This document shows, one piece after another, positions 1 through 64,000 of a DNA stretch of 64,000 nucleotides (position 1 is its first letter; every line of letters starts with the position of its first letter). The position numbers were made by a program, and so were the translations under genes. The DNA comes from Pleomorphomonas sp. PLEO (GTDB taxonomy: Bacteria; Pseudomonadota; Alphaproteobacteria; Rhizobiales; Pleomorphomonadaceae). The stretch spans positions 4,152,001 through 4,216,000 of the forward strand of contig NZ_CP166625.1 in assembly GCF_041320595.1 (NCBI RefSeq), in the 5' to 3' direction. Under the pieces are notes generated by a model. That model saw only the letters and a program-made list of their open reading frames with translations, was not told the DNA's origin and made no database searches.

Positions 1-349
1 TCGACTTGGGATCTTCCGGCTTCCAACCGCGCCGGGCGGCGAGATCGCGGGAATAGCGCGAAGTGGAGGACTGGCTCGACGCACAGCCGATCGGCGAATG
101 CTGGATAACTACCGTGTCCTTGATGATGGTGGCGTTGGTGACCGCGATCTGCTCGGCGCACATCGACGCCTGCGAATAAGGGCTATTCAACTCGCACAGC
201 CGCTTGCCACCGGGGCCGCAATCGCGGCCACAGCCAAAGGTGAAGGCGGAATCCTTGGCCAGTTGGGAAGCAGGGCCATCCCATTGGGTTATGGTGCCGA
301 GGCGCTGGTCGCGCGTTTCGGCCTGCGGGGTGCGAAGATTGATCGGCAT
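1..349 (-). CDS. Nitrogenase component 1-like protein, N-terminal part (runs off left edge)
   Basis: Reading the minus strand from an ATG at 349 gives 116 open codons with no stop before the window edge, so only the N-terminus is visible. It carries a Cys-rich stretch (FGCGRDCG, then CELNSPYSQASMCAEQ) followed by IKDTVVIQHSPIGCASS. The last block aligns by eye with the NifD block IKDMIHISHGPVGC, and the two Cys 25 residues apart match the spacing of P-cluster ligands in component 1 of nitrogenases. The extreme N-terminus (RDQRLGTITQWDG) does not look like NifD, NifK, NifE or NifN. It recalls group-IV nitrogenase-like proteins such as the methylthio-alkane reductase MarD/MarK type. I therefore call the superfamily with confidence and leave the exact enzyme open. 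An AT-rich leader lies upstream (455-590). Confidence 0.72.
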   Translation of the reverse strand, partial: MPINLRTPQAETRDQRLGTITQWDGPASQLAKDSAFTFGCGRDCGPGGKRLCELNSPYSQASMCAEQIAVTNATIIKDTVVIQHSPIGCASSQSSTSRYSRDLAARRGWKPEDPKS

Positions 350-623
350 ATGGTGTTATCCCTGTCGGCGGGTCGCTCGGAACGAACCGGTCGCGAAGGG
401 ACAAAATCGACTTCCTCAGCGACCTCTGGCTTTCAGGAGATCACGGGTGAAGATTAGACGATAGATTTAGTATTTTAAATGGCGTCCGCTGAGAGCAGTT
501 TTTGCCCCGAAACCGACAAAGCCCGAGAACTCATTTTCAGGTTTATCTATTAGTATTAATTACTTAAGGTGTTTTACCTAATTCACATGGCGTCTTCATT
601 TGAGCAGATCGCGGATACGACAA
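350..623. other. Intergenic leader of the nitrogenase-like gene
   Basis: No gene is seen here. The stretch 455-590 is clearly AT-richer than its surroundings and sits upstream of the minus-strand nitrogenase-like gene, so it probably holds its promoter. An imperfect palindrome (AGGTGTTTTACCT, about 566-578) could be a regulator site. I found no convincing sigma-54 (TGGC/TGC) element. Confidence 0.4.
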
Positions 624-653
624 AGCGCTCGAACCGGTCAGGTTTCGAGCGCT
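624..653 (-). terminator. Strong hairpin downstream of the DUF3563 gene
   Basis: AGCGCTCGAACC and GGTTTCGAGCGCT pair around a GGTCA loop with one bulged base. It lies 44 bases past the stop of the minus-strand DUF3563 gene. There is no good T-run on either side, so it may be a weak or Rho-assisted terminator or an RNA-stabilising hairpin. Confidence 0.5.
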
Positions 654-696
654 CAACGTCGTCGTTTTGCTGGTCGGCTAACTTGCCGTCAGATCC

Positions 697-849
697 TCAG
701 AGGCCAAGGCCACGGTTGCGGCTGTTCAGGTTGCGCTCGCGGGCTTCGAGGTCGTAGCGGTCGCCAGCTTCGTTGAGGTAGGCCAGATCGCGCTCAGCCT
801 GGGTGGGGGCGCGGAGGAGCTTGGCGGTACGCTTGAGGGTGGCGAACAT
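697..849 (-). CDS. DUF3563 family microprotein (50 aa)
   Basis: The 50-residue product begins MFATLKRTAKLLRAPTQAER and continues with an AYLNEAGDRYDLEARER-type segment. This is the pattern of DUF3563, a family of about 50-residue proteins common in Rhizobiales and other proteobacteria (short basic N-terminus, TQAERD-x-AYL, then D-LE-R-R). The function is unknown. The ATG at 849 is preferred over an upstream in-frame ATG at 915 because AAGGA lies at the right distance before 849 and the family starts with this short MFA/MFS-type N-terminus. No transmembrane segment is evident. The neighbours are a nitrogenase-like gene and phage-like hypothetical genes, all on the minus strand but not tightly spaced, so it is probably its own transcription unit. 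Confidence 0.8.
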   Translation of the reverse strand: MFATLKRTAKLLRAPTQAERDLAYLNEAGDRYDLEARERNLNSRNRGLGL

Positions 850-951
850 TTCGGTTTTCCTTTTCCAGACCGGAGGTTTCCGGCCTCTTTCTCTGTTTTC
901 TTTTTGCACCCTCAATATAGGCGAGAAAGCCCCTCAGACCTAATCGCAAGT

Positions 952-970
952 TCTGAAGGTCGCCTTCAGA
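952..970 (-). terminator. Short palindromic hairpin TCTGAAGG/CCTTCAGA
   Basis: TCTGAAGG-TCG-CCTTCAGA is a perfect 8-bp stem about 50 bases past the stop of the minus-strand gene ending at 1022. A very similar palindrome (GCTCTGAAGG/CCTTCAGAGC) occurs at 57719-57743 at the end of another minus-strand gene, which suggests a shared terminator-like element. No T-run follows. Confidence 0.45.
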
Positions 971-1021
971 TTCTCTTTGGATAATGGATCGTTAGCGGAT
1001 TGGGATGGCCATGATCGCTCA

Positions 1022-1621
1022 TCAGGCCATGCCCTTCAGGCACTGAAACATCTCCTTTGACAGCGGCCTCCGCTTGTCCAGCGGCACCACCCGCTCCGTC
1101 TTTCCGTCCATCAACCGCCGATAGCGCCACAGCGCCGCGCGTGCCCCCGCCCATTCATCGAGCGCCAGCGCGCGGAGCTGAGGCGGCGATGGCGGGAAAG
1201 AGAGGTTCGGCTTGTCGCCGAGGATGGCCACCTCGCCCTTGATCCAGCGCTTGGCGGCGGCTTCGACCGCCCAAGCCGGCACATCTTCGAGGGCGATCTC
1301 GTAGGCTTCCGAGCGGGCGTCAATAACCGCGTCGCTAAGGTTGCCAGCGGGAAACACCGCGAGGAGCTTGGCGACCTGCCTCAGCGAATTGAACGCGTCG
1401 GGCTTGGCCTCGGCAAGCGGGGCGATATCATCGACCAACTGCGACAAGATCGATCGTTCGTCCGGGGTCAGCGCCCGGCTCAAGGTCGGGGTCCGGCTCG
1501 CCGCCTCCTCGGGCCGCAAGGTGCGCTCCAGCTCGGCGAGCGAAGGAGGCAAGGATAGCGTCGTGAGGTGAGGCCGCAGCAGGCCGGCAAGTGCTGCGGG
1601 AAGCGCGGAAGGATTGGACAC
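1022..1621 (-). CDS. Hypothetical protein, phage/plasmid-like context (199 aa)
   Basis: The GTG start at 1621 is preceded by GGAG at 8 bases, which supports this reading. The 199-residue product has no family I can name. It has an N-terminal Leu/Pro-rich region (LAGLLRPHLTTLSLPPSLAE), a central acidic helical stretch, and the segment VPAWAVEAAAKRWIKGE. The last resembles the accessory replication or host-range proteins that follow replication-initiator-like genes in alphaproteobacterial prophages and plasmids. It overlaps the end of the upstream frame (1428-2228) by 194 bases. Codon use is ordinary GC-rich. There is no signal peptide or membrane segment. The function is unknown. Confidence 0.6.
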   Translation of the reverse strand: MSNPSALPAALAGLLRPHLTTLSLPPSLAELERTLRPEEAASRTPTLSRALTPDERSILSQLVDDIAPLAEAKPDAFNSLRQVAKLLAVFPAGNLSDAVIDARSEAYEIALEDVPAWAVEAAAKRWIKGEVAILGDKPNLSFPPSPPQLRALALDEWAGARAALWRYRRLMDGKTERVVPLDKRRPLSKEMFQCLKGMA

Positions 1622-2228
1622 TGTTTGGCTCCGGTGCTGGTTTCAGGCGGTTGTCGCGGGCTTGGCAGACGGCTTCGGTGAAGTAGCTCCAGGAACGGAT
1701 GCTCGATGGTCTGGCCCGGCTACATCGGGCCCGGATGGTTGGCAGGATGTCGGCCTGGAGGTCGCAACCGTTGCGGATCCAGTTGATCGGATCGGAGAGG
1801 ACGAGCAGCCCCGGCGATGAGGCAGGGTTGGCCAGCGCCTCTCCCCCGGCATCCGCCAATTCCCGAGCCAGCGTCTCGCCATCCGGCTCCGAGTTCGGCA
1901 TCGAGGCGGACTGAGTTTCCGAGCCCGAGTTCGAATCCGCGTCGCGCACCCCGTCCGGTGTAGTCTGGGGGGATATAGGGGGGTGTTTGGGGGTGTGGGG
2001 GAAAGAGGGGGGACGGGGGGTGTCGTGCGACTGTCCGGTGACCGTCGCGTGACCGTCACGCTTCCTGTCACGCTCCCTCTCACGCTGCTGGCGCTTGCGC
2101 TCGGTAGCCCTGGCGCGACGCTCGGCATCGACGGCGCCTCTTTCCTCGATCTCACGGACAGCGAGAACGATGGCGTCGATGGGCGCGCCAGCGGCGGCCA
2201 TGTTTTCGATGAGGCAGGCGATGCTCAT
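1428..2228 (-). CDS. Hypothetical, prophage replication-type protein with out-of-family C-terminus
   Basis: It starts at the ATG at 2228 behind GAGG. The protein opens with MSIACLIENMAAAGAPIDAI, then a very basic helical run rich in ERxR (residues about 35-60). A Pro/Ser/Thr-rich linker follows, then a well-formed segment (DPINWIRNGCDLQADILPTI, then SIRSWSYFTEAV). This layout is typical of replication-associated or helix-turn-helix proteins carried by Rhizobiales prophages and islands. After about residue 203 the composition changes to Arg/Ala/Gly/Pro-rich, as expected for an out-of-frame GC-rich reading. Exactly there the next gene starts at 1621 in another frame. The true C-terminus may be shorter, or a frameshift may have removed the original stop. 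The role is unproven. Confidence 0.5.
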   Translation of the reverse strand: MSIACLIENMAAAGAPIDAIVLAVREIEERGAVDAERRARATERKRQQRERERDRKRDGHATVTGQSHDTPRPPSFPHTPKHPPISPQTTPDGVRDADSNSGSETQSASMPNSEPDGETLARELADAGGEALANPASSPGLLVLSDPINWIRNGCDLQADILPTIRARCSRARPSSIRSWSYFTEAVCQARDNRLKPAPEPNSVQSFRASRSTCRPAAASPHDAILASFARRAGAHLAARGGGEPDPDLEPGADPGRTIDLVAVGR

Positions 2229-2524
2229 TGATCGCCCTCACTTGGCTACGTCCGCACATCCGCCTCCCGTCTCGAATGGATTTGCCCAACATTGCAAGAG
2301 CTTTACGCGCTCGCGATGTTGTTCATTCATACGGGATGAGGGTTGGCGTCTTCAAACCGAGGTGAAAGCCACACGCCTAATCGCGATCCAAGCGCTCGTT
2401 CGTTGATTCTCGTAACTTCTCGCGAATGGACCGATAGGCATACCTCTAATTGTATGAGCCTCTTGCGCGTCATAGTTTATTCCCGACCGCCTATATCTCC
2501 GGAAGTAGAGTTTGGAAGCTTGCC

Positions 2525-5500
2525 ATGGATTGGGATCTCACTCGCCTAAATCCCACAGGATTCGAACGTCTCGTTCGCGCCCTTTGTTTCCGATCATTCG
2601 GACCTGGAGGTACCGTGTTTTCTCCAGGTCCCGATGGAGGACGTGATTTTGTTTTCGAAGGAAAACTTGGAGGGTACGAATCCAAGGGATGGCAGGGATA
2701 CTTAGTTGTACAAGCAAAATTCAGAGAAAACGCTGGGCGACCAGATGATGTAGAATGGTTGATAAGGCAGCTGTCCGCTGAATTTAGAAAATATAAATCG
2801 AGTCACCCGGCCATACGAAAACCGGAATACTATATCCTCGCGACCAACATTTCTTTATCCGGTAGCGACGGGGTGGCGCCAAAAACAAAAAAGCTCCGCA
2901 CCGGTGGATACACGAAAATAGAGGACGCGCTCAAGGCATGGAAAGGAGAGTTTGGTGTCAAGGGGGTCGACGTTTGGTCGGGTGACAAGATTGTAGATTT
3001 CTTGGCGGATGCTCCCGGTATCAGGCAATCATATGCGGCCTGGATCACTCCGGGTGACGTATTGAACAAGATCCTGCAGAGCGCAAATACACTACGGCCG
3101 GAGTTCAAACACGTCGCCGGCCGCTCTCTTAAGAATATGTTGCACAGAGATCAGTTCGTTCGCCTAAAGGATGCCGGTAGTGTCGGCGACGCCCAAATCC
3201 GAACTAGCCAAATTTTTATAGATCTACCCCTTCCATCATCACGGCCGGGGCTGGGATCAGAGATGCAACCTTACGAGCACTTATCTAACTGCGCCGTGGC
3301 GCGGCTTGTCGACAGAGCAAGAGAAAAGCTCGACCCAGAAACCCTAGCCGACGAAGAGGACACTATCGGCACAAGTGGGCCGAGTAGAAGTAGAATAGTT
3401 TTGGTCGGTGGCCCTGGGCAAGGTAAATCAACAGCTACTTTGTTTTTGACACAAATTTTCCGTGCAACGCTCCTAGAAGCAGACCCAGCCACACGACGAG
3501 ATCATAATGTAAAGCGGCTCGTTCCAGAAATTCTAAAGCGAGCAGAAGCAGAGGGGATCCCGCGATCTATCCCGCACAGGTACCCTGTTCACATTTCACT
3601 GCCACGGTTTGCCGATCGCATCAGCCAACAACGCCAACTTGAGCGCGATATTCCCTCGCTGCTTTCATATATAGCATCCGAATTCGCGCTATCGTCAGAC
3701 CAAGACATTACTAAAGACGACTTACGAGCCTGGATAGAACTCCATCCTTGGCTATTGGTACTAGACGGCCTAGATGAAGTACCTCCCACTGGCGAGCGTC
3801 CGGCCATTCTCGACGCGATCTCGCAGTTCTTTACAGAAATCGCCGCCGCGAACGCGGACATATTAACGATCGTTACCACTCGCCCACAAGGATATAATAA
3901 AGACCTTGATCCCGATCTGTGGGAGCACTGGCGGTTGGCCGAGCTGAATCGCGACGAAGCACTGAAGTATGCGAAAGCGCTGGGCGAGGCGAGATATCCA
4001 GATGATAAACATCGTCGAGAGGACGTGGAGGCGATGCTAAACGAAGCTTCCCGTCAACCTGCAACTGCCCGATTAATGATTTCTCCGTTACAGGTTACTA
4101 TACTCCATTTCATCATTGACACAGGAGGAGGTGTACCCACTGCCCGTTGGACACTCTTCAACGAATATTTTGAGGTGCTAAAGCGCCGCGAGCGAGCAAA
4201 GGGTGGCCAGACGCAGAGAATTCTTGAACGTCATTTGAGTCACCTCGGGCCAATACATCACCGAGCGGGGCTTGTGCTCCAAACAGATAGCGAGCAACAA
4301 GGCGGGGCAGGAGGTAAATTGTCTCACGCTCGGTTCCGCGATTTAGTCCATAAATATTTAGTCTCTGAAGGTTTCTCCACTGCAGAAGTTGAAACTCGCG
4401 TAAAAGAACTTATGGAGCTTGCGCTCAATCGACTTGTGCTCTTGTCAACACAAGAAGAGGAACAAATCCAATTTGACGTCCGCTCTCTTCAGGAATTTAT
4501 GGCTGCGGCAGCCCTAACATCTGGTGACGAAGCACTAATGGAAGAGCGACTGGCTTATATCGCCGGAAAAGCGCATTGGAGACATGTTTTCTTGATCGCA
4601 GCCAGCCGCTGCTTCGCCGACGATAGCTTCCACTACAGGCGCGCGACAATTGTCAACATTCCTCGCCAAATGGACTCTGCGGAGCCCGATTTACTCGTAA
4701 AGAACGGAGCGAAACTCGCCCTAGAGCTTATTTCGGATGGCATAGGTCTAGATCACCCCCACTCTAGACGGCCGTTACTGCAACACAGTATGGATTTACT
4801 TTCTTTAGGTCCCGATAGTTATGATGATCGCCTCGTAACAGTGTGGGATTCCACTACGCTCGACCTAGCGGAAGCCTTGCTTCGTGAACGCATTAAAGAT
4901 GGCTCTTCCACTGGAGCTTCGGCTGCCTGGAAGCTGCTGTTCAGAATGACTCGCGAGCATAGCGAGTGGGCGACCACACTGATTGTGAGTATGTGGCCGA
5001 AAGACACGCAGGCCTCTCTACTCGCGCTTAGCCAAGCAACGGCCCCTCTAGATAATGCGCAACTTATTCAGCTCGCAACTCTGACAGTTGCGTCGGCAGG
5101 ACCAAATTGTAAAACCACTTTACGGGATTTCTCGCAGTCACTACGACATTTTCAGGATGAGTCCGAACGCAACTCTCATTCCGATTTATGCAGTCTGTTG
5201 CCCACGGGGCTTGGCTTTGACCATTCAAGACGCTTAATAAAAGTTCTCGGGATAGAGAGTCCCTTTGCAACGTTGCAAGTTCTACTAAACGCAGCGGACT
5301 CTTTTAGAGTTTACAATCGAACTTACCTCGATAGAAATCTTTGGTGCGCGTTCCAGGCCGCAGCGTCATTTATCGACCGACCGAGCAAAAAGTCTCTTCA
5401 CGATGCGGCGACCATTATCGCACTTCATTCGTTTGAAACAGCCCGATCGTTCCTTTGGTTGTTACCCTGGCCATTGGCGACTCTGATCTGCGAGTCTCAG

Positions 5501-6523
5501 GACCCAGCAGCTCTTTTGAAAATCGCCAACGAAGTAAGAGACGGTGAGAGAGCGGGATTAAAGGAGTGGAAGTCTGCTGAGCGCCGCTGGCTTGAAATAG
5601 GAGTTACTCAAGCGGATCTTGCGTATTTAGAGTCTGGTCGATTCTTTGGGCGCGATGTGGCAACGGTCGGAGCCCCCCCGATTTTGTCAGTTTCTATTTC
5701 TAACAATGCCGAAGCGCTAAATACCTCAGATCGGTTAGCCGACGCGGCCTCAAAGGTGACGCACCCGCTTATAAACAAGCACCTCATCAACGCGGCTCAT
5801 ACGGCGCTTCTAGGCGCACCGCCCCACAGTTGCAAATCGCCGGAACTAGCCCGAAGGCTTTTGCACTTGCTTGTGCAATGTAGTTACATTCGCGCTGCGG
5901 ATCTTTCTATGTTCGATTTGCAGGTTTTTCAGGATCCATCGCTTCTCGCTGAATTGGTCGAATTGATAAAGCGGTGCGACAGTGACCAGACCCTGGATGT
6001 TGATCTCGGTGCGTTAGTTGCCCTGTTTAATATCTCAAATACAAGAGAGCTGATCCAACTAATATTGTTGTCAATTAGGTCTTCTTCTCAGGAAGACATT
6101 AGAAGCGCAATTTCCAAGCTCGACTCCGGCGCCTTTCTGTATCAACCAACAGACGAGAGACGTGTAAGAGAATCTGTCGCGCTTTTACGGATGATTTCTG
6201 GGACTTCTAGTGACGTTTGTCGAGATTGCGAAGATCTTCTTTCAAACGAAGATCGAGATACGGTAAGTGAGGTTGCGATACGCATACTCAACGGCGATTT
6301 AATCGGCTCAGATGCTAGAATTTCAGTTTTGGTTTTTATTATGCGCCAGCTTCGTGAGAAGTCGAGCAACGTTAGTAGTCGCCTAGCTGAACCTCTAAGG
6401 AAGGCGTTGGATACGCGCCGCTCAGAACTTCATACTAGATCAGTGTGGATAGATCACCTCCGCCTGCCCTCCGACAGCTTTTCTTGTCTTCTTCCTTCTC
6501 AAGAAGGAAGCCCTAAGCATTAA
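2525..6523 (+). CDS. NACHT-domain NTPase with N-terminal Mrr-like nuclease domain (putative anti-phage NLR)
   Basis: The product has 1332 residues. Residues about 10-120 look like a PD-(D/E)XK nuclease of the Mrr/DUF4420 kind, with FERLVRALCF, GPDGGRDF (D41) and VVQAKF (Q63-x-K65). Residues about 285-520 form a NACHT/STAND ATPase, with Walker A GGPGQGKST (295-303), Walker B LLVLDGLDE (D414), then TTRPQGY. The remaining 800 residues are Leu-rich and helical without clear repeats, as in the sensor arms of bacterial NLRs. Avs and related NACHT proteins use such an arm to sense phage proteins and oligomerise to activate the N-terminal effector, here presumably DNA cleavage. I chose the ATG at 2525 because GGAAG lies about 9 bases upstream; the in-frame ATG at 2450 has no RBS. 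GC is visibly lower than in the flanks, and the gene abuts tRNA-Gly, so transfer is likely. The exact Avs-type class is not determined. Confidence 0.82.
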   Translation: MDWDLTRLNPTGFERLVRALCFRSFGPGGTVFSPGPDGGRDFVFEGKLGGYESKGWQGYLVVQAKFRENAGRPDDVEWLIRQLSAEFRKYKSSHPAIRKPEYYILATNISLSGSDGVAPKTKKLRTGGYTKIEDALKAWKGEFGVKGVDVWSGDKIVDFLADAPGIRQSYAAWITPGDVLNKILQSANTLRPEFKHVAGRSLKNMLHRDQFVRLKDAGSVGDAQIRTSQIFIDLPLPSSRPGLGSEMQPYEHLSNCAVARLVDRAREKLDPETLADEEDTIGTSGPSRSRIVLVGGPGQGKSTATLFLTQIFRATLLEADPATRRDHNVKRLVPEILKRAEAEGIPRSIPHRYPVHISLPRFADRISQQRQLERDIPSLLSYIASEFALSSDQDITKDDLRAWIELHPWLLVLDGLDEVPPTGERPAILDAISQFFTEIAAANADILTIVTTRPQGYNKDLDPDLWEHWRLAELNRDEALKYAKALGEARYPDDKHRREDVEAMLNEASRQPATARLMISPLQVTILHFIIDTGGGVPTARWTLFNEYFEVLKRRERAKGGQTQRILERHLSHLGPIHHRAGLVLQTDSEQQGGAGGKLSHARFRDLVHKYLVSEGFSTAEVETRVKELMELALNRLVLLSTQEEEQIQFDVRSLQEFMAAAALTSGDEALMEERLAYIAGKAHWRHVFLIAASRCFADDSFHYRRATIVNIPRQMDSAEPDLLVKNGAKLALELISDGIGLDHPHSRRPLLQHSMDLLSLGPDSYDDRLVTVWDSTTLDLAEALLRERIKDGSSTGASAAWKLLFRMTREHSEWATTLIVSMWPKDTQASLLALSQATAPLDNAQLIQLATLTVASAGPNCKTTLRDFSQSLRHFQDESERNSHSDLCSLLPTGLGFDHSRRLIKVLGIESPFATLQVLLNAADSFRVYNRTYLDRNLWCAFQAAASFIDRPSKKSLHDAATIIALHSFETARSFLWLLPWPLATLICESQDPAALLKIANEVRDGERAGLKEWKSAERRWLEIGVTQADLAYLESGRFFGRDVATVGAPPILSVSISNNAEALNTSDRLADAASKVTHPLINKHLINAAHTALLGAPPHSCKSPELARRLLHLLVQCSYIRAADLSMFDLQVFQDPSLLAELVELIKRCDSDQTLDVDLGALVALFNISNTRELIQLILLSIRSSSQEDIRSAISKLDSGAFLYQPTDERRVRESVALLRMISGTSSDVCRDCEDLLSNEDRDTVSEVAIRILNGDLIGSDARISVLVFIMRQLREKSSNVSSRLAEPLRKALDTRRSELHTRSVWIDHLRLPSDSFSCLLPSQEGSPKH

Positions 6524-6629
6524 AGGAAGGACGTCTCCGGTGACCAGAATCTAAAGAACCTAGAACGCCACACGCTCAGACCAGCCTAGCGCTGCGCTGT
6601 AGGTGAAAACGTTTAAAGGATGTGAAATC

Positions 6630-6703
6630 TGGAGCGGGTAGAGGGAATCGAACCCTCGTATTCAGCTTGGAAGGCTGCTGCTCTACCATTGAGCTACACC
6701 CGC
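6630..6703 (-). tRNA. tRNA-Gly (anticodon TCC)
   Basis: The minus strand folds as a full cloverleaf. Acceptor GCGGGTG pairs with TACCCGC, the anticodon stem-loop has CTTCCAA centred on TCC, and the T-arm is GAGGGTTCGATTCCCTC. Discriminator T is followed by an encoded CCA (6632-6630). The NACHT gene ends about 100 bases from its 3' end, the usual side for island insertion. Confidence 0.97.
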
Positions 6704-6741
6704 TTCGATGGGCGGATATTTATGGAGACGCGGGCGGCTTG

Positions 6742-7779
6742 TCAACGGCGCAACACGTCCGCCAGCGCTGAGATCATCGCATGAACCACAGCCGGATCGG
6801 CGCGGCGGCCGGTGTGATTGAGGCGGATGAGGCGCTCGGCCCCAGCCCCGACGCCCAGGGAGAATTCCGGGTCGGTGGCTCTGAGCTGGTCGAGGAGGGG
6901 CGCGATGTCGACATCGGCCGGCACCGCGAAAGTCGTGACGAGATGCGACGCCTCCTCCGGCCCTGCCCACGGCTTCAGCCCGAGCGCCTGGAGGCCATCG
7001 CGGGCCGCGGTGGCGGCCTCAGTGTGGCGATCAATGATGCTGTCGATCCCCTCGGCCTCGACGCGGTCGAGCGCGGCGGCGAGCGCCCAGAGTTCCAGCG
7101 GCGGCGGTGTGCCCGGCAGGGCGCCCCTGCCAGCATCGAGCCAGAGCCGCTTCTGGTCGAGGAGCGACAGGGTCGAGGTCGCAGGCGCGTCGGGACGGTC
7201 GATCTCGGCCCAGGCGCGCTTGCTGACCGAGACGGCGGAGATGCCGGCTGGCCCGGCCAGCGCCTTCTGCGGTCCGATAACGACGACATCTGCCCCCATG
7301 GCATCGGCGGCGAAGGAATGCCCGCCCAGCGAAGCAACCGCGTCGACGACGGTGAGCATGTCGCGCTCACGGGCAAGGCGCAGGATGGCCTCCAGCGGAT
7401 TGCAGATGCCGCTCGCCGATTCCGCATGCACCAGGGCCAGCAACTTGGCATCGGGATGGGCATCGAGCGTCGCCGCCACCGCCCGCGTGCTGACCGGCCG
7501 TGCCGCTTCGGCGCGAATTTCAACGACGCTGGCGCCGGCCCGCCGCAGCCAACGGCCGAACCAGACGCCATAAGGGCTGGTCACGATGTTGATGACCTTG
7601 AAGCCCGGCCGGCCGAGGCTGACCGCCACCGCTTCGAGCGCCACCACCGCCTCGGCCTGCACGAGCAACACGTCGCCCGACGTACCGATCAGCCGGGCGA
7701 GGCGGTCGGCGAGACCGGCGACACGATCGGCCGGGAACGCCGGCGGGTCGAGGAGGCTGGCGGGATCAAAGTCGTTCAT
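6742..7779 (-). CDS. PLP-dependent class V aminotransferase-like protein
   Basis: This 345-residue protein has the fold-type I PLP pattern of alanine-glyoxylate/serine-pyruvate aminotransferases. It shows a cofactor Asp in VVDAVASLGG (D146) and the Schiff-base lysine in VIGPQKALAGPAG (K172). It has no signal peptide and should be cytoplasmic. Its start overlaps the stop of the ABC ATPase gene by four bases (ATGA), so it is the last gene of a five-gene minus-strand operon: permease, permease, ATPase, ATPase, aminotransferase. The context suggests it processes an amino-acid-like or peptide-like compound brought in by that transporter. The substrate cannot be read from the sequence. The C-terminal SLGVGAG...IRLNHTG block is normal for the family. 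Confidence 0.85.
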   Translation of the reverse strand: MNDFDPASLLDPPAFPADRVAGLADRLARLIGTSGDVLLVQAEAVVALEAVAVSLGRPGFKVINIVTSPYGVWFGRWLRRAGASVVEIRAEAARPVSTRAVAATLDAHPDAKLLALVHAESASGICNPLEAILRLARERDMLTVVDAVASLGGHSFAADAMGADVVVIGPQKALAGPAGISAVSVSKRAWAEIDRPDAPATSTLSLLDQKRLWLDAGRGALPGTPPPLELWALAAALDRVEAEGIDSIIDRHTEAATAARDGLQALGLKPWAGPEEASHLVTTFAVPADVDIAPLLDQLRATDPEFSLGVGAGAERLIRLNHTGRRADPAVVHAMISALADVLRR

Positions 7780-8561
7780 GCTGGCGGCTCTCCCTTGAGG
7801 CGCGGCACGGCGCCGATCAGATCTTTCAGGACGTCGGAGGACGGCGCGGTGATAACGCTGGCGGCCGGCCCTTGCTCGACGATGCGACCGGCGGCCATCA
7901 CCGCGATGCGATGGGAGACGGCGCGCACCACGGCGAGGTCGTGCGAAATGAAGAGATAGCCGACGCCGGTTTCCCGCTGCAGGTCGACCAACAGCTCCAG
8001 TATACGGCCGCGCACCGAAACGTCGAGCGCCGACACCGCTTCGTCGAGGACGATGAGGCGCGGCCCGACGGCAATGGCGCGGGCGATGGCCACCCGCTGG
8101 CGCTGACCGCCAGAGATGTCCCGGATCGAGCGCCCGACCAAGCCGGACGACAGGCCGACCCGGTCGATCAGCCGGGCGACTTCGGCGGCGCGCTCCGCCT
8201 TGGCAACCACGGCGTGAATGCGCAGCGCGTCGGCAATGACACCGCTCACCGTGGCGCGCGGGTTGAAGGCGGCGAGCGGGTCCTGGAACACCATCTGCAT
8301 GTGCCGCCGGGCGGCGCGCAGGCGGCCACCGCCGAGCGCCAGCCAGTCGTCGCCCATGAAGGCGATGGAACCGCTCTCCGGCGCCATGAGGCGGGTTAGC
8401 ACGCGCGCCAGCGTCGACTTGCCGCAGCCGGAGCTGCCGACGAGCCCCAGCGTCTCGCCGGGTGCGATGGCCAGCGACACGCCGTCGAGTGCGACGACGC
8501 GGCGCCCGCCACTTACAAAGGTTTGGCGCAGATCGCGGGCGATGAGCAGCGGCTCGCTCAT
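7776..8561 (-). CDS. ABC transporter ATP-binding protein, DppF/OppF type
   Basis: The product has 261 residues with all motifs of an active ABC ATPase: Walker A GSSGCGKST, Q-loop MVFQDPLAAFNPR, signature ISGGQRQR, Walker B LIVLDEAVSALD and H-loop ISHDL. The Q-loop wording and length point to the peptide/nickel/opine family (Dpp, Opp, Nik). It would be the second of two different nucleotide-binding subunits of the transporter encoded upstream. It overlaps both neighbours by four bases, which indicates translational coupling. No binding-protein gene is present in this operon. Confidence 0.93.
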   Translation of the reverse strand: MSEPLLIARDLRQTFVSGGRRVVALDGVSLAIAPGETLGLVGSSGCGKSTLARVLTRLMAPESGSIAFMGDDWLALGGGRLRAARRHMQMVFQDPLAAFNPRATVSGVIADALRIHAVVAKAERAAEVARLIDRVGLSSGLVGRSIRDISGGQRQRVAIARAIAVGPRLIVLDEAVSALDVSVRGRILELLVDLQRETGVGYLFISHDLAVVRAVSHRIAVMAAGRIVEQGPAASVITAPSSDVLKDLIGAVPRLKGEPPA

Positions 8562-9340
8562 GATGCCTCCCCGACGAGAGGCGGCGTTGCCAGATCGATA
8601 TGCGCGGCGATCAGCGCCGCCGTCTCGGCCGCCTTGGGCGCGGCGACCACCTCGGCGGCCGGCCCCAGCTCGACGAGACGGCCGGCGGCCATCACGGCGA
8701 CGCGGTCAGCGATGCCGGAGGCCAGCGCCAGATCGTGGGTGACGAACACCAGCGTCATGTTTTCGGCGCGCACCAGTTCGACGAGGAGTTCGACGATCGC
8801 CGCCTGCACCACCACGTCGAGCGCCGAGGTGACCTCGTCGGCGATCAGCAGGCGCGGCCGGGCGGCGATGGCGGCGGCGATCGCCACCCGCTGCCGTTGG
8901 CCGCCGGAGAGCTGATGGGGGAAGGCGCGTGCGATGCGCTCCGGCTCCGGCAGGTGAACGCGGGCGAGAAGGCGCATGGCTTCCGCATCGGCCTCGCGAC
9001 GGCTGAGACCGAGATGGCGGCGCGCGCCCTCCCCAACCTGTTCGCCGATGGACAGCACCGGATTGAGGCTGGAGCCGGGATCCTGGAAGACATAGCCGAT
9101 GTCGCGGCCAGCGCGCGGCGTGCCATCGAGATCGGGCCAGCGGAGGGTGCCGGCGACCTCTGTCCGCTCGGGCAGCAGGTCGGCGATGGCGCGGGCCAGC
9201 GTCGACTTGCCGGAGCCGCTCTCGCCGATGATCGCCAGGATTTCGCCGGCTTCGATATCGAGGGACACACCGGAGAGGGCCGATGCGGTGGCACGGCGAT
9301 AGGTGACGGTGAGATCGGCGATGCGAGCGAGCGTCGTCAT
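8558..9340 (-). CDS. ABC transporter ATP-binding protein, DppD/OppD type
   Basis: A 260-residue ATPase starts at the ATG at 9340, which overlaps the stop of the permease gene (ATGA). A longer in-frame extension exists upstream but only reads through the permease gene. Motifs are Walker A GESGSGKST, Q-loop YVFQDPGSSLNPVL, signature LSGGQRQR, Walker B LLIADEVTSALD and H-loop THDL. It pairs with the ATPase at 7776-8561 to power the same importer. The dual-ATPase arrangement is standard for oligopeptide, nickel and opine systems. Confidence 0.93.
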   Translation of the reverse strand: MTTLARIADLTVTYRRATASALSGVSLDIEAGEILAIIGESGSGKSTLARAIADLLPERTEVAGTLRWPDLDGTPRAGRDIGYVFQDPGSSLNPVLSIGEQVGEGARRHLGLSRREADAEAMRLLARVHLPEPERIARAFPHQLSGGQRQRVAIAAAIAARPRLLIADEVTSALDVVVQAAIVELLVELVRAENMTLVFVTHDLALASGIADRVAVMAAGRLVELGPAAEVVAAPKAAETAALIAAHIDLATPPLVGEAS

Positions 9341-10164
9341 GACCGCCCTCCCCGGCCCAGCGCTTCGCCGGCCGCCTCGCTGACCAGGTAGACGCCGAGC
9401 ACCGCCACCACGAGGCCGATGCCGGGGATCACCGACAGGAAGGGCGCGGCGCGCAGCACGTTGCGTCCTTCTGCGATCATCGAGCCCCAGGTGACGACGT
9501 TGGGGTCGCCGAGACCCAGGAAGGACAGCGCGGCTTCGGTGAGGATGGCCGCCGCGACGATCACCGCCGCCAGCGCCAGCACCGGCGGCAGCGCGTTGGG
9601 CAATATCTCTTTGAACGCGATTTCCAGCGGATGCATGCCGATGACGCGGGCGGCGGCGACGTAGTCGCGCTCGCGGATGGACAGCACTTCGGCCCGAACG
9701 AGGCGGGCCGGCTGCGCCCATGAGGAAAGCGCGATGGCAATGATGACGGTGCCGAGCGAGCCGCCGGCCACCGACACGAAGGCCAGCGCCAACAGGAAGC
9801 CCGGCACGATCTGGAAGGCATCGACCACGCGCATCAGCGCTTCGTCGACCAGCCGACCGGCAAAGCCGGCGATGGTGCCGACCACCGACCCGAGCAGCAC
9901 CGAGGCGGCCGCCGCCGCGATGCCGACCACCAGCGAGGTGCGGGCGCCATGAAGCAGACCGGCCAGCACGCCGCGGCCGAGCCGATCGGTGCCGAACGGC
10001 AGCGCCGGGTCGGTAAAGGGTGCCAGCAGCGCCGGGCCGGCGATGCTGAGGGGATCGCCGGGGGATATCCACGGGGCGAGCAGCGCGGCGGCGGCGATGA
10101 TGGACAGCAGTGCGACGCCGATGGCGCCCGTCGGGCTGGAGAGCAGCCGGCGGAGAAAGCTCAT
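9337..10164 (-). CDS. ABC transporter permease, DppC type
   Basis: This 275-residue integral membrane protein has an N-terminal segment (GAIGVALLSIIAAAALLAP) followed by about five more hydrophobic helices. It has the DppC-type sequence FGTDRLGRGVLAGLLHGART and the EAA coupling loop YVAAARVIGMHPLEIAFKEI. It forms the channel with the DppB-type partner at 10161-11150, with four-base overlaps on both sides. The substrate is inferred only as peptide-, opine- or nickel-like from family membership. Confidence 0.92.
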   Translation of the reverse strand: MSFLRRLLSSPTGAIGVALLSIIAAAALLAPWISPGDPLSIAGPALLAPFTDPALPFGTDRLGRGVLAGLLHGARTSLVVGIAAAAASVLLGSVVGTIAGFAGRLVDEALMRVVDAFQIVPGFLLALAFVSVAGGSLGTVIIAIALSSWAQPARLVRAEVLSIRERDYVAAARVIGMHPLEIAFKEILPNALPPVLALAAVIVAAAILTEAALSFLGLGDPNVVTWGSMIAEGRNVLRAAPFLSVIPGIGLVVAVLGVYLVSEAAGEALGRGGRS

Positions 10165-11150
10165 GCCGAGGTCTCCGAAGCGCCAATGCGCGGATCAAGG
10201 ACGGCGTAGAGCAGATCGACAACAAGATTGACGAGGATCACCAGCACCGCCGACGTCAGGATGATGCCGATCAACAGCGGCGCATCGCGGCCGGCCACCG
10301 CCTCCTGGGCCAGCCGTCCGAAGCCGGGAATGGCGAAGACGCTCTCGATGACCACCGAGCCGCCCAGCATGCCGGCCGATTGCAATCCAAGCACGGTGAT
10401 CAGCGGCAACAGCGCCGCCCGCGCGACGTGCCGCCAGATGATGCGGCGACGGGTGAGCCCCTTGGCACGCGCCGCCAGTATGAAGTCCTGCCGCCAGATC
10501 TCAGCCATGGCGGTGCGCATCACCCGGAGAAACAAGGCAAGATAGATGAAGCCGAGGGCGGCGACCGGCAGCGCCAGATGGCGGGCGATGTCGAGGCCAC
10601 GGGCAAGGCCGTGCTTGCCGGAGGCGATGGTCTCGATGCCGGCGATCGGCAGCCATCTGAGCGAAACCGAAAAGATCAGCACCAGCACGAGCCCCAGCCA
10701 GAAACCGGGGATGGCGTAGAGCGTCAGCGCGCCGATCGACAAGGCACGGTCGCGGAAGGAGCCCGGCCGGCTGCCGGCAACGACGCCCAAGAGCGAGCCG
10801 AGGCCGAAGGACAAGGCGGTGGCCGACCCCATCAGCAGCAGCGTGGTCGGCAGACGCTCGAAAATGAGATCCTTGACCGGCCGCTCGAAGGCCACCGACC
10901 AGCCGAGGTCGAGCCGGCCGAGCGCGGCGACATAGAGCAACAGGCGGGAGACAAGCGATTGATCGAGCCCATACTGGGCGCGCAATCCGGCGGCCAGCGC
11001 CGCGTCGCCACCGCCTGCCGAGAGCAGATAGGCGTCGACGGCGTCGCCCGGCGCGGCCTCCAGCAGCAAGAAAGTGGCGACCACGACGATCAGCAGCACA
11101 GGAATGGCGCTGAACGCCCGCCGCCTGACGAGGATCAGGGCGCGATGCAA
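10161..11150 (-). CDS. ABC transporter permease, DppB type
   Basis: This 329-residue permease is the first gene of the minus-strand operon. The N-terminal helix (FSAIPVLLIVVVATFLLLEA), the periplasmic loop with APGDAVDAYL and YGLDQSLVSR, and the EAA loop FILAARAKGLTRRRIIWRHV are typical of DppB/NikB permeases. Six hydrophobic segments are visible. No solute-binding protein gene precedes it; the upstream intergenic region holds only a dispersed repeat. An orphan peptide-binding protein at 34382-35986 could serve it, but that link is speculative. Confidence 0.92.
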   Translation of the reverse strand: MHRALILVRRRAFSAIPVLLIVVVATFLLLEAAPGDAVDAYLLSAGGGDAALAAGLRAQYGLDQSLVSRLLLYVAALGRLDLGWSVAFERPVKDLIFERLPTTLLLMGSATALSFGLGSLLGVVAGSRPGSFRDRALSIGALTLYAIPGFWLGLVLVLIFSVSLRWLPIAGIETIASGKHGLARGLDIARHLALPVAALGFIYLALFLRVMRTAMAEIWRQDFILAARAKGLTRRRIIWRHVARAALLPLITVLGLQSAGMLGGSVVIESVFAIPGFGRLAQEAVAGRDAPLLIGIILTSAVLVILVNLVVDLLYAVLDPRIGASETSA

Positions 11151-11208
11151 GCTTCAAGTCTCCCGGCTGCTTTCCGGCTTGGAAGCCGAGGCATCTGGAC
11201 TACCATTC

Positions 11209-11306
11209 TTGAAATGCTCCAGCGGCATCAAAGCAAGGAAAAATATTCTCTTTGCAGGCGGTGGGGCACGGCGACGTTGCACGCGCCCCAATGCCTCCAT
11301 GTTGCC
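11209..11306 (+). repeat. Dispersed intergenic repeat, copy A
   Basis: About 98 bases share an ordered pattern with 12089-12188: gctcca, caaagcaaggaaaaa, ttgcagg-ggtgg, cgacgttgca and atgttgc. The two copies have the same orientation and roughly two-thirds identity by eye. In the antisense sense both read Q-R-R-x-A-P-P-P-A, a phrase that recurs in spurious rhizobial ORFs. It is most likely a multicopy intergenic element. Confidence 0.6.
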
Positions 11307-11337
11307 TCGAAAGCCACGCCGGTTATAAGTCCGACGC

Positions 11338-11958
11338 CTAATACAGGGTATCGATGACCCGTTGCGGCAGAGCCTTGTCGTAGGCTTTGCCGTCGATTTC
11401 ATTGTGGGATAGTTCCCTGAGGATGTCCCCGGCGCTCGGCAAGGTCGATCGATCGACCCTGCTCTTTTCGTTCCACAACTCTGCCCTGACAACGGCCCTG
11501 CTGCACTGAAAGAAAACCGTGTGCACTGAAACGCGAAGGACCGATACCGGAGGCCTGTTTCCCATTGCAAACCGTTTGAGATAGTCCGGGCGGATGGATA
11601 TTTCCGCCGTTCCATTGACGCGTATGGTCTCCCCTATGCCGGGGATAATGAACAGCAAGGCCACTCTGGGGTCGGCGATGATATTGCGAAGACTGTCTAT
11701 TCTGTTGTTACCGCGCCGGTCAGGCAGAATGAGCGTCTTTTCGTCCTCGACATGTACGAAGCCGGCCGGGTCACCGCGAGGACTTGACTCGACGCCATTC
11801 GGGCCAACGGTGGAAAGGATCGCAAAGGGCGCGGCCTCGATAAAGGGTCGGTAGACGGCATGTATGTGATCGGTCTGCTTGGCAATCGCTCCGCGCCCCA
11901 CTTCGCCGTAAAGCCCCTTCAACTCCTCAACCGTCGTTATGCAATCTCTTTCGTCCAT
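11338..11958 (-). CDS. Pyridoxamine 5'-phosphate oxidase-like FMN-binding protein (MSMEG_1061 type)
   Basis: The product has 206 residues from the ATG at 11958. A TTG 15 bases upstream is possible but lacks an RBS, whereas GAGAG precedes the ATG. The split-barrel features are clear: FAILSTVGPNGVESSPRGD, LILPDRRGNNRIDSLRNI and VALLFIIPGIGETIRVNG. Together they match the PPOX-class subfamily typified by MSMEG_1061, which binds FMN or F420-like flavin. The reaction is unknown; members are probably flavin-dependent redox or detoxification enzymes and not PdxH itself. It stands alone, flanked on each side by a copy of a dispersed repeat. Confidence 0.85.
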   Translation of the reverse strand: MDERDCITTVEELKGLYGEVGRGAIAKQTDHIHAVYRPFIEAAPFAILSTVGPNGVESSPRGDPAGFVHVEDEKTLILPDRRGNNRIDSLRNIIADPRVALLFIIPGIGETIRVNGTAEISIRPDYLKRFAMGNRPPVSVLRVSVHTVFFQCSRAVVRAELWNEKSRVDRSTLPSAGDILRELSHNEIDGKAYDKALPQRVIDTLY

Positions 11959-12088
11959 GGCTCTCTCACTCAATGGAGGTCCGTTAGTTGTCTGCCAAAG
12001 TCACGTTAGGGTCCAGACCTCGCGACCTGCACAGGCTTTCCGACGGGCGATTCGAACGGATTTCGCCGCGGCATCAGGAGTAGCTTCC

Positions 12089-12188
12089 CTGAAGCCTCCA
12101 CCGACTTCAAACCAGGGAAAAACAATCCCATTGCAGGTGGAGGAGCGAAGCGACGTTGCAGGCGCTTCGGCGAGCAGACATGTTGCAA
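12089..12188 (+). repeat. Dispersed intergenic repeat, copy B
   Basis: This is the second copy of the roughly 100-base element at 11209-11306, in the same orientation. The best conserved core is GCGACGTTGCA followed about 23 bases later by ATGTTGC. It lies between the FMN-protein gene and the GNAT gene and overlaps no supported coding sequence. Confidence 0.6.
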
Positions 12189-12215
12189 CCCGAGATCGGG
12201 CAGAAGGATTGAGCG

Positions 12216-12635
12216 ATGACGGGTGACTACACTGTGAGCGTCGAGATACCCAGCGTCGACGATTATTGCCGCCTTCGCCGCGTCTCGGGCCTCACGCCAC
12301 GCAGCGAGGCTGCCGCGAGGGTGGGCCTGCCGAACACCGTGGTTGCCGTGCTGGCGAGATGCGGTGACCATGTCGTCGGCATGGGGCGCGCCATCGGCGA
12401 CGGGCTTTGCTATCAGGTCGTCGATATCGCCGTGGACCCTGATCATCAGGGGCGCGGCCTCGGCAAGGCGATCGTTTCCCGCCTGATGGACGAGCTCAAG
12501 CAGCTCGCGCCGGCGGAAGCCTACGTCAGCCTGATCGCCGATGGCGACGCCAAGCATCTCTATACCCAATACGGCTTCGAACCCACCGCGCCCGCATCCA
12601 TCGGCATGGCCCAGTGGATCGGGATGGAGCCTTGA
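12216..12635 (+). CDS. GNAT family N-acetyltransferase
   Basis: This 139-residue single-domain GNAT protein has beta-4 VVDIAVDPDHQGRGLGKAIV, which contains the acetyl-CoA pyrophosphate loop Q-G-R-G-L-G. Motif B is LYTQYGFEP near the C-terminus. It ends in a family-typical hydrophobic tail (MAQWIGMEP). It is cytosolic and probably acetylates a small molecule or a protein N-terminus; the sequence does not tell the substrate. It marks the GC-rich left border of the AT-rich protease insert that follows. Confidence 0.9.
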   Translation: MTGDYTVSVEIPSVDDYCRLRRVSGLTPRSEAAARVGLPNTVVAVLARCGDHVVGMGRAIGDGLCYQVVDIAVDPDHQGRGLGKAIVSRLMDELKQLAPAEAYVSLIADGDAKHLYTQYGFEPTAPASIGMAQWIGMEP

Positions 12636-12774
12636 GCTCTTCCTACGGGGAAGGGAACGATTTCAGTACAGCCAACAATCTCGCCCTGAAGCATACCTTT
12701 CTACTGGAGGCTTCTCAATTATTTCAATTGTGTTAGCGTAGACCAACGCCGAATTTATTCCATAAAAGATCAAA

Positions 12775-13698
12775 ATGTGCAATTCATTTATAACAACAAT
12801 TATTATGTACTTCTCGACAATAAGTCTATGTTTTTCTATGGAACCAAATAAGAATGAACTTTCGGCTATGTCATTCCAGACAATAAGGCATATCACAGCC
12901 GATGCGCTCAATCCGTTCTTAGCGAGCATCGGCCAATTTCAAGTTGTTTCATTTGGTACAGCCCCTCGAGATCCGCACATTGACCATAGAAATGATAAGA
13001 TACTTGTGCGTATCGGAGATTCAAGGCTGTCGCCTGTCTCTGGTGTATATAGCAATTGTACAGCGAATTCTGATATTAGAACAATAATTTGCGACGCAAG
13101 GATCGTGGACGACATAATAGATGATTTTCATTTAGATTTGGGTTCAAATAGTCTTGAATTATACAGGACATTAATATTAAGACTAATTCTAGCGCATGAA
13201 CTAGGGCATATCATTCTAAAGCACGGATTCGCTGCATATCATGGTGATGAAACAGGCTTTTCTGTATTTCGCTATATGAAATATAGCAAGGAGCTAGATG
13301 CGGATAAATTTGCGGTAAAATTGATAGACTCCGCAAGACTAGACTTTAATGCGCAGTATGGCGTGATTTCTGATATTTTGAATTCAGTAATCTCAAAGAA
13401 CCTGTGTCCAGAAACATTTCCAAACTGGTGTCCTTGTCCTGGTTACTCAGATCCGACTCTGTGCAGCAAGATTCCGATAGGTCCTGGATTACCCGTTTAC
13501 AGCGGCGAGAGTTTTCGCATTGAGCTGAAGGGCACACATCCGGACTTCTTGGTTCGCTTTGCCCGATTTTTGATTCTGTCAAAATCCAAGGCTGCTAGGA
13601 TAATGTACGCAAAAGATGCCCGGTTTATAATCGATAACACGTTTATAAATTCAGGCATCTATTTGGAGTCGCTATCAATTCTGGATAGTTCAAAATAG
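12775..13698 (+). CDS. Putative exported zinc metalloprotease (HELGH)
   Basis: The product has 307 residues. A hydrophobic N-terminus (FITTIIMYFSTISLCFS, residues 5-21) looks like a signal peptide or anchor. The zincin motif HELGH is at 141-145 inside LILRLILAHELGHIILKH, and ELDAD at 173-177 supplies a likely third zinc ligand, as in M48-like and gluzincin peptidases. Several Cys in the second half (NLCPETFPNWCPCPGY...LCSK) suggest disulfides or metal binding in the periplasm. I cannot name a family beyond this. The DNA is strikingly AT-rich compared with both flanks, and codon use is atypical. It is followed at 76 bases by a papain-like protease gene of the same composition, so the two probably form one transferred module. 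Confidence 0.75.
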   Translation: MCNSFITTIIMYFSTISLCFSMEPNKNELSAMSFQTIRHITADALNPFLASIGQFQVVSFGTAPRDPHIDHRNDKILVRIGDSRLSPVSGVYSNCTANSDIRTIICDARIVDDIIDDFHLDLGSNSLELYRTLILRLILAHELGHIILKHGFAAYHGDETGFSVFRYMKYSKELDADKFAVKLIDSARLDFNAQYGVISDILNSVISKNLCPETFPNWCPCPGYSDPTLCSKIPIGPGLPVYSGESFRIELKGTHPDFLVRFARFLILSKSKAARIMYAKDARFIIDNTFINSGIYLESLSILDSSK

Positions 13699-13774
13699 TT
13701 ATATTTTTTCTTTTCCAAATTCTGAGGGCGTGTTAGTTACTTCATAAGCATCGATTGGATTTGGGGCCGACATT

Positions 13775-14671
13775 ATGGATCTCAATCGCAGAGCTGCACT
13801 CATACTTGGCGGCCTATCAGTCGCAGAATTATTTACGAAACAAAGTAGAGCAGATAACAACTCGCTTACTCAGCAAAACCTTGGATTTGGATGGATAAGA
13901 GATCTTCCAGATCCCCAGGACAGCCTACTTCAGTCCCCATCCTTTGGTGAGACAGCAAAGCGACCGAAGCTAATTGATCTTTCCCCCAAATTTCCCAAGC
14001 CGTATGACCAAATGCGACTTGGAAGCTGTACAGCTAATGCTATAGCGGCAGCTGTTCAGTACGCGCGAAAAATTCATGACAAGCCTGTTGATTTCACGCC
14101 GTCGCGTCTTTTTATATATTATGAGGCCAGAAAGATAATCGGAAATGTCTACGTCGACAGCGGCTCGCGAATAAGAGACGGAATCAAATCCGTCGCATCA
14201 ATTGGTGTGCCGCCAGAAGACATGTGGCCTTATGATGGGATTTCAGGAGATCGGACGACACATGTTTTCCCAACGGGAGCTCGTTCTACCATTGAACCGC
14301 CCAAGGCAGTTCTAGATGCTGCTCAAAAGTATAAAGCGATTTCCTATGCGCCCCTGAAGCAAGATGCGGTTACCTTAGAGAGTTGCTTAGCATCTGGGTA
14401 TCCATTCATCTTTGGATTTTCTGTTTTTAGTAATTTTCGCTATGATACAAAGCTCCTAAAGACACCAACTTCAGATGACACAACGACAAACTCCGGCCAT
14501 GCAGTTTTGGCAGTAGGATATAACCAAGAAAAACGTACTTTTAAAATTCGAAATTCTTGGGGCATCAACTCAAATAAAAACGGATATTTTGATATGGATT
14601 ACGATTACGTACTAAGCTCAGGTTTTTCTAGTGATTTTTGGGTTCTGTACCAAACGCTAGGATTTTATTGA
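13775..14671 (+). CDS. Exported papain-like (C1A) cysteine peptidase
   Basis: The product has 298 residues. The start MDLNRRAALILGGLSVAELF resembles a Tat or Sec signal peptide. The mature part shows the papain order of catalytic residues: oxyanion Gln and nucleophile in YDQMRLGSCTANA (Q79, C85), His in SGHAVLAVGYN (H242), and Asn in IRNSWG (N260). The length is that of a compact bacterial C1A enzyme without a long inhibitory propeptide. It is AT-rich like the metalloprotease gene just upstream, and the pair ends beside tRNA-Thr. The pairing suggests joint processing of an extracellular or periplasmic target, but no substrate is visible. Catalysis itself is well supported. Confidence 0.88.
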   Translation: MDLNRRAALILGGLSVAELFTKQSRADNNSLTQQNLGFGWIRDLPDPQDSLLQSPSFGETAKRPKLIDLSPKFPKPYDQMRLGSCTANAIAAAVQYARKIHDKPVDFTPSRLFIYYEARKIIGNVYVDSGSRIRDGIKSVASIGVPPEDMWPYDGISGDRTTHVFPTGARSTIEPPKAVLDAAQKYKAISYAPLKQDAVTLESCLASGYPFIFGFSVFSNFRYDTKLLKTPTSDDTTTNSGHAVLAVGYNQEKRTFKIRNSWGINSNKNGYFDMDYDYVLSSGFSSDFWVLYQTLGFY

Positions 14672-14910
14672 CGTTAACTATGTATAATATACAAGTAAAT
14701 AAAACTCAATAGCACTCATCAATGATATAACGACATTGATAAAATTGGAAACTAGCCTAGGTTTTGTCATTTTATCTTGAAAGTGACGCACCTTCTTTTT
14801 CAACAGTCGGTCCCCAACCTTTGGTCTACAGATTGAAGGCGCTGACGGGAAGAAATTTGTCCCCAACCCCGCGTTTGGGCAATGCCTGTCTGGCACATCA
14901 GCCGAGAAAA

Positions 14911-14985
14911 TGGTGCCGGCGGAGAGGATTGAACTCCCGACCTTCGGTTTACAAAACCGCTGCACTACCGCTGTGCTACGCCGGC
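14911..14985 (-). tRNA. tRNA-Thr (anticodon TGT)
   Basis: The minus strand gives acceptor GCCGGCG pairing with CGCCGGC, D-arm GCACAGCGGTAGTGC, anticodon loop TTTGTAA (TGT) and T-arm GGGAGTTCAATCCTC. The 3' CCA is encoded at 14913-14911. The AT-rich protease pair lies on its 3' side. Confidence 0.96.
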
Positions 14986-15043
14986 GCGGATTTCCGAATA
15001 GCCGATGGCACGGTCAGGTGCAACCCTGACCGCGAGCCAATTT

Positions 15044-15886
15044 TCAGGCGCCGGCAATTGCCTTGCGCACCATGTAGAGCGACAGCACCGCCGCGTTGGA
15101 GACGTTGAGGCTCTTGATTTCGCCGGGCATGTCGATGCGGGTGACCACGTCGCAGAGTTCGCGCGTCCGCTGACGCAGCCCCTTGCCCTCGGCGCCGAGC
15201 ACCAGACAGACCGGCGCGGCAAAGCGAGCTTCGTCCAGCGCCTCAGGGGCCTCCGAATCAAGCCCTACCACCGTGAAGCCGGCCGCCTTCATTTCTTCCA
15301 GCGTATCGCCGAGATTGCGGACGGTGGTTACCGGCACCACGTCGAGCGCGCCGGACGCCGATTTTGCCAGCACGCCGGATTCGGCGGCGCTGTGGCGCGT
15401 CGTCGTCAGCACCGCATCGACCGAGAAAGCCGTTGCCGACCGCAGGATGGCGCCGACGTTGTGCGGATCGGTCACCTGGTCGAGCGCCAGCACAAGACGG
15501 GCGCCAGAAAGGTCTAGCGTGGTCAGCGGCTTGAGCGGCTGGACCTCCAGCGCGCACCCTTGGTGAACGGCCTCGGAGCCAAGCAACCGGTCGAGAGAGT
15601 ACGGCGACGCCTCCTCGGCGGCGATCGGCAGCTTGCCCTCGGGGAAGCGCTCGGCAAGGCGGGCCTGGGCGTTGCGCGTGGCGAGCAGGCGCAGGGCGAC
15701 CCGGCGAGGGTTCTTCAGCGCAAATTCCACCGTGTGGAGGCCGTAGAGCCACAGCGCCTCGCCCGCCTCGCGCTCGCGCTTGGGGCGGGGGCGAAAATCG
15801 CGCGGACCGAATTTGCCGGCGGGCCGGCCTTGCGGCGGGCCGGAACGTCTGGGAGGGCGCTTGGAAGAAGGAGTATCGTCTGACAT
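15044..15886 (-). CDS. rlmB: 23S rRNA (guanosine-2'-O)-methyltransferase, TrmH/RlmB family
   Basis: The product has 280 residues from the ATG at 15886 (MSDDTPSSKRPP); an upstream in-frame extension is not supported. After a basic, disordered N-terminus comes the substrate-binding domain (LWLYGLHTVEFALKNPRR), then the SPOUT domain. The three SPOUT motifs are visible: LALDQVTDPHNVGAILRSA, VCLVLGAEGKGLRQR and IDMPGEIKSLNVSNAAVLSL. RlmB methylates G2251 in the peptidyl-transferase P loop. It sits between tRNA-Thr and tRNA-Tyr and faces away from tRNA-Tyr. Confidence 0.93.
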   Translation of the reverse strand: MSDDTPSSKRPPRRSGPPQGRPAGKFGPRDFRPRPKREREAGEALWLYGLHTVEFALKNPRRVALRLLATRNAQARLAERFPEGKLPIAAEEASPYSLDRLLGSEAVHQGCALEVQPLKPLTTLDLSGARLVLALDQVTDPHNVGAILRSATAFSVDAVLTTTRHSAAESGVLAKSASGALDVVPVTTVRNLGDTLEEMKAAGFTVVGLDSEAPEALDEARFAAPVCLVLGAEGKGLRQRTRELCDVVTRIDMPGEIKSLNVSNAAVLSLYMVRKAIAGA

Positions 15887-16175
15887 GCGGCGCTTATAAC
15901 CGTGGCGCATCCTCGGCGCCAGTGGTGGGGCTTTTTCTTCCGCATCGATCGCCAGCGGGACCGGCAGCCCAGGCTTGCGCACCGCACGGCCGTTGGGCGC
16001 ATTGAAGCCTCCTCAGCGCGCTTGGAGCGGTTGCCTTGCCCATCCGGGACGCGTCAGGCTTCAAGCCAACTGCGTTGTCGACAAAACAATCGGGCCATGG
16101 GGTTGACAGCGCCCGGCATGGTCGCCATAAGAGCGCCCGTTCAGCCAGCGCCTTCGGGTGTCGGCGGAGCGGGCT

Positions 16176-16260
16176 GGGAGAATGTCCCGAGTGGCAAAGG
16201 GGGCGGACTGTAAATCCGCTGGCTAAGCCTTCGTAGGTTCGAGTCCTACTTCTCCCACCA
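16176..16260 (+). tRNA. tRNA-Tyr (anticodon GTA)
   Basis: GGGAGAA pairs with TTCTCCC. The anticodon stem-loop GCGGA-CTGTAAA-TCCGC contains GTA, a long class II variable arm (GGCTAAGCC) is present, and the T-arm is GTAGGTTCGAGTCCTAC. CCA is encoded at 16258-16260. A restriction-type gene follows 147 bases downstream. Confidence 0.97.
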
Positions 16261-16407
16261 TCTCCACCCTATCCTTGATTGCATGAAGCATGCTGTGATT
16301 TGTTACAGCTAGCCCTTCTTGCCGACCTATCTAGTTGATAGAAATAGCGTTGACCCTGCAATCATCCAGGGAGTCGGACCGTTGTCAGCGAACAAGGTGG
16401 ATAGCGC

Positions 16408-17409
16408 ATGAGCAAGTCATGGATGGTTCGTGCTGAGCGCAACGGCAGGCTATTTGACGTCTTTAAGCAAAGATCATTGGTCGCCATCGGATGGCCTGCG
16501 CTCGGGGACATTTCCGAAGCAAAGACCCGCAAGACGATCAGTGATGCTTTTTCGCGAGCCTACCCCGGAAGCAAAGCCCAAAGCCAAGCGATGGCCGCGG
16601 GGCAGCTCCATCGCTTTGTCAATGAGATGACCATCGGCGACATGGTTGTGACTTATGACCCCTCTCGCCGGGCCTATCTCGTCGGAGAGATTTCCAGCGC
16701 GTATCGACACGATCAATCGGCTGATCCAGAGGATACTCACGTTCGGTCGGTAAGATGGGACGGTGAGGTCAGCCGCGACCTTCTGTCCGTCGAAAGCAGA
16801 AATAGCCTCGGATCAATCTCAACTCTGTTTCGCCTTTCAACTGAGGTCTCTGGAGAACTCAAGAAAGCTCTGTCAGGTAATGCAACGCCTTCTGTGGACG
16901 GAGCAACCCCGGTAAGCGAGGCGGCGGAAGAAGATGTTTTCGAAAACATGGCGAGCCGAGCGCATGAATTCATCAAGGATAAGGTCAACGCTCTGAACTG
17001 GGATGACATGCAGGAGCTCGTGGCTGGCCTTCTTCGCTCACTCGGCTACAAGACAAGGGTTTCGGATAATGGCCCCGATCGCGGCAAGGATATCGTTGCC
17101 TCGCCGGACGGATTTGGCTTTGAGTCACCGCGTATTGTGGTCGAGGTCAAACATCGAAAAGGCGCCATGGGCGCACCGGATGTTCGCAGCTTTCTCGGTG
17201 GTCGTCATCCACAGGACAAGGGTCTTTATGTCAGCACCGGCGGATTCACGCGGGAAGCGCGTTACGAAGCTGAGCGGGCCAACATTCCCACGGCCCTGAT
17301 GGACCTCGACGATCTCGTGAAAAGCCTTCTCGAACAATATGATAAGCTCGACCTTGAGACACAGCAGCTTATTCCGCTGAAGCGCATTTTTGTTCCGGCC
17401 TGGAACTGA
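16408..17409 (+). CDS. Mrr-type restriction endonuclease with EVE/PUA-like N-terminal domain
   Basis: This 333-residue protein has two parts. Residues 1-150 (WMVRAERNGRLFDVF, LVAIGWPALGDIS, GDMVVTYDPSRRAYLVGEI, then HVRSVRW) look like the EVE/PUA-like module often fused to Mrr nucleases. Such modules commonly read modified bases. Residues about 195-310 are an Mrr_cat domain: NWDDMQELVAGLLRSLGYKT, GPDRGKDI (D224), and VVEVKHR (E246-x-K248), the D...E-x-K active site. It should be a stand-alone, possibly modification-dependent DNA endonuclease, since no methylase or partner is nearby. It lies just 3' of tRNA-Tyr and just before an IS3 remnant, which indicates mobility. AAGGTGG precedes the start. 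Confidence 0.85.
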   Translation: MSKSWMVRAERNGRLFDVFKQRSLVAIGWPALGDISEAKTRKTISDAFSRAYPGSKAQSQAMAAGQLHRFVNEMTIGDMVVTYDPSRRAYLVGEISSAYRHDQSADPEDTHVRSVRWDGEVSRDLLSVESRNSLGSISTLFRLSTEVSGELKKALSGNATPSVDGATPVSEAAEEDVFENMASRAHEFIKDKVNALNWDDMQELVAGLLRSLGYKTRVSDNGPDRGKDIVASPDGFGFESPRIVVEVKHRKGAMGAPDVRSFLGGRHPQDKGLYVSTGGFTREARYEAERANIPTALMDLDDLVKSLLEQYDKLDLETQQLIPLKRIFVPAWN

Positions 17410-17488
17410 CAGATCACCTTCAGTGAGAAATGCCCGAACGTCCGCCGTCGTCGATTGGTTCAGACGCAGGGGCCTTTCTTGACGGCTG

Positions 17489-17605
17489 TGAATCACCTTG
17501 GAGACGGCGTGCCGCATCGAGACGGTGGAGGAGGCCCTGCGCCGTTACGGTAAACCTGGGATCTTCAATCCGGATCAGGGAGACAGTTCACCTCGCTCAA
17601 GTTGC
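17489..17605 (+). pseudogene. IS3-family transposase (OrfB) remnant
   Basis: Frame 17492-17578 reads ITLETACRIETVEEALRRYG, then KPGIFNPDQG. It closely recalls the rve integrase core of IS3-family OrfB, where the conserved string is EEAL-x-x-x-G-x-P-x-IFNTDQGSQFTS and contains a catalytic Asp. After DQG the match continues (QFTS) only after a +1 shift. There is no start, no other domain and no terminal inverted repeats, so it is a decayed fragment of about 110 bases. It shows past IS activity beside the restriction gene. Confidence 0.65.
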
Positions 17606-17668
17606 TCTATCTCTTTGTCCTGACGTAGTTGCCAACGCAAAGCCGGTTTCTACTTTCCTGGAATTGCC

Positions 17669-19288
17669 CTAACTCCTCAGCGCCTCGAACAACCGTGCCA
17701 CCGCCTCCGCCCCCGGGTCGGCGTGGCCGCTCAGCTTTTCGGCGTTCACGTAGGCGGCGCGGCCGGCCTTGGCGACACTCAGGGTGGCGGTGTGATCGGC
17801 TCCCCTGCGGGCCGCCACGGCGGCGGCGGCAATACCCTCGTTCAGGGCGGAAAGCGCCGGGTGAAGGGCGTCGATCATGGTGCGGTCGCCCAGCCTTGCC
17901 CCGCCGATTTCCTGCATGCGTGCCAGCCCGGCCAAGAGCGCATCGCGCATGGGCAAACCGCTGGAGGCCGCATCGCCGGCCGCTGCGAAGAAGATCGCCA
18001 GCAGCACACCCGAGGAGCCGCCCATGGTTTGGCTGAACTCGAGCCCGATGGCCCGATAGAGCTGGGTATGGTCGGCGAGCGGCAGGTGATCCAAGGCTCC
18101 GATCAATGCCTTGGCCGCGCCGGCAAGCGTGGATCCGGTGTCACCATCGCCCGATTTTGCGTCCAGCGCATTCAGCTCGGATTCGAGCGAGATCATGATG
18201 TCGCAGCACTTTACCAGGAAATCGCGCGTTGCCGGATGCTGCGAGGGGATCGGCAGGATCGGCCTCAGGCCATCGGGCAGCGCCAAGGCGACGGGAGTGA
18301 TGACCCGATGGCAGCCAGGCCACGCCGACATGGCGACGGCACTCAGGAGCGACGCCTCGTCGTCGGGCGTCAGGGGACAGATCGACACCGAGACACCGCG
18401 CATATCCAGCGACGTCATCATCGAGGCCGGCCCGACGATGAACTTGATCTTCTTGCCCAGTTCCGAGCGCAACAGCTCGTAGGCCAGCACCGACATTTCC
18501 AGCACCGAGGCGCCACCGAGATTGTTGAGCAAAGCGACATATTCGCTGTCGCCGGCTTGCGCTGCCAGCTTGTCGATCATCGCCGCCATCGCCTGCTCGG
18601 CACCGAGAAAGTCGATCTGCTCCACGCCCGGTTCGCCGTGAATGCCGAGGCCCAGTTCGGCCTTGCCCGGCGCAATGCGGCTCTCCTTGGCCGAGCCGGG
18701 CACGGTGCAGGTATCCAGCGACATGCCGATCGAGCGGGTACCGGCAATGACCCTTTCGGCGGCCTGGGTGACGGTGGCGAGATCGCGGCCCTTCTCGGCG
18801 AGATCACCGGCCACCTTGTGCACGAACAGCGTGCCGGCCAGCCCGCGCGATTGCGGCAGGTTGGGCAGGGCAATGTCATCGTCGACGACGACCATGTTCA
18901 CCTTGAGGCCGAAGGCGCGCGCCCGCTCGGCGGCGAGGCCGAAGTTCAGCCGGTCGCCGGTATAGTTCTTGACCACCAGCAGGCAGCCGGCCGGTCCGGT
19001 CGCGGCTAGAATGCCGGCCAGCACCGCGTCGACGGATGGCGAGGCGAAGACATCGCCGCAAACCGCCGCCGTCAGCATGCCCGGCCCGACAAAGCCGGCA
19101 TGCGCCGGCTCGTGCCCCGAGCCACCGCCGGAGACGATGGCAACCCGGCTCTTGTCCCAATCGGCGCGCATCACGACGCGGATGTGGGGAAAGCCATCCA
19201 GCCGCGTCAGGCGCCCGCCGGAGGCCATCACGGTTCCCTCGATCGCTTCGGTGACGATGTTCTCACGCCTGTTCATGAACTGCGTCAT
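17669..19288 (-). CDS. Dihydroxyacetone kinase family protein, DhaK-DhaL fusion
   Basis: The product has 539 residues; GGGGGGA precedes the ATG at 19288. The N-terminal DhaK domain (about 10-330) shows IVSGGGSGHEPAHAGFVGPG, VVKNYTGDRLNFGLAAE and the substrate-binding His in GLGIHGEPG (H217). The C-terminal DhaL domain (about 355-539) has DAKSGDGDTGSTLAG (381-385) and QTMGGSSGVL, which bind ATP-Mg. This single-chain, ATP-dependent form phosphorylates dihydroxyacetone or related ketoses or aldoses such as erythrulose or glyceraldehyde. It is the last gene of the polyol-type ABC operon, separated from the ATPase genes by two strong hairpins. This suggests that the imported sugar or polyol is used through a triose or tetrulose phosphate. 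Confidence 0.92.
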   Translation of the reverse strand: MTQFMNRRENIVTEAIEGTVMASGGRLTRLDGFPHIRVVMRADWDKSRVAIVSGGGSGHEPAHAGFVGPGMLTAAVCGDVFASPSVDAVLAGILAATGPAGCLLVVKNYTGDRLNFGLAAERARAFGLKVNMVVVDDDIALPNLPQSRGLAGTLFVHKVAGDLAEKGRDLATVTQAAERVIAGTRSIGMSLDTCTVPGSAKESRIAPGKAELGLGIHGEPGVEQIDFLGAEQAMAAMIDKLAAQAGDSEYVALLNNLGGASVLEMSVLAYELLRSELGKKIKFIVGPASMMTSLDMRGVSVSICPLTPDDEASLLSAVAMSAWPGCHRVITPVALALPDGLRPILPIPSQHPATRDFLVKCCDIMISLESELNALDAKSGDGDTGSTLAGAAKALIGALDHLPLADHTQLYRAIGLEFSQTMGGSSGVLLAIFFAAAGDAASSGLPMRDALLAGLARMQEIGGARLGDRTMIDALHPALSALNEGIAAAAVAARRGADHTATLSVAKAGRAAYVNAEKLSGHADPGAEAVARLFEALRS

Positions 19289-19349
19289 GTTGGTCCCCCC
19301 TCATGCCAATTCGCGAAGATGCTGACGCATCCGCTCATTGAAATCACTG

Positions 19350-19388
19350 CCGATTTCTCATTTGCGTCAGGGGCATGAGAAATCGGCA
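19350..19388 (-). repeat. Perfect 13-bp inverted repeat (hairpin 1) between transporter and kinase genes
   Basis: GCCGATTTCTCAT (19350-19362) and ATGAGAAATCGGC (19376-19388) pair perfectly around a 13-base loop. It lies in the 138-base gap between the ATPase and kinase genes of one operon. No T-run follows, so an RNA-processing, stability or partial-attenuation role is more likely than full termination. Confidence 0.75.
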
Positions 19389-19395
19389 AACGGAA

Positions 19396-19428
19396 TACCA
19401 AGAGGCATTTTCAATGCATCTTGGTATC
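19396..19428 (-). repeat. Compound inverted repeat (hairpin 2) overlapping the ATPase stop codon
   Basis: ATACCAAGA-g-GCATT-ttc-AATGC-a-TCTTGGTAT forms a 14-bp stem with one internal mismatch and a three-base loop. It ends on the stop codon of the upstream ATPase gene (19427-19429) and lies 7 bases from hairpin 1. The two together probably mark an mRNA 3' end or processing point. Confidence 0.75.
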
Positions 19429-20422
19429 AGACAATGCGCGCGCCGGCGGCGTCGAAATAGAATGGCTTCAGCGGCTGGATCTTGACGATGTCCCCTGCCC
19501 GCAACGGTGTGTGGGCATCGATGACGGTGGTCAGATCGTGGCTCTTGAACGCCAGGTGCAGGCGGGTCTGGTCCCCCAGATGTTCGACCCGCTTGACCAA
19601 GCTGTCCTGCCCTTCGCCTTGCTGGATTTGCTCGGGGCGCATGCCGATATAGGTCGCGCCCGAAGGCGCCGGGCCGAACAGGTCGGCCGGCAGGATATTG
19701 ATATGCGGCTGCCCCAGGCGCCCGGCGGCGTAGATGCTGACCGGCTGTTCGTAGATCTCGCGCGGCGTGCCGAATTGCACCAGCCGACCATGGTCGAGAA
19801 CGCCGACATGGGTGGCCATGGTCATCGCCTCGATCTGATCGTGGGTGACGTAGAGAAAGGTTGCCCCGAGATTGGCCTGGATGTTCTTGAGTTCGATGCG
19901 CAAATCGGCGCGCAACTTGGCGTCCAGCGACGACAGCGGCTCGTCCATCAGGTAGACCGACGGATTGCGAACCAGCGCGCGACCGATGGACACCCGCTGC
20001 ATCTCGCCGCCGGACAGGGCCGTCGCCTTGTTGTCGAGCTTGTGGGAGATTTGCAGGATTTCGGCCACCTCGGCCACCTTGCGGTCCATGTCAGCCTTGG
20101 GCGTCCTGAGCAAGGGCGATTTCAGCGGAAACTCCATGTTCTCGCGCACGGTCAGATGCGGATAGAGCGAATATTGCTGGAACACCATCGCCACATTGCG
20201 CTGGGCCGGCGGCAAGCCCCGCATAGACTGCCCCGCGATGAACACCTCGCCAGCATCGGGCTTGTCCAATCCGGAAACCATGCGCAACAGCGTGGTTTTT
20301 CCCGCGCCGGTCGGCCCCAACAGCACCACGAAGGCGCCGTCGGGAATCGTCAGGGAAACCTCGGCAAGGGCGGTCTGTGGGCCGAAGGATTTCGAGACGC
20401 TCTGCAAAAGGACTTCAGCCAT
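19427..20422 (-). CDS. Sugar/polyol ABC transporter ATP-binding protein (GlpT/MalK-like)
   Basis: The 331-residue ATPase has Walker A GPTGAGKTT, Q-loop MVFQQYSLYPHLTV, signature LSGGEMQRVSIGRAL, Walker B VYLMDEPLSSLD, H-loop VTHDQIEA and a C-terminal TOBE-like domain (YIGMRPEQIQ, then HLAFKSHD). The SGGEMQR signature and a partner ATPase just upstream recall the two-ATPase glycerol importer GlpST of Rhizobium. It overlaps the partner by eight bases. Hairpin 2 overlaps its stop codon. Confidence 0.9.
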   Translation of the reverse strand: MAEVLLQSVSKSFGPQTALAEVSLTIPDGAFVVLLGPTGAGKTTLLRMVSGLDKPDAGEVFIAGQSMRGLPPAQRNVAMVFQQYSLYPHLTVRENMEFPLKSPLLRTPKADMDRKVAEVAEILQISHKLDNKATALSGGEMQRVSIGRALVRNPSVYLMDEPLSSLDAKLRADLRIELKNIQANLGATFLYVTHDQIEAMTMATHVGVLDHGRLVQFGTPREIYEQPVSIYAAGRLGQPHINILPADLFGPAPSGATYIGMRPEQIQQGEGQDSLVKRVEHLGDQTRLHLAFKSHDLTTVIDAHTPLRAGDIVKIQPLKPFYFDAAGARIV

Positions 20423-21509
20423 GATGCAGCACCTTTTGATTGGCCGTTGAGATCAACGCATGGCCATTGGCCGCGAACAGCGAGATCGAGCGGGCATCGA
20501 ACCTGAGCCCGACGGTATCGCCAACGATCGCCACCTTGTCCGAACCGATACGGACCTTGACCTGCCCAAGCGCCGTATCCAGCGTGACGATCTGCGTGGT
20601 GCCGAGATATTCGACCGCGAGGATGCGCCCGCGATATCCCGCATCGTCGTCCAGATGAACATGCTCGGGCCGCACGCCCAGGACCAGCCCGCCGTCGTCG
20701 CCGCTGATCATCTTGGGGATGTGTACCTCGGTGCCAGCCAGCATGACCGAGGTCGCGCCATTTCCCACCATGCCGTCGAACGGCAACAGGTTCATTGCCG
20801 GAGAGCCGATGAACTTTGCCACGAAGGTGGTGGCCGGCCAGTCGTAGATTTCCTGCGGGCGGCCGAACTGCTCGACGACGCCGTGGTTCATCACCACGAT
20901 CTTGTCGCCCATCTGCATGGCCTCGAGCTGGTCATGCGTCACATAGACCGTGGTGGCGTGCATCCGGTCGTGAAGGGCGCGCAGCTCTTGCGCCATGTGC
21001 TCGCGGAACTCGGCGTCCAGCGCGCCCAGCGGCTCATCCATGAGAAAGCAGGCTGGATCGCGCACCACGGCGCGCCCGAGCGCGACGCGCTGCCGGTCGC
21101 CGCCGGACAGTCCACCCACCGGCTTTTCCAGCAACGCGGTGATGCCCAGAATCTCGGCGACTTCGTTGACCTTGGCGCGCACCTGGTCGCGCGGCATTCC
21201 CTGGCTGACCAAGGGATAGGAGATGTTCTTGCGCACGTTCATGTGCGGATAGAGCGCGAACATCTGGAACACGAAGGCGATATCACGCTTGGAGGCCGGC
21301 TTCTGGCTGACTTCGATGCCGTTGATGTAGATCTCGCCCGCCGTCGGCAGCTCCAGCCCGGCGATCATGCGCAACGTGGTCGTCTTGCCGCAGCCCGACG
21401 GGCCCAACAGCATGAAGAACTCGCCGTCTTCAATGGTAAAGCTGGACGACTGCACGGCGGTGAAAGCGCCAAATTCCTTGCGTAGGTTCTTGATGACGAT
21501 CTGTGCCAT
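20415..21509 (-). CDS. Sugar/polyol ABC transporter ATP-binding protein (GlpS/UgpC-like)
   Basis: The product has 364 residues. It shows Walker A GPSGCGKTT, Q-loop FVFQMFALYPHMNV, signature LSGGDRQRVALGRA, Walker B CFLMDEPLGALD, H-loop THDQLEAMQM and a TOBE domain with LGVRPEHVHLDDD and VEYLGTTQIVTLD. It heterodimerises, by inference, with the smaller ATPase encoded next. The gene follows the 62-codon membrane-protein gene after three bases, and all genes from 25019 to 17669 run in the same direction. Confidence 0.92.
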   Translation of the reverse strand: MAQIVIKNLRKEFGAFTAVQSSSFTIEDGEFFMLLGPSGCGKTTTLRMIAGLELPTAGEIYINGIEVSQKPASKRDIAFVFQMFALYPHMNVRKNISYPLVSQGMPRDQVRAKVNEVAEILGITALLEKPVGGLSGGDRQRVALGRAVVRDPACFLMDEPLGALDAEFREHMAQELRALHDRMHATTVYVTHDQLEAMQMGDKIVVMNHGVVEQFGRPQEIYDWPATTFVAKFIGSPAMNLLPFDGMVGNGATSVMLAGTEVHIPKMISGDDGGLVLGVRPEHVHLDDDAGYRGRILAVEYLGTTQIVTLDTALGQVKVRIGSDKVAIVGDTVGLRFDARSISLFAANGHALISTANQKVLHHG

Positions 21510-21512
21510 CGT

Positions 21513-21701
21513 TTACTCCGGAAAATGGCTGACGATGATGAACATGACCGTTCCGATCAACGTCACTAGAAAGGAATACGTGAACAGCACGAGAGCGATG
21601 GGCTGCATCAGCATGACCACGCCGAGGGCGATCAATATGGTGGCGACCATCTCCCACGCCCCTCGGCGCAGATGCAGCAGGCCATGGATGAAGTTGCTCA
21701 T
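21513..21701 (-). CDS. Small two-helix membrane protein in the polyol ABC operon (62 aa)
   Basis: The 62-residue product has two hydrophobic helices (MVATILIALGVVMLMQPIA, then LFTYSFLVTLIGTVMFIIV) joined by a tight turn. Its ATG overlaps the stop of the permease gene (ATGA at 21701-21698), and the next ATPase gene starts three bases after its stop, so it is embedded in the operon. Rhizobial glycerol transporter operons carry a comparable small membrane protein (DUF2160) at this place. This one is shorter and I cannot confirm the family. It may be an accessory subunit of the importer. Confidence 0.75.
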   Translation of the reverse strand: MSNFIHGLLHLRRGAWEMVATILIALGVVMLMQPIALVLFTYSFLVTLIGTVMFIIVSHFPE

Positions 21702-22636
21702 TTGCGAACCGCCCCGAAAGTGATGCCGCGCAGCAGGTGTTTGCGGAGCAGGATGGTGAAGATCATGATCGGCAGCAGGAACAGCGTGGCGCCGGCGGCC
21801 ACGGCGGGCCAGTCCTTGCCGCCCGAGCCGATGATCGTGGGGATGAACGGTGGCGCTGTCTGCGCCGTGCCCGAGGTGAGGAGCACCGCGAAAGCGTATT
21901 CATTCCAGGAAAAGATCAGGCAGAAGATGGCGGTGGAGGCGATGCCGGTGGCCGCCTGCGGCAGGACGACCTTGTAAAAGGCCTGGAAGCGCGTGTAGCC
22001 GTCGATCAGCGCCGCTTCTTCGTATTCGATGGGGATTTCATCGATGAACCCCTTCAACAGCCAGACCGACAGCGACAGGTTCACGGCGGTGTAAAGCAGG
22101 ATCATGCCGAGGTGGGTGTCGCTCAATCCCATCTGCCGGTACATCAGGAAGATGGGGATGGCGACGGCGATGGGCGGCATCATCCGGGTCGACAGGATGA
22201 AGAACAGCAGATCGTCCTTCAAGGGAACCTTGAAGCGGCTGAAGGCATAGGCGGCAATGGTGCCGAGGAACACCGACAGAAAGGTCGAGCCAAAGCCGAT
22301 GATCACCGAGTTCATGAACCGCTCGCCGTAGCGCGAGGGGCCATTGATGACCATGCCATATTGCCGCACGATCGTGTCGTACCAGGTGGTCGGCGGTCCC
22401 ATGGCGGCCAGATCTTCTGGCGTCACCCGGCTGCGCGAGGTGAAGAGATTGACGTATCCCTCCAGCGACGGCGTGAAGACCACTTTCGGGGGATAGGCGA
22501 TGGCATCGGCCGGTGTCTTGAAGCCGGTGGCGATGATCCAGGCGAGCGGCAGCAAGGTCAGCAGCGCGTAGCCGATAACCAGCACTCCAGCGAACCACTT
22601 CTGGCGGTTTGACGGCTCGGTGATGGAGTAGCTCAT
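21698..22636 (-). CDS. Carbohydrate ABC transporter permease (MalG/GlpQ type)
   Basis: The product has 312 residues from the ATG at 22636, which overlaps the previous stop. An N-terminal helix (WFAGVLVIGYALLTLLPLAW) is followed by a periplasmic segment (ITRSR-like FTSRSRVTPEDLAAM) and about five further helices. The EAA coupling motif is EYEEAALIDGYTRFQAFYKVV, near residue 205. It pairs with the MalF-type permease upstream. The extra periplasmic stretch after helix 1 (about 60 residues) is seen in GlpQ-like permeases. Confidence 0.92.
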   Translation of the reverse strand: MSYSITEPSNRQKWFAGVLVIGYALLTLLPLAWIIATGFKTPADAIAYPPKVVFTPSLEGYVNLFTSRSRVTPEDLAAMGPPTTWYDTIVRQYGMVINGPSRYGERFMNSVIIGFGSTFLSVFLGTIAAYAFSRFKVPLKDDLLFFILSTRMMPPIAVAIPIFLMYRQMGLSDTHLGMILLYTAVNLSLSVWLLKGFIDEIPIEYEEAALIDGYTRFQAFYKVVLPQAATGIASTAIFCLIFSWNEYAFAVLLTSGTAQTAPPFIPTIIGSGGKDWPAVAAGATLFLLPIMIFTILLRKHLLRGITFGAVRK

Positions 22637-23580
22637 CTGTCTTTCACCTTGTTGAGCGCCTTCACGTAGATCGAGGCCAGACCGAAAACGGTCACGAACA
22701 GGATGACCGCGTAGGCCGAGGCAAAGCCGGTGCGCCATTTCTCGAAGGCTTCGCGCTTGAGATCGATCGAGGTCAGCAGGGTGGTGGCGCCAGGGCCGCC
22801 GCCGGTGAGCTGCACCACGAGGTCGAACATCTTGAAGTTCTCGATGCCCCGGAACAGCACGGCCAGCATCAGAAAGGGCAGCGCCATTGGCAGCGTGATG
22901 GTCCAGAACTGCCGCCACTTGCTGGCGCGATCGCATTCGGCGGCTTCATAGATGCTGGGAGGGATCGACCTCAGACCAGCCAGACAGATCAGCATCACGA
23001 AAGGCGTCCACATCCAGGTGTCGACGAGGACGATCGTCCAAGGGGCGAGCGAGACATCACCGATCATGGAGAAGCTGGCGGGATCGACGCCGGATATGAA
23101 CTCTATGAAGTAATTGAACAATCCGATCTGTGGCTGATACAGGAAGGTCCAGAAATTGCCGACGACGGCCGGTGACAGCATCATCGGCAGCACGATCAGC
23201 GTCGTCCAGAGATCGTTGCCGCGAAACTTTTTGTTGATGAGATAGGCCAGCGTAAAGCCGATCACCACCTGCAGAACGATGGTCCAGATCAGGAAGTGCG
23301 CGGTCGCCTGCAAGGATGCCCAAGTATCGGGATTAGTCAGGATCTTGCGGTAGTTGTCGAAGCCAACAAACTCGACCGGGTTATTGGGTCGGTTGGTGCG
23401 AAAATTCGTCAAGCTCAGGCGGATCGTCCAGATCAGCGGAAAGATGTTCACCGCCAGCAGCAGAAATATGGTCGGCGTCACGAACAGCCAGGCGATTGTC
23501 CTGTCAGAAACACCCCTGATACGGCGCGCAAGTTTGGGTGGCGTGGCTGACGCGACGCGTTGGACGAGATGATCGGACAT
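22633..23580 (-). CDS. Carbohydrate ABC transporter permease (MalF/GlpP type)
   Basis: The product has 315 residues. I chose the ATG at 23580 (MSDHLVQRV) over an upstream in-frame ATG that lies in the hairpin region. There are six helices, starting with TIAWLFVTPTIFLLLAVNIF. VGFDNYRKILTNPDTWASL is the usual loop of sugar permeases, and the EAA motif is SIYEAAECDRASKWRQFW. It forms the channel with the 21698-22636 product. Confidence 0.92.
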   Translation of the reverse strand: MSDHLVQRVASATPPKLARRIRGVSDRTIAWLFVTPTIFLLLAVNIFPLIWTIRLSLTNFRTNRPNNPVEFVGFDNYRKILTNPDTWASLQATAHFLIWTIVLQVVIGFTLAYLINKKFRGNDLWTTLIVLPMMLSPAVVGNFWTFLYQPQIGLFNYFIEFISGVDPASFSMIGDVSLAPWTIVLVDTWMWTPFVMLICLAGLRSIPPSIYEAAECDRASKWRQFWTITLPMALPFLMLAVLFRGIENFKMFDLVVQLTGGGPGATTLLTSIDLKREAFEKWRTGFASAYAVILFVTVFGLASIYVKALNKVKDR

Positions 23581-23649
23581 GGTTTTGCTTTCCTGGAGCA
23601 ACGGGCATCGGGCGCGGGATAGATCCGGCTCGCTTAAGCCTCGCGGAAA

Positions 23650-23681
23650 TGCCACCCGCGATCCGTCCGGAGCGGGTGGCA
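23650..23681 (-). terminator. Hairpin between binding-protein and permease genes
   Basis: TGCCACCCGC and GCGGGTGGCA form a perfect 10-bp stem with a 12-base loop, seven bases after the binding-protein stop codon. Such hairpins commonly stabilise or attenuate the mRNA so that binding protein is made in excess over permease. Confidence 0.65.
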
Positions 23682-23687
23682 ATCAGG

Positions 23688-25019
23688 TCAGTACTTGCCG
23701 TCTTCCTCGAAGGTGGCGTGCCAATCGGCCACAAGACCATCGAGGGCTTGCTTGGCGGTGCCATTGCCGGCCACCACATAGTCGTGGAACCACTTCTGCG
23801 AGGATTGCAGCAACGTCGCGTAGCTGGGTTCAGCCCAGAAGTCCTTCACGATCGCCATGCTGTCGAGGAAGGTCTGCGCATAGGGCTGGCTGGTGGCAAA
23901 GCCAGGGTCTTCAACCACGGCGCGGAGGGCCGAGTAACCGCCCAATTTCCACCACTTGGCCTGGACGCTAGGTTGGGCGAACCACTTGATGTAGGACAGC
24001 GCGGCGTCCTGCTTGTCCGAAGCCGCGACAACCGAAATGCCCTGCCCGCCCAACTGCGCGAACTTCTCGCCATTCGGCCCGGCCGGGTTGGCGAAATAGC
24101 CGGTGCGGTCCCCGCCGACGTTGGCATCGGTGTTGAAGCCCGGCCAGGTGAAGGCGAAGTTCATCTGCATGGCCACCTGACCCGACTTGAAGGCGTCGAC
24201 GCCCTCGGTCATGTAGCCATTCGATGACCCCGGCGGCACGCAGCAATCGTAGAGCGACTTGTAGAACTCCAGCCCCTTCACGGCATTGGCGGAGTTCACG
24301 AAGCCTTCCATGTCGTAGGGCTTGTCGGGGTTTTCGTATTTGAAGCCATAGCTATAGAGGACGTCCATCACGCCCATGGTGATGCCTTCCGAGCCGCGCT
24401 CGGTATAGATCGACGCGCCATAGACCTTCTTGCCGTCGATGTCGCGGTTCTGGAAGAATTCGGCGATCTGCTTCAGTTCGTCGAAGGTAGCCGGCACGGC
24501 CAGGTCATGGCCGTATTTCGCCTTGAATTCGGTCTTCAGTTCCGGACGCGCGAACCAATCCTTGCGATAGGTCCAGCCGACCACGTCGCCAAAGGCGGGA
24601 AGCGCCCAATAGTTCGGCGTGTTCTTGGGCCACTCGGAATACCCCACCACCGTCGCCGGGATGAAGTCGTCCATCTTGATCTTGTTGGCATCGAAGAAGT
24701 CGTTGAGCTTGATGTACTGGCCGTTCTCGGCGGCGCCGCCGATCCACTGGCTGTCGCCGATCATCAGGTCGCACAGTTTGCCGCCCGAATTCAGCTCGTT
24801 CAGCATGCGGTCGGCAAAGCTGGTCCACGGCACGAATTCGAAATGCATCTTGTTGCCCGACTGGGCTTCATATTCCTTGCTGAGTTCCACCAGCGCATTG
24901 GCCGGATCCCAGGCTGCCCAACATAGCGTCAGGTCCTTGGCCTGCGCCGCGCCGGCACTGAAGCCAAGGGCGACGACCGCGGCAAGAAAGGCCCGCGTCA
25001 GCATTCGTTTCGCGTTCAT
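23688..25019 (-). CDS. Extracellular sugar/polyol-binding protein of the DhaK-linked ABC transporter
   Basis: The product has 443 residues. The signal peptide is MLTRAFLAAVVALGFSAGAAQA, cleaved before KDLTLCW. The mature protein is a family-1 type binding protein with LNSGGKLCDLMIGDSQW, YWALPAFGDVVGWTYRKDWF, and a C-terminal WWKLGGYSALRAVVEDPGF. It is shorter than the roughly 570-residue GlpV of the glycerol importer, so the ligand may differ (erythritol, another polyol or a triose). It is the first gene of the operon. Two palindromic operators lie 70-111 bases upstream of its ATG, between it and the divergent LacI-type gene. Confidence 0.9.
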   Translation of the reverse strand: MNAKRMLTRAFLAAVVALGFSAGAAQAKDLTLCWAAWDPANALVELSKEYEAQSGNKMHFEFVPWTSFADRMLNELNSGGKLCDLMIGDSQWIGGAAENGQYIKLNDFFDANKIKMDDFIPATVVGYSEWPKNTPNYWALPAFGDVVGWTYRKDWFARPELKTEFKAKYGHDLAVPATFDELKQIAEFFQNRDIDGKKVYGASIYTERGSEGITMGVMDVLYSYGFKYENPDKPYDMEGFVNSANAVKGLEFYKSLYDCCVPPGSSNGYMTEGVDAFKSGQVAMQMNFAFTWPGFNTDANVGGDRTGYFANPAGPNGEKFAQLGGQGISVVAASDKQDAALSYIKWFAQPSVQAKWWKLGGYSALRAVVEDPGFATSQPYAQTFLDSMAIVKDFWAEPSYATLLQSSQKWFHDYVVAGNGTAKQALDGLVADWHATFEEDGKY

Positions 25020-25088
25020 GTGGTTGGTCCTCCCCGAATGCAAGCGATGGCCTCCTCGCCAGTGCGCTTACGGGAAAAACCATACTTG

Positions 25089-25130
25089 AGGTACGTACTT
25101 CATGGCAAGCTCTTTTTTAGGTACGTACCT
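25089..25130. promoter_or_regulatory. Twin palindromic operators in the divergent LacI/ABC promoter region
   Basis: AGGTACGTACTT (25089-25100) and AGGTACGTACCT (25119-25130) are near-perfect and perfect palindromes with a central CG, as LacI-family regulators prefer. Their centres are 30 bp apart, about three helical turns, so two dimers would bind the same DNA face. They sit between the divergent regulator and transporter genes. An in-frame ATG at 25102 lies between them and is therefore unlikely to be the regulator start. Confidence 0.8.
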
Positions 25131-25173
25131 CAAATCTGTTGCGCTCGGCCAAAATTTCAATGAAAAGAGACCA

Positions 25174-26217
25174 ATGAGCAATGCGGGAAGTCAGATGCGA
25201 CCGACAACCAAGGATTTGGCCGTTGAGGCGGGCGTCAGCCTCGCGACGGTGGATCGGGTTCTGAACAACCGGCCCGGCGTGCGCCAGGACACCATCGTCA
25301 AAGTAAACCAAGCCATTCAAAAGCTAGGGTTCATTCGCAACGTGGTCGCCGCCAATCTGGCGCGAGGAAAAAACTATCGCTTCCTGTTTTTGCTGCCGCG
25401 AACCGGCGACGAATTTCTCGCCGGCCTGATCGCGCGCATTCACGAGGCCAATCAGAGCTTCGCGGCGGAGATGATCCACGCCGATGTCATGCATATCCAC
25501 GAAAGCGATCCGCACCAGATCGCCAATGTGCTCGGCTCGCTCGACCTCGATCAGGTGGACGGCATAGCCATCATGGCCCCTGAATCGCCCCAGGTACGCG
25601 ATGCCAAGACTCGCCTGATCGAAAAAGGCATAGACACCGTCAGTTTCATCGCCGGGCAGATCGCCAGCGACCACGATGATTTCGTGGGCATCGACAACCA
25701 CGCGGCGGGGGCCACGGCGGGACGGCTGATGGGGCGCTTTCTGGAGCGCGCCGAGGGGGCGATCCTTGTCATCGCCGAGACGATGCTCGCCCGCGACAGC
25801 CTGGAGCGGCGGCTGGGTTTTGATGAACTCATCAATACCGACTATCCGCACCTGACGGTGCTGCCGTCCCTGGAAACCTATGGCGACGCGGAGCGCACGG
25901 CGCGCATCATTCGCAACAGCCTTCTCAGCCAGCGCAAAATCGCCGGTGTTTACATCGTCAGTTCCGAGGCGCGCGTTCCCCTTGAGGTGGTCACCCAGGT
26001 TTTCGCCAAGGACAAGCCGGTGATCATTGCTCACGAGCGCACGCCCTTCACGGAAGCCGCCTTGCGCTCGCATCAGGTCGACGCCCTGATCACTCAAGAC
26101 CCCGGTCATCTGGTGCGCAGCGCCATCCGCATCCTCAGAGCCCGCCGGGATGGGCGCGAAATACTGGCCTCCCAGGAGAAGATCCGGATCGAGGTCCTGA
26201 TCGAGGAAAACCTGTAG
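25174..26217 (+). CDS. LacI family transcriptional regulator
   Basis: The product has about 347 residues from the ATG at 25174; the ATG at 25195 (MRPTTKD) with GGGAAG upstream is an alternative. The N-terminal helix-turn-helix reads TTKDLAVEAGVSLATVDRVL, then NNRPGVRQDT, with a hinge around GFIRNVVAANLARG. The rest is a periplasmic-binding-protein-like ligand domain of the DUF2291-free type-4 kind (FVGIDNHAAGATAGRLMGRF). It is divergent from the ABC-DhaK operon and adjacent to twin operators, so it most likely represses that operon and itself until the polyol or sugar binds. Confidence 0.92.
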   Translation: MSNAGSQMRPTTKDLAVEAGVSLATVDRVLNNRPGVRQDTIVKVNQAIQKLGFIRNVVAANLARGKNYRFLFLLPRTGDEFLAGLIARIHEANQSFAAEMIHADVMHIHESDPHQIANVLGSLDLDQVDGIAIMAPESPQVRDAKTRLIEKGIDTVSFIAGQIASDHDDFVGIDNHAAGATAGRLMGRFLERAEGAILVIAETMLARDSLERRLGFDELINTDYPHLTVLPSLETYGDAERTARIIRNSLLSQRKIAGVYIVSSEARVPLEVVTQVFAKDKPVIIAHERTPFTEAALRSHQVDALITQDPGHLVRSAIRILRARRDGREILASQEKIRIEVLIEENL

Positions 26218-26586
26218 CCCTTCAGGGCACTCTCGCTCGCCTCCGACCGGCGCAGCTATCGCGCGATGCCCATCGCCCGCTTTGCCGTCGATCACTCCCT
26301 ATGGTGTGCCAACAACGCACGACGATATCAACCGCGAAGTCCGCGCGTTCAGTCTACCAAGCGACGAGTAGGCCATTGATTTCGCAATCTGAAAGTTCAG
26401 GGTGTGGCTTTCGGGTTACAGCCGCTTGGCCCATCGTTTCCCCATCGCACGACCCGCGCCAAAAGAGATGGCGGGCCGTGGTGCAAGACGCGAGATTGCA
26501 GTTGTGAATCGCTCGCATCTTAGGGCCGGCCCGCATGGCGGCGGACCAGGATGTGGACCGCGCCAAAAAACCGAGGGAACAAAACA
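26218..26586. other. Intergenic region before the BMP transporter operon
   Basis: These 369 bases hold no supported gene; the short frames here are not conserved-looking. The region should contain the promoter of the BMP-type operon. GAGGGA at 26573-26578 is the ribosome binding site for the gene at 26587. I see no riboswitch-like fold. Confidence 0.5.
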
Positions 26587-27573
26587 ATGAAATTCACCAA
26601 CAGCATCCGCGTGAGCGTGATGGCCTTCGCCGCCGCCGCCGCGCCCATGGCGTTCGGCAGCCTGCCGGCTGACGCCGCCGGTCTCAAGATTGCGATGATT
26701 CTGCCCGGTCCGATCACCGACAACGATTGGAATTCAGTGGGCTACAATGGTCTTGAGGCAGCCGCCAAGGCGCTCGGCGCCGACGTCGCCTATTCGGAAA
26801 ACGTCAGCGACGCCGACGCCGAACGCGTGTTGAGAGACTATGCCAATCGCGGCTACAACCTCATCTTCTCGCATTCCTTCTCGTTCGGTGACGCCACGCT
26901 CAACGTCGCCGAAGACTTCCCCGACACCATCTTCATGGCCGGCACGGCGCGCGAACTGGCCAAGAACGTTGGAACCTACTCCAACCCTGACTATCAGGGC
27001 GCCTATCTCGCCGGCATGCTGGCGGCCGGCACGTCCAAGAGCAAGACGATCGGCTGGGTGGGCGGCATGCCCGCCCCCAACATGCTCGCCAACCTGCATG
27101 CCTATGAGGCGGGTGCCACGGCCGAAGTGCCGGATGCCAAGGTGCTGCATAGCTTCATCGGCTCCTGGTTCGATCCGCCGAAGACCAAGGAAGCGGCCGT
27201 CGCGCAGGTCGAACAGGGTGCCGATGTGCTTTCGGCGCAGGGTGTCGGCGTCATCGACGCCGCCATTGCCAAGAATGTCGACGCCATCGGCGCCATGACC
27301 GATCAGAACCACCTCGGGGAAAAGACGGTCCTCACGTCGGTCCTTTGGGACATCGGCCCGCTGGTCACCGCCGTCGGCAAAGACGTCGAGGCCAAGACCT
27401 GGGCTTCGAAAAACTGGTCTTACGGCATCGCCGAGGGGTCGGTGAAGCTGGCCGATTTCCACGGCCTCGATGCCAAGGTGCCGCCCGCCGTGCTGAAGGC
27501 CGTGACCGACAAGTTCGAAGCGATCAAGTCCGGCGCCTTTACGGTACCGATCAATACGTCAAACGCCGACTGA
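26587..27573 (+). CDS. BMP family ABC transporter substrate-binding protein (nucleoside/simple sugar)
   Basis: The product has 328 residues from the ATG at 26587 behind GAGGGA. The signal peptide (FTNSIRVSVMAFAAAAAPMA, residues 3-22) ends near LPADAAG. The mature protein is of the BMP/PnrA type, with LKIAMILPGPITDNDWNSVG, then YNLIFSHSFSFGDATL, YSNPDYQGAYLAGMLA and QGADVLSAQGVG. Such proteins bind purine nucleosides or related compounds. No lipobox Cys is present, so it is soluble in the periplasm. It is the first gene of a four-gene plus-strand operon. Confidence 0.92.
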   Translation: MKFTNSIRVSVMAFAAAAAPMAFGSLPADAAGLKIAMILPGPITDNDWNSVGYNGLEAAAKALGADVAYSENVSDADAERVLRDYANRGYNLIFSHSFSFGDATLNVAEDFPDTIFMAGTARELAKNVGTYSNPDYQGAYLAGMLAAGTSKSKTIGWVGGMPAPNMLANLHAYEAGATAEVPDAKVLHSFIGSWFDPPKTKEAAVAQVEQGADVLSAQGVGVIDAAIAKNVDAIGAMTDQNHLGEKTVLTSVLWDIGPLVTAVGKDVEAKTWASKNWSYGIAEGSVKLADFHGLDAKVPPAVLKAVTDKFEAIKSGAFTVPINTSNAD

Positions 27574-27583
27574 AGGCGCGACT

Positions 27584-29148
<1,565 letters not shown>

Positions 29149-29152
<4 letters not shown>

Positions 29153-30228
29153 GCGATCCCGCCCGCGAGATCCTCGCCCGCCTGCGTCCGCCGAAGGGCT
29201 TTGTCGGCAGCCTCGTTGCCGTCCTGATGGCTTTCCTCGTCGGTGCCGTGCTGATCGCCTGCGTCGACGTCAACCCGATCGACGCATACGCAGCACTGTT
29301 CGACGCCGCACTCGGCAGCCGCGACGGTCTGGCCGAGACACTGGTCCGCACGGTGCCGCTGGCCCTTTGTGGCCTCGGTATCACCATGGGCTTCCGGGCA
29401 GGCGCCTTCAATGTCGGCGCGGAAGGGCAGCTCTACCTCGGCGGCGTCGCCGCTGGGGCAACCGGTGTCGCGCTGGCCGGCGCACCGGCATGGCTGACGC
29501 TGCCGGCAATGGGGCTGGCAGCGATGACGGCCGGCGGCCTGTGGTCGGCGCTGGCCGGCTGGCTGAAGCTGCGCTTCAGAGCCGACGAACTGATCACCAC
29601 CATCATGCTGAACTACGTCGCCATCGATCTGGTTGGCTACCTGTTGCACGGCCCGCTGCAGGACCCCAATTCGCCACTGGCCCAGACCACCAGACTTGAC
29701 GCCGCCGCTCGGCTACCGGTCCTGTTGCCGGGAACCCGCCTGCACGCTGGCGTATTGATCGTCATTGTCGCCGCCCTCCTCTGTCACGTTTTCCTTTGGA
29801 AACGGGTGGGCGGTTTTCATCTGCGCATTGTCGGGCTCAACCCGCAAGCGGCCAAGAACGCCGGCATCTCCGTGGGACGCTACCTGATGCTAGGCTTCAT
29901 CGTCGGCGGCGTTCTGGCCGGGCTCGCCGGCTTTGCCGAGGTCGCCGGCATTCAGAGACGCATGATCGAAACCCTGTCGCCGGGCTTCGGCTACACGGCC
30001 ATCATCGTCGCCTTGCTGGGGCGGACCAGCCCGCTCGGCGTACTGGCCGCCGCCTTCCTGTTCGCCGCTCTCCAGATCGGCGCCACTACGATGGAGTCGG
30101 CGGCCGGCGTTCCCGGCACGCTCACCGTGGTCATCCAGGGGCTCGTCGTGCTGTTCCTGATCGGCGCCGGCGCCTTCGCCGGCTGGGCGGCCAACATCGT
30201 CACGCACTTGCGGAGGCTCGGCAGATGA
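29149..30228 (+). CDS. BMP-type ABC transporter permease 1
   Basis: This 359-residue permease belongs to the BPD_transp_2 (RbsC-like) superfamily, with about nine to ten hydrophobic helices. The family stretch GITMGFRAGAFNVGAEGQLYL is followed by KLRFRADELITTIMLNYVAI, and the C-terminal part carries GFGYTAIIVALLGRTSPLGV. It is coupled by four-base overlaps on both sides. It forms the heterodimeric channel with the 30225-31178 product for nucleoside or simple-sugar uptake. Confidence 0.93.
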
Positions 30229-31178
30229 GCGCCCTCGCCACCCTTAACGACCCTGTGTTTGCCGGCTTTCTCGCCGCCTCGATGCGCCTTGCCATGCCCA
30301 TCATGCTGGCGGCGCTTGGCGGAATCTTCAACGAGCGTTCCGGCGTCGTCAACATCGGCCTCGAAGGCATGATGCTGACCGGCGCGTTTACCGGCTTTGT
30401 GGCGGCAAACTTGTCCGGCCATCTCGGCATCGGCGTTGTCATGGCCATCGCCGCCGGCGCGGCGGTCGGCCTGTTGCTTGGATGGTATGCCATCACCATC
30501 GCGGCCAACCAGGTGGTCGTTGGCATTGCCTTCAATCTGCTTGCCGTCGGGGTGACCTCGTTCTTCTATCGAATGATCTATGGCGCAACGACGGCGCAAC
30601 CACGCGTCACGCCATTCTCCCCCATCGATTTCGGGGCCCTCGCCGATGTCCCGGTCGTAGGTCCGCTGCTGTTCCGCCAAGACGTGCTCGCCTATGTCGG
30701 GCTGGCGCTGGTCGTCCTCACGCTGTTCACCATGCGCATGACCCGTTTTGGCCTGAATATCAGGGCGGCCGGCGAACACCCGGAAGCGGCCGAAACGCTA
30801 GGCCTCAACGTCGTCGCCATCCGCTATGTCTGCATCGGACTATCCGGCGCCTTCGCCGGGCTCGGCGGCGCCGTGCTGTCGCTGTCGGCCACCGGCGTCT
30901 ACATCGACAACATGACGGCCGGTCGCGGCTACATCGCCCTGGCCATCCTCATTCTCGGCCGACGTCATGCCATCGGCGTGGCATTGGCCGCCCTGTTGTT
31001 CGGCGCCGCCGACGCACTCCAGCTGCGCGCCCAGCTCTTACACATCGCCCTGCCGCTGCAATTCCTGCTGATGCTGCCCTATGTGATGACCGTGGTCGTG
31101 TTGGCCGGATTTGCCGGGCGCCAGAATGCCCCCGCCGCCCTCGGCATCCCCTTCAGGCCCAGCGGCGCGCGCAAGTGA
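30225..31178 (+). CDS. BMP-type ABC transporter permease 2
   Basis: The product has 317 residues from the ATG at 30225 overlapping the previous stop. A long upstream in-frame extension only reads through the preceding permease gene. Family features are GGIFNERSGVVNIGLEGMML near the N-terminus, then IAANQVVVGIAFNLLAVGVT and the C-terminal GRGYIALAILILGRRHAIGV. It completes the importer. A strong terminator-like hairpin lies 56 bases after its stop. Confidence 0.93.
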   Translation: MSALATLNDPVFAGFLAASMRLAMPIMLAALGGIFNERSGVVNIGLEGMMLTGAFTGFVAANLSGHLGIGVVMAIAAGAAVGLLLGWYAITIAANQVVVGIAFNLLAVGVTSFFYRMIYGATTAQPRVTPFSPIDFGALADVPVVGPLLFRQDVLAYVGLALVVLTLFTMRMTRFGLNIRAAGEHPEAAETLGLNVVAIRYVCIGLSGAFAGLGGAVLSLSATGVYIDNMTAGRGYIALAILILGRRHAIGVALAALLFGAADALQLRAQLLHIALPLQFLLMLPYVMTVVVLAGFAGRQNAPAALGIPFRPSGARK

Positions 31179-31233
31179 TGGCAGTTAAGGTCTGCGACAG
31201 CGACCCAGCGGCACCTCCGACACAGACATGAGA

Positions 31234-31272
31234 CACTTGGTTGCGCCCTCATCAAAGCGGCGCAACCAAGTG
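31234..31272 (+). terminator. Perfect 14-bp hairpin after the BMP operon
   Basis: CACTTGGTTGCGCC (31234-31247) and GGCGCAACCAAGTG (31259-31272) pair perfectly around an 11-base loop. There is no T-run, but the position directly after the four-gene operon makes a transcription end point likely. Confidence 0.65.
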
Positions 31273-31284
31273 AAGTCCCATGCG

Positions 31285-31307
31285 TTGAAGGTAGAAGCTA
31301 CCTTCAA
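31285..31307 (+). promoter_or_regulatory. Palindrome touching the ribosome binding site of a small membrane-protein gene
   Basis: TTGAAGGTAG-AAG-CTACCTTCAA is a perfect 10-bp inverted repeat with a three-base spacer. Its right arm ends two bases into the AAGGAG ribosome binding site (31306-31311) of the gene at 31318. As RNA it could hinder translation; as DNA it could be an operator. Confidence 0.55.
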
Positions 31308-31317
31308 GGAGATGACG

Positions 31318-31557
31318 ATGAGACTTCGCATCCTGATCACACTGCTGATCTACATGATCGTGCAGGGCGTCCTGTTCGGCATCGGCATGGTCATCGTTCT
31401 GGCAACGCCGCTGACGGAACAGGCGAACGTGCTGGTGCCTTGGGTGGTCGGCCTCACCTTCATCATCGCGGTACCGGTCGCAGTTGGCATTGCACCGCGC
31501 ATGGAGGCTTGGCGCGAAATGCGCAGCCACAGGCGGACCGAACAGCCCAGGCTCTAG
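31318..31557 (+). CDS. Small two-helix membrane protein (79 aa)
   Basis: The product has 79 residues from the ATG at 31318, six bases after AAGGAG; the longer in-frame reading would run through two hairpins. Two hydrophobic helices (ILITLLIYMIVQGVLFGIGM, residues 4-23, and LVPWVVGLTFIIAVPVAVGI) are followed by a charged cytoplasmic tail (EAWREMRSHRRTEQPR). No family is recognised. It lies alone between the BMP operon terminator and a convergent anti-sigma gene. A palindrome at its ribosome binding site suggests its own regulation. Confidence 0.65.
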   Translation: MRLRILITLLIYMIVQGVLFGIGMVIVLATPLTEQANVLVPWVVGLTFIIAVPVAVGIAPRMEAWREMRSHRRTEQPRL

Positions 31558-31590
31558 AATTGGCCGCTTGGCTTCCGGCCGGCGGGAACC

Positions 31591-32370
31591 TCAAATATTC
31601 GCCCCCGCGTCGAGGCTGCCATAGCTTGCCTTGGCGAGCCCCAGCAGCGTCTCGCGTGGCAGATTGCCGACCAGTACGCAGCCGAGCGTTTCGGCCTGCC
31701 AGGACACTGCCGTAAGCCCATCGCCTGAGCTGAAGCGCATGGCCGTCTCCTCGCCCACCTTCGGCACGATGTAGAGAGTGACGCGAGAACCGTCGCGGTT
31801 TTCGTACATCAACAGGGCAGCGGCGCTGGTGGCCGCCGGCAGCAGACGGCCGCCGACCAACGAAAAGCCGTCCGACGAGAGATCGGGGATGGCCAAGGTG
31901 CGGTCGAGCCGCTTGGAAAGCCATTTCGACAGATGCGCGCCGTCCTGGCCGCTGACTTCCACCGGATGCAGCACTTCCGGCGTGTAAAGCGCGTGCGCCG
32001 CCTCGGCCTCGCTGACCAGCGTCGCTTCGGACATGTTGGGAGTGGCGAGACCGCGACCGACCCAGCCGCTCACCCCGCCAAGGACGACAAGCACCAGAGC
32101 GGCGGCAATGGCCGTGGCGGAGCGCATCATGCGATGTCGGCGGTCGGCGGCAAGACGATGCGGCGACAGGCGCGGGGGCATCGCTTCGTCAGCAACGTGC
32201 CCATAGAGGGCGCGCAAGGTGGCGGTCTGATCTCTCCACGCCGCGACGCGTTCGCTTTCGGCCGGGTTGTCGGCCAGATAGGCCTCCACCGCCGCCCGCC
32301 TCACGGGGTCAAGCTCGCCATCGAGATAGGCGTTGAGGTCCGCCTCGGTGATCATGTTCGTGTCGCTCAT
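31591..32370 (-). CDS. Anti-sigma factor (membrane-anchored)
   Basis: The product has 259 residues from the ATG at 32370, which overlaps the ECF sigma stop by four bases (ATGA). The N-terminal cytoplasmic part is anti-sigma-like: EADLNAYLDGELDPVRRAAV, then ERVAAWRDQTATLRALYGHV. One transmembrane helix follows (ATAIAAALVLVVLGGVSGWV, about residues 84-103) and then a periplasmic domain of about 150 residues with VSWQAETLGCVLVGNLPRET. The zinc-finger H-x3-C-x2-C motif is absent, so it is of the non-ZAS kind. It should hold the sigma factor at the membrane until an envelope signal arrives. Confidence 0.88.
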   Translation of the reverse strand: MSDTNMITEADLNAYLDGELDPVRRAAVEAYLADNPAESERVAAWRDQTATLRALYGHVADEAMPPRLSPHRLAADRRHRMMRSATAIAAALVLVVLGGVSGWVGRGLATPNMSEATLVSEAEAAHALYTPEVLHPVEVSGQDGAHLSKWLSKRLDRTLAIPDLSSDGFSLVGGRLLPAATSAAALLMYENRDGSRVTLYIVPKVGEETAMRFSSGDGLTAVSWQAETLGCVLVGNLPRETLLGLAKASYGSLDAGANI

Positions 32371-32873
32371 TTCACCGACCTCAGTCTCGGTCCCGTTCCA
32401 TCCACCATGGTGCGCAAAGCCTCGCGTGCCCTGGCGATTCGCGACATCAGCGTGCCCTGAGGGATATCGAGGGCACTGGCCGCCTCGGCATAGCTCATTC
32501 CCTCCAGCGCGACGAGAAGCAAGGCCTCGCGCTGCTCGGCCGGAAGGCGCTGAAGCGCCGCCGCCGTTTCGGCCAGCGCCAGCCGCGCGCCCTGCGTTGC
32601 CGGGCTGGACGGCTCGAACGGCAAAACGTCCAGCGGTTCCTGTTCGAGGGAGTTGCGCTGGCGGCGGCGATCGTTGCGGTAGAGGTTGATCATGATCTTG
32701 AAAAGCCAGGGGCGGAGCGGGCCGATCGGCCGCCACAGGCTCTGCTTGGTAATCGCGCGTTCGAGACAATCCTGAACGAGATCATCGGCCTGATCCGTAT
32801 TGCGGGTGAGCGCCCTTGCGTAGCGTCGCAAGGCCGGCACCAGCGTTTCGATATCGTCCAGGAAACTCGACAT
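32367..32873 (-). CDS. ECF-type RNA polymerase sigma factor
   Basis: This 168-residue two-domain ECF sigma has region 2 at about 8-75 (LRRYARALTRNTDQADDLVQ, then RPWLFKIMINLYRND). Region 4 at about 105-158 reads LQRLPAEQREALLLVALEGM, SYAEAASALDIPQGTLMSRI, RAREALR. It lies in an operon with a secreted COG4315 protein upstream and its anti-sigma factor downstream. A GGGAATAAA/GTTGTC promoter-like pair before the first gene suggests positive autoregulation. Confidence 0.92.
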   Translation of the reverse strand: MSSFLDDIETLVPALRRYARALTRNTDQADDLVQDCLERAITKQSLWRPIGPLRPWLFKIMINLYRNDRRRQRNSLEQEPLDVLPFEPSSPATQGARLALAETAAALQRLPAEQREALLLVALEGMSYAEAASALDIPQGTLMSRIARAREALRTMVDGTGPRLRSVK

Positions 32874-32882
32874 GATCCGAGA

Positions 32883-33281
32883 TTACTCCTTGGCGAGGTG
32901 CCAGACGCCGCCCATGCCGTCGCCGCTCACGTCACCCGGCTTCTTGTCGCCCTTCCAGAAGTAGAGCGGCTTGCCTTTGAACGCCCACTGCTGGGCACCG
33001 TCCTTACGTGCCACCAGGGACAATTCGTCGTCAGCCTTGGCGCCAGCCGCCGCGGTCACCGGCGGCCACTTTACAGCGCAATCGCCATTGCAGTTGGAGA
33101 CTCCGGCGGCATCCTTATCGAAGGTATAAAGCGCCATGCCCTTGGCGTCGGTGAGGATCTCGCCCTTGGCGGTCTTCATCGACTTGATGGCGCCGGAGGC
33201 ATAATCCTCGGCAAAGGCCGGGACGGCGGCGGTAACGGCGAGGCCGCTGATGAGCAGCGCGGAAACAAGCATTCGGTTCAT
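32883..33281 (-). CDS. Secreted COG4315-type repeat protein
   Basis: The product has 132 residues from the ATG at 33281 behind AAGGAGG. The signal peptide MLVSALLISGLAVTAAVPAFA is cleaved before EDYAS. The mature protein has the two short repeats of the family (PF03640): LTDAKGMALYTFDKD with a CNGDCAVKWPP Cys pair, and AQQWAFKGKPLYFWKGDKKP followed by GDGMGGVWH. The function of this widespread periplasmic family is unknown. Here it leads an operon with an ECF sigma and an anti-sigma factor, so it is probably both regulated by, and informative about, the envelope stress sensed. Confidence 0.88.
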   Translation of the reverse strand: MNRMLVSALLISGLAVTAAVPAFAEDYASGAIKSMKTAKGEILTDAKGMALYTFDKDAAGVSNCNGDCAVKWPPVTAAAGAKADDELSLVARKDGAQQWAFKGKPLYFWKGDKKPGDVSGDGMGGVWHLAKE

Positions 33282-33321
33282 AGTACCCTCCTTGAGAAGC
33301 GCGGATATTCCAGCTCTCAAA

Positions 33322-33353
33322 GACAACAACACCGCCCGTTCGGTTTTATTCCC
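33322..33353 (-). promoter_or_regulatory. Candidate ECF-sigma promoter of the sigma/anti-sigma operon
   Basis: On the minus strand GGGAATAAA (33353-33345) is followed 16 bases later by TGTTGTC (33328-33322), and the first ATG lies 41 bases further on. GGGAATAA-type -35 elements are typical for alphaproteobacterial ECF sigmas. The -10 assignment is tentative. Confidence 0.5.
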
Positions 33354-33414
33354 TCTGCGATCATCTTTTTTTGCGAGTCTGTCGCAAAGGCCGGCCATCG
33401 GTGACGCTGGCAAA

Positions 33415-34092
33415 CTAAAGCTCAGCGATCCAACCATCAGCGATCCGCTCGAGACGTGGTGTCGAAAACGATCCGACCACCCGCTCCGGCCAGTGAGGCG
33501 ACAGCTCCGACAGGGCCGGCCGCCAGCGTTCGGTCTGGAGCATGGCCGCCCCGATCACCACCGGCTCGACGCCGACGGCCGACATCAGGCGCAAGCCGGC
33601 GACAATCGACGTGCCCGAGGAGATCACATCGTCGACCAGTGCCACCCGCTTGCCTTCAAGGAGCGGCAACATGCGCGGGTCGATGTAAAGGCGCTTGGTG
33701 TGATGCGTCGTCACCGAACTCATCGGCACCGAAAGCTCCTCGACATACCAGAACTTCTTCGAGGTGCCGCAGGGCACGTAGCGCGCATGGCCGAGCCGCT
33801 CGGCAACGGCGGCGGCAAGCGTCAGCCCCAGCGTCGGTAGGCCGACCACAATGTCAGGTGCAAAGGGGCGCAGCCGGGCAGCAAGATCTTCGGCGAGCGC
33901 CGAGAGAACCGAAAAGCTTGCCTGGTTGACGATCAGCGAGGCCAGTCCATGCTGGCCATCGGCGAGCGTCCGGATTGGCAAGAGAAGCTGCCGCCCGTCA
34001 GTGAGACGTGCCGGATAGGCCGCAACGAACGGGCCCTTTTCGTCATGGGTGTCGGATGGGTGGATCGTCTGCCAGAAGTCGTGCGGCTGCAT
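33415..34092 (-). CDS. Phosphoribosyltransferase family protein
   Basis: The product has 225 residues from the ATG at 34092 (MQPHDFWQTIHPSD). The PRPP-binding loop is ALVDDVISSGTSIVAGLRLM, and the hood region has DIVVGLPTLGLTLAAAVAER, with PCGTSKKFWYVEEL before it. It resembles adenine/orotate-type PRTases and the uncharacterised class that keeps the PRPP loop but lacks a clear base-recognition signature. The substrate cannot be named. It is monocistronic and its stop lies close to the ECF promoter region of the downstream operon. Confidence 0.85.
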   Translation of the reverse strand: MQPHDFWQTIHPSDTHDEKGPFVAAYPARLTDGRQLLLPIRTLADGQHGLASLIVNQASFSVLSALAEDLAARLRPFAPDIVVGLPTLGLTLAAAVAERLGHARYVPCGTSKKFWYVEELSVPMSSVTTHHTKRLYIDPRMLPLLEGKRVALVDDVISSGTSIVAGLRLMSAVGVEPVVIGAAMLQTERWRPALSELSPHWPERVVGSFSTPRLERIADGWIAEL

Positions 34093-34381
34093 GAAAAGCC
34101 CCGTTTGCTGCTTTTGGTTTAGAGGCAAGGCACCGCCGACGGAAGCCGATTGTTTGCACAGCGCCGCGTTGGCGAATAGGGAAAGATTTCGCGCCACTAG
34201 CTCTGATTTTTAGCGCTTCGGCTGGGAATCCCGCCAGGGAGTGGCTCAGCGCGAAAAATAGTTCTCCGGGCGGTTGCCGTCCGCAATTTCATCCCTGTAA
34301 CATCCGCCTCAGTGGATCGACAGTGTGACCTCGATCGCATCCGCGACGGTCCGATCGCCGAAGCTTTCGCCGGAGCCCACC
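34093..34381. other. Divergent intergenic region
   Basis: This 289-base stretch lies between the divergent phosphoribosyltransferase and peptide-binding-protein genes. No gene, tRNA or strong hairpin is seen. It must hold both promoters. Confidence 0.4.
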
Positions 34382-35986
34382 ATGACCTTTGCCGTCCTCT
34401 CTCGCCGTGGCCTCATCAAGGCCTCCCTCATTCTTGCCGCCTCGACCGCGCTGTCGACCAACCGCCTGTGGGCGCAGGAAAAGACGCGCCTCGTGATCGC
34501 CGCCGACAGTGAACCGAAGAATCTCAATCCGGCCGTCGTCGCCTCCAATGGCGTGTTCTTCCTGTCGAGCAAGGTGATCGAGCCCTTGGCCGAGGCATCC
34601 TACGATGGCGAGAACGGTCTCGCGCCTCGCCTCGCCTTGTCATGGCAAGGCGCCGACGATGGTCTTTCCATCACCTTCAAGCTGCGCGAGGGCGTCGTCT
34701 GGCATGACGGGCAGCCGTTTACCTCGGCCGACGTCGCCTTCTCCGCCCTCGAGATTTGGAAGCCGCTGCAGAACCTCGGGCGTTCCGTGTTCGCCAATCT
34801 GACGGCTGTCGACACGCCCGACGACCACACCGCCGTCTTCAAGTTCAGCAAGCCGACGCCGGTGCAGCTGATCCGCAACGCGCTGCCGGCCGTTACCGCC
34901 GTGCTACCCAAGCATGTCTTCTCCGGCACCGATCTCAAGGCCGCGCCGACCATAGACAAGCTGATCGGCACCGGGCCGTTCAAGTTCACCGAGTACAAGC
35001 CCGGCGAATATTACCTGCTGTCCAAGAACGAGACCTACTGGGAGAAGGGCGAGCCGAAGGTGGACGAGATCGTCTTCCGCGTATTGCCCGACCGGGCCGG
35101 CGCCGGCGCGGCGCTGGAGGCGGAGGAAGTCCACGTCGCCGCCTTCTCGGCCGTACCGCTGGCCGACCTCGACCGTATCTCCAAGGTGCCGGGCATCAAG
35201 GTGATCTCCAAGGGCTACGAGGCGCTGACCTACCAGCTCGTGGTCGAGATCAACCATCGCCGCAAGGAGCTGGCCGACCTCAAGGTGCGCCAAGCCATCG
35301 CCCACGCCATCGACAAGGATTTCGTCGTCAAGACGGTGTTCCTCGGCTACGCGGCCAGCGCCACCGGCCCGGTGCCGAAGAATGCGCCGGAATTCTACAC
35401 CGCCGACGTGCCGACCTACGGATTCAGCGTCGACAAGGCCAATGCGCTGCTCGACGAGGCCGGCTACAAGCGCGGCGCCGATGGTACCCGCTTCCAGCTG
35501 AAGCTATTGCCGGCGCCTTATTTCAACGAGACGCGCCAGTTCGGCGACTATCTCCGTCAGGCGCTCGCCGCCGTCGGCATCGACGCGGTGATCGTCAACA
35601 ACGACGCCGCCGGCCACCAGAAGGCCGTCTATACCGACCACACCTTCGACCTGGCGGTGGCGCCGCCGGTATTCCGTGGCGATCCGGCAATTTCCACCAC
35701 TATCCTGGTCCGCTCCGGCACGCCGGATGGCGTTCCCTTCTCCAACCAGGGCGGCTACGCCAACGCCGACCTTGACGCGCTGATCGACAAGGCGGCGTCG
35801 ACGGTGGACACCGCCGCCCGCACGGAGCTCTACAAGGACTTCCAGAAGAAGGTGGCCGCCGACCTGCCGCTGATCAATGTCGCCGAGTGGGGCTTCATCA
35901 CCGTGGCCCGCGATAGCGTCGAGAACGTCGCCAGCAATCCGCGCTGGGCGGTCTCCAACTGGGCCGACGTGGGCTTGAAGAGCTAA
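34382..35986 (+). CDS. Orphan Tat-exported peptide/opine-type ABC substrate-binding protein
   Basis: The product has 534 residues from the ATG at 34382. The N-terminus carries a twin-arginine motif (SRRGLIKAS) and a hydrophobic core ending LSTNRLWAQE. The mature protein is of the SBP_bac_5 type (DppA/OppA/NikA), with LRDGVVWHDGQPFTSADV-like VVWHDGQPFTSADVAFS, then GTGPFKFTEYKPGEYY and VRQAIAHAIDKDFVV. No permease or ATPase gene adjoins it. The only peptide-type permease/ATPase operon in the window (7776-11150) lacks a binding protein, so they could work together, although the distance is large. A hairpin at 35996-36019 marks its end. Confidence 0.9.
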   Translation: MTFAVLSRRGLIKASLILAASTALSTNRLWAQEKTRLVIAADSEPKNLNPAVVASNGVFFLSSKVIEPLAEASYDGENGLAPRLALSWQGADDGLSITFKLREGVVWHDGQPFTSADVAFSALEIWKPLQNLGRSVFANLTAVDTPDDHTAVFKFSKPTPVQLIRNALPAVTAVLPKHVFSGTDLKAAPTIDKLIGTGPFKFTEYKPGEYYLLSKNETYWEKGEPKVDEIVFRVLPDRAGAGAALEAEEVHVAAFSAVPLADLDRISKVPGIKVISKGYEALTYQLVVEINHRRKELADLKVRQAIAHAIDKDFVVKTVFLGYAASATGPVPKNAPEFYTADVPTYGFSVDKANALLDEAGYKRGADGTRFQLKLLPAPYFNETRQFGDYLRQALAAVGIDAVIVNNDAAGHQKAVYTDHTFDLAVAPPVFRGDPAISTTILVRSGTPDGVPFSNQGGYANADLDALIDKAASTVDTAARTELYKDFQKKVAADLPLINVAEWGFITVARDSVENVASNPRWAVSNWADVGLKS

Positions 35987-35995
35987 TTCGCAGAG

Positions 35996-36019
35996 GGGCG
36001 CCTCGCAAGCGGGGCGCCC
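35996..36019. terminator. Hairpin between convergent SBP and moaA genes
   Basis: GGGCGCC (35996-36002) and GGCGCCC (36013-36019) pair perfectly around a 10-base loop in the gap of the convergent genes. It could serve both directions, although neither side has a T-run. Confidence 0.5.
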
Positions 36020-37026
36020 TACCCTCCGGTCGTGTTCATGTGCCGCCCCTTCACCGAGGGGATGCCGGTGCGGTCGATGACGAAGTCATGGCCGCGCGGC
36101 TTATGGGCGATAGCCTTGAGGATCGCGGCATCCAGCAAGTCGTCTCCCTCGGAGGCGCGCAGCGGCGCGCGGAGGTCGACCTTGTCCTCCTGTCCCAAGC
36201 ACATGTAGACGGTGCCGGTGCAGGTGACGCGCACGCGGTTGCAACTCTCGCAGAAATTATGGGTCATCGGCGTGATGAAGCCGAGCCGGCCGCCCGTCTC
36301 GCGGACGGTGACGTAACGCGCCGGTCCACCAGTGCGGTAATGGGTGTCGTCGAGCGTGAAGCGGCGGGAAAGCTGCGCTCTCGCCTCGGTTAGCGGCAAA
36401 TACTGGGCGAGCCGGTCGCCATCGACCTCGCCGAGCGGCATGGTTTCGATCAGCGTCATGTCGAAGCCACGGCCATGCGCCCAGGCGAGCATGTCGCCCA
36501 GCTCGAACTCGTTGACCTCCCTCAGAGCCACCGTGTTGATCTTGACCTTGAGACCGGCCCGCTCTGCCGCATCGATGCCGGCCAGAACCTTGTCGAGGTT
36601 GCCGGTGCGGGTGACGGCCCTGAACTTCTCCGCATCCAGGCTGTCGAGCGACACATTGATGCGCCGAACGCCGCAATCGGCAAGCTCATCGGCAAAGCGG
36701 CCGAGCTGCGAGCCGTTGGTGGTCAGCGTCACCTCGTCGAGGCTGCCGTCGTCGAGGTAGCTTTTGAGCGAGCGGAACAGCGCCATGATGCCACGCCGGA
36801 CCAGCGGCTCGCCACCAGAGACGCGGATGCGGCGCACACCGCGCCGGATGAAGGCGGCGCACAGCCGGTCGAGTTCCTCAAGCGTCAGAAGGTCGCCATG
36901 CGGCAGGAAGGTCATGTCGCTGGACATGCAGTAGACGCAACGGAAGTCGCACCGGTCCGTCACCGAAACGCGGAGGTAGTCGACGCGCCGGCCGAACGGA
37001 TCGATCAGATTGGACATCTGCTGCAT
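36019..37026 (-). CDS. moaA: GTP 3',8-cyclase MoaA (molybdenum cofactor biosynthesis)
   Basis: The product has 335 residues; I chose the ATG at 37026 behind AAGGTG at 12 bases, though the ATG at 37017 is possible. The radical-SAM cluster is C26-x3-C30-x2-C33 (RCDFRCVYC). SAM-binding parts are [11 protein letters not shown] and TTNGSQL. The C-terminal second [4Fe-4S] motif is [20 protein letters not shown], and the end is NTTGG, with the essential GG tail. MoaA opens the molybdopterin pathway by converting GTP to 3',8-cyclo-dihydro-GTP. mobA lies about 12 kb away. A short hairpin (GCTGGAGG/CCTCCGGC) in the leader is not enough to claim a Moco riboswitch. Confidence 0.96.
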
Positions 37027-37135
37027 CGGAATGCGTTCACCTTGAAAACCGAACCGGCGAAGGTTGCGAACGTATCCCAATCGCCTGCCGGAGGAAACCT
37101 CCAGCCGACACTCATCTTTACAAGAATGCGTGTGC

Positions 37136-37621
37136 TCAGACCGGCTTGTCCTTGTCGAGATGGATATAGGAGAGTGGCAGCGCCGTGGTGTACTTGATCT
37201 GCTCCATGGCGAAGGCCGAGGAGACGTCGGAGATCTCGATCTTGGCAATCAGGCGCTTGTAGAAGGCATCATAGGCCTCGATATCCGGCACCACGACGCG
37301 CAGGAGATAGTCGACCTGCCCACTCATGCGGTAGAACTCAACCACCTCGGGAAACTCGCGGATCAGCTCGGCGAAGCGGCGCAGCCATTCCTCCGAATGC
37401 TGGTTGGTCACGATGGAGACGAAGACCGTCACCTTGGTGTTGACCGACTTGGGGTCGAGCAGCGCCACGCGGCGCAGAATCACACCATCTTCCTCAAGCT
37501 TCTGGATGCGCCGCCAGCAGGGCGTCGTCGACAGCCCCACTCGCTTGGCCACTTCGGCGACGGGAATGGTGGCGTCCTCCTGAAGGATGGAGAGAATTTT
37601 TCTGTCAAGCCGATCCAGCAT
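37136..37621 (-). CDS. Lrp/AsnC family transcriptional regulator
   Basis: The product has 161 residues. The N-terminal HTH reads [42 protein letters not shown]-terminal RAM ligand domain of about 85 residues includes [20 protein letters not shown] and the Gly-rich turn [15 protein letters not shown]. Such proteins form dimers to hexadecamers and sense amino acids. The AT-rich upstream region carries GACGCTT and AAGCGTC arms (37672-37711) that could be an autoregulatory site. The gene is upstream of moaA but separated by 110 bases, so it is probably an independent unit. Confidence 0.93.
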
Positions 37622-37835
37622 GATCGCATCCGCCCGTGTTTTGAAATGAGTTTCTATTTTCGACGCTCATATGACGCTTAATAAGAAATTTTTTCTCCAT
37701 TTTGTCAAGCGTCGTTCGGTTTGTATCGTTGCGTAGGCATTTGGATACCAATTGTTAACCATAAGAACGAACCGGCCGTTAGGGAAAATTGGGCTTTAGT
37801 GTGGCTGGACCATTGGCTGGAAGTTGACATCAAGC

Positions 37836-39377
37836 ATGATCCTGGGCTCGGACCAGAAGCAGACCGCCCGCCTGGAGCAAAACAGGCAACGATCCATGCG
37901 CCGCCGCGATGTGACTCGCGCGGTGCGGGACGTGCGCGAACGCTTGTCTTCAGACTCCGGCACGCGGCCAGCCTTTGATTACGAAATCCTGCTGGAATAT
38001 GCGCGTAACCGCCTCTCGAGCTGGCTGCCGGTTGGGCTGCTCATTCTGGCGCTGGGCGGCATCGCCGCTTACTGGATGACCTACCGGTACGTCACGGTCT
38101 GGGCCGGCGCCGTTTTGATCGCCCACACCCTGATTGGCTTGATCGCCCGGCGTTTCAGCCAGACCCCGGCCGGGTCGGTAAACCTTCGCTATTGGCGTCG
38201 GCAGTTCCTGATCGCCGAGGCGCTGTTCGGCCTGGTCTTCTCGGCCTTGTTCTTCCTGCCGGGCGCCATCTTCGGTGGCACAGGCACCTTCGCCTTTGGG
38301 GCGCTTCTCACAGCCATTGCCGTTTTGGCGATGGTGACGAGCAACCTGCCGCGCGCGGTGGTGCTGAGTACACTGCCAATCGCCGTCGGCGGCGCCCTGA
38401 AGCTCGCCATGGGCCGAGGCTTCGTCGACTATTCGATGGCCAGCTTCCTTGTGCTGGCGGAAATCTTCTTCGTCCTGCTCGCCTATCGCCTGCATCAGTC
38501 GACACTGACGATGATGGAGTTCCGCGTCGAGAAGGATGCGCTGATCGTCGAACTCGAACAGGCCAAGGTGATTTCCGACGATAGCCGCCGCCGCGCCGAG
38601 GAAGCCAATCTCGCCAAGTCCCGGTTCCTCGCGACCATGAGCCATGAGCTCAGGACGCCCCTCAACGCCATCCTCGGCTTCTCCGAGATCATGATGAACG
38701 AGGTGTTCGGACCGGTCGGCAACGAGCATTACAAGGGATATGCCGCCGACATCCACACGTCCGGCCAGCATCTTCTCAAGCTGATCAACGAGATTCTCGA
38801 CCTGTCACGCATCGAAGCCGGTCGCTATCAGATCAATGAGGAAGCGGTTACCCTCTCCTTCCTCGCCGAGGAATGCCATCACCTCCTGAAACTCAAGGCC
38901 AAGTCCAAGAACTTGACGATCATCGAGCAGTTCGAACCGGACCTGCCGAAGATCTGGGCCGACGAGCGGGCGGTGCGCCAGATCATCCTCAACCTGTTGT
39001 CCAACGCGGTGAAGTTCACCCAGCCCGGCGGCGAGATCCGTATTCGCCTCGGCTGGACGGCCGGCGGCGGCCAGTATGTGTCGGTGCGCGACAATGGCCC
39101 GGGCATTCCCGAGAACGAAATTCCCATCGTGCTCCAGGCCTTCGGCCAGGGGTCCCTCGCCATCCAGACCGCCGAGCAGGGCACCGGCCTTGGCCTGCCC
39201 ATCTGCGTCGCTCTGATGCAGATGCACGACGGCTCCCTGGACCTGCGGTCGAAGCTGCGCGAAGGCTGCGAAGTGACCATTACCTTCCCGCCGTCTCGCG
39301 TCATGGAAGTGATGCCGCCGATCGAAGAAGGCACGCAGGGGCGCGGCAAGAAGCCGGGACAGCGCCGCTACGGCTAA
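37836..39377 (+). CDS. Membrane sensor histidine kinase
   Basis: The product has 513 residues from the ATG at 37836; a TTG 12 bases upstream lacks RBS spacing. A basic N-terminus is followed by about six hydrophobic helices (WLPVGLLILALGGIAAYWM to VLAEIFFVLLAYRL). Next come a coiled-coil linker (LIVELEQAKVISDDSRRRAE) and HisKA with phospho-acceptor H270 in MSHELRTPLNAILGFSE. HATPase_c follows, with N box LLSNAVKFTQPGG, G1 DNGPGIPE and G2 GTGLGLPI. There is no PAS, HAMP or receiver domain. The layout matches the PdhS/DivJ-like multi-helix kinases of alphaproteobacteria. No response regulator is adjacent, so the partner is unknown. Confidence 0.93.
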   Translation: MILGSDQKQTARLEQNRQRSMRRRDVTRAVRDVRERLSSDSGTRPAFDYEILLEYARNRLSSWLPVGLLILALGGIAAYWMTYRYVTVWAGAVLIAHTLIGLIARRFSQTPAGSVNLRYWRRQFLIAEALFGLVFSALFFLPGAIFGGTGTFAFGALLTAIAVLAMVTSNLPRAVVLSTLPIAVGGALKLAMGRGFVDYSMASFLVLAEIFFVLLAYRLHQSTLTMMEFRVEKDALIVELEQAKVISDDSRRRAEEANLAKSRFLATMSHELRTPLNAILGFSEIMMNEVFGPVGNEHYKGYAADIHTSGQHLLKLINEILDLSRIEAGRYQINEEAVTLSFLAEECHHLLKLKAKSKNLTIIEQFEPDLPKIWADERAVRQIILNLLSNAVKFTQPGGEIRIRLGWTAGGGQYVSVRDNGPGIPENEIPIVLQAFGQGSLAIQTAEQGTGLGLPICVALMQMHDGSLDLRSKLREGCEVTITFPPSRVMEVMPPIEEGTQGRGKKPGQRRYG

Positions 39378-39418
39378 CCGTCGGAAGCATTCCGCTAATA
39401 CGCGTAATCGGTTATCAG

Positions 39419-39438
39419 TGGTTCCCAAAAGGGAACCA
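39419..39438 (+). repeat. Perfect 8-bp hairpin just before the DUF2339 gene
   Basis: TGGTTCCC-AAAA-GGGAACCA ends eight bases before the ATG at 39447 and contains the only GGGA that could act as its ribosome binding site. It may close translation, or serve as a terminator for the kinase gene upstream. Confidence 0.5.
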
Positions 39439-39446
39439 GTTACGCC

Positions 39447-42140
39447 ATGGACGACCTTCTGCTCTTTGCCGCCCTCATCGTCTTGACGGTTCTCGTCGGC
39501 TCGCTGCTCGGAATCATCGCCTTCGCCGGAACCCGGGAGCTGCAACGGCGCATTGAGCGACTGGAAGCCGCGCTTCGTGCCGGGCGATTGGCAGAGGTTA
39601 CGGTTGGAGTGACATCCACCGCCAGGACCGCTCCTGAAATCGAAGCCGCTGAAGAAAGCGTCGAAGCACCCTCCTCTGCTCAGGACGCGCCAGAGCCGAC
39701 AGAAGAAATAGAAAGCCACGACGAGGCCTCGCAGCCGGCAGCGGAAACACCACCGCTCGCCGCCCGCGCCTCGCTGGAAGAGAATATCGGCAGTCGCTGG
39801 GCCGTCTGGGTCGGTGGGCTGGCGCTTGGTCTTGGCGGCATTTTCCTTGTCCGCTATTCGATAGAAGCCGGATTGCTCGGCCCGGCGGCCAGGGTGCTGC
39901 TCGGCCTCGTCTTTTCAGGCTTGCTGCTTGTCGGCGGCGAATGGTTACGCCGCTCCGGCTTTGCCGAGACAGGCGGCCCGGCGAAGCGCGCCTACATTCC
40001 CGGCGTGCTCGCCGCTGCCGGCGCCGTGTCGGCCTTTGCCTCGGTCTATGCCGCCTATGGTCTCTACGGGTTGATTGGGCCAGCCATTGCCTTCGTCGCG
40101 CTCGGCGTCGTTGGCGTGGCGACCTTGGCCCTGGCGCTCCGCCACGGGCCGGCACTGGCGGCGCTCGGCCTGCTCGCCTCCTACGTGACGCCTGTCCTCG
40201 TCTCCGGCACCGAGCCGGCGCTCTTGCCGCTGGTGGTCTATCTCGCCGTGGTCACCGCCACCACTTACGGCGTAGCAAGTCTTCGCCTGTGGCGTTGGCT
40301 GGCCGTGTCGGCCACAGTCGCCAATGTCGTGTGGTCGCTCCTGCTGTCCGGCACCGTCGTTTCCTTCGGCAGTAGTGCCAACCAGTTCTACGTCGCCGCC
40401 CACTTCCTGGTGTCGTTGCTTTTGGCGGCAGTGGTTTTCGTCACCAGCCATGCGCCGCGCGACCGGACAGCCGATGCGCCCTTCGACCGAGCGGCAGTTG
40501 GCGTTCTCAGCCTGTTCGCTTTGCCACTGCTCGTCTTCGTGGCCGCTGTGGGAACCGGATTGACGACAGTCGGCCTCGTCGCCGTCTTCGCGCTTGCTCT
40601 GGTGGCTCTCGCATCGGAGTGGCCGGCGGCGCGCGGCCTCGCGGTCACGGCGGTCGTAGCAACCGTGCTCGCCTACGCCCTCCTCAACGTGACGATGGCG
40701 GGCGTCGTCATCGACCCGGTGACCGGCGAGCCAACCGTGCCTGGCTTTGCCGACCTCCTCGCGTTACCGGCGGGTGGCGACTATCTCGGCATCGGCATCT
40801 TGTTCGGGCTGATCCTGACAGTGACGGGCTTGGCCGGGGCCCTTGTCTCGCGAGGTCGACCACAGCTTGCCGTCGCTGGCGCCTTCGCAGCGCCGGGCCT
40901 TATCGCGTTCGCCTTTATCGAGACCAGCCACGACCTGTCGGCCTCGCCGACGTTCGCCATCGCGGCGCTTCTCGCCGCCGGCTATCTTGCTTCGGTCACC
41001 GAATATCTCGATCGTCGCCTTGGCGCCGACGCCAAGGGGCGCGATGGTGTCATCGCCGCATACGCCATCGGATGCGTCGCGGCTCTCGGCGCGGCGCTCA
41101 CCATCGCGCTTGAGAAAGGCATGCTGACCGTCTCGCTGGCGCTCCTGGTCGCGGCCATCGCCTGGGTGGAGGCGCGACGGCCCGTCGCTGCGCTGCGGCC
41201 GACCGCGCTGGCCGTCGCTGCTGTGGTGATCGCCCGTGTCGTCTGGGACCCACGCATCGTTGGCGACGATCTCGGCACGACGGTGCTGTTCAACCCGCTC
41301 CTGTATGGCTACGGCGTGCCGACACTGTCGTTCGCCTATGCGGCCTGGCGGTTTGGGCGCACACCGGGCGACCCGCGCCCCGTGCCGGTATTCGAAGCGC
41401 TCGCCATCGTCTTCACGGCGCTGACGGCGACGCTGGAGATTCATCATGCCATGAACGGCGGCGACCTGTTCGCGCCGGTCTCCGGTCTCGCCGAACAAAG
41501 CCTGCTGACGATGATGATGATGGCCATTTCGCTGGGGCTTCACTGGCTCGGCGTCCGGCGGACATCCGTCGTCATCAGCTGGGGAACGCCCATCCTCGGC
41601 GGCCTCGGCCTGGTGATGGCCGCCATCGGTCTGTTGATCGTCAACAACCCGGTGTTCACCGGCGAGCCGATCAATGGCGGCGCCTTCGACGGCACGCTCT
41701 TCCTTGGCTACCTGGCGCCGGCCGCCCTTGCCTTCCTGATCGCGGGCGTGGCGCGCCGTCGACCCGACCTGCCGCGACGCTCGGTCGCCATCGCCGCGAC
41801 GGTTGGCGGCCTTCTCGCTGCGATGTGGGCGACGCTTGCCGTTCGCGCCGGCTGGCACTCGGGCGATCTCAGTTGGGGCGGCATCGAGGAAGGCGAGCTC
41901 TACGCCTACTCCGCCGTTTGGTTGGCGCTCGGCCTTGTCGTGCTCGGCGTTGGCTTTGCCGCCGCGAGCCGGACGATCCGCACGGTCGCAGCGGTGATTG
42001 TCACTGGCGTCGTCGCCAAGGTGTTCCTGATCGATACGGCCGGTCTCACTGGCGCGCTTCGGGCTCTGTCCTTCATTGGCCTCGGCGGCGTATTGGTGGC
42101 GATCGGTCTTGCCTACCAGACGGTGCTTCGGCGCAGGTAA
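39447..42140 (+). CDS. DUF2339 family large polytopic membrane protein
   Basis: This 897-residue protein has an N-terminal membrane helix (LLLFAALIVLTVLVGSLLGI) and a short coiled coil (ELQRRIERLEAALRAG). An acidic, Pro/Ala-rich linker follows (about 65-105), then the family signature ENIGSRWAVWVGGLALGLGG. After this comes an almost unbroken series of more than twenty hydrophobic helices ending IGLAYQTVLRRR. This is the layout of DUF2339 proteins, which have no established function. The intact length and lack of stops argue for a functional gene. The start overlaps a strong hairpin that leaves no classical free ribosome binding site. Confidence 0.88.
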   Translation: MDDLLLFAALIVLTVLVGSLLGIIAFAGTRELQRRIERLEAALRAGRLAEVTVGVTSTARTAPEIEAAEESVEAPSSAQDAPEPTEEIESHDEASQPAAETPPLAARASLEENIGSRWAVWVGGLALGLGGIFLVRYSIEAGLLGPAARVLLGLVFSGLLLVGGEWLRRSGFAETGGPAKRAYIPGVLAAAGAVSAFASVYAAYGLYGLIGPAIAFVALGVVGVATLALALRHGPALAALGLLASYVTPVLVSGTEPALLPLVVYLAVVTATTYGVASLRLWRWLAVSATVANVVWSLLLSGTVVSFGSSANQFYVAAHFLVSLLLAAVVFVTSHAPRDRTADAPFDRAAVGVLSLFALPLLVFVAAVGTGLTTVGLVAVFALALVALASEWPAARGLAVTAVVATVLAYALLNVTMAGVVIDPVTGEPTVPGFADLLALPAGGDYLGIGILFGLILTVTGLAGALVSRGRPQLAVAGAFAAPGLIAFAFIETSHDLSASPTFAIAALLAAGYLASVTEYLDRRLGADAKGRDGVIAAYAIGCVAALGAALTIALEKGMLTVSLALLVAAIAWVEARRPVAALRPTALAVAAVVIARVVWDPRIVGDDLGTTVLFNPLLYGYGVPTLSFAYAAWRFGRTPGDPRPVPVFEALAIVFTALTATLEIHHAMNGGDLFAPVSGLAEQSLLTMMMMAISLGLHWLGVRRTSVVISWGTPILGGLGLVMAAIGLLIVNNPVFTGEPINGGAFDGTLFLGYLAPAALAFLIAGVARRRPDLPRRSVAIAATVGGLLAAMWATLAVRAGWHSGDLSWGGIEEGELYAYSAVWLALGLVVLGVGFAAASRTIRTVAAVIVTGVVAKVFLIDTAGLTGALRALSFIGLGGVLVAIGLAYQTVLRRR

Positions 42141-42214
42141 GGTCCGCTTGCCGGATTTGCAGGAGCTGCGTATCCTTCATGGTCCGGTCAGGCCGGTCAT
42201 CGAGGCACTTCGCT

Positions 42215-42760
42215 ATGGTTCCCGCTCTACCGCTCAGGCATCTGCGCCGCCTTGCCGGCATGAAGCAGTTGCATCTCGCCGATCTGATGGGCGTCACCCA
42301 ACCGACTGTGTCGCGCTGGGAGAACGGAACCTTGCCGCTCACCGTCGAGCAGACCCGAGCCCTGCAGACGATCTTCGCGGCGCGTCCAGATCCAGCGCAG
42401 GACGCAGCGCTGAAGCGGCTTGTCGAAACGTCGATGGCTCCAGTCCATCTCATCTGCGACCGCACGCACCGGCTGCTCGCCGCCTCGCCAGCCCGCGCCG
42501 CCGATTGGCATGCCGATATCGATGATTATTTGGGACGATCACTGCTCATCTACGCTTCGGAGGAGATTCTGGCGGCAGAGGCCCGTCTCGGCGACCTTGG
42601 CTGGCACGACGGCCAGTTGGCATCGCTGGCCTTCGACACCGGCGCCAACGGCGACCCCGACATCCCCATCCGCCCCGGCGCGATGCTGTGGGAGCGCGTG
42701 ACGCTTTCCGATGGCTCATCCGGCCGGCTCGTCACGTCCTTCTATGACCGCGCCGCATAA
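42215..42760 (+). CDS. XRE-type helix-turn-helix regulator
   Basis: The product has 181 residues from the ATG at 42215; a longer in-frame reading runs back into the DUF2339 gene and is rejected. The HTH reads LRHLRRLAGMKQLHLADLMG, VTQPTVSRWENGTLPLT (residues 6-42). The rest is a PAS-like or unassigned sensor region (VHLICDRTHRLLAASPARAA, then LLIYASEEILAAEA). The ligand is unknown. It precedes an MFS exporter gene by 59 bases on the same strand and may regulate it. Confidence 0.85.
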   Translation: MVPALPLRHLRRLAGMKQLHLADLMGVTQPTVSRWENGTLPLTVEQTRALQTIFAARPDPAQDAALKRLVETSMAPVHLICDRTHRLLAASPARAADWHADIDDYLGRSLLIYASEEILAAEARLGDLGWHDGQLASLAFDTGANGDPDIPIRPGAMLWERVTLSDGSSGRLVTSFYDRAA

Positions 42761-42819
42761 TTCATGCGTGGAACATAGCCGGCCACGCTGCTAGCCGTCG
42801 TCCGAAAGGAACGACGACA

Positions 42820-44031
42820 ATGACCGGACGCTGGCCGACGATACTTCTTCTGTGGTTCACCGGAGTGCTGGCCGCCGCTCAGCTCGGCAAGATGGCGGCG
42901 CTGATGCCGGCGATCCGCGCCGATCTTGGACTGACGCTGACAGGCGCCGGCTTGATGATCTCACTGATCGAGGCAGGCGGCGCCACTCTTGGCAGTATCG
43001 CCGGCATCCTGGCCGCCCGCTTTTCCGGCCGTGCCGTGCTGGCAACCGGCTCGGTGCTTGTCGCGGTGGCCGGCCTCGCATCTGCCGCGGCGCCCGACGC
43101 CGCGTTGCTCTATGCCGCCCGTCTCGCCGAGAGCATCGGCTACCTGATGGTGGTCATCGCCGCGCCAAGCCTGATCGCCATGGCGGCGGGCCGTGACAGC
43201 GCAGCGGCCTTAGCCCTTTGGAGCACCTTCGTGCCGGTGGGCATCGCCGCCGGCACGATATTGTCCGGCTTTGCCGCCGACCTGATCGACTGGCGATTCA
43301 TTCTGGTATTCTGGGCGCTCGCAGTGCTGGTGCCCCTGCCGCGAACCTTCCGGCTGCCAGCCATGGTCGAGCATCGGCAAACTACCTTCGCGGTGTCGCC
43401 TTTGGCGGTATGGGCGCTGGCGGTTGGCTTTGGCTTCTACACGACGCTGGAAGTCGGCGTGCTCGGCATGTTGCCGGCCTATCTTGCCGAGGTCTGGGGT
43501 CTGCCGATCGCCGCCGCTGGCGCCATCACCGGCCTCACGTCGGCCGCGACGATCGCCGGCAGTTTCGCGGCGGCCCGTCTCGTCGGCAACGGCGATGATG
43601 CGCGGCGGCCTTTGGTGTTGATCGCCATAGGTCTCGCGCTGCCGGCGGCACTATTTTTTCTAGGCTTTCCCAACCAGGGGCTCACAGCCCATATGTCGGG
43701 CGCCACTGTCGCGGTGGCGGTCGTCCTCGCCAACGCCATCTCCGGCCTCGTCGCCGCCGTCGCCTTTGCCCGCATGCCGACGCTCTTACGGCGAAGTGGC
43801 GTTCCCCTGTCGCTGGTCACGGCGTCAAACGGCGTATTCGCCCAGTTCGGCGCATTGGGATCGCTGATTGGTCCGCCGCTCGTTGGCTACGCGGCGAGCC
43901 GCTGGGGCTGGCCGGTGATCGCGCCACTGGTCGTCGGCTTGTCGCTGCTGTCTTTTGTGGGTTTCGCGCTCGGCGAACGACTCGCGGCGAAGCGAAGGCC
44001 TCTGGATCTTGGCACGAGCATCAGGCCGTAA
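42820..44031 (+). CDS. MFS transporter
   Basis: The product has 403 residues; AAAGGA precedes the ATG. It has twelve hydrophobic helices in two groups of six, beginning PTILLLWFTGVLAAAQLGKM. The loop after helix 2 contains ARFSGRAVLATGS, a degenerate MFS motif A. Composition and length suit a CynX/NimT-like drug or metabolite exporter. The substrate is unknown. Its 3' end overlaps the convergent mntP gene by 11 bases. Confidence 0.9.
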   Translation: MTGRWPTILLLWFTGVLAAAQLGKMAALMPAIRADLGLTLTGAGLMISLIEAGGATLGSIAGILAARFSGRAVLATGSVLVAVAGLASAAAPDAALLYAARLAESIGYLMVVIAAPSLIAMAAGRDSAAALALWSTFVPVGIAAGTILSGFAADLIDWRFILVFWALAVLVPLPRTFRLPAMVEHRQTTFAVSPLAVWALAVGFGFYTTLEVGVLGMLPAYLAEVWGLPIAAAGAITGLTSAATIAGSFAAARLVGNGDDARRPLVLIAIGLALPAALFFLGFPNQGLTAHMSGATVAVAVVLANAISGLVAAVAFARMPTLLRRSGVPLSLVTASNGVFAQFGALGSLIGPPLVGYAASRWGWPVIAPLVVGLSLLSFVGFALGERLAAKRRPLDLGTSIRP

Positions 44032-44590
44032 GGTGCTCGCGCAGGATCAGACAACCGAGACCGATGAGAACAAGGCCGCCAACGACCTCAGCCGAACGGC
44101 CGAATCTGTTGCCGATCAGCCGCCCCATGATCACGCCGCCGGCCGACATCAGGAACGTGGTGACACCGATCGCCGCCACGATGACGATGATGTTGGCCTT
44201 GACGAAGGCAAGCGAGACGCCGACGGCCATGGCATCTATGGACGTCCCGATGGCGGTCATCACCAGCGCCGTGGGCGTGCCGATGAAACTGACCTCGCAA
44301 GCGCCCTCTTCCTCGGTGCGAAAGGCGAGGAGAACCATGCGTCCGCCCACCAGCGTCAACAGGCCAAAGGCCAGCCAGTGGTCGAAGCTCGCGACATAGG
44401 AACTGGCGGCGGCGCCGGCGACCCAGCCGAGCAGCGGGGTGATCATCTGGACGACCGCGAACACCGCGCCGACCAGCACCGCATCGCAGAAACGGCACTG
44501 GCGCCGAAGACTGGCGCCGCCGCCGACCGAAGCGAGCAGGCTATCGATGGACATGCCCACAGCGAGCACGGCGATGGAGATCGGAGACAT
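44021..44590 (-). CDS. mntP: Manganese efflux pump MntP
   Basis: This 189-residue protein has six hydrophobic helices in two homologous halves. Each half carries the conserved membrane Asp motif: AVGMSIDSLLASVGGG (D16) and MTAIGTSIDAMAVGVSLAF (D119). MntP exports Mn(II) from the cytoplasm and protects against manganese toxicity. The identification is reinforced by a yybP-ykoY riboswitch 55 bases upstream of the ATG, which switches such genes on when Mn is high. It is monocistronic and convergent with the MFS gene. Confidence 0.94.
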   Translation of the reverse strand: MSPISIAVLAVGMSIDSLLASVGGGASLRRQCRFCDAVLVGAVFAVVQMITPLLGWVAGAAASSYVASFDHWLAFGLLTLVGGRMVLLAFRTEEEGACEVSFIGTPTALVMTAIGTSIDAMAVGVSLAFVKANIIVIVAAIGVTTFLMSAGGVIMGRLIGNRFGRSAEVVGGLVLIGLGCLILREHLTA

Positions 44591-44644
44591 CGGCGATACC
44601 AGTCGAGCGCAACACCGGATGACGTCGTCACATCTCGCTCGAAG

Positions 44645-44750
44645 ATGGCGTCACCACGGTCTTGCCGGACCTTTCGGCCTTCCGCGCCACGCAAAGACTG
44701 CGAGCATGTTGACGCGGTCCCGTCTGAAGCGACGGTAGCTACTCCCCGAT
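44645..44750 (-). promoter_or_regulatory. yybP-ykoY manganese riboswitch upstream of mntP
   Basis: On the minus strand the leader reads GGGGAGTAGC, then CGTCAACATGCTCGCAG, and later GGCAAGACC. These are the conserved landmarks of the yybP-ykoY family (GGGGAGUAG start, CGUCAACAU..CG junction loop, CAAGACC loop) in the correct order and spacing. The regulated gene is mntP, a canonical target. The region between its 3' edge and the ATG (about 55 bases) can hold the expression platform. Confidence 0.92.
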
Positions 44751-44997
44751 GAGTGTCGGATACCCGGAGCTGACTTTAAAATCAAGCAATTACAAACACT
44801 TATCTGAAAGTGACACTCATTTGCAACTAGGGTGAGCCAGCAGGCTCAAGAGCACAAAACGCTATCGCCCTGACAAAGTTTGCCTTCTCTTTGCGCTCGC
44901 AAGCCAGCCATGGGAAAGCGGGTGCCAGCCTCACCAAACGCGAATGGCACCCATGCCCGAAGGGACCAGCGGCGGTGGATCGCCGCCAGCCTGAGCG
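44751..44997. other. Intergenic region with the mntP promoter
   Basis: The AT-rich stretch 44770-44835 must hold the promoter driving the riboswitch RNA leftwards; TTGATT and TATCCG at 17-base spacing are candidates. The remainder (44836-44997) shows no gene or strong structure. Confidence 0.4.
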
Positions 44998-45867
44998 TCA
45001 TTTTTCCAAACGAGAAATCAGGCTCGAGGTGTCCCATCTGTTGCCGCCGTCAGCCTGAACGTCGGCGTAGAACTGATCGACGAGCGCGGTCAGCGGCAGA
45101 CGTGCGCCGGTCCGTCGCCCTTCATCGAGAACAATGCCGAGATCCTTGCGCATCCAGTCGACCGCGAAGCCGAAGTCGAACTTGCCGGCCGCCATGGTCT
45201 TCCAGCGGTTCTCCATCTGCCAGCTTTGGGCGGCGCCCTTGGAGATGGCGGCGATTGTCTTCTCGACGTCGAGGCCGGCCGACTTGGCAAAGTGGATGGC
45301 CTCGGCGAGTCCCTGCACCACGCCGGCGATGCAGATCTGATTGACCATCTTGGCCAGCTGTCCCGAGCCGGACGCCCCCAGGTGCACGATCATCTTGGCG
45401 TAGGCCTGCATCACCGGTTCGGCCGCTGCGAAGCTCTGGTCGTTGCCGCCAACCATGATCGTCAGTGCGCCGTTCTCGGCGCCAGCCTGACCGCCGGACA
45501 CCGGCGCGTCGAGGAAATCGAGGCCGAGGGCAACAGCCTTTTCATGGAGTTCGCGGGCAACGCCGGCCGAGGCGGTGGTGTGGTCGATAAAAATGGCCCC
45601 CGCCTTCATGCCGGCAAATGCACCGTCCGGACCGAGCACGACGGAGCGAAGATCGTCGTCGTTGCCGACGCAGGCGAACACAAAATCGCCCCCCGCCGCC
45701 GCTTCGCGCGGGGTCGGCGCGGCTCGCCCACCGAACGCACCCACCCAGGCGTCCGCCTTGGCGCCAGTTCGGTTGTAGACCGTGACGTCATGACCGCCAC
45801 GCGTCCGAAGGTGACCGGCCATCGGGTAGCCCATCACGCCTAGCCCGAGGAATACGACCTTTGCCAT
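44998..45867 (-). CDS. NAD(P)-dependent beta-hydroxyacid dehydrogenase (GlxR/HIBADH family)
   Basis: The product has 289 residues from the ATG at 45867 behind GAGGG. The Rossmann motif is VVFLGLGVMGYPMAGHL, then YNRTGAK as the NAD(P) selectivity loop. The substrate-binding signature is FLDAPVSGGQAGAENGALTI, the catalytic Lys is in GSGQLAKMVNQI, and the C-terminal helical domain ends in WDTSSLISRLEK. The family includes 3-hydroxyisobutyrate and tartronate-semialdehyde dehydrogenases. The exact substrate cannot be settled by sequence reading. It is monocistronic. Confidence 0.92.
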   Translation of the reverse strand: MAKVVFLGLGVMGYPMAGHLRTRGGHDVTVYNRTGAKADAWVGAFGGRAAPTPREAAAGGDFVFACVGNDDDLRSVVLGPDGAFAGMKAGAIFIDHTTASAGVARELHEKAVALGLDFLDAPVSGGQAGAENGALTIMVGGNDQSFAAAEPVMQAYAKMIVHLGASGSGQLAKMVNQICIAGVVQGLAEAIHFAKSAGLDVEKTIAAISKGAAQSWQMENRWKTMAAGKFDFGFAVDWMRKDLGIVLDEGRRTGARLPLTALVDQFYADVQADGGNRWDTSSLISRLEK

Positions 45868-45983
45868 TTTGACCCTCATCTATCTATTTGTAGTGTTTTC
45901 GCTTATTGTTGCAGGCGCTTGTCCCTGCCGCATCTAACAAAAGACGCGGTGGCGAACCAGATGGCGGCGATGCCGCGGCGCGG

Positions 45984-46008
45984 GGAACCCTTTTGCCGCT
46001 GACGCGTT
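45984..46008 (+). promoter_or_regulatory. EcfG-type general stress promoter (GGAAC-N16-CGTT)
   Basis: GGAAC at 45984-45988 and CGTT at 46005-46008 are separated by exactly 16 bases. This is the consensus recognised by EcfG, the general stress sigma factor of alphaproteobacteria. The predicted transcript starts about 25-30 bases before the lipoprotein ATG at 46042. Confidence 0.75.
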
Positions 46009-46041
46009 GAAGTCACCGACAGGATCAGATTGGAGGCAGTC

Positions 46042-46317
46042 ATGAAAGTTCTCGCAGTAGCAGTCACGGTGCTGGCCCTCGGCCTTGGCGCCTGCGCCAA
46101 CCAGACCCCGACTCAACAGCGTGTCACCACCGGCGCAGCCATTGGCGCGCTGGGTGGCGCGGCGGTCGGCGCCATTGCCGGCGGCGGCAAGGGTGCGTTG
46201 ATCGGCACTGCCGTTGGCGGTATCGGCGGCGCGGCGATCGCCGGTGCTACGGCACCGCGTGAAGACTGCATCGCCTACGACCGCTACGGCAAGCCTTATC
46301 GCGCTGCCTGCAACTGA
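46042..46317 (+). CDS. Glycine-zipper lipoprotein, likely stress-induced
   Basis: The product has 91 residues; TTGGAGG precedes the ATG. The signal peptide MKVLAVAVTVLALGLGACAN has the lipobox LGAC with the lipidated Cys at residue 18. A glycine-zipper stretch follows (GAAIGALGGAAVGAIAGGGK, then GGIGGAAIAGA), as in YMGG/SlyB-like proteins that insert into membranes. The short end contains CIAYDRYGKPYRAACN with two Cys. It should sit in the outer or inner membrane, facing the periplasm. The EcfG-type promoter suggests induction in stationary phase or under stress. Confidence 0.87.
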   Translation: MKVLAVAVTVLALGLGACANQTPTQQRVTTGAAIGALGGAAVGAIAGGGKGALIGTAVGGIGGAAIAGATAPREDCIAYDRYGKPYRAACN

Positions 46318-46360
46318 TAGCAGGTGCGCGGCTTTTAAAGATCGCGTAGCACTTTTCACC

Positions 46361-46388
46361 AAGGCCCGGAGCTCCCGCTTCGGGCCTT
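46361..46388. terminator. Bidirectional hairpin between lipoprotein and permease genes
   Basis: AAGGCCCG and CGGGCCTT pair perfectly around a 12-base loop, followed on the plus strand by gtccttt. It lies between convergent genes, so it can end transcripts from both sides. Confidence 0.7.
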
Positions 46389-46396
46389 GTCCTTTG

Positions 46397-47224
46397 TCAG
46401 CGCTTGAGATGACGCGTCAGGCGACGCTCCATCATTTCCCAAAGGCGTCGCAGCACCTCCACCGTGATGAGATAGATCACCGCCGCCCAGATGTAGATCT
46501 GCAGATCATAGGTCTTGGAGAAGGCGTAGCGGGTCTGCCCCATCAGGTCGAGAACGGTGATGATCGAGGCGATCGCCGACGCCTTGATCATCAGGATGAC
46601 CTCATTACCGTAGGGCCTCAGCGCGGTGATCAGCGCCTGCGGGAGTATGACCTTACGCATGGTTGTGAAATGACGCAGCCCCAACGAATCGGCTGCCTGC
46701 CACTGCCCCGATGACACGGACCGAATGGCGCCCGCCAGAATTTCCGCCTGATAGGCCGCCGTATTGAGCGAGAAGGTGAGTACGGCGCAAAAATAGGCGT
46801 CGCGGAAAAACATCCAGAGGCCAACCGCCTTCAGCGCATCGGTGAACTGTCCGGCGCCGTAATAGATGAGGAAGGTCTGAGCGAGCAGTGGCGTGCCACG
46901 AAAGAAGTAGGAATAGCCAAAAGCGATCCCGCCAATGATCGGATTGTGCGACAGACGTCCGATGGTAACCGGAATCGAGATCAGCGCACCGAGCAGGATG
47001 GACAACACCACGAGATGCAACGTCACCCAGATGCCGCTCAGGATACGTGGGCCGTATTTGGCGATCTTCTCGGGATCGTAGCCGGCGACAAGCATGTAGA
47101 CGATGGAAAGGCCCAGGAGTGCCCAGAGTACCAGCAAGACCAGGCCGGTAACGCGCGCACCGGTCCAGCGACGGCGGGCGGCGGCGGGCGGTCGCTGTGT
47201 GGAGGGGGCATCGACGTAAGTCAT
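46397..47224 (-). CDS. Polar amino-acid ABC transporter permease (HisM type)
   Basis: The product has 275 residues from the ATG at 47224, which shares one base with the upstream stop (TGATG). The long in-frame extension upstream is a read-through of the neighbour. A first helix (GLVLLVLWALLGLSIVYMLV) is followed by GIWVTLHLVVLSILLGALIS and FRGTPLLAQTFLIYYGAGQF, family hallmarks. The coupling motif is AEILAGAIRSVSSGQWQAAD. It works with the HisQ-type permease upstream. No ATPase gene follows, so the energy-coupling subunit must be encoded elsewhere. Confidence 0.92.
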   Translation of the reverse strand: MTYVDAPSTQRPPAAARRRWTGARVTGLVLLVLWALLGLSIVYMLVAGYDPEKIAKYGPRILSGIWVTLHLVVLSILLGALISIPVTIGRLSHNPIIGGIAFGYSYFFRGTPLLAQTFLIYYGAGQFTDALKAVGLWMFFRDAYFCAVLTFSLNTAAYQAEILAGAIRSVSSGQWQAADSLGLRHFTTMRKVILPQALITALRPYGNEVILMIKASAIASIITVLDLMGQTRYAFSKTYDLQIYIWAAVIYLITVEVLRRLWEMMERRLTRHLKR

Positions 47225-47934
47225 CAATGGCTCCCTTGCCCACGTTCGGCCCAATCCGATACGCGCCTTAGCCCGAAAGAAGAAATGATCGACATCACGA
47301 GATAGAGCGAGCAGGCGACGAAAAAGAAGAAGAACGCCTGCTTGGTGACGCCCACGGCGATGTTGGTATTTCTCAAGAGATCGGTGAGGCCGATCACCGA
47401 CACGAGCGAGGTATCTTTCAGAAGGTTGAGCCACAGGTTAGACAGACCGGGCAGCGCCAGCCGAATGAGCTGGGGCAGGATGACCAGCAGCATGGTGCGA
47501 AAGCGCGACAGGCCGAGCGCATAGGCGCCCTCATATTGGCCTGGAGTAATGCCCCTGAAAGCCGACAGGAACACCTCGCTGGCATAAGAAGAAAACACCA
47601 GCGCCAGCGCGATCATGCCGGCAAGGTAGCTATTGACCTCGAAGGCATAGCCAAACAGCAGGCGCCAGAGTGCCGACATGGCCATCTGGCCGCCGTAGTA
47701 GATGAGGAACAGCGTCAGAAGTTCGGGCAGGCCACGAAAGATCGTCGTGTAAACGTGGGCGGCGTTGCGCAGAAGCGGTTCGGCCGAGTTTTTCGCGACG
47801 GCGATCAGAAAACCGATCAGCAAGCCCAGTGGCAGCGTGGCAACCGCCAGCGTCACCGTGACCAGCACGCCATTCGCCAGTTCATCACCCCAGCCGCTGT
47901 CGCCGAAGGACAGCAGTTCCATATAATTGGCCAT
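47224..47934 (-). CDS. Polar amino-acid ABC transporter permease (HisQ type)
   Basis: The product has 236 residues from the ATG at 47934 (MANYMELLSFGDSG). Family features are GVLVTVTLAVATLPLGLLIG, then FRGLPELLTLFLIYYGGQMA and the EAA-type loop SEVFLSAFRGITPGQYEGAY. The C-terminus has KDTSLVSVIGLTDLLRNTNI. It forms a heterodimer with the HisM-type protein. A strong hairpin separates it from the binding-protein gene upstream. Confidence 0.92.
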   Translation of the reverse strand: MANYMELLSFGDSGWGDELANGVLVTVTLAVATLPLGLLIGFLIAVAKNSAEPLLRNAAHVYTTIFRGLPELLTLFLIYYGGQMAMSALWRLLFGYAFEVNSYLAGMIALALVFSSYASEVFLSAFRGITPGQYEGAYALGLSRFRTMLLVILPQLIRLALPGLSNLWLNLLKDTSLVSVIGLTDLLRNTNIAVGVTKQAFFFFFVACSLYLVMSIISSFGLRRVSDWAERGQGSH

Positions 47935-48024
47935 CCGGCCGGTCTCCCCGTCCACGCCTCTGCCGCGATGGCCTTTCCCGCCACCACGCCTTCCCGCTAT
48001 CGCGGGATCCCTTTCCTGCAACAA

Positions 48025-48059
48025 GCGCGGGACTGCTTTTTAAAAAGCAAATCCCGCGC
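48025..48059 (-). terminator. Compound hairpin between binding-protein and permease genes
   Basis: GCGCGGGA pairs with TCCCGCGC, and inside this GCTTTTT pairs with AAAAAGC, giving one long composite stem (48025-48059). It lies about 30 bases after the binding-protein stop and probably lowers read-through into the permease genes. Confidence 0.7.
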
Positions 48060-48090
48060 CGTTTCAATCGTTGACCTTCGGTGCCCCGGC

Positions 48091-48870
48091 TCAGCCGCCG
48101 TAGACGTCGAAGTCGAAGTACTTCTTGTTGATCTCCTGGTACTTGCCATTGGCGCGGATCGCCTTGATCGCCGCCGTGAACATGTCACGCAGATCGGTGT
48201 CCTCCTTGCGGACGCCCGCACCTACTCCCGGGCCGTGGATCTCGGGGACGGGCTTGATGGTACCGACCAATTCGCAGCAGGCGCCGGCCTCGGTCTTCAG
48301 CCACTCGGAGAGAACAACAACATCGTCGTTGGCGGCGTCGAGGCGGCCGTTGGCAAGGTCGAGCTTGTACTCGTCGGCGGTCGGATAGGTCTTGAGCTCG
48401 CTTTTGGTCAGGACCTTCTCAACATAGTCGGCATGCATGGTCGACACCTGGGCGCCCACTGTCTTTCCGGCCAGATCATCTGGCGTGACGCCCTTGATGC
48501 TGCTGCCCTTTGGCACAGCGATGGCGGGCGGCGTGTTGTAATACTTCTCGGAGAAGTCGATGACCTTTTTGCGTTCGTCGGTGGCCGACATCGAAGCAAA
48601 GATGGCGTCGAACTTGCCGGCGAGCAGCGCCGGAATCATGCCATCCCAATCCTGAGCAACCACCTCGCATTCGACCTTCATCTCAGCGCAAAGAGCGAGC
48701 GCGATATCGACGTCGAAGCCCTTCAGCTTGCCGTCGGTATCGACATAGTTGAAGGGCGGATAGGCGCCTTCGGTACCGATGATGACCTTCTTCCACTCCT
48801 TGGCCGCGGCGCCGCCGAGCGACAATGCGAGCAAAGCCGCGGCGGTGACGAGTGTCTTGGCGAATTTCAT
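48091..48870 (-). CDS. Polar amino-acid ABC transporter substrate-binding protein (HisJ/ArgT-like)
   Basis: The product has 259 residues. The signal peptide MKFAKTLVTAAALLALSLGG is cleaved after AAA. The mature protein is of the SBP_bac_3 type, with IGTEGAYPPFNYVDTDGKLK, then GFDVDIALALCAEM, WDGMIPALLAGKFDAIFASM and the second-lobe GKTVGAQVSTMHADYVEKVL. The Asp in LDAANDDVVVLSEWL contacts the ligand amino group in this family. The likely ligand is a basic or polar amino acid or an opine. It is the first gene of the SBP-HisQ-HisM operon. Confidence 0.93.
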   Translation of the reverse strand: MKFAKTLVTAAALLALSLGGAAAKEWKKVIIGTEGAYPPFNYVDTDGKLKGFDVDIALALCAEMKVECEVVAQDWDGMIPALLAGKFDAIFASMSATDERKKVIDFSEKYYNTPPAIAVPKGSSIKGVTPDDLAGKTVGAQVSTMHADYVEKVLTKSELKTYPTADEYKLDLANGRLDAANDDVVVLSEWLKTEAGACCELVGTIKPVPEIHGPGVGAGVRKEDTDLRDMFTAAIKAIRANGKYQEINKKYFDFDVYGG

Positions 48871-49116
48871 GGTTATCCCCTGTGTTTGACCGACCGGCAC
48901 ATCCGACGCGAACCGGTCGCCCTACGGCGGTCGTCGCAGCCGACTGGCGGCCCCCTGCTTGTTTTCGACGCAGCCGTCGGAGGAATTGAGATCCTTCGTT
49001 GAAGCAGCCGACCGCGCCCGAACCTCTCGGCAAACCGACGCACTGCCTAAACCTTGTGCTGGCGCCGATCCGCCCGCATCTTCATCTCATTCCGTAACGG
49101 GATGCAACGGGGGACA

Positions 49117-49776
49117 TTATTGCGCCGGCCCGGATTCTGCACGCCGGGATGACCACGGACCACCCACGCCGATCAGTTCAGTGGCCTCGGCAAGGTCGGC
49201 TGGGGTGTTGATGTTGAAGAAGGGATCGACGGCTTTCTTCCCAACGATGGTGGAGGCAAAGACAACGCTTCTGGCCTGCTCACTGGCAAGGAAAGCCCCC
49301 ACCCGTCGCTCCTCACCCCCGAGGAATGCCAAAAGTCGCGGCGCTACCGAGAGCGGCCAGAGTGCGCAGAGCGGCGCTCGTCCCGACGGCCCCTCGGCAA
49401 AGACGACGGCGTCCTGATCATCCGTACCGGCTATCAGCCGCGCCGCCAAGTCGACGGGCAGAAACGGCAAATCGACCGGCGCGGTCAGCAGATGGGTCGG
49501 CCGGTTCGACAGTGCCGACGCGCGATGAAGGCCAGCGACAACGCCGGCGAGCGGCCCCTCGAAGGTTGCGGACGCATCTCGCACGACAGGAAGCTTCATG
49601 TCCGGCAAGCCAAGGTCTGGCGGCAGATTGACGGCAAGATCGCCAACATGAGGCGCCAGCGTCGTCGCGACCCGATCGAGCAGCGTCGCGCCGGCAAGTT
49701 CGATGAGCGCCTTGGGCATCCCGCCCATGCGGCTCGAACGTCCCCCTGCGAGAATGAGGCCGGCCAATTTCATCAT
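49117..49776 (-). CDS. mobA: Molybdenum cofactor guanylyltransferase MobA
   Basis: The product has 219 residues; I chose the ATG at 49776, but the ATGs at 49773 and 49794 cannot be excluded. The nucleotide-binding start LAGLILAGGRSSRMGGMPKA is that of MobA. Further features are VVRDASATFEGPLAGVVAGL, then LLTAPVDLPFLP and the C-terminal FFNINTPADLAEA. MobA attaches GMP to molybdopterin to make the guanine dinucleotide cofactor of the DMSO-reductase family. The Lys of the usual GxDKAL element is kept as PKAL. It is divergent from the Mrp gene. Confidence 0.9.
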   Translation of the reverse strand: MMKLAGLILAGGRSSRMGGMPKALIELAGATLLDRVATTLAPHVGDLAVNLPPDLGLPDMKLPVVRDASATFEGPLAGVVAGLHRASALSNRPTHLLTAPVDLPFLPVDLAARLIAGTDDQDAVVFAEGPSGRAPLCALWPLSVAPRLLAFLGGEERRVGAFLASEQARSVVFASTIVGKKAVDPFFNINTPADLAEATELIGVGGPWSSRRAESGPAQ

Positions 49777-49908
49777 CTGCCCAGTGAACGGCATCGGAGG
49801 AAACCGAACAACCCCATTCGAGCCGCCCGCATGATTGCCCTGCCGCAAATTCACTCCCGGTCGCTCGTGTTATGGATTAGGTAGAAGCCAAACCATTCGG
49901 AGCACGCC

Positions 49909-51024
49909 ATGCCAAGCCTCAAGGACCAGGTCGCCGCCGCCCTCAGCAAGATCACCATGCCCGGCACCGGCAAGGACATCGTCTCGGCCGGGGCCGTGTC
50001 GGATATCTACGAGAAGGATGGCAAGGTGATGCTGTCGATCTCGGTTCCGGCCGACAAGGCCTCGCGATTCGAGCCGATCCGCGCGGCGGCTGAGACGGCT
50101 GTGAAATCCATCCCCGGCGTCACCAAGGCGACGGTCGCGCTGACCGCCGAGGTGGCGCCCGGCAGCGCACCAAAGGCAGCGCCCGCCCCGCATGGCCATT
50201 CCCACGCCGCGCCGGCGAAGAATGGCATTCCCGGTGTTAAGTCGATCATTGCCGTGGCCTCCGGCAAGGGCGGCGTCGGCAAATCGACCACGGCCGTCAA
50301 CTTCGCGCTGGCGCTTTCGGCGCGTGGCCTCAAGGTCGGCATCCTCGACGCCGATATCTATGGCCCGTCCGTGCCGCGCCTGATGGGCCTTTCTGGCGAG
50401 AAGCCGGAGGTGAACGAAGATCGCACGCTGGTGCCGCTGGAAAACTTCGGCGTCAAGGTAATGTCGATCGGCTTCCTGGTCGAAGAAGAGACGCCGATGA
50501 TCTGGCGGGCGCCGATGGCTGTATCCGCCCTGACGCAGATGCTGCGCGAGAGCGCCTGGGGCGAGCTCGACGTGCTGGTGGTCGACATGCCGCCGGGCAC
50601 CGGCGATGTGCAGCTCACCATGGCCCAGCAGGTGCCGCTGACCGGTGCCGTCATCGTATCGACGCCGCAGGACCTCGCGCTGCTCGACGCGCGGCGCGGC
50701 GTCGCCATGTTCCAGAAAGTCGAGGTGCCCGTGCTCGGCATCGTCGAGAACATGGCCTATTTTGTCTGCCCCAATTGCGGCACTCACCACGATATCTTCG
50801 GCCATGGCGGCGCGGCGCAGGAAGCCCGCCGCATCGGCGTGCCCTTCCTCGGCGAAGTGCCGCTGGAGATGCGAATCCGCGAGACGTCGGACTCCGGCCA
50901 GCCGGTGGTCGCGACCGAGCCGAACGGCCCGCATGCCGAGTCCTATCTCGCCATCGCCGGACGCGTTCTCGACACGCTGGCCGGCAAGCCCGAGCGAGCG
51001 GCGCCACGCATCGTCATCGAATAA
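49909..51024 (+). CDS. Mrp/ApbC family Fe-S cluster carrier ATPase
   Basis: This 371-residue protein has an N-terminal MIP18/DUF59-like domain (1-85) and a His/Ala/Pro linker (GHSHAAPAKN). The C-terminal P-loop ATPase has the deviant Walker A GKGGVGKS (119-126), VGILDADIYGPSVPRLMGL, VVDMPPGTGDVQLT and the Cys pair CPNC (C287, C290) that bridges an Fe-S cluster in the dimer. It is a cytosolic scaffold or carrier delivering clusters to apo-proteins. It is transcribed divergently from mobA, whose product serves enzymes that also need Fe-S clusters; this is context, not proof of coupling. Confidence 0.95.
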   Translation: MPSLKDQVAAALSKITMPGTGKDIVSAGAVSDIYEKDGKVMLSISVPADKASRFEPIRAAAETAVKSIPGVTKATVALTAEVAPGSAPKAAPAPHGHSHAAPAKNGIPGVKSIIAVASGKGGVGKSTTAVNFALALSARGLKVGILDADIYGPSVPRLMGLSGEKPEVNEDRTLVPLENFGVKVMSIGFLVEEETPMIWRAPMAVSALTQMLRESAWGELDVLVVDMPPGTGDVQLTMAQQVPLTGAVIVSTPQDLALLDARRGVAMFQKVEVPVLGIVENMAYFVCPNCGTHHDIFGHGGAAQEARRIGVPFLGEVPLEMRIRETSDSGQPVVATEPNGPHAESYLAIAGRVLDTLAGKPERAAPRIVIE

Positions 51025-51050
51025 GACCGACCAGCAAGAAGAGCCCGGTG

Positions 51051-52001
51051 CTAGACTCCGGGCTCGGCGCGGCTGGCAAGCGTCTGGTGCCTGACCCGCT
51101 CGCGGTAGAAAATGTAGACGCCAGAGCCGACAACGACGGCAATGCCGATGAGTGTCAGCGGATCCAGCACATCGCCCCAGATGATCCAGCCGAGAACGAT
51201 GGCGAAGGGGATGGTGGAATAGCGGAACTGGGCGACCAGAGAGATGTCGCCGTGCCGCATGGCGTCGATCGAAAACTGGACGCCGAAGATACAGCTGAGA
51301 CCGGCAACCACGATCAGGCCAAACTCCATCGCGGTCATCGGCTGCCACACCTCGGTCGCCGACAAGAGGCCGCAGGCGATCGTCACCATGATCTGGGTAA
51401 TCAACGTCGCCACCGACGAATTGGTCTCCGGGGCAATGAAACGGGTGGAAAGCTCGCGAACAGTGACGATGGCTACCGACAGCAAGGGCAGCAAAGCCCA
51501 ACTGTTGAAGCCGTCCGGCCCGGGCCGGACAATGATCAGGATACCGCAAAAGCCGACCACTACCGACAGCCAGCGCCGCCAGCCGACAATCTCGCCAAGG
51601 ACAAGCGCGCCGACCGCCGTAATTGCCAATGGAGCGCCCTGCGAGATGGCGGACGCATTGGCGATCGGCAAGTGCATCAGGCCGGAGAGATAGACAACCG
51701 TGGCAACGCCCTCGCAGATCGATCGCGTCAACACAAAACGCGAGGTCTGCGGCAGCACTTTGGGCAGAAGCCCCATTTTCCAGACCGCGACAAACACAAC
51801 CACCGTGGCGATGAGAGAGCGAATGAACAGCACTTCACCGAGGGGCAGATCTTCGGCGACCGCTTTGATGATGGTATCGTTGACGAGGAAAAACAGGCAG
51901 CAGAGCAGCATCGCGATGATGCCGCGCAGCGTCTCGCGGAAATCTGTCATGGAATGGGATTTGCCTTCGAAGCGGTCGATCTCACGCGCACTATCGCTCA
52001 T
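51051..52001 (-). CDS. EamA/DMT family transporter
   Basis: The product has 316 residues from the ATG at 52001 (MSDSAREIDRF); the ATG at 51950 is an alternative. Ten hydrophobic helices form two EamA repeats, starting GIIAMLLCCLFFLVNDTIIK and ending LTLIGIAVVVGSGVYIFYRE. The motif LIRSLIATVVV is the usual R-rich entry of helix 2. Members export amino acids or metabolites or import sugars and nucleotide sugars; the substrate is unknown. It converges with the Mrp gene over a 26-base gap. Confidence 0.9.
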   Translation of the reverse strand: MSDSAREIDRFEGKSHSMTDFRETLRGIIAMLLCCLFFLVNDTIIKAVAEDLPLGEVLFIRSLIATVVVFVAVWKMGLLPKVLPQTSRFVLTRSICEGVATVVYLSGLMHLPIANASAISQGAPLAITAVGALVLGEIVGWRRWLSVVVGFCGILIIVRPGPDGFNSWALLPLLSVAIVTVRELSTRFIAPETNSSVATLITQIMVTIACGLLSATEVWQPMTAMEFGLIVVAGLSCIFGVQFSIDAMRHGDISLVAQFRYSTIPFAIVLGWIIWGDVLDPLTLIGIAVVVGSGVYIFYRERVRHQTLASRAEPGV

Positions 52002-52069
52002 GGAACGATTCACGGCAAGGCAGCAACCCATGCCACGGTCGCGCCCCTGCCCATCGCAAGTTGCCAACC

Positions 52070-53062
52070 TTAATCGTTGATCGCCACCACCGTTCGTCCG
52101 GCGACGGTGCCCTCGACGATCCGCCGGGCGGCGGCGACGGCTTCGGTCAATGCAATCGTGCGCGTCATGGCGGCAAGGCGATCGTGATCGACGACGTCGG
52201 CGAGGTAGCGCCAGATTTCCTCCCGCCGCGCGGCCGGCACGCGGACGCTATCGACGCCGATCAGGCTGACGCCGCGCAGGATGAACGGGGCGACGCTGGC
52301 GAGGAAATCCATGCCGGCGGCGTTGCCGCAAGCGATCGCAACGCCGCCCGGCTTGAGCATCGACACAACATGCGCCAGAACCGCTGAGCCCACCATGTCG
52401 AAGGCCGCCGCCCAGCGCTCGCGGGCCAGCGGCTTTACCGGGCCGGCGAACAGATCGCGGCCGATCACCTCGGTGGCGCCCAGCCGCAGCAACCGCGCGG
52501 CTTCCTCCGGTCGCCCGGTCACGGCCGTGACGCTCCACCCCTCTTGCGCCAGCAGCATCACCGCCATCGATCCGACACCACCGGCAGCGCCGGTGACGAC
52601 GACAGGACCATCGGCGGGCGTGACGCCATGACGCCTCAACCTGTCGAGCCCTTCGGCAACGGTGAGGCCGGCGGTGCCGAGCGCCATCGCTTCGACCGGC
52701 GACAAAGCCTTGGGGCGCCGCACCAGCCAGTCGCCGGAAACGCGCATTCTCTCGCTCCAGGCCCCCAGATGGGTCTCGCCGACACCCCAGCCGGTGAGAA
52801 TCACTTCGTCGCCAGCAAGCCAATTCGGATTGTTCGAAGCAATCACCGTAGCCGCGGCGTCAACGCCCGGCACCATCGGCCAGCGGCGTACCACCGGCAG
52901 GCGGCCGGTGACGGCCAGGCCATCCTTGAAGTTCACAGCCGAGGCGCGCACGGCAAGAGTGACGTCGCCCTGCATCAGGTCTGATTCCGAAAGGCGCGTT
53001 AGCCGCGCAGCGGTCTTGCCCTCGGCATCCTGTTCGAGCAGCACAGCGGCGAAATCGGTCAT
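52070..53062 (-). CDS. MDR-family oxidoreductase, acrylyl-CoA reductase (AcuI/YhdH) type
   Basis: The product has 330 residues without the Cys/His zinc ligands of alcohol dehydrogenases. AcuI/YhdH features are AVNFKDGLAVTGRLPVVRRW, PMVPGVDAAATV, GWGVGETHLGAWSERMRV, the NADPH-binding VVVTGAAGGVGSMAVMLLAQ and the C-terminal RRIVEGTVAGRTVV. AcuI reduces acrylyl-CoA to propionyl-CoA and relieves acrylate toxicity. This activity is known for the family and inferred here. It is monocistronic and divergent from the cell wall hydrolase gene. Confidence 0.9.
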   Translation of the reverse strand: MTDFAAVLLEQDAEGKTAARLTRLSESDLMQGDVTLAVRASAVNFKDGLAVTGRLPVVRRWPMVPGVDAAATVIASNNPNWLAGDEVILTGWGVGETHLGAWSERMRVSGDWLVRRPKALSPVEAMALGTAGLTVAEGLDRLRRHGVTPADGPVVVTGAAGGVGSMAVMLLAQEGWSVTAVTGRPEEAARLLRLGATEVIGRDLFAGPVKPLARERWAAAFDMVGSAVLAHVVSMLKPGGVAIACGNAAGMDFLASVAPFILRGVSLIGVDSVRVPAARREEIWRYLADVVDHDRLAAMTRTIALTEAVAAARRIVEGTVAGRTVVAIND

Positions 53063-53291
53063 CGTCTGTCCTTCCGTCTCTTTCCCCGCCGTTTACCACG
53101 ATGTCGGCTTTGCCAGGACCTTCAAATAACTCGGAGATCGGCATTTCCAGCGGAAACGCGCCAGTCACCGCCTCCCAACCGAGAGCTATTAACGGCTTTT
53201 CAAGGTTAATCCAGCAGCATGGGCGCAGGGAGCAGTTTTCGTCTCCGTCATCGTTCGTCTCAGTTCTGTTCCCCCCGGAGGCCGTCAGTCC

Positions 53292-54527
53292 ATGCGTCGC
53301 GTTCCTCGTACCAGAGTCCGGCCCGGACACGGGCGCGTCGGACTCGCCGCCGCCGGCGCGCTATTCGTCGCCGTGGTCGCCTTTCCCACCTCCGTTGCCT
53401 ATCAGGACATCGCCAGTCTGGTCGTCGATTCCATCAACCCGACAACGCGTTGGGCGATGACGCTCGGCGTCGGCCCAGGTGGTGAGAGCACGGTGGTCTC
53501 CCCGCGCCTTGCCGACGTCAAGGACACGCCGGCCCGTCTTGAAATGAACGGCGGCTCGATCATCATCGAAGGCACCGGTGAAGTCATCACCGGCGCGGTG
53601 GGCGGTTCCGCCTTCGTGCCCGACGAGGAGCGCATCGACCGCAGTTGGAAGGGCGACCTGCCAATGACCGTGACGACGCCCCCGACCGAACGCGGCTTTT
53701 CCGCCGGCTCCATCACGCTCGGTGACGCCAGCCGCCTGACACCCCCCACCGTGCTGCCGACCATGGCTTTCGAGGCGTCGTCGGCACCGCTATCGGTTCT
53801 GGCGGTATCGAGGTTTATCAGTCCCAAGCCGAATACCGACGTCGCCGATCTCACGCCGATCCCGGTGCCGCAGCACAAGCCCGACCGGACGGAGCTGGTG
53901 GCGACTAGCTATCCATCGCGTGCCTACACTCCGGCCGAGACCGGCGCCGCCGCGTCGGCGCTGCTCGCCGCCTACGCACCCGACAGCTCGGTGGTCAGCC
54001 AGGACATGTTCGCGCCGCTGTTCGCCATGCCCGGCGACAAGCCGGCACCGCCGGCACCGGTCGTTCGCCCAGGTGACCACTGGTGGGCCGCCAACCCGCT
54101 GCCAGCCAGCGTCTGGAACGACGGAGAGCAGAAATGCCTTGCCGAGGCGATCTATTTCGAAGCCCGCTCGGAACCGCGCAAGGGCCAGATCGCCGTGGCC
54201 CAGGTGGTGCTCAACCGCGTCAAGAACCCGGCCTATCCCGACACCATCTGCAAGGTGGTCTACCAGAACCGCGATAAATACAACGAATGCCAGTTCTCGT
54301 TCGCCTGCGACGGCCGGCGTGACATCGTCTTCGACAAGTCGGCTTGGCGGAGAGCGCAGCAGGTCGCCGGCGAGGTGACGAGCGGCGCCGCCTGGCTCGA
54401 CGACGTCGGCACGGCCACCCATTATCACGCCACCTACGTGCGCCCGAACTGGGCAAGCGTCTTCACCAAGAAGGCCAAGATCGGCATGCACGTGTTCTAC
54501 CAGACCATCAACGGCGGCTGGAGCTGA
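53292..54527 (+). CDS. SleB-type cell wall hydrolase (Hydrolase_2 family)
   Basis: The product has 411 residues. An N-terminal basic segment and hydrophobic helix (VGLAAAGALFVAVVAFPTSV, about residues 16-36) form an uncleaved anchor or signal. A 230-residue low-complexity periplasmic linker follows. The catalytic domain (about 275-411) reads CLAEAIYFEARSEPRKGQIA, VAQVVLNRVKNPAYP, NECQFSFACDG and ATHYHATYVRPNW. The Glu in YFEARSE is the expected general acid of this lytic-transglycosylase-like family. It acts on peptidoglycan. It lies just before glyS but with a separate promoter gap, so a functional link is not implied. Confidence 0.9.
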   Translation: MRRVPRTRVRPGHGRVGLAAAGALFVAVVAFPTSVAYQDIASLVVDSINPTTRWAMTLGVGPGGESTVVSPRLADVKDTPARLEMNGGSIIIEGTGEVITGAVGGSAFVPDEERIDRSWKGDLPMTVTTPPTERGFSAGSITLGDASRLTPPTVLPTMAFEASSAPLSVLAVSRFISPKPNTDVADLTPIPVPQHKPDRTELVATSYPSRAYTPAETGAAASALLAAYAPDSSVVSQDMFAPLFAMPGDKPAPPAPVVRPGDHWWAANPLPASVWNDGEQKCLAEAIYFEARSEPRKGQIAVAQVVLNRVKNPAYPDTICKVVYQNRDKYNECQFSFACDGRRDIVFDKSAWRRAQQVAGEVTSGAAWLDDVGTATHYHATYVRPNWASVFTKKAKIGMHVFYQTINGGWS

Positions 54528-54683
54528 GCGGCCGTCGCCCGTGAGGTTGATTTCAGCCTCGTTTCCTCATGGCTTCTCGCCTTTAGTGCGTCTATTCGGG
54601 GATGACATTTTTCCCCGAACCGACTAATCAGACGCAGCATTCAAAGACGACCGGCGAGCCGCCGGGAGGCCCCGAGGACCACC

Positions 54684-56723
54684 ATGCCCGATCTTCTCAT
54701 TGAACTCTTCTCCGAAGAGATCCCCGCCCGTATGCAGGCGAAGGCCGCCGACGATCTCAAGGGTCTGGTGACGAGCGGTCTGGTGGACGCCGGCTTGACC
54801 TATGAAAGCGCCGGCGCCTTTGCGACGCCACGTCGCCTCGCGCTCACCGTTCACGGCCTGAACACCCGCTCTCCCGACATCCGCGAGGAGAAGAAGGGGC
54901 CCCGCACCGACGCGCCGGCTGGCGCCATCCAGGGCTTTCTGCGTGGCGCCGGGCTCGACGACATCGCCAAGGCACGCGTCGTCTCCGACCCGAAAAAGGG
55001 TGACTTCTACGTCGCTGATCTCGTCAAGCCGGGCCGCGCCGCCGAGACGATCATCGCCGAATTGCTGCCCACCGTTATCCGCAGCTTCCCCTGGCCGAAG
55101 TCGCAGCGCTGGGGCACGGGCACGCTGCGCTGGGTGCGGCCGCTGCACTCGATCGTCTGCACCTTCGGGCCAGAAACCGAGGAGCCGGTGGTGATCGACT
55201 TCGAGGTCGAGGGCATCCGCTCGGGCAACATCACCTACGGCCACCGCTTCCTCGCCCCCGAGGCGATCAAGGTGCGGCGCTTCTCCGACTATGTCGAGAA
55301 GCTCGAAAAGGCCAAGGTGGTGCTCGATCCGGCTCGCCGCCGCGACATCATTCTGCATGACGCGCGCGATCTCGCCTTCGCCTCCGGTCTGGAACTGGTC
55401 GAGGACGAGGGCCTGCTTAACGAAGTGGCCGGCCTCGTCGAATGGCCGGTGGTGCTGATGGGCGCCTTCGATCCCGCCTTCCTCGACGTGCCGGACGAGG
55501 TGATCCGCGCCACCATCCGCGCCAATCAGAAGTGCTTCGTGCTGAAGGATCCGAAAACCGGACGCCTCGCCAATCGCTTCATCCTCACCTCCAATATGGC
55601 AGCGACCGACGGTGGCGCCACCATCATTGCCGGCAACGAACGCGTCATCCGCGCGCGTCTGTCGGACGCCAAGTTCTTCTGGGACGGCGATCTCGCCATT
55701 CCCTTGGAAACGCTGGTGCCCAAGCTCGAAGGCATCACCTTCCACGAGAAGCTCGGCAGCCAGGGCGACCGCGTGCGCCGCATCGTGGCCCTCGCCCGCG
55801 AGATCGCGCCGCAGGTCGGCGCCGACGCGGACAAGGCGGCCCGCGCCGCCCTGCTCGCCAAGGCGGACTTGCTTTCCGGTGTCGTCGGTGAGTTCCCCGA
55901 GGTGCAGGGCTTGATGGGGCGCTATTACGCCGCTCATGCTGGCGAGGACGCAGCCGTCGCCGCCGCCATCGAGGAGCACTGGAAGCCGCAGGGCCCGTCC
56001 GACCGCGTACCGGCAGCGTCGGTCTCCATCGCCGTGGCGCTCGCCGACAAGCTCGACACGCTGGTCGGCTTCTGGACGATCGACGAGAAGCCGACGGGGA
56101 GCAAAGACCCGTTTGCGCTTCGCCGGGCAGCGCTGGGCGTCATTCGCATCATCCTCGACAATGGCGTGCGCCTGCCGCTCAATGCCTATTCAAACAAGAC
56201 GCCTGATCTGCTCAACTTCTTCGCTGATCGCCTGAAGGTGCAGCTTCGTGAGCAGGGCAATCGCTTCGACCTCGTCGATGCCGTGTTTGCCCTCGGCGGT
56301 CAGGACGACCTGCTGCTGATCGTCAAGCGTGTCGAGGCGCTGGGCGCGCTGCTCGCCAGTGACGACGGCAAGAACCTGCTCGCCGGTTACAAGCGTACCG
56401 CCAACATTCTGAAGGCCGAAGAGAAGAAGGGCACCGCCGTCGCCGCCGCCGTCGATGCCAGCCTGTTCAAGGAGGCCGAGGAAAAGGCGCTGGCCGCCGC
56501 CATCGAGACGGCTGCCAAGGCCGCGCACGATGCCGTCGCCGCCGAGAATTTCGAGGGCGCCATGAAGGCTCTCGCCACGCTGCGTGCGCCGGTCGATGCC
56601 TTCTTCGACAAGGTCCTGGTCAACGACACCGACGCTGACGTGCGCGCCAACCGCCTTGCCCTTCTGACGGTGCTGCGCGACGCCTGCCATCAGGTGGCCG
56701 ACTTCTCCAAGATCGAAGGCTGA
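54684..56723 (+). CDS. glyS: Glycine-tRNA ligase beta subunit
   Basis: The product has 679 residues, the normal size. The N-terminus [20 protein letters not shown] is diagnostic for bacterial GlyS. Further blocks are [72 protein letters not shown] and the C-terminal DALR-like [15 protein letters not shown]. It partners the alpha subunit GlyQ in an alpha2beta2 enzyme. glyQ is not adjacent here; the gene upstream is a cell wall hydrolase. A classical terminator follows at 56748-56780. Confidence 0.97.
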
Positions 56724-56747
56724 AGCCTCGTCATTTCTGACGGAAAA

Positions 56748-56780
56748 GCCGTCCGCCGATGTTGGCGGGCGGCTTTTTTT
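56748..56780 (+). terminator. Rho-independent terminator of glyS
   Basis: GCCGTCCGCC (56748-56757) pairs with GGCGGGCGGC (56764-56773) with one G-U pair, followed immediately by seven T (56774-56780). It lies 25 bases after the glyS stop. Confidence 0.93.
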
Positions 56781-56934
56781 GCCCTCGCCCGGAGTTTCGG
56801 GGCATTGGAGTCAACTTTAAATCGTTATAATTGTGAATGTGGTCTTTTTGCGCGCATTTGCCATGAAAAGACTTGGCATATAAGACTTTCGGCGTATGCT
56901 GATCTGAATATCTTTCGCTAACGGATGAGCGCTG

Positions 56935-57585
56935 TTGACCTTTTCGCTGTTCTCTCCGCACGACCGCCTCGCCTCCCTCCTCCTGCCCCATTCGGGTGGT
57001 TGCGTTTGCACCACAGACGGCAGCCATGACTTTTCGCACCTCTTGCGGGTGTGGAAGAACGCGACCGTCATCTCCGATAATGAAGGCGGCGATACCGAGA
57101 TTCTGGCGGCGGCGGTGCTGCTTCATGATTGCGTCGCGGTCGAGAAGAACTCGCCGGATCGCCCCCGTGCTTCGCGGCTGTCAGCCCGAAAAGCGCGTGG
57201 CATCCTTGCCGATATCGGCTGGGAAGAGGAACGACGGGAAAAGGTGGCCCATGCCATCGAGGCGCACAGCTTCTCGGCCGGCATCGAACCGACCACGCTG
57301 GAGGCTCGCATCCTGCAGGACGCCGACCGGCTCGACGCCATCGGCATGATCGGGGCGGCTCGCTGCTTCTACGTCGCTGGCCGGCTCAATAACCACCTTT
57401 ACGATGCCGGCGACCCCTCAGCCGAGGACCGGCCGCTCAATGACAGTCGCTTCGCGCTCGATCACTTCATGACCAAGCTGTTCAAGCTCTGCGATGGCTT
57501 CAAGACGGCAACTGGTCGGCGGCTCGCAGCCGAACGCCATGCTCGGCTGCAGCGCTTCTACGACGATCTGCTGGAAGAGATCTGA
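56935..57585 (+). CDS. HD-domain phosphohydrolase
   Basis: The product has 216 residues. A TGA lies three codons upstream, so the start must be the TTG at 56935, or a CTG just before; GGATGAG precedes it. The HD metal site is spread over HDFSHLLRVWKNA (H31 or H35), LLHDCVAVEK (H64-D65) and RILQDADRLDAIGMIGAARC, as in the YedJ-like HD proteins acting on nucleotides. The role is inferred only as a small phosphohydrolase. An AT-rich promoter region precedes it. The unusual TTG start may keep expression low. Confidence 0.85.
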   Translation: MTFSLFSPHDRLASLLLPHSGGCVCTTDGSHDFSHLLRVWKNATVISDNEGGDTEILAAAVLLHDCVAVEKNSPDRPRASRLSARKARGILADIGWEEERREKVAHAIEAHSFSAGIEPTTLEARILQDADRLDAIGMIGAARCFYVAGRLNNHLYDAGDPSAEDRPLNDSRFALDHFMTKLFKLCDGFKTATGRRLAAERHARLQRFYDDLLEEI

Positions 57586-57718
57586 GAGCCTAACCCGAAA
57601 CCCTACTGGGGCGGGCATCTAGCTTCGATTTCTGCGCTTCCGGTGCTCACGGACAGAAAGTCCGCTCCGGTTCTCGAAACCATCGCCATCTGCCGCACCC
57701 CAGCGAATTTCGAGCTAG

Positions 57719-57743
57719 GCTCTGAAGGCGCGACCTTCAGAGC
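57719..57743 (-). terminator. Perfect 10-bp hairpin at the end of the Nudix gene
   Basis: GCTCTGAAGG-CGCGA-CCTTCAGAGC overlaps the last codons and the stop of the minus-strand Nudix gene (stop at 57737). It resembles the palindrome at 952-970. No T-run follows. Confidence 0.5.
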
Positions 57744-58282
57744 AGCCCCTTCAATCGGATAAGCCCGAGCGCGGCGACCGTGGTCGCGTCGCGGATGATG
57801 CCGCTGGCGATCATCGCGTCGACCTCGGAAATTGGAAAAGCGCGCGCAATCAAGTCGGCCTCCTCGGCTTCGAGGGCGGCGGCACCCTGCTCCAACTCCT
57901 CGGCCAGGAAGACGTGGTAGCGTTGCGAGGAATAGCCGTAGGCAAGGAAGAGGTCGCCAACGCGCGTCATCTTCCTCGCGACAATCCCCGTCTCTTCTGA
58001 GAGTTCGGCGCGGGCAACCTCTTCTGGGGGCACATCCGGCCGCGTTTCCCAGGAGCCTTGCGGCAGTTCCCAATAGCGACCGGCGACCGGATAGCGGTAC
58101 TGCTCGACGAGGTGGATAAACCCACGCACCCGATCGATGGCCGCGATGGCAACGAAATCCGGCTTTTCAACCACGCCATAAATGCCATGCGAACCGTCCG
58201 GCCGCTCGATGGCATCCTCGCGGACGCGCATCCAGCGGTTTTCGTAGACGATCCGGCTGTCTGTGGCGCGGATGTCCGACAC
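57737..58282 (-). CDS. Nudix hydrolase, ADP-ribose pyrophosphatase-like
   Basis: This 181-residue Nudix protein has an N-terminal strand domain (SRIVYENRWMRVREDAI) typical of ADP-ribose pyrophosphatases. The catalytic box spans residues 76-100, ending VARAELSEETGI (E93, E96, E97). The usual Arg before the first Glu is replaced by Ala, a deviation also seen in some ADPRases. A preceding ELPQG helps place the metal. Such enzymes split ADP-ribose or similar NDP-sugars into NMP and sugar phosphate. It follows the response-regulator gene by one base and may be co-transcribed. Confidence 0.9.
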   Translation of the reverse strand: MSDIRATDSRIVYENRWMRVREDAIERPDGSHGIYGVVEKPDFVAIAAIDRVRGFIHLVEQYRYPVAGRYWELPQGSWETRPDVPPEEVARAELSEETGIVARKMTRVGDLFLAYGYSSQRYHVFLAEELEQGAAALEAEEADLIARAFPISEVDAMIASGIIRDATTVAALGLIRLKGLL

Positions 58283-58283
58283 C

Positions 58284-58970
58284 TCAGACCAAGCCGTGCT
58301 CGGCCATCCAGGCAGAGGTGATGGCGGCCTGACTGCGCGACGTGATTTTCAGCGTCTCGAGGATCTTGCCGACATGCGCCTTGACGGTGGCTTCGGAGAT
58401 ACCGAGCTGGTAGGCGATCTGCTTGTTGAGAAGACCGTCGCCGAGGAGCTGGAACACCTTGAGCTGCTGTGGCGACAGCTGGGCTACCAGCGCCGAACGC
58501 TCCAGCACCGCCTGTGACACGGCTGAATTGTCGGCGCCGACTTCAATGATCGTGCCGCCGTCGAGCACCGTTTCAATGGCCGCCGCCAGCATGTCTTCCG
58601 AGGACCGCTTGCCGATGAAGGCACGGCAGCCGAGATCGAGACAACCCTGCGCCAGTTCCTCGCCGGAATTGGACGAATAAACGGCAACGAAGGCTTTTGG
58701 CGCCAGCGAGCGAATATGCTTGATGGTGTCGAGGCCGCGCATGCCGGGCATAACGAGGTCGGTGATAACCAGTGTGTTTTCGCCGGTGTCCAGAACGGCA
58801 TCGGCAAGTTCGTCATAGCTGGTGGCAAGAATCGGCTGCCGGAAACCGAAGCGCTTCTTCAGAATGCGCACCACCGCCGACTGGATAATCGGATGGTCTT
58901 CGGCAACAATCGCCGTCCAATTCTGGCCGACATCGGCCGACTGCGCATCTTCTACCCGCTCGTTCATCAA
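58284..58970 (-). CDS. NarL/FixJ-type response regulator
   Basis: The product has 228 residues. The receiver domain (about 17-135) has acidic ED residues in IVAEDHPIIQ, phospho-acceptor Asp in LVITDLVMPG (D71), Ser/Thr in VYSSNSG and Lys in FIGKRSS. The LuxR-type HTH (about 162-225) reads LSPQQLKVFQLLGDGLLNKQ, IAYQLGISEATVKAHVGKIL. It is a DNA-binding output regulator. No histidine kinase is adjacent, so its partner is unknown. The stop is one base from the Nudix start. Confidence 0.93.
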   Translation of the reverse strand: MMNERVEDAQSADVGQNWTAIVAEDHPIIQSAVVRILKKRFGFRQPILATSYDELADAVLDTGENTLVITDLVMPGMRGLDTIKHIRSLAPKAFVAVYSSNSGEELAQGCLDLGCRAFIGKRSSEDMLAAAIETVLDGGTIIEVGADNSAVSQAVLERSALVAQLSPQQLKVFQLLGDGLLNKQIAYQLGISEATVKAHVGKILETLKITSRSQAAITSAWMAEHGLV

Positions 58971-59000
58971 TCCACCCTACCCGCTAGAACAAAATGACCA

Positions 59001-60674
59001 TTACATATTTGGATAATTGGGTCCTCCCGCTCCCTCCGGGACCGCCCAATCAATGTTTTGGTTAGGGTCCTTGATATCACAAGTTTTGCAGTGAACACAG
59101 TTTGGGGCATTAATTACATAACGTGGTCCAGCAGTTGGCTCGTCTATCCACTCATAAACGCCAGCCGGGCAGTAGCGGGCCGATGGACCAGCAAAAACGT
59201 CAAGTTCCGAGACCCTCTGCAAGTCCGGATCCAGCAATTTCAAATGCACCGGCTGGTTCTCTTCATGCGCGGTGCCCGACAGGAAAACCGACGACAGCCG
59301 ATCGAAAGTGAGCTTGCCGTCCGGCTTCGGATAGGTGATCGGTTTGAAACGCGCGGCCGGTTGGAGGCAATCGGCGTCGGTCTTGCCGTGTAACAAGGTG
59401 CCAAAGGGCGAGACGCCGAACATGGTCTCCAGCCACATGTCGAGGCCACCGAGACCAATGCCCAGAAGCGTGCCGAACCGCGACCACAGCGGTTTGACGT
59501 TGCGCACGCGTTTCAAGTCCTTGCCGATGGCGGACTCTCGCCAGCCAGCATCGTAGGGCGTCAGCTCGTCGCCCGCGCGGCCGGCGGCGACGGCCTCGAC
59601 GATGGCGTCGGCGGCGAGAATGCCCGACTGCACGGCATTGTGGCTGCCCTTGATGCGCGGCACATTCATGAAACCCGCCGAACAGCCAATCAGCGCACCA
59701 CCGGGGAAGACGAGCTTGGGAACCGATTGCCAGCCGCCCTCGGTGAGGGCCCGCGCACCATAGGCGACGCGCTTGGCACCCTCGAAAGTACCGCGGATCA
59801 GGGGATGCGTCTTGAAGCGCTGAAACTCCTCGAAGGGAGAAAGATAGGGATTGTCATAGTTGAGGTGGACGACGAAGCCGACGGCCACCTGATTATTCTC
59901 GAGATGATAGAGGAAGGAACCACCACCGGTGCCGCCACCGAGTGGCCAACCGAAGGAATGTTGCACAAGACCGGGCTTTGCCTTGTCCGGCGCGACATCC
60001 CACAGCTCCTTGATGCCGATCCCGAACTTCTGCGGCTCCCGCCCCTCATCGAGCCGATAACGAGCGATCAGCATCTTCGATAACGAGCCACGCGCGCCCT
60101 CGGCGAACAGCGTGTATTTGGCCAAAAGCGCCATGCCGCGCTGGAAATTGGCGCCGGGCGTGCCATCCTTGCGTACTCCCATATCGCCGGTGGCAACACC
60201 GATGACCTTGTTATCGTCGTCATAGAGCACTTCGGCGGCGGCAAAGCCCGGATATATCTCGACACCGAGCGCCTCGGCCTTCTGGGCCAGCCAGCGGCAG
60301 ACGTTGCCCAGCGACACGGCATAGGCGCCATGGTTGCTCATCAGCGGCGGCAGCAGGAAATTCGGCAAACGGATGCCGAACTTTTCAAACAGGAAGGAAA
60401 AGCGATCGTCGGTGACCGGCGTCTTGAAGGGGCTGTCCGGATCGTCGCGCCAATCGGGCAGGAGCGCCGAGATGCCGGAGACGTCCACAACGGCGCCGGA
60501 GAGGATATGGGCGCCGACTTCCGAGCCTTTTTCGAGCACCAGCACGGCGATATCCTGACCGTTGGCGGCCGCCTGCTGCTTTATCCGGATGGCAGCGGCA
60601 AGGCCGGCTGGCCCGGCACCAACGATCACCACGTCGAACTCCATGGATTCGCGCTCGGGCAGCTCGGTGGTCAT
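59001..60674 (-). CDS. Electron transfer flavoprotein-ubiquinone oxidoreductase
   Basis: The product has 557 residues from the ATG at 60674 (MTTELPERESMEF). FAD-binding motif is VVIVGAGPAGLAAAIRIKQQ, then VLEKGSEVGAHILSGAV. The UQ-binding region has FGWPLGGGTGGGSFLYHLEN. The C-terminal [4Fe-4S] domain has ARYCPAGVYEW and NAPNCVHCKTCDIKDPNQNI. It passes electrons from ETF (fatty-acid and amino-acid oxidation) to membrane ubiquinone. The last 50 or so codons switch to AT-rich synonymous choices, unlike the rest. It is divergent from the uracil-DNA glycosylase gene. Confidence 0.96.
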   Translation of the reverse strand: MTTELPERESMEFDVVIVGAGPAGLAAAIRIKQQAAANGQDIAVLVLEKGSEVGAHILSGAVVDVSGISALLPDWRDDPDSPFKTPVTDDRFSFLFEKFGIRLPNFLLPPLMSNHGAYAVSLGNVCRWLAQKAEALGVEIYPGFAAAEVLYDDDNKVIGVATGDMGVRKDGTPGANFQRGMALLAKYTLFAEGARGSLSKMLIARYRLDEGREPQKFGIGIKELWDVAPDKAKPGLVQHSFGWPLGGGTGGGSFLYHLENNQVAVGFVVHLNYDNPYLSPFEEFQRFKTHPLIRGTFEGAKRVAYGARALTEGGWQSVPKLVFPGGALIGCSAGFMNVPRIKGSHNAVQSGILAADAIVEAVAAGRAGDELTPYDAGWRESAIGKDLKRVRNVKPLWSRFGTLLGIGLGGLDMWLETMFGVSPFGTLLHGKTDADCLQPAARFKPITYPKPDGKLTFDRLSSVFLSGTAHEENQPVHLKLLDPDLQRVSELDVFAGPSARYCPAGVYEWIDEPTAGPRYVINAPNCVHCKTCDIKDPNQNIDWAVPEGAGGPNYPNM

Positions 60675-60889
60675 GAATGTCTCTCTTTCGGGCAGATGAT
60701 CGCCAGTGGAGCGTGCATCATCCGCGCCAACGTCTCGTGGCAGAGCTAGGGTGAAAACACGGATCTCAGCACCGAAGCCCTTCAACCACGATCTTTGGAT
60801 GCGATCAAACGCTTTCGAACCAGATCCCGGGAGCCCCAAGCTCAGGCTGCGGCGTTTCCTCTGCGATCATCCTGTTCTATAGAAGGGCC

Positions 60890-61801
60890 ATGCCGTCCGA
60901 TCCAACGTCCCCCTCCCCCGGCCTCGACGCCGCCGCAGCTCTGCTCGACTGGTATGCGGCGATGGGTGTCGACGTGACGCTCGCCGACGCGCCGCTCGAT
61001 CGGTTCGAGGAAAGCGCCAAGGCGAAAGCGAGGGCGGAAAGCCAGATCGCCCAGCGGCAGTCGCCGCAGCCAGAAGGCCGGCGACCGGTTCCGGCGCTTG
61101 AACTCCCCTCGCAAGGGGCGACAGTCCGTCCGATCATCGCGGCGGGCCAGACGGCGCAGGTGCCGACCGAAGCCACTGTGATGCAGGCGCGGGCGGCCGC
61201 CCAATCGGCGAAGACGCTCGACGAACTCAAGGCGCTGATCCAGGCGTTCGATGGCTGCAATCTCAAGCTCACCGCCAAGAACACCGTGTTCGCCGACGGT
61301 AACCCGGCGGCAAAGCTGATGCTGATTGGCGAAGCTCCCGGCCGCGACGAGGACATCGAAGGGCTGCCCTTTGTCGGCCGTTCCGGTCAATTGCTCGATC
61401 GCATGCTGAATGCCATTGGGTACGGCCGCAGCCAAAACGCCTACATCGCCAATGTCATCTACTGGCGCCCGCCGGGCAACCGCGACCCTTCCGACGTGGA
61501 GATCGCCATCTGCCGACCATTCATCCTGAGGCAGATCGAGCTGATCAACCCGCAGCTGATCGTATTTCTCGGTGCACAGCCGGCCAAGGCGCTGCTCGGC
61601 GGCGAAGCCGTCAAGCAGGGTATCAACAGGCTGCGCGGCCGTTGGTGCGAGCTGGAAATCGGCGACAAACGTTTCAAGGCGCTGCCAACCTTCCACCCGG
61701 CCTATCTCCTGAGAACCCCGATCAAGAAGCGCGAGGCTTGGCGGGATTTTCTGACGGCCAAGGTGTTTCTCGAAAATGGCGGCATGCTGCCACCGGCTTG
61801 A
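60890..61801 (+). CDS. Uracil-DNA glycosylase, family 4-like
   Basis: The product has 303 residues. A long Ala/Gln/Pro-rich N-terminal part (1-100) precedes the UDG domain. Motif 1 is [20 protein letters not shown] (147-166), then [30 protein letters not shown] comes next, and motif 2 is [11 protein letters not shown]. Family 4 enzymes carry a [4Fe-4S] cluster with an N-terminal C-x2-C; here only one Cys (FDGC, C123) is seen at that place, so the cluster may be altered or absent. It removes uracil from DNA. A terminator hairpin follows at 61812. Confidence 0.92.
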
Positions 61802-61811
61802 TAACAAGCAG

Positions 61812-61850
61812 AAGGCGGCAACCCTGTGGGGTCACCGCCTTTGAATTTTA
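61812..61850 (+). terminator. Terminator-like hairpin after the uracil-DNA glycosylase gene
   Basis: AAGGCGG (61812-61818) and CCGCCTT (61835-61841) pair, with an inner CCC/GGG extension, followed by TGAATTTT. It lies between convergent genes and can act in both directions. Confidence 0.75.
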
Positions 61851-61867
61851 TCGGCTCGATGCCGAAA

Positions 61868-62422
61868 TCAGTTCAGCAGCTTACCGGCCACCGACGCGAC
61901 GCGGGCACCATAGGACCGGGCCGTTTCCAGATCGCCAGAGGGAACCTCATCGGTGCCGGCGTCCGACGGCGTCGAGACCAACAGCCCGACGGAACCACCG
62001 AGGTTATTGACGTCACTGCGGGTCGACGCCTTGGTGTTGGCCGGCGCTAGGCCGAGACTCACCCAGATACCGCCGTGCTGAGAAGCCAGCGTCTGCAGGC
62101 CGATGAGCGTAACCTGCTTGTCGCCGTTGAGGCTGGCGGAATTGGTGAAGCCGCCGAACACCTTGTCCTGCCACTTGCGGGTAAACCAGGCCTTCGAGGT
62201 GGCGTCGGCAAACTTCTTGAACTGCCAGCTCGAGTTGCCCATGTAGGTCGGCGTGCCGAAGATGATGGCGTCGGCTTCGTCCAGCTTGGCCCAGCCCGCT
62301 TCGCTGACATTGCCTTCGGCGTCGATGGGGACCAGATCGGCGCTAGCGCCGGCGGCGACTTCCTTGGCGACCACTTCCGTATGCCCATAACCAGAATGAT
62401 AAACGATCGCGACCTTAGCCAT
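61868..62422 (-). CDS. NAD(P)H:quinone oxidoreductase, WrbA/flavodoxin family
   Basis: The product has 184 residues from the ATG at 62422. It is a flavodoxin fold with FMN phosphate loop VYHSGYGHTEVVAKEV, then AIIFGTPTYMGNSSWQFKKF and a third FMN loop (FGGFTNSASLNGDKQVTLIG). WrbA-like enzymes reduce quinones by two electrons and avoid semiquinone radicals. It is slightly shorter than E. coli WrbA (198) and the ring region is altered, so the exact subfamily is open. It is monocistronic. Confidence 0.9.
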   Translation of the reverse strand: MAKVAIVYHSGYGHTEVVAKEVAAGASADLVPIDAEGNVSEAGWAKLDEADAIIFGTPTYMGNSSWQFKKFADATSKAWFTRKWQDKVFGGFTNSASLNGDKQVTLIGLQTLASQHGGIWVSLGLAPANTKASTRSDVNNLGGSVGLLVSTPSDAGTDEVPSGDLETARSYGARVASVAGKLLN

Positions 62423-62677
62423 TTGTGATCTATTCCTTTTGAGGGCAATGCCCCGCTTCGATGAGCGCCGTGATGCGGCGTTTAACTGGCAGCAACTCGG
62501 AGGGCCGTGATCGGTCCTTAGCAAAAGTGCTTAATCCGAATTGTGGTCATAGGAATAGTTTCGCGAGGTGACGGCTTCAAGAAAAGCCATTCCGCACCGC
62601 GGTCAACATACTGTCAACTGATAGTGAACAGAAGTCCCGACGCGCCATCGGTCGGCGTCGCGTCGATGAAACAGAGA

Positions 62678-63064
62678 GAATTCGCCAGTCGGTCTGTAAG
62701 CCGGGTTCTGTGAGCGGTTTCCCGCCCGACGACCATTCATCTGGGGCGGCCGTTGCCGGACGCCTCGTGCAACCAACCCGGACGACTGGCCCGGAAACGG
62801 GCTGGGCTTTCGCCCGCGTCATCCCTATTCGGTCTTGCTCCCGGTGGGGTTTACCATGCCGGTCCCGTTGCCGGTCCCGCGGTGGTCTCTTACACCACCT
62901 TTTCACCCTTACCCCGGCGCACCGGGGCGGTTCGATCTCTGTGGCACTTTCCCTAAGGTCGCCCTCGCCGGGCGTTACCCGGCACCGTGTTTCCGTGGAG
63001 CCCGGACTTTCCTCCCGGACGGGCTTTCGCCACTTGTCCGCGCGGTCGTCCAACCGACTGGCGC
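62678..63064 (-). ncRNA. rnpB: RNase P RNA (type A)
   Basis: On the minus strand the 5' end GCGCCAGTCGG pairs with CCGACTGGCG at the 3' end to make P1. The universal core GAGGAAAGTCCGGGCTCC lies near the 5' end, and the other half ACAGAACCCGGCTTACAGACC is near the 3' end, with further core segments AGGGTGAAAAGG and GGTAAACCCCACC. The length of about 387 bases fits type A RNA. It is the catalytic subunit that removes 5' leaders from tRNA precursors. Ends are accurate to a few bases. Several open frames cross this region on both strands and should not be called genes. Confidence 0.97.
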
Positions 63065-63111
63065 AAGCCGTGTTGCACGCCCCCGCCGGAAGGTCAAGGT
63101 GCGAGCTATCA

Positions 63112-63156
63112 CCCGCCGGCGATTGCTTGGCTCTATCGGCCTCAATCGCCGGCGGG
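63112..63156 (-). terminator. Perfect 14-bp hairpin between lytic transglycosylase and rnpB
   Basis: CCCGCCGGCGATTG (63112-63125) and CAATCGCCGGCGGG (63143-63156) pair perfectly around a 17-base loop. It lies 88 bases after the transglycosylase stop and about 50 bases before rnpB. It is a likely terminator for the former; the rnpB promoter must be close by. Confidence 0.65.
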
Positions 63157-63243
63157 CCTCCGGCCCTTGGCTTTCGCTTCGCTTTCGTCTTTCGGCAGGC
63201 CGCGCACCCGAAAGACTTACTTCGCGCGGCGCCAAAGGCGGCT

Positions 63244-63843
63244 TCAGAGCGAGGCAACGTAGGTCGTCACTTCCGAGCAGTAAGCACGTGACGTGCGGTT
63301 CATGCGCGTTGCGCCATGCCCCGCATTGTAGCGAAGAACGGTACCGCAGGTATCGCCGCCGGCCAGCTTGTAGGCCCCGGCCAAATAGGCCATTCCCCAC
63401 TTAAGGTTGGTCTCGACGTCATAAAGCCCAGCGGTCGTGCCGGTGTAGCCAAGGGCGCGAGCGGTCTGCGGCTTGATCTGCATGAGGCCGATCTCGCCGT
63501 GACGGCCACGCGCCTTGGGATTGAATCGGCTCTCGTGGCGGATCACCGCCTCGGCCAACTCAGCCGGCAAACCGGCGGCCTTTGCGTGGGCGGCGATGCG
63601 GCCGCGAAGAGTGGAACCGGGACCGCCGTTCGGAGCGGAGGTGTCGAATTTCTCGGCTGTAACCGCGTGCGATCTGTTCTTCACGCCGAACAACAGTTCG
63701 AAAATACTATCCGGCTTTTCGGCGTCGTCGACAGGGATCGGAGCATCTGCCTTGGCGGACCGGGCAGTGTCTGCCATGGCGGGCACCATAAGAGTGCCTG
63801 TAAAAAGAAGCGTGGCGGTCACAAACGTTTTGATCGGGCTCAT
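63244..63843 (-). CDS. Lytic transglycosylase (SLT domain)
   Basis: The product has 199 residues from the ATG at 63843. The signal peptide MSPIKTFVTATLLFTGTLMV is cleaved near PAMA. After a 50-residue linker, the SLT domain shows catalytic Glu in VIRHESRFNPKARG (E104), then GEIGLMQIKPQTARALGYTG, VETNLKWGMAYLAGA and VLRYNAGHG. It cleaves peptidoglycan to 1,6-anhydro-muropeptides in the periplasm. The small size suggests a specialised or housekeeping remodelling role, not a secretion-system enzyme; no secretion genes are in sight. Confidence 0.92.
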   Translation of the reverse strand: MSPIKTFVTATLLFTGTLMVPAMADTARSAKADAPIPVDDAEKPDSIFELLFGVKNRSHAVTAEKFDTSAPNGGPGSTLRGRIAAHAKAAGLPAELAEAVIRHESRFNPKARGRHGEIGLMQIKPQTARALGYTGTTAGLYDVETNLKWGMAYLAGAYKLAGGDTCGTVLRYNAGHGATRMNRTSRAYCSEVTTYVASL

Positions 63844-64000
63844 GCGGTCTCGTTTCCATTGCCTCCCAGCGGGGCAAGGAACTGCCGGACGAATCGGGCC
63901 ATGCGGGGCCGTCAATGTGGCGCATGCCAGCCATGCGGCCGCGAAATCGTCCGCATCTTCGCCGCATTATTTGCGCAGCCAGCAAAGGATCAGGCCGTCG

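Follow-up and report, generated by a model that had tools for sequence, protein, structure and literature searches.

The closest described systems are bNACHT25 and bNACHT32, which are reported as clade 6 PD-(D/E)XK-NACHT proteins whose defence requires the nuclease and in which DNA is degraded on infection (PMC12169576). Avs1-4 are presented as STAND NTPases with an N-terminal nuclease effector and a C-terminal sensor (PMC12931631), and Rousset et al. (PMC9122126) found that the P4 anti-phage hotspot encodes STAND proteins combining an Mrr_cat N-terminus with C-terminal repeats. Here, we describe a gene of comparable layout in a window of 64,000 nucleotides from Pleomorphomonas sp. PLEO (contig NZ_CP166625.1, positions 4,152,001 to 4,216,000; Table 1). 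Compared by description only, its product resembles bNACHT25 and bNACHT32 in having an N-terminal PD-(D/E)XK DNase, here predicted, a central NACHT and a helical C-terminus. It may differ from them in the C-terminus, where they carry an NCH1 domain and it matched no Pfam family at E<=1. The product is also like AVAST Avs1-Avs5 in joining a STAND-type NTPase to an N-terminal effector and a putative C-terminal sensor. With the P4-hotspot proteins it shares, again by description only, the combination of Mrr_cat and STAND, and a subgroup of its family resides in the P2 hotspot; unlike those proteins, the window gene is chromosomal and comes from another bacterial group. The product looks akin to human inflammasome sensors fused to a domain that would cut DNA; the best PDB fold matches are animal NLRs such as NLRC4, NOD2 and NLRP3 (from E 4e-7 upward). 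Animal NLRs have a CARD or PYD domain and leucine-rich repeats, which are replaced here by a predicted nuclease and a helical C-terminus, respectively.

Table 1. Features of the locus (window coordinates; residues refer to the encoded protein)
Feature	Position	Strand	Basis or size
Nuclease-NACHT-helical sensor protein (putative), single gene	2525..6523	+	1,332 aa + stop
Mrr-like (PD-(D/E)XK type) nuclease domain (predicted), residues 1-170	2525..3034	+	Mrr_cat, model element order
Catalytic motif D37-G-G-R-[D/E]41 ... Q63-x-K65	2633..2719	+	24/24 rows
NACHT module, residues about 286-700 (NTPase + helical + winged-helix parts)	3380..4624	+	Foldseek, region identity
Walker A GGPGQGKST, residues 295-303	3407..3433	+	alignment
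Walker B + acidic D-G-L-D-E, residues 409-418	3749..3778	+	alignment
Fast-evolving all-helical C-terminus, probable sensor, residues 701-1332	4625..6520	+	models, region identity
Variable site: segment exchanged for other DNA in same-genus relatives	2350..6629	.	
tRNA-Gly (TCC), edge of variable site	6630..6703	-	

The gene is an unbroken open reading frame of 1,332 codons. An alternative TTG start at 2450 would add 25 residues; homologue alignments begin at the ATG at 2525 and not there. The GC content of the gene is 50.3%, compared with 62.0% for the window, 66-67% at 1001-2250 and 67-73% at 6751-11000, and the base composition is thus unlike that of both flanks, as stated in a preliminary description of this DNA. 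The gene occupies a variable site, which holds other DNA in all six genus relatives with both borders resolved (the aminotransferase locus was retrieved for 9 of the 13 other genus genomes), and no further frame of at least 100 aa lies wholly inside it. A search for an integrated element with direct repeats at the tRNA-Gly was negative. In the genome, the 3'-terminal 24 bases of the tRNA have a single exact match, the tRNA itself, and one further match with two mismatches, and no direct repeat of the tRNA of at least 14 bases in the same orientation occurs in the 101 kb searched. Among ten nearby proteins compared with Pfam, the sole possible defence protein has an Mrr_cat domain and is encoded 10 kb from the gene, at 16408.

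Nucleases of the Mrr_cat/PD-(D/E)XK type are recognised by a catalytic D, a subsequent (D/E/Q)-x-K and the order of the core elements. The predicted N-terminal domain agrees with this in motif, Mrr_cat score and element order. D37, Q63 and K65 are present in all 24 rows with letters at these positions in a 26-row alignment (two rows are short), and at position 41 the same rows have either D (13 rows) or E (11 rows). Pfam Mrr_cat matches residues 7-84 with 22.0 bits against a cut-off of 21, and the order in the AlphaFold2 model is helix-strand-strand-helix-strand-helix-strand. As judged from sequence, the nuclease assignment is marginal: Mrr_cat was found at E<=0.01 in just one of 11 family members, a profile of the domain had no match at E<=1 among PDB sequences, and against the second Mrr protein of the window it reached a probability of 6% in the correct motif register, with 0.7% for one control. 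The Mrr-like nuclease with D41...Q63-x-K65 put forward in the preliminary description is supported by the invariant motif and an Mrr_cat score just above cut-off. Its Q-x-K, named there among the reasons for a possibly new trigger, is not what is new: Q-x-K instead of E-x-K is not in itself unusual for Mrr-like nucleases.

The NACHT module is more readily recognised in its motifs and predicted fold than by its Pfam score. K301 is present in 26 of 26 rows and D414, D417 and E418 in 25 of 25, and the alignment confirms the positions first proposed for Walker A (295-303) and Walker B (D414). Pfam NACHT is sub-threshold in the protein (15.3 against a cut-off of 26.7) and is found at E<=0.01 in eight of 11 family members, the protein itself not being among the eight; across its own genome, the Pfam model missed the gene and gave one sub-threshold place elsewhere. 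The AlphaFold2 model of residues 1-740 (pLDDT 83) was compared with the PDB by Foldseek, and the best matches were NLRC4 (E 4e-7), NLRP2, NOD2, NLRP9 and NLRP3, with Avs3 at rank 32. TM-scores by query length were at most 0.38 among the 50 matches listed, which came without aligned ranges. Because the matched NLRs have no nuclease, this comparison is no test of the nuclease fold. NLRC4 also came first when a family profile was searched against PDB sequences (E 1.8e-4, over about 60 residues), followed by adenylate kinases (E 2.8e-4 and 9e-4). Four matches at E<=0.001 were found in a viral structure library, namely an NLR-like phage protein (E 1.4e-7), replication factor C, one uncharacterised protein and one unnamed. 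The protein thus has the features of bNACHT proteins, a central NACHT with Walker A and a Walker B/acidic motif in a tripartite layout, in which the C-terminus would be the sensor. The resemblance of the model to animal NLRs and the invariant Walker residues bear out the earlier view of a single-gene NACHT NLR.

An affiliation with the Avs kind, which the earlier view brought up for comparison, was considered and rejected. PADLOC, which includes Avs models, gave two families at E<=1 for the protein and seven families at E<=0.01 for the 11 family members, none named Avs, and animal NLRs rank ahead of Avs3 in the fold search. Going by the predicted fold and the PADLOC models, the protein belongs with the NACHT-type NLRs of bacteria and not with Avs. 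The PADLOC family PDC-S73 was rejected as a full-length match, as only positions 1-163 of its 752 are matched (E 2.4e-6).

The C-terminus evolves fast. Its identity to the closest relative (G691) is 29-38% versus 57-75% for the remainder, which is roughly twice the divergence of the rest of the protein. Residues 481-700 are conserved like the NTPase core and were therefore assigned to the NACHT module, so that the C-terminus comprises about 630 residues and not the roughly 800 given initially. The model of residues 640-1332 has a mean pLDDT of 66 and PDB matches of E 2e-3 or worse, many of which we take to be HEAT-type helical repeat proteins. The modelled region appears helical and solenoid-like, without assignment to a named repeat family, and its length varies across the family from long to shortened or nearly absent.

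In our view, the gene most likely encodes a self-contained, nucleotide-gated bacterial NLR, probably an abortive anti-phage nuclease. A resting, nucleotide-bound NACHT switch would keep the N-terminal DNA nuclease inactive until the helical C-terminus detects either a component of the phage or a host protein that infection has changed. Upon nucleotide exchange, the NACHT modules may form a ring or another oligomer in which the nuclease domains are brought together. The activated nuclease would then cut phage and host DNA, and infection would be stopped, probably by sacrificing the cell. We propose more tentatively that the family may form a nuclease-NACHT branch spanning six phyla, with a helical C-terminus that would sense a trigger unlike that of Avs (terminase, portal) or bNACHT25 (via DnaJ); a new trigger for the putative sensor is plausible. 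Given the contrast between a conserved effector-switch and a helical C-terminus that changes rapidly, what such a bacterial receptor responds to can be tested directly.

Relatives were seen in Pseudomonadota, Actinomycetota, Bacillota, Chloroflexota, Spirochaetota and Bacteroidota. Single-sequence scans of genome contigs and viral contigs gave no relative, and alignment-based scans gave at least 78 loci in the former and at least 8 in the latter. The gene itself was found in none of 50,697 phage records. In the accessible parts of the literature searched, PMC13092281 and PMC8195603 included, the exact family was not recognised and functional data on any member did not turn up. The locus adds a nuclease-type bacterial NLR family, present in six phyla, that has no name in the 2023 PADLOC models.

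Four family copies, two of them on viral contigs (L103 and L106) and two in prophages of E. coli, sit in P2-like phages between the portal gene and a replication gene, an interval described as an anti-phage hotspot (Rousset et al., PMC9122126). All four belong to one subgroup, whose identity to the window protein is about 28-31%; for the E. coli copy it is 28%, measured over residues 3-740. When E. coli genomes were searched with L103 and L018, the near-identity mode returned nothing; the distant mode, used with L018, returned three matches. The two E. coli prophage copies look like a single prophage lineage. Such P2-like prophage copies make the family testable in standard laboratory strains. 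In a neighbour scan that had no control set, JetABC (Wadjet) adjoins the relative L027 and DruE/DruF (Druantia) lie near the relative L025; the scan comprised 126 of 138 selected frames (all 8 of G557 and 4 of 8 of G691 were dropped), and its listings cover 25 of 61 PADLOC and 25 of 146 Pfam neighbour families. The location of relatives in the P2 hotspot and of two beside defence genes suggests anti-phage activity and lends support to the probable anti-phage role proposed at the outset.

The same contexts could point to a family that mainly serves plasmids and prophages as a device for exclusion or competition among mobile elements, which would destroy incoming plasmids or rival prophages and not lytic phages. 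Relatives do occur on 31 of 72,556 plasmid records (16 non-mobilizable, 11 mobilizable and 4 conjugative) and within P2-like phages, and the JetABC that adjoins one of them is an anti-plasmid system. However, chromosomal copies exist, including that of the window, and the general architecture is that of the anti-phage bNACHT25. We regard this explanation as improbable, and it overlaps with the anti-phage reading. A non-defence role in the physiology of the host, as a regulated nuclease or a cell-death switch that acts, e.g., in control of a domesticated element or of DNA repair, is very unlikely. NLR-like proteins can be co-opted, as the CARD-NLR-like LypABC is reported to control gene transfer agent release in Caulobacter (PMC13236601), but of 14 genomes of the genus, 13 lack a match to the present gene, the exception being the window's own, and at E<=1e-20 so do 391 of the 397 from the order (the six others include the window's own), its base composition is foreign, and its relatives are found in hotspots. 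A protein whose N-terminal domain binds but is catalytically dead, with some other output, deserves just as little credence, for although inactive nuclease-like domains are known beside NACHT (Pfam NA-iREase1) and the Mrr_cat score is weak, D37, the acidic residue 41, Q63 and K65 are kept in every row with letters there.

The family tree omits L107, L102, the second half of L025 and G691. L108 is the same match as L043, and the two are apparently one sequence. On related NACHT cores, the N-terminal domain is exchanged for a Cap4 nuclease (L036), NNH5 (L038) or HNH_2 (L042).

The frame that encodes the nuclease-NACHT protein runs for 1,332 codons without interruption, and the protein matches only itself in its own genome (1 match). 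Across 26 aligned family members, D37, Q63 and K65 are present in all 24 rows that cover the N-terminal motif, residue 41 is acidic in 24/24 (13 D, 11 E), K301 is kept in 26/26 and D414, D417 and E418 in 25/25; every nuclease, Walker A and Walker B residue named in the preliminary description is recovered. In Pfam, Mrr_cat matches residues 7–84 with 22.0 bits (cut-off 21) and NACHT scores under its cut-off in the window protein. At E<=0.01, NACHT is matched by 8 of 11 family members and Mrr_cat by one, the window protein, and sequence profiles by themselves are therefore weak. The AlphaFold2 model of residues 1–740, built from 26 sequences (mean pLDDT 83), begins with the order helix, strand (42–47), strand (57–65), helix, strand, helix, strand, with D41 directly preceding one strand and Q63-x-K65 closing the next. 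The predicted element order and motif placing are as expected for a PD-(D/E)XK nuclease. A second Mrr protein in the window served as yardstick for the motif: comparison of the domain profile with it set GPDGGRD...QAK over GPDRGKD...EVK with the register kept, at a probability of only 6% (E 0.006), compared to 0.7% (E 0.08) for one unrelated control. Against PDB sequences, the nuclease-domain profile gave no match at E<=1.

The top PDB fold matches of the same model are chains of NLRC4, NLRP2, NOD2 and NLRP9 (Foldseek, E from 4e-7), with NLRP3 from rank 12 (E 1.8e-6) and Avs3 at rank 32 (E 3.3e-5). Query-length TM-scores are at most 0.38 among the 50 matches listed, and the kinship with NLR chains is therefore remote. 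The best PDB match of the sequence profile is NLRC4 (E 1.8e-4), over ~60 residues only and with adenylate kinases close behind. The sensor had been proposed to include residues 481–700. These are conserved to the same degree as the NTPase core and form part of the switch module, which leaves the fast-diverging residues 701–1332 as the probable sensor.

The closest relative, from a genome of the same order, is 49% identical overall, with 57% in residues 1–175, 59% in 176–285, 70% in 286–480 and 75% in 481–700, but 38% in 701–1050 and 29% in 1051–1332. A Variovorax plasmid copy has 55, 43, 53 and 59% in the first four parts versus 30% in each of the two C-terminal ones. As a single-sequence query, residues 691–1332 detected 10 of 43 other rows at E<=0.01, and the model of residues 640–1332 is nearly all helix (mean pLDDT 66). 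Such divergence is what a sensor exposed to changing selection should show; the sensor role itself is putative. Closer relatives have stop-to-stop frames of 745 to ~1,430 residues (some extended upstream); the shorter ones (745–1,136 residues) are plasmid and chromosomal copies from Actinomycetota, with the exception of a split Rhizobium frame (L025) and three frames cut by contig ends (L028, L102, L107).

The nearest known experimental model is provided by bNACHT25 and bNACHT32, which likewise combine a PD-(D/E)XK-type nuclease with NACHT; as described in PMC12169576, protection requires the nuclease active site and DNA is degraded upon infection. By analogy, the C-terminus would sense infection, the NACHT module would mediate assembly, and assembly would switch on the nuclease; the cutting of DNA, the assembly step, the trigger and the outcome for the cell are predictions. 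Searches of Pfam, NCBIfam and PADLOC gave no match over the full length of the window protein, and the PADLOC candidate PDC-S73 covers its nuclease part only. Bacterial nuclease-NACHT receptors are already known as a kind of protein. Kibby et al. 2023 reportedly classified bacterial NACHT clades, and that scheme may already include the family as a clade.

Counting the window's own genome, the gene is found in 1 of 14 genomes of the genus, and relatives in 6 of 397 of the order (E<=1e-20) and 14 of 398 of the phylum (E<=0.001). Relatives occur in 31 of 72,556 plasmid records, in none of 50,697 phage records, at no fewer than 78 loci in genome contigs (many by the NACHT core only) and at no fewer than 8 loci in viral contigs. 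A quick tree built from the NACHT part of 41 members places the window protein beside the Variovorax plasmid copy, followed by three more copies from their phylum; it also contains members from Actinomycetota, Bacillota, Chloroflexota, Cyanobacteriota, Spirochaetota and Bacteroidota. Related NACHT cores carry Cap4 nuclease (L036), NNH5 (L038) or HNH_2 (L042) as N-terminal domains. Swapping of N-terminal domains on a shared switch is typical for immune receptors of this kind. PMC8195603 describes comparable exchange in other STAND proteins.

The gene has a GC content of 50.3% versus 62.0% for the window, in agreement with the earlier remark that its base composition is unlike its surroundings, and a third-position GC of 0.47 versus 0.84 in the adjacent aminotransferase gene. 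It sits between a genus-recurrent stretch and tRNA-Gly. At 9 same-genus loci, out of 13 other genomes, tRNA-Gly is always kept and both borders are found at 6. All six lack the NACHT gene, and different DNA of 0.9–3.7 kb takes its place, coding for, among others, a HicB-like antitoxin (L122), DUF535 and TetR proteins (L128), a methyltransferase (L121) and a hydrolase (L125). One further locus, truncated where its contig stops, encodes a DUF2971 protein (L127). With such varied replacements, the site therefore exchanges cargo. A search for an att-like direct repeat at the tRNA-Gly site found none.

Features in the window and at loci of relatives
Feature	Location	Coordinates	Strand	Remarks
Nuclease-NACHT gene	window	2525-6523	+	
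Genus-recurrent stretch	window	~609-2349		left of the gene
tRNA-Gly	window	6630-6703		right border of the site
Two overlapping frames	window	1022-2228	-	genus-recurrent; no Pfam match; weak PHROG matches only, one to a replication initiation family
~370-base stretch	window	~605-998		recurs ~35 kb upstream; several close-set occurrences in same-genus relatives; small protein of ~50 residues on the minus strand (by eye)
Low-GC stretch with M48-like and papain-like (Peptidase_C1) proteins	window	12700-14900		GC ~0.37-0.47; adjoins tRNA-Thr; looks like another acquired island
Second Mrr_cat protein	window	16408-17409		E 1.2e-23; also NA-iREase1; adjoins tRNA-Tyr
Nitrogenase-like cluster	window and upstream (L111)	1-349; L111 13053-18349		terminates at the window's left edge; NifH-like, radical SAM/NifB-like, NifX-like and two NifD/K-like frames (by eye from translations)
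Rhodococcus/Gordonia plasmid copy	L021	5995-8136		annotated ~713 residues; stops near the NACHT module
Rhodococcus/Gordonia plasmid copy	L017	5409-8138		annotated ~909 residues; short C-terminus only
Rhodococcus/Gordonia plasmid copy	L020	6001-8745		annotated ~914 residues; short C-terminus only
Rhizobium homologue	L025	9905-13946		split into overlapping frames of 742 and 676 aa; probably decayed
PIN_12 domain gene	viral contig L106	8257-9318		adjoins the family gene in the portal-replication interval of a P2-like phage

In two viral contigs (L103, L106), the family gene is flanked by a P2-type replication gene A on one side and a phage portal gene on the other. Relatives are present in 3 of 5,426 E. 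coli genomes; at the two loci examined, a P2-like prophage carries the relative between its portal and replication endonuclease genes. The two look like one prophage lineage. In strain H2, the NACHT gene is whole inside a decayed prophage. The prophage copies form a single subgroup of the family. Over residues 3–740, the identity between the E. coli and window proteins is 28%. According to Rousset et al. (PMC9122126), this portal-replication interval (gpA-gpQ) is a hotspot for anti-phage systems, and STAND proteins with N-terminal Mrr_cat occur in the P4 hotspot. An uncontrolled survey of 126 neighbouring frames around 17 loci, which gives context rather than a statistic, has among the matches listed a Wadjet JetABC set adjoining the relative at L027, Druantia genes near the split Rhizobium homologue and two type I restriction proteins (PADLOC), as well as 4 phage integrases and 3 resolvases (Pfam). 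On a Klebsiella plasmid (L018), the relative lies 2.6 kb from a phage exclusion gene of the Lit family.
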